The translations under genes were made by a program, and so were the position numbers. This document shows, piece by piece, positions 1-64,000 of a DNA stretch of 64,000 bases. The notes under the pieces were generated by a model. It was not told the DNA's origin. It was given only the letters and a program-made list of their open reading frames with translations, and ran no database searches. Source of the DNA: Polynucleobacter sp. IMCC 30228 (GTDB lineage: Bacteria > Pseudomonadota > Gammaproteobacteria > Burkholderiales > Burkholderiaceae); NCBI RefSeq assembly GCF_021395205.1, contig NZ_JAJVCS010000001.1, positions 620,001 to 684,000 of the forward strand, in the 5' to 3' direction. Numbering within the stretch: the stretch's first letter is position 1; each line of letters opens with the position of its first letter.

Positions 1-23
1 ATAAACCATTTTTATAGAACTTT

Positions 24-485
24 ATGCAACTAGATGCCATTGATTTAAGAATTTTGCAAGAACTGCAAAAAGACAGTTCACTCAGTAATGTGGCCTTGGC
101 TAAGCGCGTGCATTTATCACCTTCACCTTGTTTATTGCGAGTGCGCGCGCTAGAGGCGAACCAAGTAATTCAGCGCTATGTGGCCTTGGCTAACCCCAAG
201 GCCCTGGGACTTGATTTAAATGTATTTATTTCGATCAGCCTAAAAGAGCAGTCAAAAACTGCGCTCGCTGAATTTGAACAGTGTATTGCCGAGCAACATG
301 CGGTAATGGAGTGCTATTTGATGACCGGCGATTGTGATTATTTAATTCGAGTTGCTGTATCCAATATTAGCGATTTAGAAAAATTTATTCTTGAGCAATT
401 AACTCCCATTGCCGGCATTGAAAAAATTCGCTCCAGTTTTGCATTAAAGCAAGTTTCTTACAAAACTGCTTTGCCTTTGCCGTAA
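24..485 (+). CDS. Lrp/AsnC family transcriptional regulator
   Basis: A 153-residue DNA-binding regulator. Residues 1-60 form the AsnC-type winged helix-turn-helix, beginning with the typical MQLDAIDLRILQELQ. Residues about 70-145 form the RAM effector-binding domain, with the family signature MTGDCDYLIRV near residue 101. Length is normal for the family. These proteins act in the cytoplasm as dimers or octamers and sense amino acids or related small molecules. It is convergent with the oxidoreductase that follows, with a 20-base gap. The target and ligand cannot be read from sequence; local control of the adjacent metabolic genes is possible. The upstream region is cut by the window edge, so its promoter cannot be judged, and no clear Shine-Dalgarno is present. 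Confidence 0.9.
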   Translation: MQLDAIDLRILQELQKDSSLSNVALAKRVHLSPSPCLLRVRALEANQVIQRYVALANPKALGLDLNVFISISLKEQSKTALAEFEQCIAEQHAVMECYLMTGDCDYLIRVAVSNISDLEKFILEQLTPIAGIEKIRSSFALKQVSYKTALPLP

Positions 486-505
486 CAAAATACTGATTTA
501 TCGAG

Positions 506-1846
506 TCATTTTTTAAACATGGACTCCATCTCGCGTCGTACTCGAATTGCTTCATTGTTGATATCAAAATTGACATCGTTCCAGCATACTGGTTTGCCAG
601 CAGCAACAGCATTTTTGAGCGTCAGGCGGTGTGCTAACCCAATGGGTAAGCCACCCATTGCCAAGGAATCAGTGGCAGGCATTAATTTACCGTAAACCGT
701 AAAACCACCTTCGCCATCGAGCATTTCTCCAGCCTTTAAGTCACGTTTAGCCGTGGCTACGACGTCACCGCTAAAGGCGGTAGTAGCACCCGTGGCTTCT
801 TTGCGCAAGGCCACGCTCGCAACCGAGATGCCTAACTCAAGACCAATTAAATGATATGGTTTATACATTGCCGCATACCAGCCGCTCGCATCAGTTTTCA
901 GGCCATATTGCAAGAAGCAGTTACGCACATATTCGTTCGGCGCTTCAAAAACAATATAAACGCCCCAACGTAAATCTCGAAAGACAGGGCGACCATCACG
1001 CTCAACAGAAGAAACTACTTCAACTGTGCCTTTAAAGGGCAAGATGCCGCCATCAGCCTCTGGCCGTAAGATGGTAGGCAGATCATCAACCCCGCAGGGC
1101 GGAAATAACAAGCCATTTTTTGGGGGTCGCAAACCACAGGCATTCGATACCGCAGCCATTTCAAGGGCAGACTTGGTGCCATCTAAAAATGAATTAAACA
1201 TTTGGGCATTAAAGTCTCCGCTACCAACTTGCTCTGGGGTAAATCCATAGTGCCCCCATACTGTGTCTGGAGTGGCTTGGTGATAGATCGGTAAATATTT
1301 AGTGCCTTTGCCTGCACACACCACATCCATACCAATCGTTTCGGCCCAATCAACTAATTCAGCAATTAAGGATGGTTGATCGCCAGATGCCATTGAATAA
1401 ATAATGCCAGCATCAGCTGCTTTTTTAGCTAGGTAGGGGCCCGCAAGTACATCAGCCTCTACGTTCACCATGATGATGTCTTTACCATGTTCGCAGCATT
1501 TCAAGGCGTGGTGAATGCCTGCTGCTGGACTTCCAGTGGCATCAATAATGACTTCAATTTGCGGATTGGCGATCATGCCATCAGCATCATCAGTAATGAA
1601 TGTTTTGCCAGTTTGATACGCATTCTCAAAAGAAGACGCGTTGTATTGCACGGCGTTCCAACCCACACGGGCTAAAGAATCACGCGCCCGTTGCGGCACT
1701 AAGTCGGCAATACCTAATAAATGAATGCCAGGGGTTCTTGGCACTTGGGCTAAATACATTGAGCCAAATTTGCCCGCACCAATAATGCCTACTCGTACCG
1801 GCTTACCTGCCGCCGCGCGTTGTTTGAGTTGTTGAATGAGGGACAT
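506..1846 (-). CDS. NAD(P)-dependent oxidoreductase with C-terminal SAF domain
   Basis: A 446-residue protein. An N-terminal Rossmann fold carries the dinucleotide motif GAGKFG at residues 23-28 and an acidic residue in IADL (46-49), which suggests NAD. The middle resembles the homoserine dehydrogenase/Gfo-Idh-MocA catalytic domain. Residues about 360-425 look like a SAF (antifreeze/FlgA-like) domain. Proteins of this architecture are often loosely labelled homoserine dehydrogenase-like or FlgA-like. Their substrates are mostly unknown and are probably sugar- or hydroxy-acid-derived. GAAAGG lies just upstream of the ATG and supports the start. The gene is divergent from the dioxygenase across a 205-base gap, so shared regulation is plausible. 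It is not the biosynthetic homoserine dehydrogenase, because the ACT domain is absent. Function assignment is generic. Confidence 0.8.
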   Translation of the reverse strand: MSLIQQLKQRAAAGKPVRVGIIGAGKFGSMYLAQVPRTPGIHLLGIADLVPQRARDSLARVGWNAVQYNASSFENAYQTGKTFITDDADGMIANPQIEVIIDATGSPAAGIHHALKCCEHGKDIIMVNVEADVLAGPYLAKKAADAGIIYSMASGDQPSLIAELVDWAETIGMDVVCAGKGTKYLPIYHQATPDTVWGHYGFTPEQVGSGDFNAQMFNSFLDGTKSALEMAAVSNACGLRPPKNGLLFPPCGVDDLPTILRPEADGGILPFKGTVEVVSSVERDGRPVFRDLRWGVYIVFEAPNEYVRNCFLQYGLKTDASGWYAAMYKPYHLIGLELGISVASVALRKEATGATTAFSGDVVATAKRDLKAGEMLDGEGGFTVYGKLMPATDSLAMGGLPIGLAHRLTLKNAVAAGKPVCWNDVNFDINNEAIRVRREMESMFKK

Positions 1847-2051
1847 AACAAACCTTTCAATAAGAGTGCTGCTATTTTCACATTTTTTAGTTGGCGTAGG
1901 TTTATCAATTGCAGACTTAGTTCAGGTAGGGCGTCGGGTCAGCCTAGGGCTTTCCCTGATGGTAGTTGATTACAGGCCTGACTTTTAACCCTCTAACTGA
2001 TTAATTGATTACACTTTCACCTATTGTTAAAAAGAATCGACGAGGTCAAAA

Positions 2052-2915
2052 ATGCATTTATCTCCAGAACAACTAGCCCAGTTTGATAAAGCAGGTTATT
2101 TATTCTTTCCCAGCTTATTTAGTCCTAGTGAAGTGAAAACCCTGACTGATGCCGTCCCTGAGCTTTATAGTCGAAAAGAAGCTTATAACGTCCGTGAAAA
2201 AGACAGTGAATCGGTGCGCACCAATTTTGCCGCGCATCTAATTAGCAGGCCATTTGCTAAATTGGGAAAACATCCCAGAATGATTCAACCAATTGAAGAT
2301 TTATTGGGCGAGCAGTTATATATGCATCAATTTAAGATTAACGGCAAGATGGCTTTCGATGGCGATGTTTGGCAGTGGCACCAAGATTATGGTACTTGGT
2401 TAAACGACGATTTGATGCCTACCGCGCGGGCGATGAACGTGGCAATTTTTTTAGATGATGTCAATGCCTTTAATGGCCCACTGATGTTTATTCCAGAAAG
2501 TCATAAACGTGGTGTGATCGCTGCCAAACATGATTTAACTACGACCAGCTATCCATTATGGACAGTAGACAACGATTTAATTTCGCAATTAGTAGCTCGT
2601 GCAGGCGGCAAAAACGGCGGCATTATTAGTCCCACTGGGCCTGCAGGTTCAATGATTTTATTTCACAGTTGTTTAGTCCATGCTTCCACAAGTAATTTAT
2701 CGCCATGGAATCGGGTCAGCGTCTATTTAAGTTTATGTGCGGTGTCGAATCATATTCGTCGGCATAAACGTCCTGAATATATTGCCCATCGTAATTTTGA
2801 GCCCATCGTATGTTTGCCGGACGATTGTTTGTTAACCGATTATCCAGTTGATGTGCCATGGGAGCATGGAGTTCCAGCAAGCGCTTTAGAGACTTCGCTT
2901 GAGACTATTGCTTAA
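2052..2915 (+). CDS. EctD-like phytanoyl-CoA dioxygenase family protein
   Basis: A 287-residue non-haem Fe(II)/2-oxoglutarate dioxygenase. The iron facial triad is visible as H110 and D112 (in VWQWHQDYGTW) and H210 (in LFHSCLVHAS). R221 (in NRVSVYLS) is the likely 2-oxoglutarate carboxylate binder. Neighbouring phrases (HQFKINGK, NGPLMFIPESH) resemble the ectoine hydroxylase branch of the PhyH family. However, no ectABC genes are present here, so ectoine hydroxylation is not supported. The expected reaction is hydroxylation of a small polar metabolite, coupled to oxidation of 2-oxoglutarate to succinate. GAGG 8 bases upstream supports the start. It is followed after 12 bases by the unknown 186-residue gene and then by an ApbA-type reductase, forming a likely operon. 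Confidence 0.85.
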   Translation: MHLSPEQLAQFDKAGYLFFPSLFSPSEVKTLTDAVPELYSRKEAYNVREKDSESVRTNFAAHLISRPFAKLGKHPRMIQPIEDLLGEQLYMHQFKINGKMAFDGDVWQWHQDYGTWLNDDLMPTARAMNVAIFLDDVNAFNGPLMFIPESHKRGVIAAKHDLTTTSYPLWTVDNDLISQLVARAGGKNGGIISPTGPAGSMILFHSCLVHASTSNLSPWNRVSVYLSLCAVSNHIRRHKRPEYIAHRNFEPIVCLPDDCLLTDYPVDVPWEHGVPASALETSLETIA

Positions 2916-2927
2916 AGGAAGATATCG

Positions 2928-3488
2928 TTGAATAAGTCTGAAAAACAAGCGCAAAACTATCGCTTAAAACTTGAAAAAACGGCCAAACCCCTGCTGATTG
3001 TGGATTACAGTTTTGGGGGCGATACAGTATTAGAGCGGATGAAGGTAGCGCCATTACCGAGTGCAATTCAGAATGCGAAGGTGAAGACCGAGTTTGATTT
3101 AGCCCAAGCCTGGAGTAATTTCGCAAGGAAATCTTTGGGCCAGCGCAAATTGGCCGAGTCTGAGATTGAGTGTTGGGATGGTCATTACGACCAATTGGGT
3201 CGAGTGATGCTGGAATTAATGCGCATGAGCAGAGATAAGCCAGAAATGCTTACCAAAGAAGGGGTGTATGAAATGATTCCAGATTTAGAGGAAATCACAT
3301 TCATTGCTAAGCCAGGGCGAATTGAAGATAAGATGTTTGTTCGTATTTGGTTTTCATTAATTCGCCATCCGGCATTTCTTGAGCTGGAAATTCATGAAAA
3401 AGAAGTCGTTGCATTTCAATATTGGCAAAACCTATTTACTTTGGCTTTAGGTAAAACAAATAGTGAGCTACTGAAGCAAAACGCTTAG
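2928..3488 (+). CDS. hypothetical protein, 186 aa, unrecognised
   Basis: I do not recognise this protein. It begins with TTG, preceded by a strong AAAGGAAG ribosome site 7 bases upstream, and starts 12 bases after the dioxygenase stop, so it is very likely co-transcribed. It is soluble: no signal peptide and no membrane segment. It is charged and probably mostly helical (an amphipathic N-terminus rich in K, Q and E, then a W/D/H-containing centre around IECWDGHYDQLGR, residues 80-92). No nucleotide-binding or catalytic motif is evident. Its tight linkage to a PhyH dioxygenase and an ApbA-family reductase suggests an accessory or substrate-binding role in the same pathway, but this is only contextual. 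Confidence 0.75.
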   Translation: MNKSEKQAQNYRLKLEKTAKPLLIVDYSFGGDTVLERMKVAPLPSAIQNAKVKTEFDLAQAWSNFARKSLGQRKLAESEIECWDGHYDQLGRVMLELMRMSRDKPEMLTKEGVYEMIPDLEEITFIAKPGRIEDKMFVRIWFSLIRHPAFLELEIHEKEVVAFQYWQNLFTLALGKTNSELLKQNA

Positions 3489-3509
3489 ATTGCGGATTAA
3501 GCGTGCCAA

Positions 3510-4430
3510 ATGAGTAAAAAAATGAAAATATTAATTGTTGGGGCAGGTGGTATTGGCGGCTACTTTGGTGCAAAACTGATTCAGGTGGGCGCCGATATTA
3601 CGTATCTATTACGCCCTAAACGCCATGAGTATATTCAAGCCAATGGCTTAACGATTGAAACTCCACGAGGCAGTTTTGTTCTTCATCCAAAATCGATTAC
3701 CTTAGATCAATTAGAGCCTATTTATGATCTGGTTATTTTGGCGCCAAAAGCATTTGATTTAGCCAATTGTTTAAATGAACTCGAAAAAGTTGGCCCAAAA
3801 GCCCTATTCTTACCCTTTTTAAACGGCCTTACGCATCTCGATGCCTTGGACCAGCAATTTGGAAGAGCCCGTGTCATGGGGGGCGTGGCACATATTGCCG
3901 CAATGATTACGGAAGTAGGTGCGGTAAAGCAATTAAGCGATTTACATATTCTGACGGTTGGGCATCGGGCGCCCGAGCAAGAGGCGATAGCGAGAGCATT
4001 TTTTGCGCTATGTGAAAAAGCCGATTTCGATCACTTTTATAGTGAGCAAATTGAGCAGGCAATGTGGGATAAATGGGTTTTCTTAGCTAGCTTAGCTGGT
4101 ATGACAACCCTTTGTCAGGGCTCAGTTGGGCAAATAGTTGCTACGCCGTATGGACAAGAGTTGTCGTTAGAGATGTATGCAGAATGTTGCGCAATAGCGC
4201 AAGCAAACGGATTTTCAATAGCAGAGCAAGCACGTAAAAAAGCTATCGAGTTATTGACCCAGGTAGGCTCCCCATTTACGGCCTCGATGTTACGCGACCT
4301 AATCGCTAAGCAAAAAACAGAACACGAACATATTTTGGGTCAAATGATTCAAAAAGGGATGAGCATTAAGGTGTCGTGCCCATTGGTGAAGATGGCCTAT
4401 ACCCATATGGCGGTGTCAGCGCAGCAATAA
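3510..4430 (+). CDS. ApbA/PanE-family 2-oxoacid reductase (ketopantoate reductase-like)
   Basis: A 306-residue enzyme. The N-terminal Rossmann motif GAGGIGG (residues 11-17) is the family NADPH site. K80 in ILAPKAFDL and K188 in MWDKWVF match positions of conserved lysines in ketopantoate reductases. A C-terminal helical domain follows. The family reduces 2-ketopantoate or other 2-oxoacids to 2-hydroxyacids. panB lies far away at 50972-51784, and this gene is third in a likely operon with a dioxygenase, so it may be a paralogue acting on another 2-oxoacid rather than the pantothenate-pathway enzyme; sequence alone cannot decide. A strong hairpin terminator begins at the stop codon. Confidence 0.85.
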   Translation: MSKKMKILIVGAGGIGGYFGAKLIQVGADITYLLRPKRHEYIQANGLTIETPRGSFVLHPKSITLDQLEPIYDLVILAPKAFDLANCLNELEKVGPKALFLPFLNGLTHLDALDQQFGRARVMGGVAHIAAMITEVGAVKQLSDLHILTVGHRAPEQEAIARAFFALCEKADFDHFYSEQIEQAMWDKWVFLASLAGMTTLCQGSVGQIVATPYGQELSLEMYAECCAIAQANGFSIAEQARKKAIELLTQVGSPFTASMLRDLIAKQKTEHEHILGQMIQKGMSIKVSCPLVKMAYTHMAVSAQQ

Positions 4431-4457
4431 AAAAGCGCCTTTTTGAGGCGCTTTTTT
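4429..4457. terminator. bidirectional intrinsic terminator
   Basis: An 11-bp perfect stem runs from AAAAAAGCGCC (4429-4439) through a TTTTTGA loop to GGCGCTTTTTT (4447-4457). A U-tract follows on either strand, so it can end both the rightward dioxygenase-reductase operon, whose stop codon it overlaps, and the leftward TRAP operon ending at 4491. Confidence 0.9.
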
Positions 4458-4490
4458 ATTTATCAAAAAAAGTATTTTTAATCGAGCTTT

Positions 4491-6374
4491 CTAGCCCCCA
4501 TAAAGAAACTTAGGCAACCAGAGAGTCATACCAGGCCATATATACATAAAGAACATACATAGAATGACGATGAACATATACGGCATCATGCCCGCAAAAA
4601 TTTGATTCAGAGTGACACTTGGCGGTGATACCCCTTTAAGATAGAAGGCTGACATCGCCACTGGTGGCGATAAGAAAGCGGCTTGCAAATTCACAAAGAC
4701 CAAGGTGCCCCATAACAAAGGATCGATTTGGAAGTGCGCTAACAATGGCAAGAAGATCGGCACAAAAATCACAATGATCTCAGTCCACTCCAAAGGCCAG
4801 CCAAGGAAGAAAATAATTGCTTGCGAAAGCAGCATGAACTGAATCGGCGTCAGATCTAACATGAGCACCCATTTTTCAATGATCGATTGACCACCCAAAA
4901 TCGTGAATACAGCAGAGAATAAAGCTGATCCAACGAACAGCCAACACACCATTGAGGTAGTTTTAGCAGTAAGAAAAACCGCCTGCTTGGTGCGATCAAA
5001 ATTTAATGTGCCCGCTTGAAACGCCAGAATAAAAGCACCAAAAGCACCCACTGCTGCCGATTCAGTTGCGGTGGTAATGCCTAGCAAGATCACAGCTAAA
5101 ACCAAAATAGTGAGAATACCCAAGGGCATGACGGATTCGATCAGCAGTTTCAAAATTTCAAACTGATCTTCATCGAGTTTGATGTAGTAGTAAATCAGCA
5201 GCAAGAGTAGTAGAACAGAGCTAAGCCCAAAATACAGTTCAAAGTTTTCCGGCGGCCCAGCAGCCGCTTCAGGCTCGGCAGCCCCAGCAGTGGGCGCATC
5301 ACCCGCCGCTGCATCTAGCGCTACTAATGGCACATCTACCTCTTCAAGCTCTTTGGTTTTTACGTTGTTGGAGGTGGCATCCAGTGAAACTAAACCTTCT
5401 TCTACAGGCGCAGCTTTATCAGCTGTAGCCACCTTAGCAACTTGCGTAGCTACAGGGACATTTTGTGCATCGCGTTCAGCTTGCTGATGAATGATGACGT
5501 ACCACCATACTCCCCATAAAGTGACTGCAGCAAGAATAAATGGAGTTAAGACTGCCAGTACATTTTGGACAATTTTGCCAAAGGAGAGGCGTGCATCAAC
5601 AGGTGCATCGAAAAACTTCGCCGGTGCAAATAGGGCTTTAAAAGTTGCCACAAACATATTGGGTGAATACTGTTCACGCAAGAAACGGATAGGGGCTGGA
5701 ATAGGCACCTGTTGTTTTTCAGGGGGCAGTTTAGGCGCTACTTTAGGATTTATTAAGGCCCAGCCGATGATGTAAACCAAATATAAAAATGCGAGAAAGA
5801 AGCCTGGCACCATCGCAGCTGCATACAGTTTCACCACCGATTGACCAGCGACCGCTGCGTACACAATAATCATTACTGAAGGTGGAATCAAAATACCCAA
5901 GGTACCACCAGCGGTAATAACACCAGCTGCTAAGCGCGTATCGTAGCCCGCATTCATCATGGGCTTCATGGCGATAACGCCCATTAGCACTACAACTGCA
6001 CCAACTAGACCGCTGGCAATACCCCAAAATGTACAAACAATTAAGGTTGCGACAGCAAGCGATGCAGGTACGCGACGAAAGGCAAGCTGAATGCTATAGA
6101 ACATTTTGTCAACTAATGCCCCTCGCTCCATTACATAGCCCATTAAAACAAATAAGGGAATAGACAGCAGGACATCGTTGGTCATACCCCCAAATGTTCT
6201 TTGCACCATCAGGGTAAATACCTTATTAGCTGTCCAGCTTTGTGATGGGTCATAAAAGGCGGCAAAACCAAACATCATGCCAAGCCCCATTAAGGTAAAA
6301 GCAGTTGGGAATCCCAACATAATCACCACGATAATCAGGCCCAACATACTTAGGCCAAGTATTGGATCACTCAT
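4491..6374 (-). CDS. dctM: TRAP transporter large permease DctM, with unusual central insertion
   Basis: A 627-residue membrane protein, the large (transport) subunit of a TRAP secondary transporter, which imports organic acids with sodium. Canonical DctM features flank the centre: N-terminal GFPTAFTLMG, AGGTLGILIPPSVMIIVYA (about 155-173), and later GITTATESAAVGAFGAF (432-448). DctM proteins are usually about 425-450 residues. Here about 190 extra residues (roughly 211-405) sit between the two halves. They contain two additional predicted membrane helices (about 272-296 and 380-399) around an 80-residue acidic Ala/Pro-rich linker. An even number of added helices preserves the topology of the second half. 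The start overlaps the dctQ stop by 8 bases (ATGAGTGA), indicating translational coupling. Confidence 0.93.
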   Translation of the reverse strand: MSDPILGLSMLGLIIVVIMLGFPTAFTLMGLGMMFGFAAFYDPSQSWTANKVFTLMVQRTFGGMTNDVLLSIPLFVLMGYVMERGALVDKMFYSIQLAFRRVPASLAVATLIVCTFWGIASGLVGAVVVLMGVIAMKPMMNAGYDTRLAAGVITAGGTLGILIPPSVMIIVYAAVAGQSVVKLYAAAMVPGFFLAFLYLVYIIGWALINPKVAPKLPPEKQQVPIPAPIRFLREQYSPNMFVATFKALFAPAKFFDAPVDARLSFGKIVQNVLAVLTPFILAAVTLWGVWWYVIIHQQAERDAQNVPVATQVAKVATADKAAPVEEGLVSLDATSNNVKTKELEEVDVPLVALDAAAGDAPTAGAAEPEAAAGPPENFELYFGLSSVLLLLLLIYYYIKLDEDQFEILKLLIESVMPLGILTILVLAVILLGITTATESAAVGAFGAFILAFQAGTLNFDRTKQAVFLTAKTTSMVCWLFVGSALFSAVFTILGGQSIIEKWVLMLDLTPIQFMLLSQAIIFFLGWPLEWTEIIVIFVPIFLPLLAHFQIDPLLWGTLVFVNLQAAFLSPPVAMSAFYLKGVSPPSVTLNQIFAGMMPYMFIVILCMFFMYIWPGMTLWLPKFLYGG

Positions 6375-7035
6375 GGTTTATTTCCTTCGTTTGGCCAATG
6401 CGGTGATGTGCCGCTTCATCAATTGCTTTAGCATTTTTCATACCCATTTGACGAGCCTCTTCATCAACGTGGGTTGAGGCCGCAAGTTGTTGCTCAATTA
6501 CATCAATTTCTTCCGCATCTTTTAAGCGTGCTGGCCATTCACCTGTTTTGATACAAACAATGCAGCGCAAAATTTCGACAAAACCTTGGAGGAGTACAAA
6601 AGCACCAGCAATTGGAATAATGGTTTTAAAAGGATACAAGGGCGGCCCATTGGCGATTTGGGTGGTGTGTTCACCTATGCGCCATGATTCAGCCGCATAG
6701 GTGTAGCCCGCATATACCAATGCAGTTATGCCCGGCAAGAAAAAGGTAATGTACAGAATTAAGTCAAGAGTGGCTTGGGTGCGTGGTTTCATTGAGCCAT
6801 AGAGGAAGTCGCCCCGTACGTGCCCATTTTGTGCCAATGTATAGGCCCCGCACATCATAAAGAGCGTGCCATAGGCCATGACCGACAGTTCGCCAATCCA
6901 TGCTGATGGAGAATTCAACGCATAGCGTCTAACCACATCGGTACACACCATCAGCATTAATAGAATGATGAGCCACGCAGCCGCCTTGCCAACAAAGGTG
7001 CTGATCTCATCGACTCTAAGCATGAGCTTATTCAT
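6367..7035 (-). CDS. dctQ: TRAP transporter small permease DctQ
   Basis: A 222-residue inner-membrane protein with four hydrophobic segments in the first 175 residues (about 15-35, 45-70, 85-115, 140-165). The DctQ-typical phrase VCTDVVRRYALNSPSAWIGEL falls near residues 31-51. The C-terminal 50 residues are charged and cytoplasmic-looking, longer than in most DctQ proteins. It partners DctM to form the membrane part of the importer. GGGAGG upstream of the ATG gives a strong ribosome site. The gene is separated from dctP by 115 bases that hold a perfect terminator, so the permease genes are probably expressed at a lower level than the binding protein. Confidence 0.92.
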   Translation of the reverse strand: MNKLMLRVDEISTFVGKAAAWLIILLMLMVCTDVVRRYALNSPSAWIGELSVMAYGTLFMMCGAYTLAQNGHVRGDFLYGSMKPRTQATLDLILYITFFLPGITALVYAGYTYAAESWRIGEHTTQIANGPPLYPFKTIIPIAGAFVLLQGFVEILRCIVCIKTGEWPARLKDAEEIDVIEQQLAASTHVDEEARQMGMKNAKAIDEAAHHRIGQTKEINHE

Positions 7036-7088
7036 TCATTACCTCCCAATAAAACTTGACTAAATAACAGTACTATTTAAATTACTAT

Positions 7089-7119
7089 AAAAAAACCGGA
7101 CGGTGAACCGTCCGGTTTT
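7089..7119 (-). terminator. intrinsic terminator/attenuator between dctP and dctQM
   Basis: A perfect 12-bp inverted repeat has arms at 7092-7103 and 7108-7119 and a 4-base loop. On the minus strand it reads CCGGACGG-TTCA-CCGTCCGG followed by seven Ts. It lies between dctP and dctQ in the direction of transcription, so it should end most dctP transcripts and let a fraction continue into dctQM. Confidence 0.9.
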
Positions 7120-7150
7120 GCATCAGCATGAACCATTTAGTTGATAAACA

Positions 7151-8284
7151 TTAGGCTTTAGGTTGACTGTCTTTGAAATAATGATCGTAGGCGATCTTAA
7201 AGTCAACATCCGTCAAGAGTTGCCAACGCACTGCACGTTGAGCAAAGGCTTTTTGTGAATCAAGCACTTTCTTAAACATGGCATTTTCAGCTGCTTTTTT
7301 GGCAATAATTTTGTCCCAAGCATTTAACTGAGCTACCAAAATGGATTTCGGTGTTGCATAAAACTTCACCTTATCTTTGGTTTGCAACTCAACAAAGTCT
7401 TTTGAGTAACGATCGATTGCTTTCCAAGACATATCGGCTGAAGCAGCTTGGGTGGCGATTGAGAGAATTGAACGCAAATCAGGCGCTAATGAATCGTATT
7501 TCTTTTTGTTAAAGATGATTTCAAATTGCTCTGAACTTTGGTGAAAGCTTTGCAGCATATTGATCTTAGAAACATCTGGGAAGCCTAGCAAGCGATCGGA
7601 AGAGGCGTTATTAAATTCAGCAGCATCTAAGAGACCACGATCCATCGCGGGAATAATATCGCCACCAGGCAGGGCCTGAACTGACGCGCCCATATCGGTA
7701 AAGATTTCAATTGAGAGGCCAACAGTACGGTACTTTAAGCCCTTCATATCTTCTGTTTTAGCAATTGGCTTTTTAAACCAACCAAGTGGCTGAGTTGGCA
7801 TTGGGCCATAAGGGAATGACACGACATCCAATTTCAAGCCAGAATAAATTTCGTTTAACAGTTGTTGGCCACCACCATATTGGTTCCATGACAAAACGGT
7901 ATTGGCATCCATACCGAAAGCTGGGCCTGAACCCCATAATGCCAACGCAGCACTTTTACCGTACCAATAAGCCAACACACCATGACCGCCATCTAATGTT
8001 CCACTTGAAACCGCATCAAGTAGATCAAAGGCTTTAACAACTGAGCCAGCTGGCAACACTTCAATTTTGAGGCGACCGCCCGACATCGCATTGACTTTGG
8101 CAGCGTAGTCGTTGGCATATTCATGAAAGATATCTTTCGTAGGCCAGGTTGACTGAAAGCGCAAAGTAATAGTTTGTTGCGCTTTCGAAATCATTGGGAA
8201 TCCGAGAGCAGCTGCGCCAACGGAGCCAGCAGCAGCACCTTTTAAGAATTTACGACGTGGAACTTGGTTTTTAATTTCAGACAT
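7151..8284 (-). CDS. dctP: TRAP substrate-binding protein, TakP/DctP6-like (2-oxoacid/2-hydroxyacid type)
   Basis: A 377-residue periplasmic binding protein that delivers substrate to DctQM. The N-terminus has a twin-arginine-like signal (R10-R11, RRKFLKGAAAG) with a likely cut after ISKA (about residue 35). Residues GPMPTQPLGWF (160-170), R186 in YRTVGL and AEFNNASSDR (222-231) recall the TakP/lactate-binding branch, known to bind 2-oxoacids or lactate with a metal ion as a dimer. The conserved Arg would hold the substrate carboxylate. Substrate prediction is by resemblance only. GGGAGA upstream supports the start. The gene is first in dctP-dctQ-dctM, with a candidate promoter and a palindromic operator in the 129-base leader region. 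Confidence 0.92.
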   Translation of the reverse strand: MSEIKNQVPRRKFLKGAAAGSVGAAALGFPMISKAQQTITLRFQSTWPTKDIFHEYANDYAAKVNAMSGGRLKIEVLPAGSVVKAFDLLDAVSSGTLDGGHGVLAYWYGKSAALALWGSGPAFGMDANTVLSWNQYGGGQQLLNEIYSGLKLDVVSFPYGPMPTQPLGWFKKPIAKTEDMKGLKYRTVGLSIEIFTDMGASVQALPGGDIIPAMDRGLLDAAEFNNASSDRLLGFPDVSKINMLQSFHQSSEQFEIIFNKKKYDSLAPDLRSILSIATQAASADMSWKAIDRYSKDFVELQTKDKVKFYATPKSILVAQLNAWDKIIAKKAAENAMFKKVLDSQKAFAQRAVRWQLLTDVDFKIAYDHYFKDSQPKA

Positions 8285-8314
8285 GGAATTCTCCCAGATA
8301 TTATTTTTTTACAA

Positions 8315-8332
8315 CTTGTATCTTCTTACAAG
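8315..8332. promoter_or_regulatory. palindromic operator candidate upstream of dctP
   Basis: CTTGTA (8315-8320), six spacer bases, then TACAAG (8327-8332): a perfect 6+6 inverted repeat. It lies about 31 bases before the dctP start and just downstream of a minus-strand TATACT -10 candidate (8339-8344), a position suited to a repressor. The arms resemble TTGTA/TACAA half-sites used by many GntR-family regulators, but the 6-base spacing differs from their usual contiguous form. No adjacent GntR gene is present. Confidence 0.45.
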
Positions 8333-8338
8333 AGAGTC

Positions 8339-8382
8339 AGTATAAGACCTCTAGGGGGTTAAAAACCCTCGGGAAAACCCTC
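8339..8382 (-). promoter_or_regulatory. candidate dctP promoter region with direct repeats
   Basis: On the minus strand a TATACT -10 hexamer lies at 8339-8344. The -35 region is poor, which suggests activator dependence. Two copies of AAAACCCTC (plus strand 8362-8370 and 8374-8382) are spaced 12 bases start to start and cover the expected -35 to -55 zone, so they could be an activator site. This is a candidate only. Confidence 0.35.
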
Positions 8383-8413
8383 AAATACGCGCTAAATAGC
8401 AGATTAATTAGCC

Positions 8414-9781
8414 CTAATCGACCGCTTTGACCATATCTTCAACGACCTTCTTGGCATCCCCGAAGACCATCATGGTTTTATCCATGTAGAAGAGCTCGTT
8501 GTCGAGGCCTGCGTAGCCTGCCGCCATCGAGCGTTTATTAACAATAATGGTTTTCGCTTTAAACGCTTCCAAAATTGGCATACCAAAAATGGGGCTTCCT
8601 GGAGTACGGGCGGCTGGGTTAACCACGTCATTGGCACCCAAAATAAGCACCACATCGGCTTGACCAAAATCGCTATTGATATCTTCCATTTCAAAAACTT
8701 GATCGTAAGGTACTTCAGCCTCGGCTAACAACACATTCATATGGCCAGGCATCCGCCCAGCTACAGGATGAATGGCGTATTTAACCGTAACACCATGATG
8801 GGTCAGTTTTTCAGTCAACTCTTTCAGTGCGTGTTGAGCACGCGCCACAGCTAGACCGTATCCCGGCACAATGATGACAGTATCAGCATTACTCATTAAA
8901 AAGGCTGCATCTTCTGGCGAGCCAGTTTTATAATTTTTAGGGGCACCATCATCATCGCCACTGGCTGATACTTCGGCGCCAAAGCCGCCGAGCAAGACTG
9001 CTAAGATTGAGCGGTTCATGGCCTTACACATAATGTAAGACAGAATTGCACCCGATGAACCTACACATGCTCCAGCGATGATGAGCACGGGATTATTTAG
9101 CGTAAAGCCAATGCCTGCTGCAGCCCAACCTGAATAACTATTCAGCATGGAAACCACAACTGGCATATCGGCACCACCAATCGGAATGATGAGTGTCACA
9201 CCCAAGACCAAAGCAATACCGCACATGATTAAGAAAGCGCTATGACTATCAAATAGATAGTAAGCAATACCGCCACCCAGCATTGATAATGCTAAAACTA
9301 AATTAAGTAAGTGCTGCCCGCTAAAGGTGACTGGTTTACCGCTCACTTTGCCAGAAAGTTTTCCAAAGGCAACGATCGAGGCAGTAAAGGTAATGGCACC
9401 AATAAATGCGCCAATAAATAATTCAATTTTTTGTGCGCCAGTATGTTCTTGGCCCACATGCAAGACAGCAGCAATTGCAATTAAGACCGCCGATAAACCA
9501 ACAAATGAATGCATGAGTGCCACGAGCTCAGGCATTTTCGTCATTTGTACGCGTTTAGCTGCAAGCGTACCAATGATGGCCCCACCAATAATTGCTGCGC
9601 CAATTAACCAAAAGACTGGCTTGAAGTCGGGCAAGAAAAAGGTAGTAATAACGGCCAAAAGCATGCCGATCATGCCGTAGGTATTTCCTTGGCGTGAGGT
9701 CGTTGGCGATGAGAGTCCTCGCAGCGCAAGGATGAATAAAATGGAGGAAACGAGGTAAGAGAGGGCGGTGATATTTGACAT
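8414..9781 (-). CDS. pntB: NAD(P) transhydrogenase subunit beta
   Basis: A 455-residue protein, close to E. coli PntB (462). About 260 N-terminal residues carry many membrane helices that form the proton channel. The C-terminal domain III binds NADP(H), with VIIVPGYGLAVARAQHALKE holding the family's glycine-rich loop, and ends near the expected VFGDAKK. It couples hydride transfer from NADH to NADP+ to inward proton flow, providing NADPH. It is the last gene of pntAa-pntAb-pntB, 11 bases after pntAb. Confidence 0.97.
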   Translation of the reverse strand: MSNITALSYLVSSILFILALRGLSSPTTSRQGNTYGMIGMLLAVITTFFLPDFKPVFWLIGAAIIGGAIIGTLAAKRVQMTKMPELVALMHSFVGLSAVLIAIAAVLHVGQEHTGAQKIELFIGAFIGAITFTASIVAFGKLSGKVSGKPVTFSGQHLLNLVLALSMLGGGIAYYLFDSHSAFLIMCGIALVLGVTLIIPIGGADMPVVVSMLNSYSGWAAAGIGFTLNNPVLIIAGACVGSSGAILSYIMCKAMNRSILAVLLGGFGAEVSASGDDDGAPKNYKTGSPEDAAFLMSNADTVIIVPGYGLAVARAQHALKELTEKLTHHGVTVKYAIHPVAGRMPGHMNVLLAEAEVPYDQVFEMEDINSDFGQADVVLILGANDVVNPAARTPGSPIFGMPILEAFKAKTIIVNKRSMAAGYAGLDNELFYMDKTMMVFGDAKKVVEDMVKAVD

Positions 9782-9792
9782 GAATAGGCTCT

Positions 9793-10116
9793 TTATTCGC
9801 TCTTAGGGGTTTTTTTCTTAAACATCTCGAGCATGCGGCGTGTAACCATAAAGCCACCAAAGATATTAATTGATGCTAAAAAAACGGCTACCGCACCAAT
9901 CAGGCTGGTGGTAGTAATTTCACTGCCATTGATGACCTCAGTTTGCAAGAGGGCGCCAACAATGATGATCCCTGAAATCGCATTGGTTACCGCCATCAGT
10001 GGTGTGTGCAATGCAGGTGTTACATTCCAGACGACGTGATAGCCAACAAAAATGGCTAACACAAAAACAGTAATGTTTTGCACAGTGAGAAGGCTTTGGA
10101 AAGCAGCTAAATCCAT
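9793..10116 (-). CDS. pntAb: NAD(P) transhydrogenase subunit alpha part 2 (membrane piece)
   Basis: A 107-residue integral membrane protein with three hydrophobic segments (about 12-30, 38-60, 64-88), equivalent to the C-terminal third of E. coli PntA. The phrase [25 protein letters not shown] is diagnostic of this domain. A separate gene for it is the split arrangement known from Rhodospirillum rubrum and many beta-proteobacteria, so this is not a broken pntA. It sits between pntAa and pntB with gaps of 18 and 11 bases. Confidence 0.96.
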
Positions 10117-10134
10117 GACGAATTCCTTGGAAAA

Positions 10135-11271
10135 TTAATTGGTACGAATAACTTGGCCATCACGACACATGAGACAGGCGGCGACGATATCGTCATCGGC
10201 AGCAGCCGGAATGACTAATTGCGCTTCAGGGGTGACGATTAGTTTCATAAAATCGAGCACGTTGCGCGCATACAGCGCAGAAGCATCGGCAGCGACCATG
10301 CTGGGTAAATTAGTGTAGCCAATAATTTTGACACCATGATTGATGACAATTTGGTCAGCTCGAGTTAATGGACAATTGCCTGAACCATTTTCACCGCGGC
10401 CTGCAGCTAGATCAATCACAATTGAGCCAGGCTTCATATTGGCCACGGTATCACTGTGCAAAAGCACAGGCGGCTTACGTCCTGGAATTAAGGCGGTAGT
10501 AATCACAATATCGGCCTGCTGGGCGCGTTCAGCAACTTGTACTGCCTGACGTTTCATCCACGATTCCGGCATCGGCCGCGCGTAACCGCCAACACCCTTA
10601 GCAATTTCACGCTCTTCATCCGTTTCAAAAGGGACATCGACAAACTTGGCGCCAAGTGATTCGATTTGTTCTTTGGCGGCAGGGCGAACATCGGAGGCTT
10701 CAATTACTGCGCCTAAACGTTTAGCGGTGGCTATAGCTTGTAGCCCTGCAACCCCAGCACCGAGTATCAAAATACGCGCCGCTTTAACTGTGCCAGCAGC
10801 GGTCATCAGCATCGGCATAAAGCGTTGATACTCATTTGCTGCTACGAGAACAGCTTTATAGCCAGCAATATTGGCCTGGGAAGACAACACATCCATGCTT
10901 TGAGCGCGAGTAGTGCGTGGCGCCGCTTCGAGTGCAAAGGCGGTAATACCTTGCGCTGCCATGGCAGAAATGCCAGCATTATCAAAGGGATCAAGCATGC
11001 CAATTAAAACCGAGCCTGACTTTAATTGCTTTAACTCATCCTCTTGGGGTGCTCGTACTTTAAGCACAATTTCGGCGCCAAAGGCATCGGCAGCACTGCC
11101 AATCGAGGCACCAACTGCTTCATAAGCAGAGTCGGGTTGGCTTGCGCCAATACCAGCACCACTTTGGATGACAACTTGATGTCCTTGAGCAGTCAATTTT
11201 TTGACGGTTTCTGGGGTAGCGGCAACCCGAGTTTCTCCAGGTCTTGTTTCCAGCGGCACTCCAATGCGCAT
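10135..11271 (-). CDS. pntAa: NAD(P) transhydrogenase subunit alpha part 1 (NAD-binding)
   Basis: A 378-residue soluble domain I of the transhydrogenase, related to alanine dehydrogenase. The start MRIGVPLETRPGETRVAATP is the family signature 1. Residues 122-141 (TRAQSMDVLSSQANIAGYKA) form the conserved RQD-type loop, and GAGVAGLQAIATAKRLGA (171-188) is the NAD-binding Rossmann motif. It ends without membrane segments, as expected for the split form. GGAGA precedes the start codon. It is first gene of the pnt operon and divergent from mnmA across about 160 bases. Confidence 0.97.
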   Translation of the reverse strand: MRIGVPLETRPGETRVAATPETVKKLTAQGHQVVIQSGAGIGASQPDSAYEAVGASIGSAADAFGAEIVLKVRAPQEDELKQLKSGSVLIGMLDPFDNAGISAMAAQGITAFALEAAPRTTRAQSMDVLSSQANIAGYKAVLVAANEYQRFMPMLMTAAGTVKAARILILGAGVAGLQAIATAKRLGAVIEASDVRPAAKEQIESLGAKFVDVPFETDEEREIAKGVGGYARPMPESWMKRQAVQVAERAQQADIVITTALIPGRKPPVLLHSDTVANMKPGSIVIDLAAGRGENGSGNCPLTRADQIVINHGVKIIGYTNLPSMVAADASALYARNVLDFMKLIVTPEAQLVIPAAADDDIVAACLMCRDGQVIRTN

Positions 11272-11434
11272 GGCTTGTCTCCAAAAGCGAATTTTTAAAA
11301 ATCTATTTTAAGGTAGATGCTAATTGCAGGTATCCCGACAATTTTCTGATCCCATAATGAAGATATCGAGGGGAAAAGGGCGGGGTTTTACAATGAGCTC
11401 TTAAAAACTTAATCCGAATTTTCGCATTTTTTTG

Positions 11435-12577
11435 ATGATGCCTGCCAATTTCCCCTTAAATACCACCCTTAGCCGGCCGAAAACCCACCAAAAAGTGGTG
11501 GTGGGGATGTCCGGTGGGGTTGATTCTGCAGTGGCTGCATGGCTTCTCAAGCAGCAGGGGTATGAGGTCGTCGGCCTGTTTATGAAAAACTGGGAAGACG
11601 ATGACGATGACGAATATTGCTCAAGTCGGCAAGATTGGTTGGATGTGGTGTCGGTAGCCGACCTGATTGGAATCGATGTTGAGGCAGTCAATTTTGCGGC
11701 TGAGTATCGTGAGCGGGTGTTTGCCGATTTTCTGCGCGAATATGCTGCTGGTCGTACCCCTAACCCCGATGTGCTGTGTAACGCTGAAATTAAATTTAAG
11801 GCTTTTTTAGACCATGCGCTGAGTCTTGGCGCTGACTTCATTGCGACTGGACATTACGCCCGCGTCCAAACTAACAATGGGCAAGTTCAGTTACTAAAGG
11901 CGCTTGATGCCAGCAAAGACCAAAGTTATTTTTTGCATCGCTTAAGCCAAGCGCAATTAAGTCAGGTTTTATTTCCCTTGGGTGAGCTGCAGAAATCAGC
12001 AGTGCGTAAGATTGCTGCTGACATTGGTTTGCCTAATGCTACTAAAAAAGATTCAACGGGAATTTGTTTTATTGGTGAACGTCCTTTTCGCGAGTTTTTA
12101 AATCGATACTTGCCACGTACACCTGGTTTAATTTGCTCAACTGACGGCAAAGTCTTAGGCGAGCACATGGGCTTAGCATTTTTTACTTTAGGCCAGCGGA
12201 AGGGTATTGGCGTTGGCGGAAGTCAAGATGGTACTGGTGATGCTTGGTACGTAGCTCGAAAAGAGATGACCAGTAACACCTTATTTGTGGCCCAAGGCCA
12301 TGATCACCCGTGGCTTTTAAGTCAAGACTTAGAAGCGATGGAGGCCAGTTGGGTGGCGGGTACTGCGCCAATGGAGGAAACTGCCTATGCGGCAAAAACC
12401 CGTTACCGTCAAACTGATTCACCATGTAGCTTATTAGTAAGTGCAAATAGTGCAAACACATTTGATTTGCATTTCACTGAAAATCAATGGGCCATTACCC
12501 CAGGACAATCAGCCGTGCTTTACGCAGGTGAAGTCTGTTTAGGCGGGGGAATTATTACGGCGGCGAGGTCTCAATAA
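11435..12577 (+). CDS. mnmA: tRNA-specific 2-thiouridylase MnmA
   Basis: The enzyme puts sulfur on U34 of tRNA-Lys, -Glu and -Gln, receiving it from a sulfur relay. The PP-loop SGGVDS is at residues 26-31. The two catalytic cysteines are C115 ([12 protein letters not shown]) and C211 ([10 protein letters not shown]), matching the E. coli pair. I start at the first ATG (11435), giving 380 residues; a TTG at 11432 and a second ATG at 11438 are alternatives, and no good Shine-Dalgarno distinguishes them. The acidic stretch [10 protein letters not shown] is normal for proteobacterial MnmA. The 3' end overlaps the convergent GST gene by 23 bases. Confidence 0.97.
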
Positions 12578-13163
12578 ACGATTGGCGTTGCGCCAATTTA
12601 GCGTACAGACGCGCGAGATTGGGATATTGGGTTTGCCAATGCAATTGTGGAAAACGAAACTGTAAATAGCCTAAGGCGCAGCCAACCGCAATATCAGCCA
12701 AACTAAATTGATTGCCACAGCACCAGTTGGCATCACCTAAACCGGCAGACATACTTTGCAAAGCGGTTTGAATTTTACCCATTTGTCGGTCAATCCACGC
12801 TGCACTTTGTTCGGGAGCGGGTCGCCAAGTGGCTTCTAAACGAGCCAAAATGCCCGCATCCAAAATACCATCGGCCAACGCTTCCCATGTTTTTACTGCC
12901 GCGCGTTCTCGCCCAGCAGTGGGAATTAATTTACTCACGGGGCTTAAAGTGTCAACATATTCAACGATCACGCGTGAGTCGAACATGGCGCCGCCATCTT
13001 CCATAATGAGGCAAGGTACTTTTCCCAGGGGGTTCACTTCGCTAATGGTCGTTTTGGCGTCCCAGACATTTTCAAGCACGTGTGCGGCTTCAATTTTCTT
13101 TTCAGCAAGGACGATGCGTACTTTACGCACATAGGGGCTAGTGAGGGATCCGATAATTTTCAT
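12555..13163 (-). CDS. glutathione S-transferase, YibF-like
   Basis: A 202-residue GST. The N-terminal thioredoxin-like domain begins [22 protein letters not shown], with the conserved NPLGKVPCL (cis-Pro glutathione site) and [11 protein letters not shown]. The C-terminal helical domain follows from about residue 85. It closely recalls E. coli YibF. An upstream in-frame extension of 29 residues looks unrelated, so I chose the ATG at 13163. No Shine-Dalgarno precedes it. Instead a promoter-like TTGACT-N18-TATACT ends 8 bases before the ATG, suggesting a leaderless message. It is divergent from purB and overlaps mnmA at its 3' end. The substrate is unknown. Confidence 0.9.
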
Positions 13164-13171
13164 AGGGGGCA

Positions 13172-13201
13172 AGTATACCGATGCGGAAGAAGTGAAGTCA
13201 A
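13172..13201 (-). promoter_or_regulatory. sigma-70-type promoter for the GST gene (leaderless)
   Basis: On the minus strand, TTGACT (13196-13201), an 18-base spacer and TATACT (13172-13177) each match 5 of 6 consensus bases. The start codon follows 8 bases after the -10, so transcription would begin at or next to the ATG. Confidence 0.6.
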
Positions 13202-13218
13202 TCGTTAAGCTAGAATTG

Positions 13219-13247
13219 TTGAGCCATTTGTGCAAACGCATTAAAAT
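13219..13247 (+). promoter_or_regulatory. sigma-70-type promoter for purB-waaA
   Basis: TTGAGC (13219-13224), a 17-base spacer, then TAAAAT (13242-13247; 5 of 6 consensus). The predicted start near 13254 leaves a leader of about 26 bases that contains AAAAGGG before the purB ATG. It is arranged back to back with the GST promoter. Confidence 0.55.
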
Positions 13248-13270
13248 CAAGCTCTATTGACATCCTTTAA

Positions 13271-16061
<2,791 letters not shown>

Positions 16062-16065
<4 letters not shown>

Positions 16066-17033
16066 ACCTTAGCGCCATAGTTTGGATCATCTTTACTCAT
16101 CTCTTCAGGCTTGCGCTCACCCTTCACTAAATCCTCGCGCTTAACGCCCAGCCACATGGCCAGTGCCGCCGCGACAAACACGGAAGAATAGATACCGAAC
16201 AAAATGCCAATGGTGAGTGCGAGGGCAAAATAGAATAGGCTAGGACCACCCAATAGCAACATTGCTAAAACCATCATCTGCGTGCTGCCGTGGGTAATGA
16301 TGGTACGGCTAATGGTGCTGGTAATGGCGTTATCAATAATTTCACGGGTATTCATTTTGCGATATTTGCGAAAGTTTTCACGGATACGGTCAAAGATCAC
16401 CACCGATTCATTGACTGAATAACCCAATACAGCCAAAACTGCAGCTAATACTGAAAGCGAAAATTCCCATTGGAAAAAAGCAAAGAAGCCCAAAATGATG
16501 ATGATGTCATGCAGGTTGGCAATGATGCCAGCAACTGCAAATTTCCATTCAAAGCGAAAGGATAAATAAATCATAATGCCAATCACCACAAAAATTAATG
16601 CTTTCAAGCCATCGAGCGCAAGCTCACGACCCACTTGTGGTCCGACGTATTCAACCCGTTGTAATTTAGCGCCAGTGGTATTGCTTTGCAATGCTTCCAT
16701 GACGGCATTACTTTGAATGGCAGAGGAGACGACCTTACCAGTAGCATCTTTCTGTAAGGGGAGGCGAATTAAGACATCACGTGAACTTCCAAAATTTTGA
16801 ATTTGGGTATCGGTGTAACCTAATTTAAAAATATCATTACGGATGGTATCGATAGGCGCAGTTTGGGGGTAGCTAATTTCCATTACGGTGCCACCTGTAA
16901 ATTCCACAGAGAGATGCAAGCCTCTTTGCCAGAGGAAAAAAACCGCAGCCAAAAACATCAACAAGGAAACAATATTGAGCGCCAAAGCGTGGCGCATAAA
17001 TGGAATATCTTTACGGATGCGAAAAAATTCCAT
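16062..17033 (-). CDS. secF: protein translocase subunit SecF
   Basis: A 323-residue membrane protein of the SecDF complex, which uses proton motive force to help complete export through SecYEG. The N-terminal helix (about 17-35) is followed by the periplasmic P4 domain with the family phrase GGTVMEISYP. Five more helices follow, containing GYSVNESVVIFDRIRENFRKY, the conserved RND-type motif. The C-terminal tail is charged. It starts 3 bases after the secD stop (17037) and overlaps waaA by 4 bases. Confidence 0.97.
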
Positions 17034-17036
17034 GAC

Positions 17037-18896
17037 CTATTTCTCCTGGGGACGCCAAACTTGGCCAATCGCCAATTTTTGCAATTTCTTTTCTCGGCCG
17101 TACCAGAGATTGACTAAACCCCGCGAGAAGAAAACGGCAGAAAACATCGAAGTCAGAATGCCTAAGCAATGCACAATTGCAAAACCTTTGATAGGCCCAG
17201 AGCCAAACGCCAACAGTGCTAGACCAGCAATTAAAGTAGTCACGTTCGAATCAAGAATGGTCCCCCAGGCTTTATTAAAGCCGGTTGCAATGGCAGTGCT
17301 AGGGGGGGTACCCTGGCGCAATTCTTCGCGAATCCGTTCGTTAATTAGGACGTTCGAGTCAATTGCCATACCAAGCGCTAAGGCCATGGCAGCAATGCCT
17401 GGCAAGGTTAATGTGGCTTGTAGCATGGAGAGCACAGCTATGAGTAAAAATAAATTGACCCCAAGAGCGATAACTGAGAAGAGGCCAAAAAGGAGGTAGT
17501 AAGCCATCATGAAAATGGCAATCGCCGCAAACCCAACTAGGAGTGATTGAAAACCCTTTTCAATATTTTCTGCGCCTAGGCTTGGACCAATAGTGCGTTC
17601 TTCGATAATTTCCATTGGTGCAGCCAGTGAACCTGCCCGTAATAGCAGGGCCAAATCATTCGCGCTCTCGGTAGTTGATTGACCGGTAATTTGAAATTTT
17701 GAACCAAATTCGCTTTGAATGGTGGCAATCGTGAGTACCTCACCTTTGCCCTTTTCAAATAAAATCATCCCCATTGGTTTGCCAATATTGTCGCGCGTAA
17801 CTTCTTGCATCACTCGCCCACCAGCGGCATCTAGCGAGATATTCACCGCTGGGCGCTGATTCTGATCAAATCCTGCGCTGGCATCCGTAATACTCTCACC
17901 GCTAAAAATAACGGATTTTTTAAATACCCCTAAACGATTTTCGCCAAAACGAAACACATCCATACCTGCTGGCGCGGTTTGGCCAACTGAAATAATCGAA
18001 ACACTGGGGTCGGCGAGACGTGATTCAAGGGTTGCAGTGCGGCCAATAATATCTTTCGCGCGCGCGGTATCTTGCACGCCCGGTAGTTGCACCACAATTC
18101 GATCAGCACCCTGTTGTTGAATGACGGGCTCTTTTACAGCTAATTCATTAACCCGTTTATTGAGGGTAACAATATTTTGTTTAACCGCGTTGTCTTGTAC
18201 CGCATTCAGCGCGGCGGGTTTAAAGCGACCCGTTAACTTGAAATCGCTAGAGGTTTTCTCTAGTTGCCAATCAAGCTCGCTTTGGCTTGCATTTAAAACG
18301 GTTCGGGCCGACTCCGCTTCAGCCTCGCTGGCAAAATGAATGGCAATGCTATCAGCGTTACGATCGAGGCCTTGCTGACGAATATTTTTGTCCCGCAATT
18401 GGCTACGAATATCATTGGCTAAGGCGACTATTTTTTTCTGCACAGCACCTTGCATATCGACTTGTAGTAAAAAATAAACGCCACCCCTTAAATCAAGCCC
18501 TAGTGGCATCGGTAAAGCATTCAGCGCATTTAGCCAATGGGGCGTATTTGAAAGTAAATTGAGCGCCACTGTAAAGCTGGGGTCATTCGCATCGGGATTC
18601 AGTTTCTGCTGGATTAAATCACGCGCTTGTAATTGAATATCGGTATTGGCAAAACGCACTTTCACCGAGCCAACATTACCAGTGCGCTCAAAAAATAAGC
18701 CCGTACTAGCTAAATTACCGCTGGCTAAAATTTTCTCAACCCGCGCTTGGGTTTCAAGATCAACCTTCAGCGTTGGCTTAGCTGCTGAGATTTGTACTGC
18801 TGGAGCCTCGCCAAAAAAATTGGGTAATGAGTAGAGCGCGCCAATACATAGCACTACAACAATGACGAGGTATTTCCAGAGTGGGTAACGATTCAT
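17037..18896 (-). CDS. secD: protein translocase subunit SecD
   Basis: A 619-residue inner-membrane protein with an N-terminal helix (MNRYPLWKYLVIVVVLCIGALYSL), a large periplasmic domain starting with DLRGGVYFLLQVD, and a C-terminal bundle of helices including GMAIDSNVLINERIREEL, which holds the proton-relay Asp. Length matches E. coli SecD (615). It works with SecF and YajC, whose genes flank it, and sits 13 bases after yajC. Confidence 0.97.
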   Translation of the reverse strand: MNRYPLWKYLVIVVVLCIGALYSLPNFFGEAPAVQISAAKPTLKVDLETQARVEKILASGNLASTGLFFERTGNVGSVKVRFANTDIQLQARDLIQQKLNPDANDPSFTVALNLLSNTPHWLNALNALPMPLGLDLRGGVYFLLQVDMQGAVQKKIVALANDIRSQLRDKNIRQQGLDRNADSIAIHFASEAEAESARTVLNASQSELDWQLEKTSSDFKLTGRFKPAALNAVQDNAVKQNIVTLNKRVNELAVKEPVIQQQGADRIVVQLPGVQDTARAKDIIGRTATLESRLADPSVSIISVGQTAPAGMDVFRFGENRLGVFKKSVIFSGESITDASAGFDQNQRPAVNISLDAAGGRVMQEVTRDNIGKPMGMILFEKGKGEVLTIATIQSEFGSKFQITGQSTTESANDLALLLRAGSLAAPMEIIEERTIGPSLGAENIEKGFQSLLVGFAAIAIFMMAYYLLFGLFSVIALGVNLFLLIAVLSMLQATLTLPGIAAMALALGMAIDSNVLINERIREELRQGTPPSTAIATGFNKAWGTILDSNVTTLIAGLALLAFGSGPIKGFAIVHCLGILTSMFSAVFFSRGLVNLWYGREKKLQKLAIGQVWRPQEK

Positions 18897-18909
18897 CAGG
18901 CTTGGTAAA

Positions 18910-19236
18910 TCAAACGGATTTCAAAGTGCCTTTAGGCAAAACGGTAGTCACAGCACCTTTTTGCATTTGGACTTCATTGCCAGCGTTCAATTCTACGGTG
19001 ATGTATTGATCTTTTACAGCAGTAACTTTGCCTAAGAGGCCGCCCGCCGTGACAACTTCATCGCCAACCGCTAGTGCTTCTAACATGGCCCGAGTTTCTT
19101 TCTGGCGCTTCATTTGGGGACGAATCATCACAAAATAAAGCACCGCAAACATCAGGATCAGGGGCAAAAAGCTCATTAAGCCGCCGCCTTCAGTGCCAAA
19201 ACCCGGTATTTGCGCATACGCGTTGCTGATAAACAT
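18910..19236 (-). CDS. yajC: preprotein translocase accessory subunit YajC
   Basis: A 108-residue single-span membrane protein: MFISNAYAQIPG then a helix (about 19-38, LPLILMFAVLYFVMIRPQ) and the conserved RPQMKRQKETRAMLEALAVGDEVVTAGG. An in-frame ATG 33 bases upstream exists. The start at 19236 is preferred because GGAGG lies 8 bases before it and the N-terminus then matches the family. It is part of queA-tgt-yajC-secD-secF. Confidence 0.95.
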   Translation of the reverse strand: MFISNAYAQIPGFGTEGGGLMSFLPLILMFAVLYFVMIRPQMKRQKETRAMLEALAVGDEVVTAGGLLGKVTAVKDQYITVELNAGNEVQMQKGAVTTVLPKGTLKSV

Positions 19237-19296
19237 AATAAAACCTCCATTTGGATTGAATAGCCGCAATTCTAAACTGTGCGGGGTTCTAGCCCA

Positions 19297-20472
<1,176 letters not shown>

Positions 20473-21531
20473 CTACAGCGGTGGGTGGGCTTGACGGTGC
20501 AGCAGCATAGCATCACCATAACTGAAAAAACGGTAGCGCTGGGCAATGGCGTGTTGGTACGCTGCTTGAATCGGGTTCAGACCTGCAAATGCACTTACTA
20601 ACATGAGCAGGGTGGATTTGGGTAAATGAAAATTCGTGATCAGAGTATCAACTAGTGCAAAGTTAAATCCGGGCGTAATGAAGAGTTTAGTTTCTCCACT
20701 AATGGCCCCATTTAAGGCATACGTTTCTAAGGCACGCAAAGTTGTTGTACCTACTGCGATAACTCGTTTTCCCTGCGCATGGGTATGCTTGATTTGGGTA
20801 ATGATTTCAGGTGAAATGGAATAATATTCTGCATGCATCACATGTTGCGCTAAATTTTCCTGCCTTACTGGTGAAAATGTGCCCGCACCCACATGGAGCG
20901 TGAGCGTATTAATTTGCACTCCTTTTTCTCGGCATCGTTTGAGTAGAGTTTCATCAAAATGCAAACCCGCCGTAGGGGCCGCGACGGCGCCTGGATTTTT
21001 TGCCACCACAGTTTGATAACGCTCAACATCGACTTTATCAGGGCGATGCGTGATGTAAGGAGGTAAAGGTGGCTCGCCAAATTGCGGTAATAAATGAAAA
21101 ACATTTGCGGGAAATTGAATTTCATAAAAGGGTGCAGCGTGCGCGCTCACGACTACCTCAATGGTTTGAGATGCTGGCCCATCTAGTAGTGGGTGCAAAA
21201 TTAAGCGTGAGTTAACGGGGGGATTTTTTGAAGCCCGAATTTGAACTAATGCGGTATTTTCACCGGTGATGCGCTCGATTAGAAGTTCAATTTTGCCCCC
21301 ACTAGACTTGTGGCCATAAATACGTGCTGGAATCACGCGGGTGTCATTCAGGATGAGGAGGTCTCCTGGTTCGATCAGCGCAATTAAATCGCGGAATTGG
21401 CGATCCAGGAGGCGAGTTTGCCCATCAGGCGCAGTAATTACCTCAAGCAACCGGCTATCTGACCGTTCCGCAAGCGGAAATTGGGCAATTAGTTCGGGTG
21501 GTAGGTCGTAATTGAAATCAGCAAGGTGCAT
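20473..21531 (-). CDS. queA: S-adenosylmethionine:tRNA ribosyltransferase-isomerase
   Basis: A 352-residue enzyme that transfers and isomerises the ribosyl part of SAM onto preQ1-tRNA to make epoxyqueuosine. It begins [19 protein letters not shown] and contains [31 protein letters not shown] and [19 protein letters not shown], all highly conserved. It leads the queA-tgt-yajC-secDF operon and is divergent from recG, with only about 30 bases between the chosen starts. Confidence 0.97.
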
Positions 21532-21561
21532 AGCGTTACCATCGGAGATTGGATTCTAACC

Positions 21562-23649
21562 ATGACTAAGCTTACCCTGCCACCTAATCTGATAAAAATG
21601 GGCCTTGATAGCCCAATTGCACTGGTATTGCACCTGCCAGCGCGGTATGAAGACGAGACAGAGCTGTGGTCTATTGCCGAGGCGCTAGAGCGGGGCCGTT
21701 TTAGCTCGGTACAGACTCAGGGAACGGTGGTTGCATGCCAAGTCGTTTATCGTCCTCGGCGGCAGCTGCTCGTAACCATTGAGGACGAGACTGGTCGATT
21801 GCATCTACGCTGGCTTAATTTTTATCCTAGCCAACAAAAGCAAATGGCAGTCGGCGCTCATGTGCGCGTCCGGGGTGAAATTCGCGATGGGCATTTAGGG
21901 TCTGAAATGGTTCATCCCACTGTAAAAGTAGTCGCAGCGGATGCACCTTTGCCTAAAAGCTTAACCCCCGTCTATCCGGCGGCCGCAGGTGTAAGTCAAA
22001 CGGTCATTCGCAAAGCGGTAGCGCAAGCCTTAACTCATCCCACCATGCACACCTTCTTGGCTGATTTATTACCAGCTAAATTCATGGCAGAGTTATTACC
22101 AGGTAACGATTGGTACGCATTGATGCAGGCCATTCATTATTTGCATCAACCGCCTGCCGATGCTGATACACAAGCCTTATTAGAGCGCACTCATCCCGCT
22201 TGGCGACGAGTTCAGTTTGAAGAATTACTGGCGCAACAAATTTCTTTAAAACGTGCGCATGCCTTACGTCGGCAGCGCCGTGCCCCACAATTGCTAGCAG
22301 AGCCTAAGCCGTCAGGGAAGAAAACAAAAGATCAATCACTTGAGCAACAGTTGCTCGCAGTTTTACCGTTCAAGCTCACCCAAGCCCAGCAGCGCGTTTG
22401 GGCTGAAATTCAAACCGATTTAGCGCAACCCTTTCCAATGAATCGCTTATTGCAAGGTGATGTGGGTAGTGGCAAAACTATTGTTGCTGCCTTAGCTGCA
22501 GCGCGCGCCATCGATCAGGGTTTTCAGGCCACGGTCATGGCACCGACAGAAATTTTGGCAGAGCAACATTATTTAAAAATGCGCGAATGGTTTGAACCAT
22601 TAGGGATTGAAATTACTTGGTTAGCGGGTAGCTTAAAAGCTAAAGAAAAAAAAATAGCTCAAGCTAAAATTGACAGTGGGGCAGCCCAATTAATTGTTGG
22701 GACCCACGCCTTAATTCAAGATGCGGTGCATTTTGCCAACTTGGGGTTAGCAGTGATTGATGAACAACACCGTTTTGGTGTGCGTCAGCGGCTTGAAATT
22801 CAACAGCGAGTAGGTGCCGAGACTGTTTATTGTCATCAATTGATGATGTCTGCGACACCGATTCCCCGCACCTTAGCGATGACCTACTATGCCGATTTAG
22901 ATGTTTCGGTCATCGATGAATTACCCCCTGGAAGAAAGCCTATTACTACTAAGTTGATTAAATCGAGTCGTCGCTCCGAGGTCATCACTGGCTTACAGGA
23001 CTGGTTACAAAAAGGGCAGCAGGCGTATTGGGTGTGCCCTTTAATCGAAGAGTCAGAGGTGCTGCAACTGCAAACTGCGGAAGAAAGCTATACCCAATTA
23101 ACCCATGCATTACCGCAATTTAAAATTGGCCTGGTACATGGTCGCCTAAAGAGCGCGGAGAAGGCGGCGGTGATGGCCGCTTTTAAGGATAATCAAATTC
23201 AGTTATTAGTTGCCACGACGGTGATTGAAGTCGGTGTAGATGTACCTAATGCCGCGCTGATGGTGATTGAACATGCAGAGCGGTTCGGCTATGCCCAAAT
23301 TCATCAATTACGGGGGCGAGTCGGGCGAGGCTCGGCAGATTCAGTGTGTTTATTAATGTACGCTGAGCCGCTTTCGCTGGCAGCTAAGGAGCGCTTACAA
23401 ACACTGCGCGAAGTGGCTGATGGCTTTGTGATTGCGGAACGTGACTTGTCGCTTCGTGGACCTGGAGAACTGTTGGGCGCCAAGCAATCGGGTGATGGCA
23501 TGTTACGCTTTGTTGATTTGCAGCGTGATGCTTGGCTGGTAGAGTTAGCTCAACTTGCGGCAATGCGTATTTTGCAGGAACATCCCGAGCTAGTTGACCA
23601 ACAATTACAGCGCTGGCTTGGGGCCCGCGCGGAATTTTTAAAAGCTTGA
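21562..23649 (+). CDS. recG: ATP-dependent DNA helicase RecG
   Basis: A 695-residue helicase that regresses stalled replication forks and processes branched DNA. An N-terminal wedge/OB domain (about 50-150) precedes two RecA-like lobes: Walker A GDVGSGKT, the DEQH box IDEQHRFGVRQR, MSATPIPRTLAMTYY, and a C-terminal QLRGRVGRG followed by the TRG-like ERDLSLRGPGELLGAKQSG. I use the ATG at 21562. An in-frame ATG at 21526 would overlap the divergent queA start and adds an atypical N-terminus. It is followed by oxyR after 10 bases. Confidence 0.96.
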   Translation: MTKLTLPPNLIKMGLDSPIALVLHLPARYEDETELWSIAEALERGRFSSVQTQGTVVACQVVYRPRRQLLVTIEDETGRLHLRWLNFYPSQQKQMAVGAHVRVRGEIRDGHLGSEMVHPTVKVVAADAPLPKSLTPVYPAAAGVSQTVIRKAVAQALTHPTMHTFLADLLPAKFMAELLPGNDWYALMQAIHYLHQPPADADTQALLERTHPAWRRVQFEELLAQQISLKRAHALRRQRRAPQLLAEPKPSGKKTKDQSLEQQLLAVLPFKLTQAQQRVWAEIQTDLAQPFPMNRLLQGDVGSGKTIVAALAAARAIDQGFQATVMAPTEILAEQHYLKMREWFEPLGIEITWLAGSLKAKEKKIAQAKIDSGAAQLIVGTHALIQDAVHFANLGLAVIDEQHRFGVRQRLEIQQRVGAETVYCHQLMMSATPIPRTLAMTYYADLDVSVIDELPPGRKPITTKLIKSSRRSEVITGLQDWLQKGQQAYWVCPLIEESEVLQLQTAEESYTQLTHALPQFKIGLVHGRLKSAEKAAVMAAFKDNQIQLLVATTVIEVGVDVPNAALMVIEHAERFGYAQIHQLRGRVGRGSADSVCLLMYAEPLSLAAKERLQTLREVADGFVIAERDLSLRGPGELLGAKQSGDGMLRFVDLQRDAWLVELAQLAAMRILQEHPELVDQQLQRWLGARAEFLKA

Positions 23650-23659
23650 TAATTGCTCT

Positions 23660-24586
23660 ATGACCCTTACTGAACTCCGCTATATCGTTGCCGTAGCCCG
23701 CGAACGGCACTTTGGACGTGCTGCCGAAGCATGCCATGTTTCTCAACCTACTCTTTCGGTGGCAATTAAAAAATTAGAAGAAGAATTAGGTTCACAAATT
23801 TTTGAACGCACTAGCGCGGAAGTTGCTTTAACTGCAAATGGGGCGCTCATTGTGCAACAAGCACAACGGGTCTTGGAGGAGGCGAAGGCCTTGAAGCATC
23901 TTGCGAAGCATGGCCAAGATCCTTTGGCGGGCCCAGTTCGCTTGGGCGCGATTTATACCATTGGACCTTATTTGTTGCCGAGTTTAGTGCGCGTAGCGCG
24001 GGAAACTTTGCCCCACGCACCTTTATTCTTAGAAGAAAACTTTACGGTGCGATTGTTGGAAATGCTGCGTCAAGGTAATTTAGATTGTGCAGTCTTAGCT
24101 GACCCTTTTCCCAGTGTAGGGTTAGATAGTATTGATTTGTACGACGAACCTTTTTTAGTGGCGATTCCCAAAGGCCATCCTTGGGAGCAGTTAGCAGAGA
24201 TCGGTCATGAAGAATTGAAAGAACAAAATACCTTACTCTTGGGGGCGGGGCATTGTTTTCGCGATCATGTGCTCGGCGTTTGTCCTGAGTTGAATCGCTT
24301 TGGCGGAAATTCAATGGATGGCGAGCAGCGCAATTTTGAAGGCTCGTCGCTCGAGACAATTCGGCAAATGGTTGCGGGGGGTATTGGTATAACCGTCTTA
24401 CCACGCACTTCCGTAACTGATCCTAAAACCCAAGAAGGCCTCATTCGTTATTTACCTTTTGCCGCACCTATTCCCACTAGGCGAGTAAGCTTGGTGTGGC
24501 GCAAAAGCTATCCGCGCGTCGCGCTCATGAAAATTTTGGCGCAGACTATTCAAGCTTGTGAGTTACCTGGAGTGAGGGCAATCTAA
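23660..24586 (+). CDS. oxyR: hydrogen peroxide-sensing LysR regulator OxyR
   Basis: A 308-residue LysR-type activator. The HTH spans about residues 1-60 ([26 protein letters not shown]). The redox pair is intact: C199 and C208 in [16 protein letters not shown], the same numbering as the E. coli disulfide switch, with the following [19 protein letters not shown] also conserved. It should activate peroxide defence genes on oxidation. It sits between recG and ubiA with 10- and 2-base gaps, so it appears to be part of that operon rather than divergent from a catalase or peroxidase gene. Assignment rests on the two cysteines and surrounding sequence. Confidence 0.93.
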
Positions 24587-24588
24587 TT

Positions 24589-25440
24589 TTGTCCCGCTTA
24601 AAAGCCTATATACAACTGATACGCTTAGATAAGCCAGTTGGTATTTTGTTGCTTTTATGGCCCACTTTGTGGGCACTCTTTTTAGCTAGCGGCGGTTGGC
24701 CAAAGTGGGATTTATTATTGATTTTTGTTCTCGGTACCGGACTAATGCGCAGCGCAGGTTGCGCCATGAATGATTTTGCTGATCGTGATTTTGATCGGCA
24801 TGTTGAGCGCACCCGTGAGCGCCCTTTAACTAGTGGAAAAATTGGCGCGGCCGAAACCCTATTTCTGGCGGCTGGATTAGCCGTCGCAGCGTTTATATTA
24901 ATTCAACCCCTCAATACGCTAACTAAATTACTCTCGGTGTTGGCTTTATTAGTGGCAATTATCTATCCCTTTACTAAACGTTTTTTTGCGATTCCACAGG
25001 CTGTACTGGGAATTGCTTTTGGTTTTGGGATTCCGATGGCCTATGCGGCTGTACAAAACCAAGTGCCCATTGAGGCCTGGATTTTATTAGTGGGAAATGT
25101 TTTTTGGGCTATTGCCTATGACACTGCTTATGCAATGGTAGATCGTGAGGATGATCTTCGTTTAGGCTTACGCACTTCGGCCATTACCTTTGGCCGGTTT
25201 GAAGTAAAGGCCATCGGCTTTAGTTATGCAGTCTTGCTAATAGCCCAGCTTTGGGTTGCGCACTTAGCGCAGTTAAGTGCCTATTTTTATCTTGGCTGGC
25301 TAGCTGCTTTAGCTTGCGCGATTTATGAGTTGCGTTTAGTTTCCAGCCGCGAAAGACAGCATTGTTTTGCAGCCTTTCGGCACAATAATTGGCTTGGTGC
25401 TTGTTTATTTTTAGGCATTGTTGCTGGTTTATTGGCTTAA
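24589..25440 (+). CDS. ubiA: 4-hydroxybenzoate octaprenyltransferase
   Basis: A 283-residue membrane prenyltransferase that attaches the polyprenyl tail in ubiquinone synthesis. The two Asp-rich magnesium/diphosphate motifs are NDFADRDFD (about 62-70) and [12 protein letters not shown] (about 177-188). Eight or nine hydrophobic helices surround them. It starts with TTG two bases after the oxyR stop, with GAGGG about 12 bases upstream, and lacks a nearby alternative ATG. It overlaps the convergent proC by 12 bases. The chorismate lyase partner ubiC is not in the window. Confidence 0.95.
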
Positions 25441-26286
25441 TTCATCACCCAATTCTTTGCCTCTTTTAGCGGCCGCCTCTAGCGCCTTTTCTAAAATAGT
25501 TTGCCATTGTTGATTTTCTAACACTGCAAGTGCTGCCGCCGTAGTGCCGCCTTTAGATGTCACCTTATTGCGCAGAGTGGCAGCTGAATCGCTCGACTGT
25601 TGTGCTAATGCAGTTGCGCCAGATAAAGTGGCATAAGCCAATTGACGGGCAATTGCACTGCTTAAACCGAGCTTTTCTCCGCCAGCCTGCAGGGCTTCGA
25701 GAAAAGCGAAGACATAGGCCGGACCACTGCCGGATAGAGCTGTTACCGCATCCATTAGGCCTTCGTCGCTCAGCCAAAGGCTTTGACCAACCGCATTACA
25801 AATGAGTTCAACCCTTTCCCGCCCCTTCGTATTGACCGCACTCGTAGCAAATAGCGCAGTGATACCTTGGCCAATTAAGGCCGGTGTATTAGGCATCGCC
25901 CGAATACATAAGGGATGCACTAACCATTTTGACATATCAGCTAAACGAATACCCGCAGCAATACTAAGGACCAAAGCAGCACTGTGCTTTTTTAAGATAG
26001 GCTGTAAGCTAAAGGCGGCCGTTTTGAAATCCTGAGGTTTAACTGCTAATACCAGAATATGATCTGCATTAGTTTCGAGTAAAACATCTGCGGCGCTCTC
26101 GAGTGTGGTCAGCTGAAAATCTGCGTGGAGTTTTTCACGCGTTGGTGCATACGCATCAACCACTTGAATTTGCTGGGCTAGAAAACCATGTTGGAGTAGG
26201 CCACTAATAAGTGCGCGTCCCATATTACCACCACCAATAAAAGTGATACGCATATTAGGGTGCAATGGTTTAGCAGAATTTGTCAT
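25429..26286 (-). CDS. proC: pyrroline-5-carboxylate reductase
   Basis: A 285-residue enzyme for the last step of proline synthesis. The Rossmann motif [15 protein letters not shown] lies near residues 16-30. The C-terminal dimer and active-site segment includes [17 protein letters not shown] and [16 protein letters not shown]. The first 11 residues may be dispensable, since an internal ATG at 26253 begins [12 protein letters not shown], the usual family start; I kept the longer form. It follows yggS in the order common to many proteobacteria (yggS-proC), 18 bases apart. Confidence 0.96.
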
Positions 26287-26304
26287 TAAGCTTTAATTCT
26301 AGCG

Positions 26305-27018
26305 CTAATTGCGCTGGCCAAAAATGGCAGTGCCAATGCGCACTAGGGTGCTGCCCTCAGTGATGGCGGCCTCTAAATCATCTGACATGCCCATGGAGAG
26401 AGTATCGAAATGGGCATAAGCAAGATTACCAAGGCGCGCGGTCGCTAACTCGGTAAAACATTGCCGTAATTGGGCGCAAGCTCTCGCCTGTATCACTGGA
26501 TTTGCGCTAGGAGCCGGAATTGTCATGAGGCCCCGAAGGCAAATGGCTGGAAGTTGAGCTACTAAGTCACAGAGTTCAGCAACTTCATGGGGCGCTACAC
26601 CGCCTTTAGTAGTTTCGCCGCTAAGATTAACTTGTACACAGACCTGTAGAGGTTGCAATTGGGGCTCATTCAGTCTTTGCGCTGAAAGTCGCTGCGCAAT
26701 CTTGGGACGATCAATACTATGTACCCAGTCAAACAAGTTTGCTACTTCTTTGGTTTTATTACTCTGTAGGGGGCCAATAAAATGCCATTCTAAATTTTGT
26801 CTCAGGTCGGCAAGTGCAATAATTTTTTCGCTCGCTTCTTGCGCATAATTTTCGCCAAAAGCGTGTTGCCCAGCAGCAAAAGCCTCACGGATAAGGGCCA
26901 CAGGTACAGTTTTACTGACAGCTAGTAAGTTGATATTGCTTGGTAAGCGACCTGCTGCTGCAGCAGCTTCGCTGATGCGCTGATGGATAATTTCAAGCCG
27001 CTGCGCAATCGAGCTCAT
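26305..27018 (-). CDS. yggS: YggS family PLP homeostasis protein
   Basis: A 237-residue TIM-barrel protein that binds pyridoxal 5'-phosphate. The PLP lysine is in INLLAVSKTVP (about K36). GENYAQEA, WHFIGPLQSNKTK and SMGMSDDLEAAI are diagnostic. It has no known enzymatic activity and is thought to buffer PLP. Its start overlaps the glcF stop by 4 bases (ATGA), so it is translated as part of the glcDEF-yggS-proC operon. Confidence 0.96.
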   Translation of the reverse strand: MSSIAQRLEIIHQRISEAAAAAGRLPSNINLLAVSKTVPVALIREAFAAGQHAFGENYAQEASEKIIALADLRQNLEWHFIGPLQSNKTKEVANLFDWVHSIDRPKIAQRLSAQRLNEPQLQPLQVCVQVNLSGETTKGGVAPHEVAELCDLVAQLPAICLRGLMTIPAPSANPVIQARACAQLRQCFTELATARLGNLAYAHFDTLSMGMSDDLEAAITEGSTLVRIGTAIFGQRN

Positions 27019-28340
27019 TGACGGGAAGAATTTTTTGCCTGAATCAGTTGGTCTACAATTTCAACCCAATGCACCACAGGATTTGATTCTTGTTGTAAAT
27101 GCGTAATGCAACCGACGTTGGCGGAAACAATGACTTTTGCCCCGCTTTCTGCGCAAGCCGTATTGAGATTGACTAATTTTTGCTGACGTAATTGTGCTGA
27201 TAACTCGGGCTGCAAAATTGAATAGGTGCCTGCCGAACCGCAACACAGATGGCTATCTGCGCATAAAGCAACTTGCACACCCAGACTAGATAATAAGCGT
27301 TCGATATTGAGGCGAATTTGCTGACCATGCTGAAGCGTGCAAGGCGGGTGGTACACAACCCCAGGCTTTTTATCGCTACCTATTAAGCCTTCTAATTGCG
27401 GAGCAAAAGCCGGCAAAACTTCAGAGAGATCTTTGCATAATTTAGAAATAGTTTTGGCTTTGTCGGCATACTGCGGATCGCCGCGTAACAAGTGACCATA
27501 GTCGCTAACCATGGCGCCACACCCAGATGCGGTCATCACAATGGCTTCGATAGGTTTGCCATTGAGGCTGGGTTCCAGGCCCATTACATAGGGCCACCAA
27601 GCATCAATATTGCGACGCGCATCTGCTAAGCCACCTTCTTGATGATTCAGGTGATGGCGCAACGCTCCGCAACATCCAGCTTTGGTAGCGCTAACTAAGT
27701 TAATACCAACGGCATCGAGTACGCGGGCAGTTGCGGAATTAATATTAGGCAACATGGCTGGTTGCACACAGCCCTCTAAGACGAGCATAGTGCGCGCATG
27801 ACGAAGTGGCTGAGTGATGGGACGAGCATGAGGATCAATTTGTTGAGATATACCAAACTGATCAAGTGGACTTTTGAGGGCAGGAATTTTTCTTTTAAGC
27901 TCTAAGGGCATCAGTGGACGAAAGATTCGCCCTAAATTGATTGCTGAATTAAAGAGCCAGGGACGCGTCAATACCTCGCGTAATAACCAGCGCGTCACTC
28001 GCTCTTTGAAAGGCCGCGGCGGGGTTTCAGTTTCTGCCCATTGGCGACCGATATCCAATAAATTACCGTATTGAACTCCACTTGGGCAGGTCGTTTCGCA
28101 ACTCAGACAAGTAAGACATCGATCTAAATGCAAACGGGTTTTTTCGGTTGGTGCACTACCCTCAGCCATCTGTTTAATGAGATAAATTCGCCCACGAGGA
28201 CTATCTAATTCATCACCAAGTAGTTGATAGGTTGGACAAGTGGCACCACAAAATCCACAATGAACGCATTGGGCCAAAAGTTTGGCGGCTTCAATGCCCG
28301 CAGTTGTACTTGCTAAATGAGGAGCTAGTTCGGTATGCAT
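27015..28340 (-). CDS. glcF: glycolate oxidase iron-sulfur subunit
   Basis: A 441-residue electron-transfer subunit. Two 4Fe-4S motifs are visible: CVHCGFCGATCP and CLTCLSCETTCP, within the first 100 residues. The C-terminal half carries two CCG domains (GCCGALRHHL and LCCGSAGTYS). I start at the ATG at 28340, with TAAGG 8 bases upstream and MHTELAP aligning to the E. coli start. An ATG 33 bases upstream would run into glcE. It passes electrons from GlcD/GlcE towards the quinone pool. Confidence 0.95.
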   Translation of the reverse strand: MHTELAPHLASTTAGIEAAKLLAQCVHCGFCGATCPTYQLLGDELDSPRGRIYLIKQMAEGSAPTEKTRLHLDRCLTCLSCETTCPSGVQYGNLLDIGRQWAETETPPRPFKERVTRWLLREVLTRPWLFNSAINLGRIFRPLMPLELKRKIPALKSPLDQFGISQQIDPHARPITQPLRHARTMLVLEGCVQPAMLPNINSATARVLDAVGINLVSATKAGCCGALRHHLNHQEGGLADARRNIDAWWPYVMGLEPSLNGKPIEAIVMTASGCGAMVSDYGHLLRGDPQYADKAKTISKLCKDLSEVLPAFAPQLEGLIGSDKKPGVVYHPPCTLQHGQQIRLNIERLLSSLGVQVALCADSHLCCGSAGTYSILQPELSAQLRQQKLVNLNTACAESGAKVIVSANVGCITHLQQESNPVVHWVEIVDQLIQAKNSSRQ

Positions 28341-28350
28341 TTGGCTGGCC

Positions 28351-29523
28351 TTAAGCCATGCGACCAGTGGCAAAAATGCCCGCTGGATCGAAGGCTTGGC
28401 GTAAGTGCTGTTGAACTGTTGCTAGCCCAACAGTTAGTGGGTTTTCGCTTAATAGTGTAAAGCGTTGCGAATTTACGGTAGAGGCGTTACTGACCTTAAA
28501 TTGGCTTGCATGTCCACCCTGTGTCAAAGCTAATTTTTTAAGTACTGCGAAACAAGCTGGATCACTCGGGCCTTGCCACCAACGTTCTTGACCATGCCAT
28601 TCGAGGACTAACGAATTCAATTTACTTTCTGGAAACTGTAAAGGAGGACAAGCAGCAGGTAAGGCTAAGCGATAGAGTACTTGCTCTGGATCTGCTATGT
28701 TGAAACACGGTAAATCTTGTTCACGCAAGTCTTGCCAAAATTGCGTCGCAACAGCTGGGGGAACTTCGCTGGCACCAATGGCAGAGGTGATCATTGCGCT
28801 GGCAGAACTTACTGCGGCATGGGCTCCCGCTAAACGAATGCTTAACTCACCCTCATGTTGCACATTACTCGCACCAATCCAGGCGCTCGCTGAAAGCGGT
28901 AGAGGCTGTCCAGCCCACTCATTCAGTCGCTTAAGTGCTTGTGCTTGCGAAATCATAGCGCGCAATGTAAGGCTTGCAGCCGGCTTGGGCAATACCTTTA
29001 CCGAGGCTTCGAGTAATAAAGCCAAGGTACCAAGAGAACCAGGCAGTAAACGGGAAATGTCATAGCCGGCAACATTCTTCATCACTTTACCGCCAAAGCT
29101 AAGGTCTTCACCGCGCCCATCCATTAAGCGTACGCCAAGTACATAATCTCTTAAATTTCCAGCGCTAATTCGAGCGGGCCCTGCCAAACCAGCGGCAATT
29201 GCACCGCCAAAGGTGGCCTTGTCACCAAAGTGCGGTGGTTCAAAAGCCAAGACCTGATTACGCTCTGCTAAAGCCAGTTCAATTTCTTGCAAAGGAGTAC
29301 CAGCGCAAGCAGTAATCACTAATTCTTCAGGCTGATAATCCAGAATTCCCTGATAAGTGGTGGTACTCAACTTGGGGTAGTTATTCGGATTACCGTACCA
29401 ATTTTTGGTCGCGCCTCCCTCAATAGAAAGAGGCGTTTGATTTTTTTTGGCAGCAAGAATTTGCTCGCGAAATGCGTTGACACTATTTTGCATAAGGCTG
29501 CTATCTGCAACTGCAGCTGACAT
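28351..29523 (-). CDS. glcE: glycolate oxidase FAD-binding subunit
   Basis: A 390-residue FAD/PCMH-domain subunit, a paralogue of GlcD. LSIEGGATKNWYGNP and ATFGGAIAAGLAGPARISAG match the nucleotide-binding segments, and GGKVMKNVAGYDISRLLPGS is the GlcE signature. The C-terminus FDPAGIFATGRM is typical. The start codon shares one base with the glcD stop (TAATG), which implies coupled translation. Confidence 0.95.
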   Translation of the reverse strand: MSAAVADSSLMQNSVNAFREQILAAKKNQTPLSIEGGATKNWYGNPNNYPKLSTTTYQGILDYQPEELVITACAGTPLQEIELALAERNQVLAFEPPHFGDKATFGGAIAAGLAGPARISAGNLRDYVLGVRLMDGRGEDLSFGGKVMKNVAGYDISRLLPGSLGTLALLLEASVKVLPKPAASLTLRAMISQAQALKRLNEWAGQPLPLSASAWIGASNVQHEGELSIRLAGAHAAVSSASAMITSAIGASEVPPAVATQFWQDLREQDLPCFNIADPEQVLYRLALPAACPPLQFPESKLNSLVLEWHGQERWWQGPSDPACFAVLKKLALTQGGHASQFKVSNASTVNSQRFTLLSENPLTVGLATVQQHLRQAFDPAGIFATGRMA

Positions 29524-31019
29524 TAAAAGCGCTCCAACTCTGGGTGGGGTAGAATTCCGCCGCTAATACGCATGCGTCCATATTCAGCACAACGATTTAG
29601 TGTCGGGATGCCTTTATCGGGGTTTAATAATAGGTCGGGATCAAAGGCGGCTTTAACCCCCCAAAACATCTCGCGCTCAGCTTCGCCAAATTGCACGCAC
29701 ATTGAATTAATTTTTTCGATGCCAACACCATGTTCGCCAGTGATGGTTCCACCTAGTTCAACGCAAGCTTCTAGGATATCAGTACCAAATTCTTCAGCGC
29801 GATGCCATTCCTCAATATCAGCGCCATTAAACAAAATCAGCGGGTGCATATTGCCATCGCCTGCATGAAAAACATTTAAGCAACCTAAGCGATATTTCAC
29901 TTCCATTGCTTTGATGCGGCGTAATAGGGTAGCAATATGGCGACGGGGAATAGTGCCATCCATGCAGTAATAGTCGGCAGCGATTCGGCCAGCAGCTGGG
30001 AAGGCATTTTTTCTGCCACTCCAAAAGCGCAGCCGTTCAGTTTCATTTTCTGAAACCTGAATGCGGCTTGCTCCAGCACTTTCTAAGACTGCAACCATGC
30101 GGGCAATTTCTTCGCCGACTTCTTCAGGCGTACCGTCAGATTCGCACAGCAAAATAGCTTCAGCATTAAGGTCGTATCCGGCATGAACAAATTCTTCAAC
30201 CGCACGCGTAGTGGCTTTGTCCATCATCTCTAAACCAGCAGGAATAATGCCTGCGGCGATAATAGCGGCTACGGCATTACCACCTTTTTCAATATCGGCA
30301 AAGCTAGCCATAATGACTCTGGCAAGCTGCGGTTTGGGTACGAGTTTTACAGTGACCTCAGTCACGATTCCCAGCATCCCTTCGCTACCAATCAAGATCG
30401 CTAATAAATCAAGACCAGGTACGTCCGGTGCTAAGCCACCAAATTCAACCACCTCGCCATTCATTAAAACCACTCGTATGCGTAAAACGTTTTGTAGTGT
30501 CAGACCATATTTTAGGCAATGGACACCACCCGAATTTTCACTAACATTACCGCCAATTGAGCAAGCAATTTGCGAAGACGGATCGGGAGCGTAATATAAG
30601 TTGAGATGAGCCACGGCCTCGGAAATTGCTAAATTACGCACGCCAGGTTGAACAGTAGCAGTTCGAGAGAAAGGGTCAATTGCCAATATTTTTTTTAACT
30701 TACTCAGAGAAAGTACTAAACCTTGGGCAATTGGCATGGCCCCACCAGAGAGTCCGGTACCAGAACCCCGCGGCACAATTGGCACCTGCAATTGATGACA
30801 GACCTTGAGAATGGCAATGACTTGAGCTTCAGTTTGAGGTAAAGCCACCGCTAAAGGCATTCGGCGATAGGCTGCCAAGCCATCACACTCATAGGGAATA
30901 GTATCTTCGGGGAGCCACAGGAGTTGATCTTCAGCGAGGATTGGCTTGAGCGCGGCCACTAGCTCTGCTTGGCGCACGGTAATGGCAAGTTCTTCAGCAA
31001 GTGGATTAATTGCGTTCAT
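29523..31019 (-). CDS. glcD: glycolate oxidase catalytic FAD subunit
   Basis: A 498-residue flavoprotein that oxidises glycolate (and D-lactate-like acids) to glyoxylate. The PCMH FAD domain includes VPRGSGTGLSGGAMP and YYAPDPSSQIACSIGGNVSENSGGVHCLKYG. The C-terminal cap holds NVFHAGDGNMHPLI and GTITGEHGVG, with active-site His residues. Length matches E. coli GlcD (499). It heads the glcD-glcE-glcF-yggS-proC operon. No glcC regulator is adjacent. Divergent from the adenosyltransferase gene with a 33-base gap. Confidence 0.97.
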   Translation of the reverse strand: MNAINPLAEELAITVRQAELVAALKPILAEDQLLWLPEDTIPYECDGLAAYRRMPLAVALPQTEAQVIAILKVCHQLQVPIVPRGSGTGLSGGAMPIAQGLVLSLSKLKKILAIDPFSRTATVQPGVRNLAISEAVAHLNLYYAPDPSSQIACSIGGNVSENSGGVHCLKYGLTLQNVLRIRVVLMNGEVVEFGGLAPDVPGLDLLAILIGSEGMLGIVTEVTVKLVPKPQLARVIMASFADIEKGGNAVAAIIAAGIIPAGLEMMDKATTRAVEEFVHAGYDLNAEAILLCESDGTPEEVGEEIARMVAVLESAGASRIQVSENETERLRFWSGRKNAFPAAGRIAADYYCMDGTIPRRHIATLLRRIKAMEVKYRLGCLNVFHAGDGNMHPLILFNGADIEEWHRAEEFGTDILEACVELGGTITGEHGVGIEKINSMCVQFGEAEREMFWGVKAAFDPDLLLNPDKGIPTLNRCAEYGRMRISGGILPHPELERF

Positions 31020-31052
31020 CGGACTATTTTAGCCATTTACTTATAATCAGGT

Positions 31053-31619
31053 ATGGGTAATCGACTTTCAAAAATAGCTACTCGCACAGGCGACGCAGGG
31101 ACCACCGGATTAGGCGATGGTAGTAGGGTCGATAAAGACCACAATCGAATTTGTGCAATGGGTGATGTCGATGAGTTGAACTCAGAAATTGGGGTCCTGA
31201 TGACTGAGACATTGCCCCCCGCGATTGCCACTGAAATGCTCGCTTTATTTTTACGGATCCAGCATGATTTATTCGATTTGGGAGGTGAATTATGTATACC
31301 CAATTACACCTTATTAAAGGCTGAGCAGGTTGAGCAACTCGACATTTGGTTAAAACAGTACAACGCTAGCTTACCGCCACTAACCGAATTTATTTTGCCT
31401 GGAGGAACGCGCGCAGCTGCACAAGCCCACGTTTGTCGAACAGTTTGTCGGCGAGCAGAGCGTTCAATTGTGAAGCTAGGATGGGATGAGCCGATTCACG
31501 ATGCACCACGTCAATATGTTAATCGACTCTCCGATTTATTATTTGTCTTGGCACGCGTACTAAATCGCGCTGCTGGCGGCACAGATATTTTGTGGAAAAA
31601 TCAAAACACGCCAAGCTAA
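31053..31619 (+). CDS. PduO-type cob(I)alamin adenosyltransferase
   Basis: A 188-residue helical-bundle enzyme that adenosylates cobalamin for B12-dependent enzymes. ATP-binding residues sit in SKIATRTGDAGTTGLGDG (about 6-23), and DVDELNSEIG and the C-terminal VCRRAERSIVKL, RQYVNRLSDLLFVLAR are the family signatures. Divergent from glcD and convergent with aroG. No other cobalamin genes are here. Also called MMAB or PduO type; not the CobA/BtuR type. Confidence 0.95.
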   Translation: MGNRLSKIATRTGDAGTTGLGDGSRVDKDHNRICAMGDVDELNSEIGVLMTETLPPAIATEMLALFLRIQHDLFDLGGELCIPNYTLLKAEQVEQLDIWLKQYNASLPPLTEFILPGGTRAAAQAHVCRTVCRRAERSIVKLGWDEPIHDAPRQYVNRLSDLLFVLARVLNRAAGGTDILWKNQNTPS

Positions 31620-31665
31620 TCTTGGCCGCAATTGCGACCAGCACTAATTTACGCACTACCCGTTT

Positions 31666-32784
31666 TTAGCGCCGCCGTTTTTTAACTGCTTGGGCTAAAC
31701 GTTCAAGTACTTGCACCGAGCTATCCCAATCAATACAGGCATCAGTAATGCTTTTACCGTATTCGAGTTGGCTCGGATCATCTTTGCCAGGAGTAAATTT
31801 CTGTGCGCCACCCAATAAATGGCTTTCAATCATTACCCCAAAAATTTTGCGCGAACCGGCTTCAATTTGCTGGGCAATATTTTCTGCCACCACAACTTGC
31901 CGCTCGTGTTGCTTACTTGAATTAGCATGCGATAAGTCAATCATTAGGCTCGTCGGTAACTTTGCATCAGCAAGTTCAGCACAAGCCGCAGCAACATATT
32001 GAGCTTCATAGTTAGGCTCTTTACCTCCGCGTAAAATCACATGACAGTCTTTGTTGCCGTTGGTTTGCACAACCGCGACTTGACCATTTTTATGCACTGA
32101 GAGAAAGTGGTGCGGACGTCGAGCTGCTTGAATGGCATCAGTCGCAATTTTGATATTGCCATCTGTACCATTTTTAAAGCCAATAGGAGCAGATAAGCCT
32201 GAAGCCAATTCGCGGTGCACTTGGCTTTCGGTAGTGCGCGCGCCAATTGCACCCCAAGAAATCAAATCAGCAATGTACTGGGGTGAAATCACATCTAAAA
32301 ACTCACTCCCAGCAGGCATACCCAAGCGGTTTATTTCCATCAATACTTGGCGCGCAATGCGCAGGCCCTCTTCAATGCGAAAGCTTTCATCCAGATAAGG
32401 GTCGTTAATTAAGCCCTTCCAACCAACGGTCGTGCGAGGTTTTTCAAAATAGACCCGCATCACAATTTCTAGTTCGCCAGCAAAACGCGCCCGCTCTTTA
32501 AGTAAGCGATGGCAGTATTCAAGCGCAGCCCTTGGATCATGAATTGAGCAGGGGCCAATAACGACCAGCAGCCGATCATCTTTACCATGAATGCAATTCC
32601 GAATATTGAGGCGTGTCTCGCTAATGAGTTTTTCGATGGGTGTGCCATCAATGGGAAAAAAACGAATTAAATGTTCTGGAGGGGGCAGAACAGTAATATC
32701 GGCAATGCGTTGATCATCGGTTGCCGAGGTTTTATCAACGCTGGTATACCAATTTTCTTGGGGGGTTAAGTTTCTTGAGCTCAT
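31666..32784 (-). CDS. aroG: 3-deoxy-7-phosphoheptulonate synthase
   Basis: A 372-residue type I alpha DAHP synthase, the first enzyme of the aromatic amino acid pathway, condensing PEP with erythrose 4-phosphate. LLVVIGPCSIHDPRAALEYC has the conserved metal Cys. YFEKPRTTVGWKGLINDP, GARTTESQVHRELASGL and MIDLSHANSSK are diagnostic. It belongs to the feedback-regulated E. coli AroF/G/H group, but which amino acid inhibits it cannot be told. It follows tldD by 18 bases. Confidence 0.95.
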   Translation of the reverse strand: MSSRNLTPQENWYTSVDKTSATDDQRIADITVLPPPEHLIRFFPIDGTPIEKLISETRLNIRNCIHGKDDRLLVVIGPCSIHDPRAALEYCHRLLKERARFAGELEIVMRVYFEKPRTTVGWKGLINDPYLDESFRIEEGLRIARQVLMEINRLGMPAGSEFLDVISPQYIADLISWGAIGARTTESQVHRELASGLSAPIGFKNGTDGNIKIATDAIQAARRPHHFLSVHKNGQVAVVQTNGNKDCHVILRGGKEPNYEAQYVAAACAELADAKLPTSLMIDLSHANSSKQHERQVVVAENIAQQIEAGSRKIFGVMIESHLLGGAQKFTPGKDDPSQLEYGKSITDACIDWDSSVQVLERLAQAVKKRRR

Positions 32785-32802
32785 GGGGTTATTTTAAGCT
32801 CA

Positions 32803-34272
32803 TCAGGCCGTTCCGCCAACCGTCATGCCATCAATCCGTAAAGTAGGCTGGCCAACGCCAACTGGCACGCTTTGACCCTCCTTACCGCAAACACCTACAC
32901 CGCTATCGAGTTTTAAATCATTGCCGATCATGCTAACTTGTTTCAGTGACTCTGGGCCATTGCCAATAATGGTGGCGCCTTTCACGGGATATTGAATTTT
33001 GCCGTTTTCAACCCAATACGCTTCTGAGGCTGAGAAGACAAATTTACCGCTGGTGATGTCAACTTGACCGCCCCCGAAATTGACAGCGTACAAACCCCGC
33101 TTAATGCTACCAATAATTTCTTGTGGATCTGCAGTGCCGGCCAGCATATAGGTATTAGTCATGCGTGGCATCGGTAGCGAAGCAAAGCTTTCGCGACGAC
33201 CATTGCCCGTAGTAGGCATTTTCATTAAGCGTGCATTTAAGCTATCTTGAATATAGCCGCGCAAAATACCGTTTTCAATTAAGGTAGTGCATTGAGTTGG
33301 CGTACCTTCATCATCCATGGTCAGTGAACCTCTGCGGCCAGCAAGCGTGCCATCATCAACCACTGTGACACCTTTTGCGGCAACGCGTTCGCCGATGCGC
33401 CCAGCAAAAGCAGACGACCCTTTCCGATTGAAGTCACCCTCAAGTCCATGTCCTACCGCTTCATGCAAGAGCACGCCAGGCCAACCAGGCCCCATTACAA
33501 CAGTCATAGTGCCAGCAGCAACGGGACGAGATTCTAAATTAATTAAGGCGCTATCTACCGCATCATTGACCCATTGAGTAATTAAAGTGGTATTAAAGTA
33601 GTCATAGCCATGGCGCGCGCCGCCGCCAGCAGAGCCCGACTCACGGCGCCCATTTTGTTCGGCTATAACATGAATTGAAACGCGTACCAAAGGCCGCACA
33701 TCGGCAGCTAATAAGCCATTCGCACGGGCGACTAAGATCACATCAAATTCGCCAGCTAAGCTAGCCATGACTTGAATAATGCGCGGATCTCGGGCTTTAG
33801 CTTGGCGTTCAATACTTTCTAGCAAGGCAATTTTTTCTTGGGGCTGTAATGAATCTAGGGGGTTGAGATTGGCATACAGTGCAGGTAAGGCGGCATGTCC
33901 GTAAGTTTTCGCTAGCGCAAGGGTGCCTCCTTGCGGGCCGATGACGCGCGTCGCTTTAGCTGATTTCGTTAAAGCGGCTAAATTAATTTCATCTGAATAG
34001 GCAAAGGCGGTTTTATCGCCATGAATTGCCCGTACCCCTACGCCTTGATCAATACTAAAGCTACCCGACTTAACGATACCCTCCTCAAGACTCCAGCTTT
34101 CGTTATGGGTTCGTTGAAAATATAAATCAGCGTCATCTAATTGATGACTAAACAGCACCCCAAACGTCTGTTGTAAATCGGCTTCGGTTAACCCGCTAGG
34201 TTCTAACAAAATCGATTTAGCAATATGAAGTAGTTCTGTAGCAACTACGGGTTGTGAGACTGGCTTATTCAA
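32803..34272 (-). CDS. tldD: metalloprotease TldD
   Basis: A 489-residue protease of the TldD/TldE pair. The zinc motif HEAVGH is at residues 270-275 (GVLLHEAVGHGLEGD). Conserved RTHNESWSLEEGIVKSGSF in the N-domain and the C-terminal ending VGGTA also match. TldD with TldE degrades modified peptides such as microcin B17 precursors and CcdA in E. coli. TldE (PmbA) is not in the window. It lies in a yhdP-nitrilase-tldD-aroG run typical of Burkholderiales. Confidence 0.95.
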   Translation of the reverse strand: MNKPVSQPVVATELLHIAKSILLEPSGLTEADLQQTFGVLFSHQLDDADLYFQRTHNESWSLEEGIVKSGSFSIDQGVGVRAIHGDKTAFAYSDEINLAALTKSAKATRVIGPQGGTLALAKTYGHAALPALYANLNPLDSLQPQEKIALLESIERQAKARDPRIIQVMASLAGEFDVILVARANGLLAADVRPLVRVSIHVIAEQNGRRESGSAGGGARHGYDYFNTTLITQWVNDAVDSALINLESRPVAAGTMTVVMGPGWPGVLLHEAVGHGLEGDFNRKGSSAFAGRIGERVAAKGVTVVDDGTLAGRRGSLTMDDEGTPTQCTTLIENGILRGYIQDSLNARLMKMPTTGNGRRESFASLPMPRMTNTYMLAGTADPQEIIGSIKRGLYAVNFGGGQVDITSGKFVFSASEAYWVENGKIQYPVKGATIIGNGPESLKQVSMIGNDLKLDSGVGVCGKEGQSVPVGVGQPTLRIDGMTVGGTA

Positions 34273-34293
34273 AATAGAGGCAACTTTCTAAAA

Positions 34294-35127
34294 TTACAGC
34301 TTGCGATGTAAAAGGGCGGGAAGCTTAGAGCGTACTGCGTTTAATTTATCTTTGCTGAGGGTACCCAAAATAAATCCCTCGCCAGCAACTAGACATTGTT
34401 CAATTTCGCCCCATGGATCAACCAGCATCGAGTTTCCCCAAGTGCGGCGGCGATTTAGATGGGTGCCACCTTGGGCAGAGGCCAGCACATAGCATTGGTT
34501 TTCAATCGCCCGCGCGCGTAACAAAATTTCCCAATGGTCTTTGCCAGTGGTGTAAGTGAAGGCGGCGGGCACGAGATGACAATCGACTTCACCAAGCGCG
34601 CGATACAACTCTGGAAAGCGTAAGTCATAACAAATACTTAAGCCCATTTTCCATAACACACCATCGAGGTTAATTTGTAGAAGTGCCGGTGAAACACCCG
34701 CAACAAGGGTATTGGCTTCATCATAATGCTCGTCAGCAGTTTGAAAACTAAATAAATGGATTTTGTCGTAACGTGCAATCATTTTTCCTGCTGGGTCGAA
34801 AACTAAAGTCGTATTATTTACTTTAGCTGCTTGATTGGTCTCTAAGGGTATCGTTCCTGCCACCAAATAAATCTGCTGTTCTTTTGCTAATTGGGCAAGT
34901 TGATCTTGCATAAAGCCGACCCCTAGTTTTTCACGCACCCTAATTTTGTCTATATCTTTTAAGCCCATCAAGCAAAAATATTCTGGCAATAAAACTAATT
35001 GCGCACCAGCTTGAGCGGCCTGCTGGATGAGGCGGCTAGCTGTTTGTAAGTTTTCCTTGACGTCGGGAGTAGAGACCATTTGCACTGCGGCAAGACGAAA
35101 CTGCTGAGGATCGATTGGGGCGTTCAT
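34294..35127 (-). CDS. carbon-nitrogen hydrolase (Nit1-like, probable deaminated glutathione amidase)
   Basis: A 277-residue nitrilase-superfamily amidase. The catalytic triad is visible: E49 (LLPEYFCLMG), K122 (RYDKIHLF) and C166 (SICYDLRFPELYR). The phrases match the Nit1/Nit2 branch, whose bacterial members hydrolyse deaminated glutathione or omega-amides of 2-oxoacids; choosing between them is not possible by eye. It is cytoplasmic and probably dimeric. Gaps to yhdP (20 bases) and tldD (21 bases) indicate an operon. Confidence 0.88.
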   Translation of the reverse strand: MNAPIDPQQFRLAAVQMVSTPDVKENLQTASRLIQQAAQAGAQLVLLPEYFCLMGLKDIDKIRVREKLGVGFMQDQLAQLAKEQQIYLVAGTIPLETNQAAKVNNTTLVFDPAGKMIARYDKIHLFSFQTADEHYDEANTLVAGVSPALLQINLDGVLWKMGLSICYDLRFPELYRALGEVDCHLVPAAFTYTTGKDHWEILLRARAIENQCYVLASAQGGTHLNRRRTWGNSMLVDPWGEIEQCLVAGEGFILGTLSKDKLNAVRSKLPALLHRKL

Positions 35128-35147
35128 GATGAGTTCTATCTGGGTTT

Positions 35148-38100
35148 TTATTGTGCAGAAGTGCTAACGCGCGGTAATGGTGCTGCTGCTGGCTCTTGCT
35201 GTTCGCGCAGTAGATTGCGTTTTCGAATCGAGTCCATTACGCTTGGGTCAAGGGGTTGACCTTGTTGATTTAGCGGAATGATCTCTGGAGTTTTCCAAGA
35301 GCCTTGAATCAAATAGTCGGATTGCATGGCTTTGTTAATTTGATTGGTTAACAGATATTGTCCTACTAAGGCGCCTAAACCAGCGATAGGATTAATTGCA
35401 AATAGTGCTAAAGCGCCAGACGTGGCATCAAGAGTGGGGAAAATGGTCACGCGTAAATCTTGGGTTTGATTGGGGATGCTGATTAAACCTGACATCAATA
35501 AACGCGCTTGATTTAATTCCATATTAAATTGATTTGTACGCGCAACTCCATTACGAATGTTAAACGTACTCGTAATTTGGTTAAAGGCAGTGCCTTTGCT
35601 AGTCATGTTGCGAGCCATACTGACTTCATTAAAGCTGGCAAATTTTAATAAGCTTTGTAAACTCAATACATTTAGTAATTGCACTGCGCCAGTATCTACT
35701 TCCAATAAACGTCCATTGCTCAAATCAAGATCAAGTTGGCCAGCAATGGAGCTCCATTCAGGTTGGAAGGGTGAGCCTTGCCAGTCGAGTTTAGCTGTCA
35801 GCTTCCCCATACCACCTTCAATTTGATCGGGGTTACCCCAACGCGAAATAATCACGCCTAAATTGCTTATGTCTGCCTCAACATCAAGCGAGGTGTGCTC
35901 ATTACCCTCTTGGGGAACATCAAACCACTGGCCAGTAATGTTGACTTTAGCATCGGCATTACTGACCTTCAAAGAGTCGATTTGAAAGCGATCACCTTGG
36001 TTGCTGGCTTTTAGTGTTGTGACACCAAGCTGACCTTTTGCCCAAGTAAAATCATTAATAGTGAGGTCAATATCGGGCATTAAACGGATTTTTTTCTGGT
36101 TTGAAACAGTTGCTAGCGTTGTATCGGCAGCCTTCATTTCAGCATTCAAGGGAGGGGTAAGCAAATTCGCTGGGGGTATATGCAGATAGGTTAGTTTGCC
36201 GCTCACCCGATTAGGTTTTGCTGCTGCCGAATTCAGTTGTAGATCAACTTGACCAGCAAGCGCGGGCGAATTAATTCTGGTTATCAAGCTATTATTTTTG
36301 CCGCTAGCATTAATGTAAAGATCAGGCCAAGTGCGATTCAAGAAAATAAAATTCTTAATTTGAGCATTAATTTGACCAATGGAGAGATCCGTTAGACCAA
36401 TTGCCTTTGAATTATTTGTTTCTTTAAGGGCGGTACTATTGAAAAATATTTGCCAGCTATCAGCATTGAGTTCGGCCAATTGCAAGCTTAGCGTTGTGTC
36501 GCTGGTGGGTTTTGGCGCTACTACACCCACGCCAAAACTTTGGCGTGATGCTTCACCCTCGGTGAGGTTGCCTTGCGCTGAAATCAAATCCCCAATGCGG
36601 CCAGACCAATCAACGGTATGGGGCTTTGTTTTCGAGCCGGGCGAACTGTGTACGTTAATTTCTGCTTGCATAGCAGTGCCAATTGCTTTTTTAAATGGTG
36701 CTGGCACATCAAAACCGAGATTCTGTAAATCAAAAATGAGATTAAAGTCGGCTGCCAATGCGCTGGCGGCAATCGTGCCTTTGTAATTCAATTTCCCGCT
36801 TAACGCTGTGAGAAAGGGATTGGCGGCACGGTTAGGGGAAGCAAAATACGATTTGATCGCTCCACTATTAGCATTACCATTCAGCGCAAATAGTTTTTTA
36901 TTGGCTTTATCAAAGGTACTGGTGATTTGCAGGGTTCCTCCCAGTAATTCTGCATACACATCTTCAAACTCCGCCTTTTCGTCGCGTAAACGTAGGGTGC
37001 CACGAATATTTTCAAGCGGTGGAAAATCACCCCATTGAGAGCGATTTTTACTGAGGACTAGCTCACCATTAATGATGGGCTCTTGACTTGCAGCAAACGG
37101 AATTTGTAAATCGAGGTTTAGTAATGCTGGTCCAGATACTTTAAGATTTTTACTTAACTGCTCATGCTGCATTAAAACGGGGGTTGGTTGAAGATATTCA
37201 AACATTTGCGCAAGGTCGCCTTGTGCCTTACCGTTAATTTGTAAGATCGGTTGCGCTGCACTCATATTGGCAATGCTGGCGGTAAATTGTTGCAAATTCA
37301 CCTCCTTGTATTTTGCTTGATCAATAGCAATATCAAGCTTAGTTTGCTGAATTGCAACTAAACCATTGACCGCACTAAAGCTTGGCCAGCTACCTTGATT
37401 AGTCGGTAACAGCGGATCGGGGATAAGGCTGGCGTTGACAACTGGTAGCTTTACTGAAAACTCACCCGCTTGAGGTTTGGCAAACGGGATTTCAGTTGGA
37501 TTACCTTTAATATGAATCACCCCATTTTTGACTTCACCGCTACCAAATGCTTTGGCAAGAAAGGCCGTAGTCTCAAGATTCATTGCCAGCGGTAAATAAC
37601 GATGAATTTGCGGCATTGCGGCGCGCGCAAAATTCATATCTAAAGTCAGGATATCTTTCGCTTGAGAGCCTTTCAAAATATAGTTGGCAGCAAAAGTAGT
37701 CGCCAAATCTTTATTTTCTAACTGCATTTTCTTGCCGCTAATTTCCCAGTCATCTTTAGTTTTTTTCCACTCTATTAAGCCACTTGCTTGATCAAACTGT
37801 AGTTGGGGATCGCTTAAAAATTCCTTAATTTGTAGGGCTAAGTGTTGTGAATCGAGCGTGAGGGAGCCGGCTTTTTCTGTGCTTAGTAAAGTACCACTTA
37901 AATGCGCAATGGATGGTAAGGCTTTAAAGGGTGTAGTAAAACTGCAGTCGACTAACTTAACACTGAGGTCTAAGTTAAGCTGCGCCTCACCAAGCCAGGC
38001 TGATGGTAAGGGTAAAGACGATTTACTTTCAGCCCAACTGAGGTCAATATTTTGCAACTCACCGCTGGCATGCGCATTGGCAATCAACTGGTTTATTTTT

Positions 38101-39266
38101 TTGGGCAACGGTAAATTTTTGGCAAACCGGGTGAGATCTTCTAAGCGAATAGAGGGGGCGGAGAAACCAAATTCTTTCAATTCAGAGCCCTTTTCAGGTG
38201 CACGCCATTTAAAAGTCATGGGCCCAATTTTTTGGAGAGTAGCATTGGCAGCGCTATGTAAATCTCGCCAAGCTAGATTTTTGGTATTGACCAAAATCAT
38301 TTGGCCAAGACTGCTTTGAATTAGACTTACTTCAAGCCGACCAAAGCCTAACCCATCTTTTTCTTTTGACCTTTGTATTTGAATTTGTTCGCCGCTCAGC
38401 TGGATGGTACTGCGTTCTGGCATGCCGTTATCGAGCACCAATTTGCCACTCGAATTCAGTAAACCAGCAAGCGAATACAACGGTAATTTAAAGTCTTGCG
38501 AGAGTTGGGTTAAATTTAAACCGCTTAATTCCCAGGAAAATTGACCATTCCAATTGCGCCAGTTACCCGCTTCGCGCGCAAGTCGATGCGAAAAGTCAGC
38601 TTGAAGCTGAAGTGGCTTTTGATGCCAAGGACTTTGAATGCTTAATTGACCTTGATGACTGCGAATCCCATTCGTCAGTTCTAAGTGATCGAGTTGAACG
38701 GGAATCGGACTTGAATTGCGGGCAAGATCTTGCCAGCTAATTTGCACATGATTAACAATCAATTGATCTTGTTCAAGCAACCAATTGCTACCTGAATAAT
38801 CGTTAGGACTGGTTTTTAAATCAATCCCAGCAATTGTCAAGTTGCCATTAAGCTCGCGGCGCATCTGGATCTGCGCATCATCAAACTCAAGACGATGAAA
38901 GTAAGGTTTTAGATGATATAAAGAGAGCCAACTTAACTCGCCGTCGATACGTTTAATTTCGAGCAGGGGTGAAGTTAGTTGTGCTTTTTTATTGGGGGCA
39001 TTCACAAAACGCAAGCCCTGAATTTGAAATGACGGTCTTATGCCAGTCCAAGCTACTGCGAGCTGATCGATTTCGACCTGAACACCTAAGCGCGCACCAA
39101 TGAGGCGTTCAATCGTTGGCTTAGATGTCTCTAATTGTGGCCAGAGCCAAAAGCGAATCGTTAAATGTCCTAGAATGAGGAGGACACAGAGGGTTGCCAT
39201 GAGAATCAATAAACGCCGCCACCAGCGTTTGAGTTTGACGTTTTGGGGTACAAATTTACTGAACAT
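35148..39266 (-). CDS. yhdP: YhdP family AsmA-like phospholipid transport protein
   Basis: A 1372-residue protein with one N-terminal membrane anchor (about residues 16-34, LLILMATLCVLLILGHLTI) and a very long periplasmic body of repeating beta-rich segments (DUF3971/AsmA-like). LGVQVEIDQLAVAWTGIRPSFQIQGL near the N-terminus is typical, and the C-terminus resembles AsmA_2 (FNIRNGVARTNQFNMELNQARLLMSG; GALVGQYLLTNQINKAM). Such proteins bridge the periplasm and carry phospholipid to the outer membrane. Length is close to E. coli YhdP (1266), slightly longer. It is first in the operon with the nitrilase, and divergent from glnE across 70 bases. Confidence 0.92.
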   Translation of the reverse strand: MFSKFVPQNVKLKRWWRRLLILMATLCVLLILGHLTIRFWLWPQLETSKPTIERLIGARLGVQVEIDQLAVAWTGIRPSFQIQGLRFVNAPNKKAQLTSPLLEIKRIDGELSWLSLYHLKPYFHRLEFDDAQIQMRRELNGNLTIAGIDLKTSPNDYSGSNWLLEQDQLIVNHVQISWQDLARNSSPIPVQLDHLELTNGIRSHQGQLSIQSPWHQKPLQLQADFSHRLAREAGNWRNWNGQFSWELSGLNLTQLSQDFKLPLYSLAGLLNSSGKLVLDNGMPERSTIQLSGEQIQIQRSKEKDGLGFGRLEVSLIQSSLGQMILVNTKNLAWRDLHSAANATLQKIGPMTFKWRAPEKGSELKEFGFSAPSIRLEDLTRFAKNLPLPKKINQLIANAHASGELQNIDLSWAESKSSLPLPSAWLGEAQLNLDLSVKLVDCSFTTPFKALPSIAHLSGTLLSTEKAGSLTLDSQHLALQIKEFLSDPQLQFDQASGLIEWKKTKDDWEISGKKMQLENKDLATTFAANYILKGSQAKDILTLDMNFARAAMPQIHRYLPLAMNLETTAFLAKAFGSGEVKNGVIHIKGNPTEIPFAKPQAGEFSVKLPVVNASLIPDPLLPTNQGSWPSFSAVNGLVAIQQTKLDIAIDQAKYKEVNLQQFTASIANMSAAQPILQINGKAQGDLAQMFEYLQPTPVLMQHEQLSKNLKVSGPALLNLDLQIPFAASQEPIINGELVLSKNRSQWGDFPPLENIRGTLRLRDEKAEFEDVYAELLGGTLQITSTFDKANKKLFALNGNANSGAIKSYFASPNRAANPFLTALSGKLNYKGTIAASALAADFNLIFDLQNLGFDVPAPFKKAIGTAMQAEINVHSSPGSKTKPHTVDWSGRIGDLISAQGNLTEGEASRQSFGVGVVAPKPTSDTTLSLQLAELNADSWQIFFNSTALKETNNSKAIGLTDLSIGQINAQIKNFIFLNRTWPDLYINASGKNNSLITRINSPALAGQVDLQLNSAAAKPNRVSGKLTYLHIPPANLLTPPLNAEMKAADTTLATVSNQKKIRLMPDIDLTINDFTWAKGQLGVTTLKASNQGDRFQIDSLKVSNADAKVNITGQWFDVPQEGNEHTSLDVEADISNLGVIISRWGNPDQIEGGMGKLTAKLDWQGSPFQPEWSSIAGQLDLDLSNGRLLEVDTGAVQLLNVLSLQSLLKFASFNEVSMARNMTSKGTAFNQITSTFNIRNGVARTNQFNMELNQARLLMSGLISIPNQTQDLRVTIFPTLDATSGALALFAINPIAGLGALVGQYLLTNQINKAMQSDYLIQGSWKTPEIIPLNQQGQPLDPSVMDSIRKRNLLREQQEPAAAPLPRVSTSAQ

Positions 39267-39336
39267 GTACCCTATTATCCGTCAGCCTTGCGTGCTTTTG
39301 CTGATCCCCTAAAAGGGCACAGATTAAGATGGAGTC

Positions 39337-42198
39337 ATGAGCTTATTTCAGTCCCAGGTTAGTTGGTTGCGGCGCCATTCGATTTTTTCTGATCGCTGGC
39401 TTATTGCTCACCCAGATTGGCTAGACTGGCTTGCGCATTGGGGTTCGCTGCCTTTAGATCAGGCTGGGGTAAGGACGCTCTTGTTAGGGGCAATTGAGGT
39501 CGCAAGTAATACGCATGACACGGAAGCCAATTTCATGGCGCAAATTCGCTTAGCCAGGCAACGATTTATGATTTGGCTTGCATTTCGAGACCTCAATCAG
39601 CTCGCTAGCTTAGCCGAGGTTACTGCCGCCCTGAGCTACTTTGCAGAGCAAGCTATTGGTTTAGCTGGATTACGCGCACGGCTTGATTTGCAGGATCGTT
39701 TTGGCTTGCCGTGGAGCCCCACCTTACATTGTGAATTGCCGCTCATCGTTGTTGGGATGGGAAAATTGGGCGGTGGTGAACTCAACGTCTCCTCCGATAT
39801 TGACTTAATTTTTTTATACGAACAAGATGGCCATACTCAGGGTGGTACGAGGGTCTTGTCCAATCATGAGTGGTTTGAGCGAGCTGGCAAGCGAGTGATT
39901 AAATTACTCGCTGAGCAAAATGCCAATGGATTTGTTTTTAGAGTCGACATGCGTTTACGGCCCAATGGTGACTCAGGGCCGTTGGTCTGTAGTCTCGATA
40001 TGCTTGAAGAATATTTATCTGTTCAAGGAAGAGAATGGGAGCGCTATGCGTGGATAAAAGGACGCTTAGTCTACCCAGCGCCTGCGGCGATCGACTCGGT
40101 ACGCTGCAATAAGGCATTAACGCAAATTGTGCGCCCATTTATATATCGGCGTCACTTAGATTATGGCGTTATTGCTGCCATTCGTGATTTGCACGTCCAA
40201 ATACAGCGCGAAGCTGAGCGCCGAAGCTTAAGTCGACTTGGCAAACCCAGTCGCGCGCAAGATATTAAATTAGGGCGAGGTGGAATTCGCGAAATCGAAT
40301 TTGTGGCGCAAATGTTTCAATTAATGCGCGGCGGCACCGATCCACGGTTTCAAATTCGTCCCACTTTAGACGTTCTGGGCTTAATCGCTCAGCAAAACCT
40401 ATTGCCGCAAATAGAAATTGATGAACTGGTCTGCGCTTATCAATTTTTAAGGCGTTTAGAACATCGCTTACAAATTTGGGAAGATCAACAAACGCATCTT
40501 TTACCTGAAGATGAGATTGCACGGCTTCGCTTTGCAGAAAGTATGGCAGGCGCAGATAGACCTATCGATGAACCAAGTTTGGGAACTGCATTTCTAGCGC
40601 AACTTGACCAACAACAAAATAACGTGGCGCGGATTTTTGAAAAAGCTTTCGCGCTGGATAAAAATACTCGTCTTGATATCGATTCAGCTTCCCCTGCTTG
40701 GCAGCCTGATGCACAATCTTTTCCGCAGGCCTTAGAGCGCTGGCAATTGTGGTTAGCTAGCGGTAAACAAAAAGCCTTACCGGCAGCCAGCCGCCTCATT
40801 CTCGTCAATGTCTTAAAAAAAGTCGTTGATTTATTAGCTGCCGAGTTGCTCCCTTCAAGTGAGGCCGATCAAGTACTCATTCGTTTTTGTGACTTATTAG
40901 AGGCCATTGCGAGACGCGGCGCTTATTTATCGATTTTGGCCGAGTATCCACAAGCCTTAATTAATATTTTGGCCTTGTTAAAAGCCTCTCAATGGGGTGC
41001 GACATACCTAACCCGCCATCCACACTTACTAGATAATTTACTCGATTCAAGTGCTGAAGAAAAATTAGTACATGAACCCGCAGTGTATTGGCAGGAGGTT
41101 AAGTCGCATCTCGATCTGCGGCTAGACGATGCTTTGCAAGATGCCGCAACGGATGAACAGGCAATGAATGTATTGCGGGTATGCCATCAAACGGAAACCT
41201 TTTTAATTTTACTGGCAGATTTAGGGATTGGCACCCAAGCGCCATTGGGCGTAGAAAAAATAAGTGATCGCTTATCAGCACTTGCCGACATGATGTTGCA
41301 AGTGAGTTATGAGCGGGTGTGGATTGGTGTTGCGAAAAAATTTATCTTACCAAATCAACCCCTGCCCCCATTTGCTGTTATTGCGTATGGCAAATTAGGC
41401 GGCAAAGAGCTTGGTTATGCTTCTGACTTAGATTTAGTATTTATTTATGCGGCCGAGGAGGATGATTTAAGGGCCCAAGAAATTTATACGCTGTTGGCCA
41501 AGCGCATGATTAATTGGTTAACTGCATTTACTTCAGCGGGCACTTTATTTGAGATTGATACCCGCTTAAGGCCTAATGGATCAGCCGGATTTTTAGTCAC
41601 TAGCTTGGCAGCGTTTAAGCAATATCAATTGCGTGAAGGTAAAAATGTCGCTTGGGTCTGGGAGCATCAGGCCCTAACGCGAGCCCGTTTTGCGGCAGGA
41701 CAAATTCAACTTGCCACTGAATTTGAGCAGATTCGTGCTGCTGTGTTAGGGCACCTGCGTGACCCAGAGATATTGCGTCAAGAAATATTATCCATGCGCA
41801 TGAAGGTACATGAGGGCCACCCCAATGCTACAAATCAATTTGACTTAAAGCACGATAAAGGGGGCATGGTAGATATCGAGTTCATCGTGCAATATTTAGT
41901 TTTAGCTTTTGCCTACTTTCACCCGCAATTAATTGCGAATTTAGGAAATATTGCCTTACTTAGTAGCGCTGCCGATTGTCAATTGATAGATCGTTCTGCC
42001 GCGACTGCAGTTGGCAATGCCTATCGCTTGTTTAGGGCTAAACAACATCGCTTGCGTTTAGATGGGGTTGATAAATCGCGACTTGATTTACAGCAGCACC
42101 CAGAGTTTGCAGCAGCACGCCTGCAAGTTATAGCCCTATGGAAGTCCATCTTAGAGCCTAATGCTACTCTAGAAGTTCGCGCGCATGACGCCGAGTAG
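39337..42198 (+). CDS. glnE: bifunctional glutamine synthetase adenylyltransferase/deadenylase
   Basis: A 953-residue regulator of glutamine synthetase, with two nucleotidyltransferase domains and a helical linker. The first active site is GELNVSSDIDLIFLYEQDG (about 149-167; deadenylating half). The second is GKELGYASDLDLVFIYAAEE (adenylating half), each with the G-S/A-D-x-D metal motif. RLRPNGDSGPL and RLRPNGSAGFL follow the two sites. GGAG 5 bases before the ATG fixes the start. The 3' end overlaps recN by 35 bases on the other strand, and both C-termini look normal for their families. PII protein (glnB) is not in the window. Confidence 0.97.
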   Translation: MSLFQSQVSWLRRHSIFSDRWLIAHPDWLDWLAHWGSLPLDQAGVRTLLLGAIEVASNTHDTEANFMAQIRLARQRFMIWLAFRDLNQLASLAEVTAALSYFAEQAIGLAGLRARLDLQDRFGLPWSPTLHCELPLIVVGMGKLGGGELNVSSDIDLIFLYEQDGHTQGGTRVLSNHEWFERAGKRVIKLLAEQNANGFVFRVDMRLRPNGDSGPLVCSLDMLEEYLSVQGREWERYAWIKGRLVYPAPAAIDSVRCNKALTQIVRPFIYRRHLDYGVIAAIRDLHVQIQREAERRSLSRLGKPSRAQDIKLGRGGIREIEFVAQMFQLMRGGTDPRFQIRPTLDVLGLIAQQNLLPQIEIDELVCAYQFLRRLEHRLQIWEDQQTHLLPEDEIARLRFAESMAGADRPIDEPSLGTAFLAQLDQQQNNVARIFEKAFALDKNTRLDIDSASPAWQPDAQSFPQALERWQLWLASGKQKALPAASRLILVNVLKKVVDLLAAELLPSSEADQVLIRFCDLLEAIARRGAYLSILAEYPQALINILALLKASQWGATYLTRHPHLLDNLLDSSAEEKLVHEPAVYWQEVKSHLDLRLDDALQDAATDEQAMNVLRVCHQTETFLILLADLGIGTQAPLGVEKISDRLSALADMMLQVSYERVWIGVAKKFILPNQPLPPFAVIAYGKLGGKELGYASDLDLVFIYAAEEDDLRAQEIYTLLAKRMINWLTAFTSAGTLFEIDTRLRPNGSAGFLVTSLAAFKQYQLREGKNVAWVWEHQALTRARFAAGQIQLATEFEQIRAAVLGHLRDPEILRQEILSMRMKVHEGHPNATNQFDLKHDKGGMVDIEFIVQYLVLAFAYFHPQLIANLGNIALLSSAADCQLIDRSAATAVGNAYRLFRAKQHRLRLDGVDKSRLDLQQHPEFAAARLQVIALWKSILEPNATLEVRAHDAE

Positions 42199-43840
42199 TT
42201 TCGGTAAGTGTGGTGCCACCCAGCATGCGGGCTATTTCTTCAACCCGTTCAGCGCGGTTTAATAAGCTGACATGAGAGAGGGTCTTTTCTTCCTCCCCGG
42301 CTTTACTAATGGCTTTACTGACTTTTAAGTGTTGATTAGCTTGTGCGGCGACTTGTGGCAAGTGGGTTACACATAAAATTTGATGCGATTCCCCGAGTTG
42401 ACGCAACAAACGACCCACGGTTTCTGCTACTGCCCCACCAATACCAGCATCGACTTCATCAAAAATTAAAGTTGGCGTAAAAGCGGCTTGGCTAGTAATT
42501 ACACTAATGGCGAGGCTAATTCGCGCTAATTCTCCACCTGAAGCCACTTTTGCTAGGGGTCGGGGTGTCGCCCCTGGATGCGCCGCAACTAAAAATTCAA
42601 TTTGCTCTAAGCCGCCCGCACTGCCTTCGGCTAGGGGCAGCAAGCTAATTTGTAATTGTCCACCAGCCATTGATAAACCTTGCATCGCTGCGGTAACCTG
42701 ATTACTTAATTGTTTTGCCATGCTGCTACGTTGTTGCGATAGTTGTTGGGCTAATTGCATAAAATTCGCCTCTGCAGAGGCTACTTGTTTTTTTAATAGA
42801 TCAATATTTTGTGCAGCAGTTAAGGTTGCCAAACTATCTTCAATATCGAGTAATAGTTGCGGCAACTGCTCGGCAGGCACTTTAAATTTGCGCGCAGCAC
42901 TATGCAAGGCTTGCATGCGAGCCTCTGTTTCTCCAAGTCGTTCTGGATCAAGTTCAATTTTTTGCAGATAGCGTGTTAAGCCATGAATCGCTTCATCTAC
43001 CTGAATTTGTGCACCCTCAAGCGTGACGCTAACTTCTACTAGATTACTATCGTGGGTACTCAGGGTTTGAATCTCACTACTAGACTTCGAGAGTACGGTG
43101 GCCACTGAATTTTCAACTTCACTCAAGTTATCAATTACCGCTTGACAGCCACTAATAATTTTTGCCGCATTCGCTAACCGTGCATGATCGCTTTGAACCG
43201 TCAACCACTCGCCTTCTTGGGGCGAGAGCACTTGAAGTTCCTCTAGTTGCCATTCCAAGCGCTCACGCTCACGTTGTCTATCTTGCCCTGCATTTTCAGC
43301 TTGCGTAAGCCTGCGGCGACTCTCGTTCCAGAGGCGAAATTGTTCGGCAACGTTTTTAGCTAAGGTCGTTAGGCCAGCGTGGTGATCGAGTAAATCACGT
43401 TGCGCGCCACCTTTTAGAAGTAGTTGATGGGCGTGTTGACCATGAATATCGACGAGTAAATCGCCAGCTTCACGTAATTGGTTTAAGGTTGCCACACTGC
43501 CATTAATAAAGGCGCGACTACGTCCATTCGTTTCAATACTACGTTTTAAAAGCAGGCTCTCACCCCCATCTTCGATGGGAAAACCTTGCTCATCAAGCCA
43601 ATTTTGGAGGCTTTGTTGCAGTGGTGCTGCAAGTCTAAAAAAGGCACTAATCTCTGCCCGCTTACAGCCCTCGCGTATTTGACTGCTATCGGCGCGCTCC
43701 CCTAAAACTAAACTTAAGGCATCGAGCAAAATCGATTTACCAGCCCCAGTCTCGCCAGTTAAAACCGTAAAACCAGTGGCAAAATCCAATTCAAGTTGGT
43801 CGACGATGACAAAGTCATGCAGCGTGAGTGTTTGCAACAT
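42164..43840 (-). CDS. recN: DNA repair ATPase RecN
   Basis: A 558-residue SMC-like protein in double-strand break repair. Walker A is GETGAGKSILLDALSLVLGERAD at the N-terminus. Central coiled coil about 160-390 includes RQRERERLEWQLEELQVL. The ABC signature is VASGGELARISLAISVI, and Walker B is TLIFDEVDAGIGG. It follows nadK by 23 bases (nadK-recN operon). Expression would be LexA-controlled in some species, but I saw no LexA box upstream. Confidence 0.97.
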   Translation of the reverse strand: MLQTLTLHDFVIVDQLELDFATGFTVLTGETGAGKSILLDALSLVLGERADSSQIREGCKRAEISAFFRLAAPLQQSLQNWLDEQGFPIEDGGESLLLKRSIETNGRSRAFINGSVATLNQLREAGDLLVDIHGQHAHQLLLKGGAQRDLLDHHAGLTTLAKNVAEQFRLWNESRRRLTQAENAGQDRQRERERLEWQLEELQVLSPQEGEWLTVQSDHARLANAAKIISGCQAVIDNLSEVENSVATVLSKSSSEIQTLSTHDSNLVEVSVTLEGAQIQVDEAIHGLTRYLQKIELDPERLGETEARMQALHSAARKFKVPAEQLPQLLLDIEDSLATLTAAQNIDLLKKQVASAEANFMQLAQQLSQQRSSMAKQLSNQVTAAMQGLSMAGGQLQISLLPLAEGSAGGLEQIEFLVAAHPGATPRPLAKVASGGELARISLAISVITSQAAFTPTLIFDEVDAGIGGAVAETVGRLLRQLGESHQILCVTHLPQVAAQANQHLKVSKAISKAGEEEKTLSHVSLLNRAERVEEIARMLGGTTLTETTRRHARELLE

Positions 43841-43863
43841 CTGTTATTCGCTTACTACTAAAA

Positions 43864-44769
43864 TCAAAAGGTCGAAGGATATTCATTCCAATGCAGTTTT
43901 TCCCGCAAGGTTTGATAATCGCTATGGCCGAGTGGATGGAGTAGGGTGATGGATTTATTGGATAGGCGTACTTCGATACGATCACCAATTTGTAAATTGG
44001 TGAGTGATTGCATATCAAAGTTCACAATCACATCGCCACCGCCTGCTACTTCAATGCTGACTATGGCATCTTGTGGCAAAACTATGGGCCGATTAGAAAG
44101 CGCATGTGGGGCAATGGGCACTAAGACAATGCCAGGCACTTTAGGATGCAGAATTGGTCCGCCTGCTGATAAGGCATAGGCGGTTGAGCCAGTAGGTGTC
44201 GAAATTATTAAGCCATCAGAGCGTTGGTTGTACATAAATGAGTCATTGACAGCCACCGCGAGCTCTAACATACCCGAGGTGCCAGAGCGATTAACTACCA
44301 CATCATTTAAAGCTAGCGCTCGATTGATTGTTTGAGAGCCACGCTTGACGACGGCATCTAATAAAGTCCGGGTATCGGCCTCATATTCGCCGCGAATAAT
44401 TTGCGGTAGTACCGTAGCAATATCTTGAATGGGAATATCGGTCATATAACCTAAACGACCCATATTAATTCCGACTAAAGGAACTTGGCTTCCAGCAAGT
44501 TGTCTACCAATGCCGAGCATGGTTCCGTCGCCACCCAATACCACTGTCAAATCAATTGTGCTTGTAAAGTTCTTGAGGACTTGGGTGGGGTATTGCTGCA
44601 ACTCAATATGTTGGGCAGTATCTGCTTCAACAAAAACCGTACAACCCAGCTTGGCAAGTAAGATAGCTAGCTCTTGCAGTCGCTCTCCAATGCCCTCGGC
44701 TTGGTATTTACCAACCAAGGCAATGCGGCGAAAGCGAATTTCAGCTGATTTTGAAGATGGGCTTAACAT
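43864..44769 (-). CDS. nadK: NAD kinase
   Basis: A 301-residue enzyme that phosphorylates NAD to NADP. The GGDGTMLGIGRQLAG motif holds the catalytic Asp, and SDGLIISTPTGSTAYALSAGGPI and NVNFDMQ-type C-terminal strands are family features. A longer in-frame reading extends 67 codons upstream, but it covers hrcA coding sequence and reads as low-complexity nonsense ([14 protein letters not shown]), so I start at the ATG at 44769. It is divergent from hrcA with 37 bases between them. Confidence 0.95.
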   Translation of the reverse strand: MLSPSSKSAEIRFRRIALVGKYQAEGIGERLQELAILLAKLGCTVFVEADTAQHIELQQYPTQVLKNFTSTIDLTVVLGGDGTMLGIGRQLAGSQVPLVGINMGRLGYMTDIPIQDIATVLPQIIRGEYEADTRTLLDAVVKRGSQTINRALALNDVVVNRSGTSGMLELAVAVNDSFMYNQRSDGLIISTPTGSTAYALSAGGPILHPKVPGIVLVPIAPHALSNRPIVLPQDAIVSIEVAGGGDVIVNFDMQSLTNLQIGDRIEVRLSNKSITLLHPLGHSDYQTLREKLHWNEYPSTF

Positions 44770-44806
44770 ATAACGATTAAACCATAGGCATAAAATCACT
44801 TCCAAC

Positions 44807-45826
44807 ATGGATGATCGGTCTCGCGCACTTCTCAAAACCCTAATCGAGCGGTACATCGAGGAGGGGCAGCCCATTGGGTCGCGAACCCTGTCACGCTTCT
44901 CAGGCCTCGATTTATCGGCCGCCACGATTCGTAATGTGATGGCCGATTTAGAGGAGTTGGGTTTGGTCACGAGCCCCCATACTTCTGCTGGGCGGGTGCC
45001 AACCCCCCGTGGCTATAGGCTATTTGTCGATACGATGGTTACGGTTCGGCCCCTTGAGGAGCTCGCATCAAGGGCAATTGAGAAGGGATTACCCCCAAAC
45101 TCACCCCAACAGGTAATAACTTCGGCCGCCGAAATGCTCTCTAATTTGACCCATTTTGCGGGTGTAGTAATGACACCAAAGCGAGCCCAGATATTCAAGC
45201 AAATTGAGTTTTTGCGATTGGGAGAGCGAAAAATACTGTTAATTATGGTTACCCCCGAAGGCGATGTGCAAAACCGCATTTTGCCTACCACCCAAGATTA
45301 CACCCCGAGCCAACTAATTGAGGCAGGTAATTACATTAATGCTCAATTTGCTGGAAAAAGCTTTTCAGAGGTTCGTAAGCGCTTATTGCTGGAGTTAGAT
45401 AAGTTACGCACCGACATCTCAGGCTTAATGGTTTTAGCTCTAAATACTGGGGTTTCTGAGTCAGCCTTTACCCAAAATGATGTAGTCGTTTCGGGCGAGC
45501 GACGTTTACTCAATGTGGGTGACTTAAGCTCGAATTTAGATAAATTACGTAAAATGTTCGATATGCTGGAGCAGAAGTCAGTACTCATGCAGTTGTTGGA
45601 TGTTTCGAGTCACGCTGATGGAATTCAGATTTTTATTGGCGGGGAAAGCGATTTACTTCCCTATGAAGATTTGGCCATTATTAGTGCACCGTATAGCGTT
45701 GATGGGCAAATTGTCGGCACTTTGGGCGTCATTGGCCCAACCCGCATGGCTTATGATCGGGTCATTCCGATCGTTGATATTACTTCCAAGTTATTGTCCG
45801 GGGCTTTAAGCAACCCACTGACTTGA
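44807..45826 (+). CDS. hrcA: heat-inducible transcription repressor HrcA
   Basis: A 339-residue repressor. The N-terminal winged helix (about 1-75) begins [28 protein letters not shown] and contains [18 protein letters not shown] and HTSAGRVPT. The GAF-like dimerisation body follows, and the C-terminus [18 protein letters not shown] is diagnostic. HrcA binds CIRCE elements and is matured by GroEL. I found no CIRCE inverted repeat near this gene or near grpE-dnaK-dnaJ in the window, so its target (probably groESL) lies elsewhere. hemH follows 60 bases later. Confidence 0.97.
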
Positions 45827-45886
45827 GAATTCTGAGTTAAGCTTGCCCCTTGAATCTAACTTAGCCCATTCATCCGAAGCTTATTT

Positions 45887-46993
45887 GTGAACCTACCATC
45901 CCATTTGCGTGCGACGCAAACTGCGATTCTGTTACTGAATCTAGGCACACCTGAAGCACCAACGCGGCAGGCAGTAGGTCGATATTTACGGGAATTTTTA
46001 TCCGACCCAAGGGTCGTAGAAATTCCTAAATTCGTCTGGTGGCTTTTATTAAATCTGATTATTTTGCCAATTCGCAGTGGCACCTCAGCCAAAAAATATG
46101 CCTCGATTTGGCTTGGTGAGCTCGGCTCACCTTTACTCCACTATTCCCGTTTGCAAGCCCAATCTTTGCAAGCAAAATTCACGCAGCAGAACCAGCCGAT
46201 CGTCGTTGAATTAGCAATGCGTTATGGCAAGCCTTCAATGGCCGAGGTAGTAGAAAAAATGCAGGCACTGGGCACAATTGAACGACTTTTAGTGCTGCCT
46301 TTATATCCCCAGTACTCTGCCACGACCTCAGCTTCAAGCTTTGATGAAATGTTGCGGTTGATGAGCCATTGGCGCAATCAGCCTGAGCTACGCGTGGTCA
46401 AGCATTTCCACGATAACCCTGCCTATATCGATGCCTTACGCCATCGCATTGCGCTTTTTTGGCAACAACACGGGCGCCCAAATTTTGCCGCTGGCGAGCG
46501 ATTGGTGATGTCTTTTCATGGACTGCCAAAACGCAATTTGCTGATGGGTGATCCCTACCATTGCGAATGCTTAAAAACAGGACGTTTATTGGGCGAGGCT
46601 TTAGATCTTGAGCCGGGGCAGTATTTGGTGACTTTTCAATCACGCTTTGGTAAAGCCGAATGGCTAAAGCCCTATACCGCCTTAACCCTTGAGGCGTTGG
46701 GTAAAAGTCGTTGTCCTCGAGTCGATATTGTTTGTCCTGGTTTTCCCTCCGACTGCTTGGAAACCCTAGAAGAAATTGCCATGGAGGGTAAGATTTTGTT
46801 TGAAGAGGCTGGCGGCAATAATTACAACTATATCGCTTGCTTAAATGATAGCCCTCAGTGGATTGAGGCTTTAATGGCGATTGCCCAGGTTCATTTAAGT
46901 GGCTGGCCGGTACTACCAGAAACTCCAGCTGAGTTATGTTTACGCGAAGAACGAGCCACGGCAGCAATGGCTCGTCTGGCAAGCGATAATTGA
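45887..46993 (+). CDS. hemH: ferrochelatase
   Basis: A 368-residue enzyme that inserts Fe2+ into protoporphyrin IX, the last step of haem synthesis. The conserved active-site His is in LVMSFHGLPKRNL, and LLNLGTPEAPT, PLYPQYSATTSAS, TFQSRFGKAEWLKPYT and CPGFPSDCLETLEEI are all family motifs. It starts at GTG 45887. The last cysteine-containing section is not extended into a 2Fe-2S site. It lies between hrcA and grpE, the common arrangement in Burkholderiales. Confidence 0.97.
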   Translation: MNLPSHLRATQTAILLLNLGTPEAPTRQAVGRYLREFLSDPRVVEIPKFVWWLLLNLIILPIRSGTSAKKYASIWLGELGSPLLHYSRLQAQSLQAKFTQQNQPIVVELAMRYGKPSMAEVVEKMQALGTIERLLVLPLYPQYSATTSASSFDEMLRLMSHWRNQPELRVVKHFHDNPAYIDALRHRIALFWQQHGRPNFAAGERLVMSFHGLPKRNLLMGDPYHCECLKTGRLLGEALDLEPGQYLVTFQSRFGKAEWLKPYTALTLEALGKSRCPRVDIVCPGFPSDCLETLEEIAMEGKILFEEAGGNNYNYIACLNDSPQWIEALMAIAQVHLSGWPVLPETPAELCLREERATAAMARLASDN

Positions 46994-47002
46994 GTTGCGC
47001 TA

Positions 47003-47030
47003 CTTGAAAAAGGGGATCTTATCCCCAACT
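47003..47030 (+). promoter_or_regulatory. sigma-32 heat-shock promoter for grpE
   Basis: CTTGAAA (47003-47009), a 13-base spacer, then CCCCAACT (47023-47030), a close match to the RpoH consensus. The predicted start near 47036-47038 gives a leader of about 37 bases before grpE. An inverted repeat GGGGAT-CTT-ATCCCC (47012-47026) fills the spacer and enters the -10 element. Confidence 0.85.
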
Positions 47031-47074
47031 AACTGTCTTACCCAAGCGATGATTATTGTGAGTGAAGATTATTT

Positions 47075-47644
47075 ATGACCCAAGCCAAACCGGATACCCA
47101 AACCCCCGAGCCCTTGCCAGACGATATCAACCCTGTCCAACCTATTGATATACAAGATAGGGCGCCAGATGCCACTAGTGTCAGTGGCGTGCCTGCGGCA
47201 GAAGTGGCCGAGCTGAATCAAAAATTAAGCGAAATGCACGATAACTTTTTACGCGCTAAAGCGGAAGGGGAAAATATTCGTCGCCGAGCCGCCGAAGACA
47301 TCGCTAAAGCCCATAAGTTTGCCATTGAAAATTTTGCTGAGCACCTGATTCCTGTGGCCGATAGCTTACATGCTGCATTAGCAACTGAGGCAGTTGATGC
47401 AAAGGGGTTTAAAGAAGGTCTTGATATCACCTTAAAGCAATTGGCCTCGGCCTTTGAGAAAGGTCGCATAGCAGAAATTAACCCAGCGACTGGCGACAAG
47501 TTTGACCCCCATTTGCATCAGGCCATTGCGATGGTGCCTGCAGATCAAGACCCAAATACGGTGGTTAGTGTCCTGCAAAGGGGATATTCTTTGGCAGACC
47601 GAATCCTGCGCCCAGCCCTAGTTACTGTGAGCGAAACCAAGTAG
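47075..47644 (+). CDS. grpE: nucleotide exchange factor GrpE
   Basis: A 189-residue co-chaperone that releases ADP from DnaK. A disordered acidic and Pro-rich N-terminus (1-45) precedes a long coiled coil (about 45-100, [26 protein letters not shown]) and the C-terminal beta domain ([39 protein letters not shown]). It has its own sigma-32 promoter and precedes dnaK by 160 bases. Confidence 0.97.
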
Positions 47645-47661
47645 GGCAGGGGAGATCGGGC

Positions 47662-47693
47662 CCTAAAAAAGCCAAAAAAGACCTAAAAAAGCC
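47662..47693. repeat. phased A-tracts and direct repeat upstream of the dnaK promoter
   Basis: CCTAAAAAAGCC occurs at 47662-47673 and again at 47682-47693. Three runs of six As (47665-47670, 47674-47679, 47685-47690) have centres 9 and 11 bases apart, close to the helical repeat. They lie directly upstream of the dnaK -35 (47704), where curved DNA or an UP-like element would act. Confidence 0.6.
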
Positions 47694-47703
47694 TGTTTTA
47701 GGG

Positions 47704-47731
47704 CTTGAATTTAGCTTATTTGCCCCCATTT
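47704..47731 (+). promoter_or_regulatory. sigma-32 heat-shock promoter for dnaK
   Basis: CTTGAAT (47704-47710), a 13-base spacer, then CCCCATTT (47724-47731), a near-perfect RpoH consensus. The predicted start near 47738 gives a leader of about 67 bases. A 9-bp inverted repeat (GCCCTAAAA at 47660-47668 and TTTTAGGGC at 47696-47704) ends at the first base of the -35. Confidence 0.9.
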
Positions 47732-47804
47732 GATGAATAAGAGATGATTTACAAATTCATTTAAGCAGCAGTATTTACCTAGCAATTATTTATTTGGAGC
47801 AGAT

Positions 47805-49757
47805 ATGGGAAAGATTATTGGGATTGACTTGGGTACCACGAACTCGTGTGTTTCGGTGGTTGAAAATAACGCCCCCAAGGTAATTGAAAACGCTGAAGGT
47901 GGTCGGACGACCCCGTCAATTATTGCTTACGCCGAGGACGGTGAAGTATTGGTGGGTGCGCCCGCTAAAAGACAGTCGGTGACCAATCCTAAAAACACGA
48001 TTTATGCAGTCAAGCGTTTAATGGGTCGAAAATTTACCGATGCCGAGGTACAAAAAGACATCACCTTGATGCCTTATGAAATTGTGCAAGCGGATAACGG
48101 TGATGCATGGGTTGAGGCGCGCAGCAAAAAAATGGCGCCACAACAAGTTTCAGCTGAAATTCTGCGCAAAATGAAAAAGACGGCTGAAGATTATTTGGGC
48201 GAGGAAGTCACTGAAGCAGTTATTACTGTGCCAGCGTATTTCAATGATAGTCAACGTCAAGCAACTAAAGATGCGGGCCGCATTGCTGGTTTGGATGTGA
48301 AGCGAATTATTAATGAGCCCACTGCTGCAGCACTGGCATTCGGACTCGACAAACAAGATAAAGTCGATCGCAAAATTGCGGTATATGACCTTGGTGGCGG
48401 TACTTTTGACGTTTCAATTATTGAAATTGCCAACGTTGACGGTGAAAAGCAATTTGAAGTTTTATCAACGAATGGCGATACCTTTCTTGGCGGCGAAGAT
48501 TTTGACCAACGTATTATCGATTGGATCATTGCAGAATTTAAGAAAGAACAGGGCGTCGATTTAAGTAAAGACGTATTAGCTTTACAGCGCTTAAAAGATG
48601 CAGCTGAAAAAGCCAAGATTGAGCTTTCCTCTGCTCAACAAACTGAAATTAACTTACCATACGTGACCGCGGATGCGAGCGGTCCTAAGCATTTAAATTT
48701 GAAACTAACCCGCGCTAAGCTCGAGTCATTAGTTGAAGGTCTGATTGACCGTACTCAAGGCCCTTGCGAAATGGCAATTAAAGATGCTGGGGTTTCGATT
48801 GGTGATATCGATGACGTGATTTTGGTCGGTGGCCAAACCCGCATGCCTGCTGTGCAAGATAAAGTCAAAGCCATTTTTGGTAAAGAGCCACGCAAAGATG
48901 TGAACCCCGATGAGGCGGTTGCTGTTGGCGCAGCGATTCAGGGTTCGGTGCTATCAGGCGATCGTAAAGACGTACTCTTGCTTGATGTCACCCCGCTCTC
49001 TTTGGGAATTGAAACCCTTGGCGGCGTGATGACCAAGATGATTCTAAAAAATACGACTATTCCGACCAAGCATTCTCAGGTTTATTCCACTGCTGAAGAT
49101 AATCAACCTGCGGTCACCATTAAGTGCTTTCAGGGTGAGCGTGAAATGGCCAGCGCCAATAAATTATTGGGTGAGTTTAATTTAGAAGGTATTCCACCTG
49201 CGCAACGTGGCTTGCCACAAATTGAAGTGACTTTTGATATTGATGCCAATGGTATTTTGCATGTCACCGCAAAAGACAAGGCTTCAGGCAAAGAAAATAA
49301 AATTACCATTAAAGCGAACTCAGGTTTAACCGAAGATGAAATTCAACGCATGGTGAAAGATGCTGAAGCCAATGCGGTGGAAGATAAAAAAATGCTTGAG
49401 TTGGTCACTGCGCGTAATACCGCAGATGCTTTAGCGCATTCAACCAAGAAAACCTTAGAAGAACACGCCGCTACTTTAGATGCCGGTGAAAAAGAGGCGA
49501 TTGAAACGGCTTTGAAGGCCTTAGAAGAGGCCATTAAGGGTAGCGATAAGGCTGATATTGAAGCCAAGTCGGAGGCTCTTGGTAAGGCAGCGCAAAAGCT
49601 GGGCGAGAAAGTACAAGCGGCTGAGCAAGCTAAGGCGGCTGGCGCTGCCGCAGGTGCCGCAGGGGCAACGGGTAGTGGTGCAGCTGGAGGTCCTGGCGCT
49701 GCGCCCGACGCGGATGTGGTTGATGCTGAATTTAAAGAGGTTGATGAGAAGAAGTAA
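47805..49757 (+). CDS. dnaK: molecular chaperone DnaK (Hsp70)
   Basis: A 650-residue Hsp70. ATPase domain signatures: [14 protein letters not shown] (phosphate 1), [13 protein letters not shown]-type segment [17 protein letters not shown] (phosphate 2) and [14 protein letters not shown]. The linker is [16 protein letters not shown]. The substrate-binding beta domain and helical lid (from about 505) follow, ending in an Ala/Gly-rich tail and [16 protein letters not shown], the beta-proteobacterial form of the conserved acidic end. It works with DnaJ and GrpE, encoded either side. Confidence 0.98.
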
Positions 49758-49783
49758 TCCACCTCAACACGAAGAAGTAAACA

Positions 49784-49808
49784 ACAAGTCGGCCCTGTGC
49801 CGACTTGT
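49784..49808 (+). terminator. dnaK-dnaJ intergenic hairpin (partial terminator or mRNA structure)
   Basis: A perfect 10-bp stem: ACAAGTCGGC (49784-49793), loop CCTGT, GCCGACTTGT (49799-49808). It is followed by GCCGTTTTAA, so the U-run is short. It probably lowers read-through into dnaJ or stabilises the dnaK message. Confidence 0.6.
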
Positions 49809-49839
49809 GCCGTTTTAATGAAGTTGAAAGGATGGGTCT

Positions 49840-50979
49840 GTGGCGACCAGTAAACGCGATTATTACGATGTGCTTGGGGTCTCGAGAAGTGCAAGTGAAG
49901 AGGATATTAAAAAAGCCTATCGCAAATTAGCGATGAAGCATCATCCCGATCGCAACCCCGATAATCAGGGTTCAGAGGCTAAGTTCAAAGAGGCCAAAGA
50001 GGCCTATGAAGTGTTAACCGATTCTCAAAAGCGGGGCGCTTATGACCAATATGGTCATGCTGGTATTGATCCTAGTATGGGAGGAATGGGCGGCTTTGGA
50101 GGTGGCGCGACCGGCGGTTTTGCAGATGCTTTTGGCGACATTTTTGGCGACATTTTTGGCCAGTCTGGCGGACGCAATACGGGTGGACCTCAAGTCTATA
50201 AAGGCTCCGACCTGCGTTACAACATGGAAGTGTCCTTAGAACAGGCAGCAGAAGGATATTCAACGCAAATTCGCGTTCCAAGTTGGAGCGATTGCAAGCA
50301 TTGCAAAGGCAATGGCGCGGAGCCTGGTACAAAAGTAGAAGATTGCCCTACTTGTGATGGTCGCGGACAAGTTCGCGTATCGCAAGGCTTTTTTTCGATG
50401 CAACAAACTTGCCCAAAATGTCGCGGTACAGGGAAGTACACCCCTAAGCCATGCAAACAATGCCAAGGTAGCGGCAAAATTAAAGAACAAAAAACCCTTG
50501 AAATTAAAATTCCTGCGGGCATTGATGATGGCATGCGCGTTCGCTCGGTAGGCAATGGTGAGCCCGGCATTAATGGTGGTCCAGCGGGCGACTTATACGT
50601 CGAAGTGCGGGTCAAAGCGCATCCCGTTTTCGAGCGTGACGGCAGCGATTTACATGTCCAGATGCCAATTTCCTATGCGGCTGCTACGCTTGGCGGTGCA
50701 ATTGAAGTGCCAACTTTATCTGGTCGAGTAGAGTTTCCAGTGCCTGAGGGCACGCAAACAGGCAAGACTTTCCGCTTACGCAATAAGGGTATGAAGGCCT
50801 TAAGATCGGCAGTACTTGGCGATCTTTATGTCCATGTAATTGTGGAAACGCCAGTCAAGTTATCTGAAGAGCAGAAAAAATTACTGCGTCAATTTGATGA
50901 AAATTTAAAGCAGGGCGGTGAAAAGCATAGCCCACATCAGAACGGGTGGGTCGATCGTGTCCGCAGTTTTTTTAGCTAA
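49840..50979 (+). CDS. dnaJ: molecular chaperone DnaJ (Hsp40)
   Basis: A 379-residue class A J-protein. The J domain holds HPD in [11 protein letters not shown]. The G/F region contains GGMGGFGGG and [10 protein letters not shown]. The zinc domain has all four CxxCxGxG repeats ([32 protein letters not shown]). C-terminal substrate domains follow. It starts at GTG with GAAAGGAT upstream. It has no sigma-32 promoter of its own that I can see, so it probably depends on dnaK read-through past the intergenic hairpin. The 3' end overlaps panB by 8 bases. Confidence 0.97.
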
Positions 50980-51784
50980 AGCCATGTTGCTTTGCGGGGA
51001 AGGTGCCCGCCTTTACTTCCCTGACAAACGCTTTTATGGCTCCCTCAATAGAAGACTCGCCAATTAGAAAGTTTTTGACAAACTTTGCGGGCTTGCCAGG
51101 ACTCATACCAAGCATATCAGGCAAGACTAAAACTTGACCCGAACAATCGACCCCAGCACCAATGCCAATGGTTGGAATAGAAATTTCCGCAGTAATGCGT
51201 TTACCTAAAGAAGCAGGGATGGCTTCCAGTACCAGCATTTGAGCGCCAGCAGCGGCGCACGCTTTGGCTTCGGCCAACATCGCACTAGCAGCATCGGGAA
51301 CTTTACCTTGTACTTTATAACCGCCAAGGATGTGGACCGATTGGGGTAATAAACCCAAATGAGCACAAATTGGCACCCCCCGATCGACTAAAAATTGGAT
51401 AGTTTCGATTTGCCAACGACCCCCTTCAAGCTTCACCATATTGGCGCCGGCGCGCATTAGCTCAGCGGCAGAATCGAGGGCTTGGTGTGGCTCACCATAA
51501 CTGGCAAAAGGCAGGTCGGCAATTAAATACGCTCGGGTATTCGCACGATTAACACAGGCGGTGTGATAAGCCATTTGTGCCACTGTCACGGGTGTAGTGC
51601 TACCGTGGCCTTGCACCACATTACCCAAAGAATCTCCAACTAATATCACATCGACCCCCGCACGATCGACTAAAGCAGCTGCAGTAGCATCGTAAGCGGT
51701 AAGCATGGTGATTTTCTCGCCTTGCGCATACATCGCAAGAAGGGTATTGATTGTTATGGGCATGATGCCATCAGCGTAACTCAT
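50972..51784 (-). CDS. panB: 3-methyl-2-oxobutanoate hydroxymethyltransferase
   Basis: A 270-residue enzyme that makes ketopantoate for vitamin B5. [34 protein letters not shown] is the family signature (metal Asp in GDSLG), followed by [27 protein letters not shown] and IPTIGIGAG. The first seven residues may be extra, as an ATG at codon 8 (MPITINTLL) gives the family-usual N-terminus. It is downstream of folK by 37 bases. panC is absent from the window. Confidence 0.96.
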
Positions 51785-51821
51785 AGGGATGAGTGTAATG
51801 AATTAATGCCCCGTTGGGAGC

Positions 51822-52367
51822 TTAGTTGAGTCTTTTGTAGGGAGGTTCGCTTGACTTAATCTGCATTTTTGCATCGCAGTTACAGTTTCGACAGGGAAGT
51901 TTATCAATGCGTTGGTGTGCTACTTGCGGTAAAAAAGCCTTGAGAATGCCGAATTCGGGTAAAAATAATTCAGGACAAATTTCTAGTAGAGGCAATAAAA
52001 CAAATGATCGTTCAGTAATACGAGGGTGAGGTAGGGTGAGCTCAGTATCATTTTGCGCGCAACCATCAAAAATCAAAATATCTAAATCGAGGGTACGTGG
52101 CGCATTTTCGTAAGGCCGCTCGCGGCCAAATTGCTGCTCTATTGCTTGACAGACATACAGCAAGCCATAAGGTTCTAATTCGGTTTCAATTTCGACGACG
52201 GCATTGATATAGTCATTACCAAGAGCATCAACTGGGGCACTTTGGTAATAACAACTCTTACTCACTATATGTAATTCATTACGTAAAGCGAGACAAACGA
52301 TGGCATCGGTAATAATTTGCCGAGTATCGCCAAGGTTGCCACCAAATCCAATAAAAGCCCGCGCCAT
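51822..52367 (-). CDS. folK: 2-amino-4-hydroxy-6-hydroxymethyldihydropteridine pyrophosphokinase
   Basis: A 181-residue folate-pathway kinase. GFGGNLGDTR, YQSAPVDALGNDYINAVVEIET and the signature RTLDLDILIFDG (91-102; metal Asp residues) are present, and LPHPRITERSFVLLPLLEI follows. E. coli FolK is 159 residues. Here about 22 extra C-terminal residues contain C159, C162 and C164 (PCRNCNCD), unusual for the family. GGGAAAG upstream supports the start. It is followed by panB. Confidence 0.93.
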   Translation of the reverse strand: MARAFIGFGGNLGDTRQIITDAIVCLALRNELHIVSKSCYYQSAPVDALGNDYINAVVEIETELEPYGLLYVCQAIEQQFGRERPYENAPRTLDLDILIFDGCAQNDTELTLPHPRITERSFVLLPLLEICPELFLPEFGILKAFLPQVAHQRIDKLPCRNCNCDAKMQIKSSEPPYKRLN

Positions 52368-52429
52368 TTATCTTTCCCATTCAAGATAGGCTTACTTTAC
52401 TGAAAAAAGCTAAAGTTTGCTGGTACGGT

Positions 52430-53398
52430 TTAAGTCAGCAGGCCTGCCGCAATTAAAGCGTGTTTAACGTGAGCACGATGCAGATCAGTAACATTAACCG
52501 CAGGGTGGCGTACTAAGGAGTTAGGAATTTGCCCTAACTGCACTAAAGCCTCTTTGACGCAGGCGACTTCACTAGTCGGCGAGCTGGGTTCTTGATTCTC
52601 AAAAACACCATCCATGATCGGTATACAAAAATCACGATGAATTTGGGTTGCAGTTGCAGCATCATTGTCCATGGCGGCAGCAATTAACTCTACCCATTTT
52701 GGGGTATTAATAACACCAATTCCAATTAAGGCACCATGCACACCATGCAGAATCATACCAAGCAGCGGTGGAGAGTCGAGGGCTGCCAGCACCGAAATTT
52801 TATCGTGTAAAGCCTCCCATAACTGCACATAGCGGGTAACGGTGCCACAAGCCGCCTTAAGACCCACTACATTTTTCAGGGTGGCTGCCTTTACAAGAGC
52901 GGGTATAGAGTAAGCACAACCCGATGGGTCAGGATATTGAAAAATAATCATTGGTAAATCAACTTGTTCATCAAGCATTTTAAAAAACCCATAAACCGAA
53001 TCCGGATCCTGCGCAAGTCGCCGATAGGGGCGCACATCAAATGGCGGGAGAACAAGCAGGGCATCGGCACCACCAGCTTTGGCTAAAAGTCCGTCTGTGA
53101 TAGCAGCAGGCCCACGACCTTCGATGCCACTAATTAGTATTTGACCGGGCATCATAACGCTACGTGCTAGCGCCAGAATTTTTTTCTTTTCTTCGTCAGA
53201 CAACTGCAAGATTTCAGCTAAGCCAGCATTCACGGCCAAACCTTTAACTCCCGGGGTTTGGGCAGTTTCACTCAAATGCCTACGCAAGGCATCGTAATCA
53301 ACACTTAAATCCGCCTTAAAGGGGGTAATAGTCGCCGGATAGAGGCCTCGCAGAACTAATGATTTAGGGGTTATTTTGTGCGTAGAGCTAGTGGGCAA
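52430..53398 (-). CDS. DHDPS/N-acetylneuraminate lyase family aldolase
   Basis: A 322-residue TIM-barrel class I aldolase. The Schiff-base lysine is K181 (VVGLKAACGT) and the catalytic tyrosine is Y155 (IIFQYPDPSG). The N-terminal GxxxE motif is GLAE (59-62). These enzymes cleave or join 2-oxoacids such as pyruvate adducts. It differs from lysine-pathway DapA in context and in the phrase around Y155, so a catabolic role is more likely. It starts at TTG with AAAGGA six bases upstream. Divergent from the TcuA-like gene with a 94-base shared control region. Confidence 0.85.
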   Translation of the reverse strand: MPTSSTHKITPKSLVLRGLYPATITPFKADLSVDYDALRRHLSETAQTPGVKGLAVNAGLAEILQLSDEEKKKILALARSVMMPGQILISGIEGRGPAAITDGLLAKAGGADALLVLPPFDVRPYRRLAQDPDSVYGFFKMLDEQVDLPMIIFQYPDPSGCAYSIPALVKAATLKNVVGLKAACGTVTRYVQLWEALHDKISVLAALDSPPLLGMILHGVHGALIGIGVINTPKWVELIAAAMDNDAATATQIHRDFCIPIMDGVFENQEPSSPTSEVACVKEALVQLGQIPNSLVRHPAVNVTDLHRAHVKHALIAAGLLT

Positions 53399-53441
53399 GG
53401 CAGATCCTTTCGGAGTAAGACACTGGTAAATGAATTACGCC

Positions 53442-53484
53442 ATAATAACTTCTCTTTTGACATAACTTAAAACTCTTTTATGAG
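53442..53484. promoter_or_regulatory. divergent promoter region between aldolase and tcuA-like genes
   Basis: Plus strand: perfect TTGACA (53457-53462), 16-base spacer, weak TATGAG (53479-53484), which would start RNA at or beside the tcuA-like ATG. Minus strand: TATTAT -10 (plus 53442-53447) with a poor -35. The two overlap, so the genes may be controlled together. Candidate only. Confidence 0.35.
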
Positions 53485-53492
53485 CAGCATTG

Positions 53493-54899
53493 ATGGTTGA
53501 TATTCTAGTGATTGGCGGTGGCAATGCCGCCCTTTGTGCTGCAATCATGGCCAGAGAAGCGGGAGCTTCAGTATCTTTATTAGAGTCAGCCCCCTTTGAA
53601 TGGCGAGGTGGAAATTCAACTCACACACGAAATATTCGTTGCATGCACGATGAGCCACAAGATGTTTTATTAGAGGCCTATCCAGAAGAAGAGTATTGGC
53701 AAGATGTATTGAAGGTCACTGGTGGCATAACTAATGAGAGGCTTGCCAAAATTGCGATTCGAGAATCAAGCACTTGTCGTACATGGATGCGTAAATATGG
53801 TGTTCATTTTCAAGCGCCGCTTTCGGGAACTTTGCACTTATCTCGCACGAACGCCTTTTTTATGGGCGGAGGTAAAGCTCTAGTCAATGCATATTACCGA
53901 AGCGCTGAAGGATTAGGCGTGAAAATCTATTACAACTCACCGGTTAAATCCATTGAGTTGGCAGATCGCCATTTCATTGCCGCCATTCTTGAAAATGGTG
54001 AGCGTATTGAAGCGAAAGCTTGTGTATTAGCTGCCGGAGGTTTTGAGTCAAATATTGAATGGCAACGTGAGGCTTGGGGTATTGATGAGCAAGGCAAAAG
54101 CCCAGCCGATAATTTTTTAATTCGGGGTACGACCTTTAACCAAGGTATCTTATTGAAAAATATGATTGGTGCTGGAGCTGATTCAGTTGGCGATCCTACG
54201 CAAGCACATATGGCCGCCATTGATGCCCGCGCACCTTTATATAACGGTGGTATTTGCACCCGTATTGATTGTGTCTCACTCGGAGTCGTGGTGAATGAGA
54301 ATGCCCAGCGTTTTTATGATGAAGGCGAAGATTTTTGGCCCAAGCGTTATGCGATTTGGGGTCGCTTGGTAGCACAACAACCCAATCAAATTGCCTATTC
54401 CATTATTGATTCAAAATCGATTGGCCGTTTTATGCCGCCTGTATTTGAGGGAACGATTGCCGATAACATTACCGATTTAGCAATGAAACTCAAGCTTGAT
54501 CCACTGATATTGAATAAAACCATCGAGGATTTTAATCTCGCTTGTCGCCCTGGAACTTTCGACCATACCGCCTTGGATGACTGTCATACTGAGGGACTTA
54601 CTCCAGCTAAAACTCATTGGGCCACCCAGATTAATGTGCCACCGTTTTATGCTTACCCCCTAAGACCAGGCGTAACATTTACTTACCTAGGTTTGAAAAC
54701 CGATGAAACTACCGCGGTGCATTTTAACGGTAAGCCCAGTAATAATTTATTTGTTGCGGGCGAGATGATGGCTGGGAATGTATTAGGCAAGGGCTATACA
54801 GCAGGAATAGGAATGGCAATTGGCACCGCATTTGGCCGCATTGCAGGTCAGAACGCGGCAAAGGCTGCACTAGATACAAAGGCACGGGAGCTTGCATGA
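53493..54899 (+). CDS. FAD-dependent dehydrogenase, TcuA (tricarballylate dehydrogenase)-like
   Basis: A 468-residue flavoprotein of the fumarate reductase/succinate dehydrogenase family. N-terminal FAD motif ILVIGGGNAALCAAIMAREAGA, then ESAPFEWRGGNSTHTRNIRC, EYWQDVLKVTGGIT and FFMGGGKALVNAYY, which closely recall Salmonella TcuA (tricarballylate to cis-aconitate). The C-terminal GKGYTAGIGMAIGTAFGRIAG closes the FAD site. I start at ATG 53493; TTG 53490 is possible. TcuB, which reoxidises TcuA, is not adjacent. Its stop overlaps the tctC start by 4 bases (ATGA). Confidence 0.88.
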   Translation: MVDILVIGGGNAALCAAIMAREAGASVSLLESAPFEWRGGNSTHTRNIRCMHDEPQDVLLEAYPEEEYWQDVLKVTGGITNERLAKIAIRESSTCRTWMRKYGVHFQAPLSGTLHLSRTNAFFMGGGKALVNAYYRSAEGLGVKIYYNSPVKSIELADRHFIAAILENGERIEAKACVLAAGGFESNIEWQREAWGIDEQGKSPADNFLIRGTTFNQGILLKNMIGAGADSVGDPTQAHMAAIDARAPLYNGGICTRIDCVSLGVVVNENAQRFYDEGEDFWPKRYAIWGRLVAQQPNQIAYSIIDSKSIGRFMPPVFEGTIADNITDLAMKLKLDPLILNKTIEDFNLACRPGTFDHTALDDCHTEGLTPAKTHWATQINVPPFYAYPLRPGVTFTYLGLKTDETTAVHFNGKPSNNLFVAGEMMAGNVLGKGYTAGIGMAIGTAFGRIAGQNAAKAALDTKARELA

Positions 54900-55873
54900 A
54901 AATTTTTATTATTTTAAATACTTTGCTGTTTTGTATGAATACTGTTACCTGGGCACAATCCAGTGCTAGTCCCCCATACCCTAATCGATCAATTAAATTA
55001 ATCGTTCCTTACGCTCCTGGCGGCGGCACTGATTTAACAGCGCGCTTGATGGCTAAAGTGATGACAACTTCTTTGGGGCAGTCTGTAGTAGTTGAAAACC
55101 GCGCCGGTGCGGGCGGTACTATTGGTAATGAGGCCGTTGCTAAAGCACCAGCGGATGGATATACCTTACTCTTTAGTGCTGCTGGCCCCCTTACGGTTTC
55201 CCCACATACTTATAGTAAGCTGGGTTACGAGCCGATTAAAAGTTTTGCGCCGGTTGCCTTAATTTCTGCCCAACCACTGATTTTGGTAGTAAATGCGAAT
55301 TCCCCGTTTAATTCCGTTGCCGACATCATCAAGGCTGGAGCGGCTAAAAATAGCAAACTAAATTATGGTTCATTTGGTAATGGTAGTGTGGCGCATTTAG
55401 CAGGTGAGTCTTTTAAGCTTGTCACCAAAATAAATATGACGCATATTCCTTATAAGGGTACCAGTCCCGCGCTAACAGCTTTATTGGGCGGAGAGATCGA
55501 TTTAATGTTTGACACCATTAGCACCTCAGCTCCTTTTGTAAAGTCAGGTAAATTAAGGGCCTTAGCAATTGCCTATAAAAATCGCTCTCCCCTTTTACCT
55601 AATGTACCAACCATGGAGCAGGCAGGGGTGAATAATTTTGAGGCAGGTACATGGTATGGTGTTTTAGCACCAGCGGGTACTGATAAGAAAATAATTCAGC
55701 AAATTAATAGTGTTTTAAATCAAGGGCTCAAAGATAAAGAGATTGCGGAAATTTTTACCGCTGATGGGGCAGTTATTCTTGGCGGAACGCCGGAAGAATT
55801 TAATACATTCTTCTTAGCGGAATATAAAAAGAATGAGGCGATTGTGAAGGCAGCGGGTGTAACTGAGAATTAG
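54896..55873 (+). CDS. tripartite tricarboxylate transporter receptor (TctC/Bug family)
   Basis: A 325-residue periplasmic binding protein. A Sec signal peptide occupies about residues 1-21 (FIILNTLLFCMNTVTWAQ). YPNRSIKLIVPYAPGGGTDLTARLMA, VENRAGAGGTIGNEAVAKAPADGYTLLF, HIPYKGTSPALTALLGGEIDLMFD and PNVPTMEQAG are family hallmarks. The partner membrane genes tctA and tctB are absent here, as is common for the expanded Bug families of beta-proteobacteria. It probably binds the carboxylate substrate of the TcuA-like enzyme; this is inferred from coupling only. Confidence 0.93.
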   Translation: MKIFIILNTLLFCMNTVTWAQSSASPPYPNRSIKLIVPYAPGGGTDLTARLMAKVMTTSLGQSVVVENRAGAGGTIGNEAVAKAPADGYTLLFSAAGPLTVSPHTYSKLGYEPIKSFAPVALISAQPLILVVNANSPFNSVADIIKAGAAKNSKLNYGSFGNGSVAHLAGESFKLVTKINMTHIPYKGTSPALTALLGGEIDLMFDTISTSAPFVKSGKLRALAIAYKNRSPLLPNVPTMEQAGVNNFEAGTWYGVLAPAGTDKKIIQQINSVLNQGLKDKEIAEIFTADGAVILGGTPEEFNTFFLAEYKKNEAIVKAAGVTEN

Positions 55874-55891
55874 CCACCGTATTCAAAAGTC

Positions 55892-57295
55892 TTAGAGATC
55901 AATGGCGGTCGGGTCCAGTTTAGTTGTTTTGCGCCGACGCCGCTTGCTGCCTAATTTAGTTACCTTGCCATTTTTTTGATCTTCTGCTTTGGCTAAGTTA
56001 ATCAGTTCTTCGCGGGTATTCAAATCAGCCTCAATAAATTGCGTCCACCACAGCCCTAATGAATTGGGTAATTCACCCGTAGTACAGCGCAGTAACATAA
56101 AGTCATAACCCGCTCGAAAGCGGGGCGATTCTATGAGGCGATGGGGGAAGCGACCTAAACGTTTTTCAAAGCGGGGCTGCATAGTCCAAATTTCGCGCAT
56201 GTCTGCTTCAAAACGTCGCTGAATAGTCACACCATTATTTTGGCTGGTAATCGTGTCATCCATCGCGGCATGAAGGGCGGGCACATTAGCCATCCCTCCA
56301 GCAATATTGCGCCGCCAGTTTTGGGTTAAATCAGGCCATAACAAACTGGCAAAGAGAAAGCCAGCGGAGACTCCTTTACCTGCTTGAATACGTTCATCGG
56401 TATTTGACAGTGATAGCTTGATAAACTCGGTGCCAGCACCACTCGCAGAATCACCATCTAAGGCTTTGTCAAGCAATGGCAGCAAGCCGTGATGCAGACC
56501 AGCGGCACGCAGACCTTCAATCGCTGGCCAAGAGTGCCCCGACATCAGTAGCTTAAGAATTTCGTCAAAGAGCCTTGCTGTTGGCACGTCATGAATCAAA
56601 TCAGCTAACTCAGCAATCGGCGCACGCGTAGCTGGATCGAGCGTAAAGCCAGTTTTAGCCGCAAACCGAATTGCCCTAAGCATGCGAATGGGATCTTCCC
56701 GATAGCGTTTGCTGGGTTCACCAATCATGCGCAGCGTACGTTTTTGCATATCAGCCATACCGCCGTGATAATCGAATACGGTTTCAGATGATGGGTCGTA
56801 GTACATCGCATTAATACTGAAGTCGCGGCGCTCTGCATCTTCTGCTTGTGAGCCCCACACATTGTCGCGTAAGATTCGTCCACTTTCCGCAAGATGTTCC
56901 CCCACTTGATCCAGCATGGCACGAAAGGTTGAAACCTCAATAATTTCAGGGCGCTCTTTACCAAAAAAAGTAACATGCACGATTTGAAAGCGCCGACCAA
57001 TGAGACGTGATTTCCGAAATAATTTTTGTACTTGTTCGGGAGTCGCATTCGTTGCTACATCAAAATCCTTTGGACCAATTCCCAGCACTAAGTCTCGTAC
57101 TGCACCACCCACAATAAAGGCGGAGTAGCCCGCTTGCTGCAGTACTTGGGTTACCTTCACCGCATTTTTTGACAATAAGTGGGGATCAATGCGATGGGTT
57201 TTTTTGTTAATCCGTTGAGCAAGTGTAGTTTTCGTACCCCCTACTTTAGGCTTGGGCTGGCGTTTAATCAGCCCTTTAATAAATTTTGTTATCAA
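55892..57295 (-). CDS. pcnB: polynucleotide adenylyltransferase (poly(A) polymerase I)
   Basis: A 467-residue RNA polyadenylating enzyme that promotes decay. The nucleotidyltransferase core has FIVGGAVRDLVLGIGPKDFDVATNA (metal Asp pair DFD) and RRFQIVHVTF, and DFSINAMYYDP and RYREDPIRMLRAIRFAAKTGF follow. The C-terminus is strongly basic (KLGSKRRRRKTTKLD), as in E. coli. The start overlaps the HAD gene stop by 4 bases. Confidence 0.95.
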   Translation of the reverse strand: MITKFIKGLIKRQPKPKVGGTKTTLAQRINKKTHRIDPHLLSKNAVKVTQVLQQAGYSAFIVGGAVRDLVLGIGPKDFDVATNATPEQVQKLFRKSRLIGRRFQIVHVTFFGKERPEIIEVSTFRAMLDQVGEHLAESGRILRDNVWGSQAEDAERRDFSINAMYYDPSSETVFDYHGGMADMQKRTLRMIGEPSKRYREDPIRMLRAIRFAAKTGFTLDPATRAPIAELADLIHDVPTARLFDEILKLLMSGHSWPAIEGLRAAGLHHGLLPLLDKALDGDSASGAGTEFIKLSLSNTDERIQAGKGVSAGFLFASLLWPDLTQNWRRNIAGGMANVPALHAAMDDTITSQNNGVTIQRRFEADMREIWTMQPRFEKRLGRFPHRLIESPRFRAGYDFMLLRCTTGELPNSLGLWWTQFIEADLNTREELINLAKAEDQKNGKVTKLGSKRRRRKTTKLDPTAIDL

Positions 57296-57972
57296 TTGAA
57301 TAGCTCGAGAATAGGCCAGCCACGTTTTTGGGCTTCGGCCCGCAAGAGCATATCAGGATTAGTTGCAATGGGATTAGTGACTTTTTCAAGTAAGGGCAAA
57401 TCATTCAATGAGTCGGAATAAAAATAGCTTCTGGGTATCTCTGCTAAAGACATATTTAAACTGTCCAACCATGCTTCAACTCGGTGTATTTTGCCATCAC
57501 GAAAGCTGGGTACCCCTTTCACGGCACCAGTAAAATTTCCCTCTGGCGCATCACCTTCCGTTGCCGGTTCGGTCGCCACTAAATGGGTAATACCAAAACT
57601 TTCCACAATTGGGCGGGTAACAAAACTATTTGTTGCCGTCACCACGCAACATAAATCACCCGCATCGATATGACGCCTTACTAAATCTAGTGCTTGAGAG
57701 TGGACTTTTCCAGTAATGACCTCAGCCATAAAAATTTCATGCCAAGCCTTTAATTGTGGCCGAGAATGTTCTGCAAGAGGCTTTAAGGCAAAACTTAAAA
57801 ATGCATCAATATCGAGCTTACCTTCTTTATAGTCGCTGTAAAACTGCTCATTTTTTTGCGCAAATGCCACTCCATCGACGACCCCAAGTCGGACTAAAAA
57901 TTGCCCCCATTCATAGTCGCTATCGAAGTGCAATAGAGTATGGTCTAAATCGAATAATGCTAGTGTCGTCAT
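57292..57972 (-). CDS. HAD-IB family phosphatase (SerB-like)
   Basis: A 226-residue HAD hydrolase. Motif I is FDLDHTLL (nucleophile D8, general acid D10). Motif II is around VVTATNSFVTRPIV, and motif IV is YSDSLNDLPLLEKV near 181-194. It belongs to the subfamily IB group related to phosphoserine phosphatase, but the substrate is unknown. It sits between hda and pcnB with 4-base overlaps on both sides, a tightly coupled arrangement conserved in Burkholderiales. Confidence 0.9.
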   Translation of the reverse strand: MTTLALFDLDHTLLHFDSDYEWGQFLVRLGVVDGVAFAQKNEQFYSDYKEGKLDIDAFLSFALKPLAEHSRPQLKAWHEIFMAEVITGKVHSQALDLVRRHIDAGDLCCVVTATNSFVTRPIVESFGITHLVATEPATEGDAPEGNFTGAVKGVPSFRDGKIHRVEAWLDSLNMSLAEIPRSYFYSDSLNDLPLLEKVTNPIATNPDMLLRAEAQKRGWPILELFN

Positions 57973-58769
57973 CCAGCGCTACCAAGAGTCGGGTTGTTAG
58001 TTGTAGGAGGTTGAATTTGCAATAATTCGCGCACGAGTGGCAAAGTCACAGCGCGCTTCATTTCTAGTGAGTAGGCATCAAGCGCATCTAATAGGGCCAT
58101 TAAGTTCGGCATATCGCGGTAAAAACGCTGCAGCAGCCACGGTATTACCTCTGGCGATAAATTTAAGCCGCGCTCAGCTGCTGCCTGTTGCAATGCCTGC
58201 ATTTTTTCCTCATCGCTTAAAGGTTGCACTTGAAATACTAGGCCCCAAGCTAATCGAGTACGTAAATCTTCACGCAGTTGTAAGCCAGCAGGTGCGCTAT
58301 TGCCGGCCATAAAAATATATAAGTTACGACTACCATGGACCAAATTTAAAATCCGAAAGAGTGCCGCTGATAAACGCTCATCAAGCTGATCGACATCATC
58401 AACCGTAATGATAATCGCCTGTTCTTGGCTGAGTAAATGCGGTAATTTTTCTTCTAAATTAACCCAAGAAACGGGTTCATTAGCTTGCAGAGAAAAGTGC
58501 CGCAGATTAAGTAGATCCGCCGCGTTATTTAAGGCGCTGAGTAAATGGGTACGGCCCGATCCCAATGCGCCCCACCAGTAAAGCCAGCGGTCATTAAGCG
58601 CATGCAGGGAAGTGTCAGCAGGATTAATCTCCCAACCCGAAACGAGTGATTGTAGATGAGCTAGCAGGGCGGCATTGCTGGCCGCTAAAAAATTGTTTAG
58701 CGTAGCTTGTTGGGGCTGACTCAGATCAAGCGCAAATTGTTTCGGTAGCGCTGCATTTGGCTTCATCAC
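57969..58769 (-). CDS. hda: DnaA regulatory inactivator Hda
   Basis: A 266-residue AAA+ protein that, with the DNA-loaded clamp, triggers DnaA-ATP hydrolysis after initiation. QFALDLSQPQQATLNNFLAASNAAL contains the clamp-binding QFALDL near residue 11. The P-loop is WGALGSGRTHLLSAL, with Arg where most AAA+ proteins have Lys, as is typical of Hda. Walker B is IIITVDDVDQL, and the sensor II region follows. Starts 2 bases after perM. Confidence 0.93.
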   Translation of the reverse strand: MMKPNAALPKQFALDLSQPQQATLNNFLAASNAALLAHLQSLVSGWEINPADTSLHALNDRWLYWWGALGSGRTHLLSALNNAADLLNLRHFSLQANEPVSWVNLEEKLPHLLSQEQAIIITVDDVDQLDERLSAALFRILNLVHGSRNLYIFMAGNSAPAGLQLREDLRTRLAWGLVFQVQPLSDEEKMQALQQAAAERGLNLSPEVIPWLLQRFYRDMPNLMALLDALDAYSLEMKRAVTLPLVRELLQIQPPTTNNPTLGSAG

Positions 58770-58771
58770 GA

Positions 58772-59770
58772 TTATTTTTTAGAACCCTGATACCAACTCG
58801 ATTGAAGATAGAGAGACCAAGTATATTGAATGAGGACCAAACTCACTGCGCTGGCTGGCAAGGCAAGCAGTACCCCAAAAAATCCAAATAACTTACCAAA
58901 GATCAGCAAAGCAAATAAGACCGCAACGGGGTGTAGACCAATGCGTTCACCGACCAGTCGCGGCGTTAAGAAAAAGCCCTCTAACATTTGGCCTATGCCA
59001 AACACCACTAAAACACCCACAACTTCGGTGCCAAAACCAAATTGCAAAAGGGCCGATAGCACGGCGAGAATAAAGCCAAGCCAGAATCCTAAGTAGGGAA
59101 TGATCACCACCATTGCCGTGAATGCCCCTAACGCAATGGCACCGCGCACACCAACAATAGAAAGCCCTGAGCAGTAAAAAACTGCCATTACCAAAATAAC
59201 TAAAATTTGACCGCGTAAATATTGTGATAACAGGCCATCAGTTTTAGCGCAAAGGTGTTGCGCGCTAGCCTGAAAGCGTAAAGGAATTAATTTTTTTAAA
59301 TATTCAAAGAAGTGATGCCAATCAATTAGAAGATAAAACAATACAAAGAGCGTTAAGACTAAATCGATCAAGACACTAAGGATAGAGCCGCTAGAAGAAA
59401 GGATCGTGCCGAGGGTGGTATTGACAACATTTTTGGCGTTATCACTGACTAATGCACCAATTTTTTGGGTAGCAATTGCTTTAATCGCGCCCCAGTCAAA
59501 GGCAATATTGTGTTCGGCTAATTTTGGCGCTAACCACAATTGGGTTTTTTCGATCCACTCCGGTAGCTGGGTTTTAATTAATGGAATTTCTTGACTAATT
59601 AAGCTGATGAGCAAAATGACAATCCCAGCCAGTAGACTTAAACCAAAAATCATCGCCAAACACGCCGCTAGAGATTTGGGTAGCCGATGCCGCTCAAGCC
59701 ATAATGAAATCGGGCGTAAAGCGTACGCCAAAATGAAGGCAGCTAAAAAAGGGGTAAAAATTTCGGCCAT
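58772..59770 (-). CDS. AI-2E/PerM family transporter
   Basis: A 332-residue membrane protein with about seven or eight helices and a periplasmic/central hydrophilic segment (about 75-135). FTPFLAAFILAYALRPISLWLERH, LLSQYLRGQILVILVMAVFYCSGL and ALLIFGKLFGFFGVLLALPASA are characteristic. Family members are linked to autoinducer-2 export or Na+/H+ antiport, so function is uncertain. It leads perM-hda-HAD-pcnB and is divergent from purM. Confidence 0.92.
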   Translation of the reverse strand: MAEIFTPFLAAFILAYALRPISLWLERHRLPKSLAACLAMIFGLSLLAGIVILLISLISQEIPLIKTQLPEWIEKTQLWLAPKLAEHNIAFDWGAIKAIATQKIGALVSDNAKNVVNTTLGTILSSSGSILSVLIDLVLTLFVLFYLLIDWHHFFEYLKKLIPLRFQASAQHLCAKTDGLLSQYLRGQILVILVMAVFYCSGLSIVGVRGAIALGAFTAMVVIIPYLGFWLGFILAVLSALLQFGFGTEVVGVLVVFGIGQMLEGFFLTPRLVGERIGLHPVAVLFALLIFGKLFGFFGVLLALPASAVSLVLIQYTWSLYLQSSWYQGSKK

Positions 59771-59785
59771 GGTGCATTGATCCTC

Positions 59786-59803
59786 TAGAATTCAATGATT
59801 CTA
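59786..59803. promoter_or_regulatory. inverted repeat in perM-purM divergent region
   Basis: TAGAAT (59786-59791), six-base spacer, ATTCTA (59798-59803). It is a possible operator in the 73-base region between divergent genes. Short and AT-rich, so it may be chance. Confidence 0.25.
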
Positions 59804-59843
59804 ACGATCAAGTTCAGTTCACCCCTAAATTACCCCTCTTTTT

Positions 59844-60896
59844 ATGACTAAATTCTCCCCCCCTCTAGCCGCAAGCCTTTCCTATCGTGATGCTGGGGTC
59901 GACATCGATGCCGGCGATGCACTGGTTGAGCGGATCAAGCCATTAGCCAAAAAAACTATGCGCGAAGGCGTTTTAGCAGGTATTGGGGGGTTTGGGGCCT
60001 TATTTGAAGTGCCAAAGCGTTATCGCGAACCTGTTTTAGTGGCGGGCACCGACGGAGTCGGCACCAAACTAAGGCTGGCCTTTGAATGGAATTGCCATGG
60101 CACCATTGGTCAAGATTTAGTCGCCATGAGCGTGAATGATATTTTGGTGCAGGGCGCTGAACCCCTATTTTTCCTCGATTATTTTGCTTGTGGCCAATTA
60201 ACGATTGATACAGCAGCGCAGGTGATTGAGGGGATTGCTAAGGGGTGTGAGTTAGCGGGTTGCGCGCTGATTGGCGGAGAGACAGCCGAGATGCCCGGCA
60301 TGTATCCGCCTGGAGAATATGATTTAGCGGGCTTTGCAGTGGGTGCAGTTGAAAAATCGAAAATTATTAATGGTTCACGCATTTGTGCCGGCGATATCGT
60401 TTTGGCAATTGCCTCTAGTGGTGCTCACAGTAACGGCTATTCCTTAGTGCGAAAAATTATTGAGCGTGCTGGAGCAAAACCGGATGATGATTTAGATGGT
60501 AGGCCATTAATTGAAGCGGTGATGGCGCCTACGGAAATTTACGTTAAACCCCTGTTAAAACTGATGTCTGCAATTGACATTAAAGGGCTGGCCCATATTA
60601 CTGGCGGTGGCATTGTTGACAATGTGCCGCGCGTTTTGCCAGAAAACATGCAGGCGGTTTTACAGCGCGATACCTGGGAGTTACCAGCATTGTTTCGCTG
60701 GTTACAAACTCAGGGTAATGTTGCTGATGCAGAAATGGTGAGAGTATTTAACTGTGGGATTGGAATGGTATTAATTGTTGCGCCCGAGCTTGCTTCTACC
60801 GCAATTCAGTCCTTGGCGACGGAGGGCCTGAAGGTTTGGGTAGCTGGTGAAGTACGTGAGCGTCCCGCTGGCGAAGCTCAAACCCTAGTTATTTAA
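59844..60896 (+). CDS. purM: phosphoribosylformylglycinamidine cyclo-ligase (AIR synthetase)
   Basis: A 350-residue purine-pathway enzyme. [22 protein letters not shown] at the start, [41 protein letters not shown] and [26 protein letters not shown] are all conserved. It closes the imidazole ring with ATP. No purine-rich ribosome site precedes the ATG. It overlaps miaA by 8 bases at the 3' end. Confidence 0.97.
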
Positions 60897-61878
60897 TCTT
60901 GAGCTGCTCTAAGCAATAGTTAAGGGCTTGTTGTTGGCCGCTGGTCGTGAGTGAATCAAAACATTGCCGAGCTGAAATCGCGCGTAGCCAGGTTAACTGA
61001 CGTTTAGCCAGTTGCCGTGAAGCGGCTAAGGCTTTCTCCCGCATGCCCTCTAAAGAGTCATGACCCGCTAAGTAATGCCAAACCTGTCGATAACCCACTG
61101 CGCGCATGGCAGGTAAGTCGGCATGAATTTCAGGGCGCTGTCTTAGCGCTGCCACTTCAGCAATCAAACCCTGTTGAAGCATTGCATCAAAGCGAGTGGC
61201 AAGATCCTCATGTAATTTTTTACGCTCACTAGGTTCAAGTGCAACAAGTTTTAGTCCGGCGGGAATAGTTGCACCAGTGCGGCCGTCTTGACTCGGATTT
61301 TCAGCTAACCAAGTTGACAGAGGACGCCCGCTCACTAAAAATACTTCCAAGGCCCGTTGAATACGTTGTGCATCATGGGGTTTAAGGCGCGCAGCAGTAA
61401 GGGGATCGATTTGATTTAGCTCGGCATGCAAGGCTGGCCACCCCAAGCGCGCAGCGCGCGTTTCTAGTTCTTGGCGGATTCGTGGGCTCGCTTCTGGCAG
61501 GACTGATAAGCCGTAAGCCCAAGCACGCCAATAGAGCATGGTTCCACCAACAACTAACGGGATATGGCCGCGTAACTGGATTTCGGCGCAGAGGCGTTTT
61601 GTATCAGCGGCAAAGCGCGCTGCCGAATAGGTTTCATAGGGCTCAAGAATATCAATTAAGTGATGTGGCACTAAAGCACGTTCAGCACTTGAAGGTTTTG
61701 CGCTGCCAATATCTAAGCCGCGGTACACCAAGGCCGAATCCATACTGATTAATTCTATTTTTACGCCTCGCTGTGCGGCCTGCTGTGCCACAGTCATTGC
61801 CAAATGACTTTTACCGCTGCCGGTTGGGCCAACAATGCAGAGGACCTCCGAGAGGCGCTCGGGGGTTTTAATAATCAT
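60889..61878 (-). CDS. miaA: tRNA dimethylallyltransferase
   Basis: A 329-residue enzyme adding the isopentenyl group to A37 of UNN-reading tRNAs. The P-loop [11 protein letters not shown] is followed by [39 protein letters not shown] and [15 protein letters not shown], and [10 protein letters not shown] lies near the C-terminus. Length is close to E. coli MiaA. It is not next to hfq. Divergent from dedA. Confidence 0.97.
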
Positions 61879-61922
61879 TTACTGACACAGTCGGTTTTAG
61901 GGGCATACGACAATTATAGGAA

Positions 61923-61938
61923 GCTTAGCTAGCTAAGC
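61923..61938. repeat. perfect 16-bp palindrome between miaA and dedA
   Basis: GCTTAGCTAGCTAAGC is its own reverse complement. It lies 45 bases upstream of miaA and 43 bases upstream of dedA, in the middle of a 102-base divergent region, so it could be an operator or a cruciform-forming site. No U-tract follows, so a terminator is unlikely. Confidence 0.5.
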
Positions 61939-61980
61939 CTGTTAATATCCACCTCAATTTCAATTAAAGAGGTGAAGTTG

Positions 61981-62631
61981 ATGGATACCTTAATTCAACT
62001 AGGCGATTTCTTTTTACACGTTGATCGCCATTTAGACTTAGTGATTCAAAATTATGGCAACTGGGCCTATGGCATTCTGTTTGCTATTGTATTTGCAGAA
62101 ACAGGTTTAGTTATTGCCCCCTTTTTGCCTGGCGACTCCCTATTATTTATTGCTGGGGCCTATTGCGCCACTGGCCAATTTAATATGCTCACCTTATGCA
62201 GTGGTTTACTACTTGCTGCAGTCGTGGGTAATACTGTCAATTATTTTATTGGTCGCTGGATTGGGGAAAAAGTGTTTGCCAGTCAATCACGTTGGATTGA
62301 TCAAGCTGCGTTACGTAAGACCCACGCATTTTATGAAAAGCATGGCGGTAAGACCATTATTTTGGCACGTTTTTTACCTATCGTCCGTACCTTTGCGCCA
62401 TTTGTCGCTGGTGTTTCTGCAATGAATTTTGCCCGCTTCCAATTTTTTAATATTGTTGGTGCTGCAATCTGGGTGGTAGGTCTCGTAGTGGCAGGATATT
62501 TTTTCGGCAACATTCCAATCATTCGGGAAAACTTAAATGTGATTGTTTTAGTTGGGGTTGGAGCAGCTGCCTTGCCGGTAGCTTTCGCTGCATTAGTGAA
62601 GATGGTGCAAGCGCTGCGCCAGAAGCCATGA
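61981..62631 (+). CDS. DedA family membrane protein
   Basis: A 216-residue inner-membrane protein of the DedA/VTT superfamily, now linked to lipid (undecaprenyl phosphate or phospholipid) flipping. FAETGLVIAPFLPGDSLLFIAG holds the acidic residues of the reentrant region, GRWIGEKVF and KHGGKTIILARFLPIVRTFAPFVAG carry the conserved Arg residues. I use the ATG at 61981 because AGAGGTG lies 6 bases upstream; a GTG 9 bases earlier overlaps that ribosome site. Confidence 0.93.
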   Translation: MDTLIQLGDFFLHVDRHLDLVIQNYGNWAYGILFAIVFAETGLVIAPFLPGDSLLFIAGAYCATGQFNMLTLCSGLLLAAVVGNTVNYFIGRWIGEKVFASQSRWIDQAALRKTHAFYEKHGGKTIILARFLPIVRTFAPFVAGVSAMNFARFQFFNIVGAAIWVVGLVVAGYFFGNIPIIRENLNVIVLVGVGAAALPVAFAALVKMVQALRQKP

Positions 62632-62641
62632 AGCTTAAAAA

Positions 62642-63484
62642 TTAGTTTTGCCGACTCTGATTTTCTAAGGTGGCAATGTGTTCACGAATTTCTTCGGCAT
62701 CGCCTGCCTCAGGCGAGGCCACCAGGTAGCGCTGCATATCTTCAAGTGCTGGACGCAAATATTCTAGCTGGGCAAGAATGAGCCCACGATCCCGAATCTC
62801 TTCGATCGAATCAGGTAGCAAAATAACTAAACGTTGTTGTACCCCCAACAATCTCTCCCAGCGCTCGTTTTCGGTGTAAATCAACTTTAGATTACGCAGA
62901 AAGCGCGACAGAATTTCACGGGGGCTAGAGGCGCGTAAAAAAATATTTAAAGGCAAACTAATTTCATCTTGATAGCCCTTGGCGTCTAAATAGGGATCCA
63001 ACATCTCCTGCAATTCATTCTTTGATAACGAGGCGCCCGTTAGGGGATCCATAATAATTTCACCTTGCTGCAAGGAGATGCGCATCATGAAATGATTGGG
63101 AAAAGAAACTCCACGAATCTTGAGCCCAATTTGATGGCCTAATTCCATCATCAGCATTGCCAGAGAGATTGGTATTCCGCGCCGACTTTCAATAATATGA
63201 TGGAGATAAGAATTTTCAGGCGCGTAAAAATCATTTGGATTGGGGCCGAACCCTAGCTCACTATAAAAAAAATGTTTTAGATGCTGTAGTTTTTGTACCG
63301 CCGAAGTTTCGGGGGTGATGCGCTGTTTGAGTCGCTTGCCAAGTTGATCAATTTGATCAAGAACAGTCTGTACATCTAAGTCAGGAAATGCATGCTGAGC
63401 AACGGCAACCGCAGCCTCGGTAAGAGGAAAATAGTCGTCTTCTGCTACCAGAGACGCAAAGTAGTCAAGTTGTCGTGTGGGCAT
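62642..63484 (-). CDS. SirB1 family transglutaminase-like/TPR protein
   Basis: A 280-residue cytoplasmic protein. The N-terminal transglutaminase-like fold contains NSYLHHIIESRRGIPISLAMLMMELGHQIGLKIRGVSFPNHFMMRI, the usual SirB1 signature. The C-terminal TPR-like helices (ERWERLLGVQQRLVILLPDSIEEIRDRGLILAQLEYLRPALEDMQRYL) follow. Biological role is not established. The nucleophilic Cys of true transglutaminases is replaced in the RRGIPIS segment, so it is probably non-catalytic. Gap to murJ is 5 bases. Confidence 0.9.
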   Translation of the reverse strand: MPTRQLDYFASLVAEDDYFPLTEAAVAVAQHAFPDLDVQTVLDQIDQLGKRLKQRITPETSAVQKLQHLKHFFYSELGFGPNPNDFYAPENSYLHHIIESRRGIPISLAMLMMELGHQIGLKIRGVSFPNHFMMRISLQQGEIIMDPLTGASLSKNELQEMLDPYLDAKGYQDEISLPLNIFLRASSPREILSRFLRNLKLIYTENERWERLLGVQQRLVILLPDSIEEIRDRGLILAQLEYLRPALEDMQRYLVASPEAGDAEEIREHIATLENQSRQN

Positions 63485-63489
63485 ACCTC

Positions 63490-64000
63490 CTATTTTGCAT
63501 GACGTAAGAAATTTTGCCAGCGAATTCCACCAAGTCTAATGCCGATAAAGTAAATTACTGCCGCTAGGCTAAGCCAGCCAACCAGAAGACCAATCCGCAG
63601 CCAAGGCTGTGCTTGTAAGTCGATCCAGTTATGGGCTTGCGAACCATAATGCAATATCAGACCCAAGGGAATTAAGCCTACCCCGAGTCGTGCTAAATAT
63701 TTCCACCAACCCGCTGAAGTTGGCAGTGCCCCCCGCCAGCAAAGGCCAATCCACAACATCGCCGCGTTTAGGCAAGCACCTAAGCCAACAGATAAAGCTA
63801 AGCCAGCATGCCCTAGCCAGGGAACAAAGACCAGGTTTGCCAGTTGGGTTGAAACTAAAACCACCAAGGCAATTTTGACTGGGGTGCGAATGTCTTGCCG
63901 AGAATAGAAGCCTGGGGCCAAAATTTTTACCAAAATTAGACCCACTAAGCCCACCCCATAGGCGGCTAAGGCGCGTTGGGTCATCATCACATCAAGCGCA
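63490..64000 (-). CDS. murJ: lipid II flippase MurJ, C-terminal part (truncated by window edge)
   Basis: Only the last about 170 residues are present; the reading frame stays open to the right edge. TQRALAAYGVGLVGLILVKILAPGFYSRQDIRTPVKIA is strongly conserved in proteobacterial MurJ (MviN), which flips lipid II across the inner membrane. About five hydrophobic helices follow. The likely start lies beyond 64000. The gene reads into the SirB1 gene as an operon. Confidence 0.95.
   Translation of the reverse strand, partial: ALDVMMTQRALAAYGVGLVGLILVKILAPGFYSRQDIRTPVKIALVVLVSTQLANLVFVPWLGHAGLALSVGLGACLNAAMLWIGLCWRGALPTSAGWWKYLARLGVGLIPLGLILHYGSQAHNWIDLQAQPWLRIGLLVGWLSLAAVIYFIGIRLGGIRWQNFLRHAK

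Follow-up and report, generated by a model that had tools for sequence, protein, structure and literature searches.

A PhyH-family dioxygenase conserved beside a DXR-II-like oxidoreductase, probably of the DLO2 group, in Polynucleobacter sp. IMCC 30228 and other bacteria

Gene content and layout of the locus

The window, a stretch of 64,000 nucleotides of Polynucleobacter DNA, carries the following features at and immediately upstream of its start:

G000:C8:617277-619919, just upstream of and outside the window: AceE-like gene
24..485, + strand: Lrp/AsnC-family regulator (PF01037, 69.8 bits; HTH_24), divergent from the AceE-like gene
506..1846, - strand: NAD(P)-dependent DXR-II-like oxidoreductase, probably DLO2, with a C-terminal SAF domain (PF21135; 3upl/3upy)
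1847..2051, no strand: divergent intergenic region of 205 bp between the oxidoreductase and PhyH, with two imperfect direct repeats
2052..2915, + strand: PhyH-family Fe(II)/2-oxoglutarate (2OG) dioxygenase, GriE/H11/EctD-like (PF05721; H110, D112, H210, R221; R240)
2928..3488, + strand: 186-aa protein with a TTG start, genus-only family under purifying selection
3510..4430, + strand: ApbA/PanE-type 2-oxoacid reductase of the ketopantoate reductase family (PF02558/PF08546; TIGR00745)
4426..4460, no strand: bidirectional intrinsic terminator (hairpin) between the ApbA and TRAP genes
4491..6374, - strand: TRAP large permease DctM, 627 aa
6367..7035, - strand: TRAP small permease DctQ
7151..8284, - strand: TRAP solute-binding protein (DctP), probably of the keto-acid-binding type (PF03480; relatives 2hzk, 7ug8)

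A first-pass annotation had described the dioxygenase, an unrecognised protein and an ApbA-type reductase as one packed run ending in a terminator, with the SAF oxidoreductase divergent and TRAP genes downstream on the opposite strand. The open reading frame (ORF) list agrees with these genes, their coordinates and orientations, and with the gaps of 12 nt (PhyH/186-aa protein) and 21 nt (186-aa protein/ApbA), while a hairpin of -20 kcal/mol (z -5.56), which is absent from the list of a generic scan, was computed at the end of the run. The Lrp gene and the AceE-like gene had been left out of that description. The intergenic imperfect direct repeats comprise 14 nt at 1887/1917 and 12 nt at 1963/2002, and no inverted repeat was found in this region. 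The ApbA protein incorporates both the PF02558 and PF08546 domains and exceeds the TIGR00745 cut-off (188.7 bits; cut-off 141.35). The AceE-like protein scores 1262.4 against the cut-off of 859.9 for the AceE-type homodimeric E1 (TIGR00759), and 1406.6, just below the cut-off of 1408.3, for TIGR03186.

The dioxygenase and its nearest relatives

The dioxygenase matches PF05721 with 103.7 bits (cut-off 22). The iron triad (H110, D112 and H210) and the 2OG-binding arginine (R221), all picked out in the first-pass annotation, are invariant among 34 aligned sequences, including that of the window. Equally invariant is R240, which aligns with Arg242 of GriE, a residue that forms a salt bridge with the product carboxylate (PMC5676206). 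A fold search with the predicted structure retrieved GriE with L-leucine (Z 19.0), H11 (Z 16.7-17.8) and EctD (Z 14.1-15.8) as the best solved relatives; the model is mediocre (mean pLDDT 64.3) and, for this reason, no claim is made at the level of the pocket. GriE, an L-leucine 5-hydroxylase (5nch/5nci/5ncj), falls in the same branch as PhyH and is the best fold match (rmsd 2.5 Å over 217 residues, 32 % identity), sharing the iron and 2OG ligands and the carboxylate-binding arginine. It differs at the stretch T164-T171, which is invariant in the PhyH family of the window, and its partner in the GriE pathway is the zinc dehydrogenase GriF, whereas that of PhyH is DLO2. The best PDB sequence match is the trans-3/4-proline hydroxylase H11 (7dzz, E 5.5e-49; further structures exist), to which PhyH is only ~31 % identical.

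The ectoine hydroxylase EctD also lies in this branch and has a similar signature region. The first-pass annotation had considered that its proposal would fall if PhyH proved to be an ordinary ectoine hydroxylase with ectABC elsewhere. An ordinary ectoine hydroxylase is ruled out by a TIGR02408 score of 150.8 bits, far under the equivalog cut-off of 336.5. A search of the same genome for ectoine synthase (PF06339), run with control genomes of which none matched and so without a positive control, yielded no match. A distant PhyH relative is located in a non-ribosomal peptide synthetase (NRPS) cluster. On the basis of these relatives we infer that PhyH is a putative free amino-acid hydroxylase of the GriE/H11 type.

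The oxidoreductase probably belongs to the DLO2 group

The oxidoreductase combines an NAD(P)-binding Rossmann domain (PF03447, 27.5 bits; cut-off 24), a DRL catalytic domain (PF21135 DRL_cat, 197 bits) and a weakly matched SAF domain (22.0 bits; cut-off 21), which is the DRL-type architecture, and it aligns with the solved structures 3upl/3upy (E 1e-62), of which 3upy is the Brucella DXR-II. The portion of PMC3847144 consulted lists members from Polynucleobacter and Polaromonas JS666 as DLO2, a DXR-II-like group with a SAF domain as in the protein of the window, gives no function for DLO2 and, within that portion, makes no mention of linkage to PhyH or AceE. A record of Polaromonas JS666 (L090) carries the pair of PhyH and the oxidoreductase, the latter perhaps being the listed DLO2. 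Close relatives of the window's DLO2 occur in 71/300 sampled genomes of the order. In a tree built without DLO1 or DXR-II anchors, the window falls in an 11-row group (SH-aLRT 99), separate from an 86-row group which holds most of the PhyH-linked DLO2s.

It is hardly conceivable that the enzyme serves as an alternative 1-deoxy-D-xylulose 5-phosphate (DXP) reductoisomerase (DXR-II) in isoprenoid synthesis. Its solved relatives and the presence of both fosmidomycin-anchoring lysines are in keeping with such a role. However, Thr229 of DXR-II is replaced by Ser and its Arg320 by Lys (read from the 3upl alignment), and the role is rejected on account of a canonical DXR elsewhere in the same genome (PF02670, 168.3 bits) and the failure of four DLO1/DLO2 representatives to complement a dxr mutant, as given in the consulted portion of PMC3847144.

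Conservation of the PhyH-DLO2 pair

Among 300 genomes of the order (two surveys treated as one genome set, their genome labels agreeing), DLO2 was found in 42/42 genomes with a close PhyH as opposed to 29/258 of the others. It lies within 1 kb of PhyH at 40/43 PhyH places scored, a count which excludes the fragment G241:C498 (76 % identity), the other fragment of that genome being counted, and becomes 40/44 with it. Three genomes of one genus (G112, G240 and G337) have PhyH and DLO2 separated by over 2 Mb. In a phylum sample of 398 genomes, DLO2 is adjacent in 17/18 genomes with PhyH, two of which (the window and G351) were already in the order sample. Outside the order the pairing occurs in 13/14 PhyH genomes, nine of the fourteen being of one genus. 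These counts rest on tblastn or genome searches rather than on ORF maps, in which genes of GC-rich loci are masked.

Among the best 80 of 580 confirmed PhyH stretches, DLO2 is located downstream of PhyH on the same strand in 76 (median gap 32 nt), and at one (L094) no DLO2 lies closer than 10 kb. The window differs from this arrangement in that PhyH and DLO2 are divergent and do not form one operon. At eight loci compared, PhyH is 80-83 % identical to that of the window but DLO2 just 54-56 %, while in G327 and G190 the identities are 66-69 % and 66-68 %, respectively. PhyH has switched DLO2 partners. The coupling of PhyH and the SAF oxidoreductase as the conserved unit is well supported. No published description of the pairing was found in literature mostly outside subscription journals, including a term search of PMC6890836.

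Neighbours of DLO2 and PhyH

An AceE-like gene is found directly upstream of DLO2, on the same strand, in 6/38 displayed DLO2 loci (45 less seven without a DLO2 ORF; neighbours were identified in a minority), while in a seventh (L203) one ORF lies between them. These seven genomes have no close PhyH, and a divergent Lrp regulator accompanies AceE and DLO2 in some PhyH-less relatives. Flanking the best 80 of the 580 PhyH loci, AceE-like genes occur in nine and lrp in eight, other genera included, with a GarR-like reductase in eighteen and neither AceE nor GarR-like genes in the remainder. Other DLO2 neighbours include a cystathionine beta-lyase (L189; TIGR01324, 485.6 against 365.9), a LivK-like binding protein (L163; 127.5 bits, under the cut-off of 477) and MetQ-type transport genes. 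L150 and L205 carry 5-oxoprolinase genes close to DLO2, which were set aside, as was an apionate route for DLO2. Among the ten plasmid records examined, out of 30 with DLO2, several alphaproteobacterial DLO2s stand beside TRAP importers or genes for a class II aldolase, sugar-phosphate isomerase, lactonase (SMP-30) or dihydroxy-acid dehydratase. A DctP-like gene is near PhyH-DLO2 in 6/14 loci outside the order, five of them from one genus (the two scanned both matched PF03480), so we do not propose an operon of TRAP, PhyH and DLO2 as a general arrangement.

The combination of an AceE-like E1 and an Lrp-type regulator presumably resembles the mdeAB-mdeR methionine degradation genes of Pseudomonas putida. 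The locus differs from that system in showing no methionine gamma-lyase alongside, and in the additional DLO2 and PhyH.

The 186-aa protein, ApbA and the TRAP importer

The first-pass annotation had called the 186-aa protein unrecognised, in line with the Pfam profile search, which returned no match. The ORF is nevertheless a real gene under purifying selection, as judged from dN/dS values of 0.02-0.11 in the seven of fifteen comparisons with unsaturated dS. Relatives were found in 13/150 genomes, all of one genus; beyond its own copy, only chance-level matches were obtained in Pfam (E 0.033, in 4/13 members), PHROGs (0.12), PDB sequences (0.43), NCBIfam, plasmids and the 300 genomes of the order. 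An AlphaFold2 structure from the thirteen genus sequences (mean pLDDT 42.8) was discarded.

The first-pass annotation had further suggested that the products of these genes, the SAF oxidoreductase and the TRAP importer could jointly take up, hydroxylate and reduce or oxidise a small carboxylate. Checked for linkage in relatives, as that annotation advised, PhyH and the oxidoreductase prove to be coupled in many genomes. A TRAP system with keto-acid-binder relatives is adjacent, and the tight run of genes in the window recurs in its close relatives L124 and L125. PhyH, the 186-aa protein and ApbA, however, are scattered and do not constitute a conserved unit. Across fourteen loci with the 186-aa protein, a TRAP permease gene adjoins it in all fourteen and ApbA in ten, while PhyH is present in the flank covered in only four, all of the window's own lineage, several contigs among the remainder being short. 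At L044, PhyH and the 186-aa protein occur and ApbA is lacking. With the window's lineage set aside, neither the 186-aa query nor the ApbA query (1e-10) has a match at the 79 other PhyH loci among the best 80 of 580. A single pathway of these four genes is therefore already largely contradicted and quite improbable.

By its neighbourhoods, the 186-aa protein goes with the TRAP importer and not with PhyH. The best solved relatives of the solute-binding protein are 2hzk, named as a sorbitol/mannitol binder (SmoM), which we take to be the keto-acid binder TakP, and, in sixth place, 7ug8 ('Ketoacid-binding protein'), and these fit the earlier guess of an oxo-acid as the TRAP substrate. A second, oxo-acid-related module, made up of the importer, the 186-aa protein and ApbA, abuts PhyH-DLO2 and may or may not take part in the same pathway.

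Possible pathways

The side-by-side occurrence of PhyH and DLO2 in many different bacteria suggests that they catalyse neighbouring steps of an apparently undescribed breakdown route. In the best reading, to which we give a probability of slightly under one half (about 0.48), PhyH would hydroxylate a small free amino acid or a similar zwitterionic carboxylate, DLO2 would oxidise, or oxidise and rearrange, the hydroxylated product with NAD(P), and a 2-oxoacid dehydrogenase would follow. As an Lrp-type regulator and an AceE-like E1 accompany the module, the carbon is probably funnelled to acyl-CoA in the lineage of the window. Against an amino acid as substrate it counts that no substrate is on record for any DLO2, that the neighbours of the alphaproteobacterial plasmid DLO2s point to sugar acids or hydroxy acids, and that AceE is found at so few of the PhyH loci. 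The fuller proposal of an undescribed oxygenase-initiated amino-acid route, running from a GriE/H11-like PhyH through DLO2 oxidation or oxidative rearrangement to, in some lineages, an Lrp-controlled AceE-like complex, is put forward tentatively, as a minority prospect.

The same plasmid neighbours, together with the DctP-like genes outside the order and the TRAP system adjoining the pair in the window, would accord with PhyH and DLO2 acting on a TRAP-imported sugar acid or short hydroxy or oxo acid, DLO2 being a sugar-acid oxidoreductase and PhyH a side entry. This is rather unlikely, considering that the DctP-like loci come from one genus with a single exception, that the PhyH branch is nearest to amino-acid and ectoine hydroxylases, and that AceE and Lrp occur at several DLO2 loci of the window's order. 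It is improbable that the pair is biosynthetic and supplies, in the manner of EctD and GriE, a protective solute or building block that consists of a hydroxylated or an oxidised amino acid. GriE does belong to a biosynthetic cluster, in which leucine is first hydroxylated and then oxidised to an aldehyde, and the NRPS-associated PhyH relative is of the same tenor, but among the neighbours identified the links to the AceE-like E1, lrp and the GarR-like reductase look catabolic.

Significance for the DLO2 family

The DLO2 family, as yet uncharacterised, is sister to an enzyme of isoprenoid synthesis, and close relatives of the window's copy occur in nearly a quarter of the sampled genomes of the order. 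The PhyH set is a hydroxylase family related to known amino-acid hydroxylases. The link to PhyH, kept through changes of partner, and the link to AceE-like genes provide a concrete lead to the DLO2 reaction. If the proposed route is correct, it would represent the first function for the DLO2 family, as a flexible partner joined by the same hydroxylase in several separate DLO2 groups, and would show freshwater and soil bacteria attacking a compound at the expense of oxygen and 2-oxoglutarate.

Gene content of the locus

An ORF map of the window bore out the genes, coordinates and gaps of the first-pass annotation, and a domain search its domain assignments. This annotation had joined a PhyH (Fe(II)/2-oxoglutarate) dioxygenase, a 186-aa protein, an ApbA-type 2-oxoacid reductase, a divergent SAF-domain oxidoreductase and a TRAP importer into one proposed pathway. 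The terminator it placed after the gene run corresponds to a bidirectional hairpin; the Lrp-family and AceE-like genes listed here were absent from it.

G000:C8:617277-619919 (window's genome, just upstream of the window; divergent from the Lrp gene): AceE-like 2-oxoacid dehydrogenase E1
24-485: Lrp-family regulator (domain search)
506-1846 (-): SAF-domain oxidoreductase
2052-2915 (+): PhyH dioxygenase
2928-3488 (+): 186-aa protein
3510-4430 (+): ApbA-type reductase
4426-4460: bidirectional hairpin, end of the gene run
4491-8284 (-): TRAP importer

The divergent promoter region (1847-2051) contains two direct repeats, both imperfect; a search for inverted repeats there found none. The GC content of PhyH (0.427 versus 0.465 for the window) does not mark it as foreign. 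A second AceE copy (54 % identical) is encoded elsewhere in the genome. The DctM family matches two separate stretches of the TRAP large permease (4491-6374; 627 aa), whose long middle segment seems common to genus relatives, the lengths being approximately equal.

Conservation of the PhyH-oxidoreductase pair

The conserved unit is PhyH together with the SAF oxidoreductase, and their coupling is secure. Among the best 80 of 580 confirmed stretches obtained in a PhyH protein search of genome contigs, the oxidoreductase flanks PhyH in 77 and is downstream and co-directional in 76 (median gap 32 nt; 60 nt or less in 63; largest 1,369 nt), with a divergent arrangement in L044, a close relative of the window, alone. 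The three loci lacking it (L107, L111 and L094) retain 75 nt, 2.6 kb and 10 kb of sequence beyond PhyH, respectively. Across 300 genomes of the order, with PhyH scored at ≥61 % identity, PhyH occurs in 42 and the oxidoreductase in 71, both being carried by 42/42 PhyH genomes. The two lie within 1 kb at 40/43 places scored, a count that omits one further PhyH fragment, and the three unpaired places are all from one genus. In a phylum-wide sample (398 genomes; PhyH at E 1e-60 or better), PhyH was found in 18 genomes, with the oxidoreductase adjacent in 17 (adjacency for the window and genome G351 being drawn from the order sample) and 6.4 kb away in the other. Fourteen of the 18 fall outside the order, in five families and with nine from one genus, and 13 of these, across four families, are paired. 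The pair also occurs on an alphaproteobacterial plasmid (L147). A regulator gene (sequence cluster c2) is found near PhyH in 12/16 loci mapped, and the four members scanned were all GntR/FCD. Three loci in records titled Akkermansia muciniphila or Bordetella parapertussis (L056, L064 and L075) carry pairs that group with Limnohabitans or Alcaligenaceae MAGs; these titles look wrong.

PhyH has changed its oxidoreductase partner, the two proteins differing in their similarity to those of the window. In eight loci (from Limnohabitans, Polaromonas, Variovorax, Ramlibacter, Piscinibacter and three others) PhyH is 80-83 % identical and the oxidoreductase 54-56 %, while in genomes G327 and G190 PhyH is 66-69 % and the oxidoreductase 66-68 % identical. 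An oxidoreductase tree (quick method, no bootstrap, midpoint root, built without G327 and G190) places the window protein in a group of 11 rows (SH-aLRT 99) that also includes a Caballeronia plasmid and relatives from the genus that lack PhyH; most PhyH-linked oxidoreductases belong to a separate group of 86 rows. Within the genus, a close PhyH occurs in 3/56 genomes and the oxidoreductase in 16/56. The simplest reading, which we infer, is that PhyH arrived by transfer beside a resident oxidoreductase, the pairing then being kept.

The adjoining 186-aa/ApbA/TRAP module

Strong suppression of nonsynonymous substitutions among its homologues (dN/dS 0.02-0.11 in 7/15 comparisons, those with unsaturated dS) marks the 186-aa ORF as a real gene, in line with the first-pass annotation. 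One copy (L012, G069:C42:1973-2515) has an in-frame TGA, reflecting decay or an assembly error. The family occurs in 13/150 relatives, all from the one genus of 56 genomes, and in the 300-genome order sample in the window's own genome only. Its gene lies beside the TRAP permease gene in 14/14 loci (117 bp or less in 11; approximately 1 kb, with ApbA between, in three) and beside ApbA in 10/14. The proposed single unit held for the linkage of PhyH with the oxidoreductase; that of the 186-aa gene with PhyH did not hold, being restricted to 4/14 loci, all of the window's own lineage, with several of the 14 contigs being short. The joining of this module to PhyH therefore looks recent or local. 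Keto-acid binders are among the closest solved relatives of the TRAP solute-binding protein, which agrees with the earlier assignment of an oxo-acid importer and suits an ApbA-type 2-oxoacid reductase. The module and PhyH may share a substrate.

Enzyme identity and probable substrate

The oxidoreductase contains a DRL catalytic domain and matches structures 3upl and 3upy, the latter being Brucella DXR-II. The 2013 study defining this group (PMC3847144) recognises three subgroups, DXR-II, DLO1 and DLO2, and assigns Polynucleobacter and Polaromonas JS666 to the last; it also reports failed complementation of a dxr mutant by four DLO representatives. The window oxidoreductase probably belongs to DLO2. 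In our reading of the alignment, Lys191 and Lys193 of DXR-II are kept in the window protein, while Thr229 and Arg320 are replaced by Ser and Lys, respectively. A canonical DXR is encoded elsewhere in the genome.

By sequence, the solved proteins closest to PhyH are the H11 proline hydroxylase, GriE and EctD. In a fold comparison using a model with mean pLDDT of 64.3, GriE scored highest (Z 19.0, rmsd 2.5 Å, 217 residues), followed by H11 (Z up to 17.8) and EctD (Z 14.1-15.8), with other rows at Z 13.2 and lower. The possibility of an ordinary ectoine hydroxylase, raised in the first-pass annotation, was rejected, PhyH scoring 150.8, far below the cut-off of 336.5. In GriE, Arg242 forms a salt bridge to the product carboxylate (PMC5676206); its counterpart in the window PhyH is R240 (aligned with a three-residue offset set from the iron ligand), which is invariant in 34 aligned PhyH sequences. 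Given these relatives and this arginine, PhyH would be expected to act on a free carboxylate of small size, with an amino acid the likeliest candidate. On Trichormus plasmid C (L148), a PhyH of lower similarity (39 % identity) lies between NRPS-type genes, as expected of a GriE-like amino-acid hydroxylase. A 37 % relative on Cupriavidus necator pBB2 (L149) adjoins a succinate-semialdehyde dehydrogenase; a transhydrogenase operon is close by, and neither adjacent gene is annotated as DLO2.

Neighbours of DLO2 were identified at a minority of the loci processed. Among 38 loci displaying DLO2 (45 processed), an AceE-like gene is directly upstream on the same strand in six (four genomes of the window's genus and two of family f18); L203 (family f38) makes a seventh, with one ORF in between. 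A divergent lrp accompanies 6/7 of these, the exception being L160, whose contig begins inside an E2-like gene. In all four window-genus loci the gene before AceE is E2-like; the one scanned scored 439.9 bits against TIGR01348, below the cut-off of 552.1. No close PhyH was found in any of the seven genomes, and among the best 80 of the 580 PhyH loci AceE-like genes flank nine and lrp eight, with a GarR-like reductase downstream in 18. Other DLO2 neighbours include a succinate-semialdehyde dehydrogenase (L188) and a cystathionine beta-lyase (L189), both over their cut-offs, a LivK-like binding protein below its cut-off (L163) and MetQ-type transport genes (L150). In family f23 (L185, L189, L192 and L209) a gene of one sequence cluster, whose scanned member is the L189 lyase, directly follows the oxidoreductase, and a GarR-like reductase precedes it in L185 and L192. 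However, several alphaproteobacterial plasmids (among ten of 30 plasmid records) carry DLO2 in sugar-acid-like clusters with TRAP importers, which counts against an amino-acid substrate. The amino-acid reading is the best supported of several, at about even odds. The locus comprises ordinary enzyme families with a strongly conserved pairing at its heart, and this pairing is apparently undescribed.
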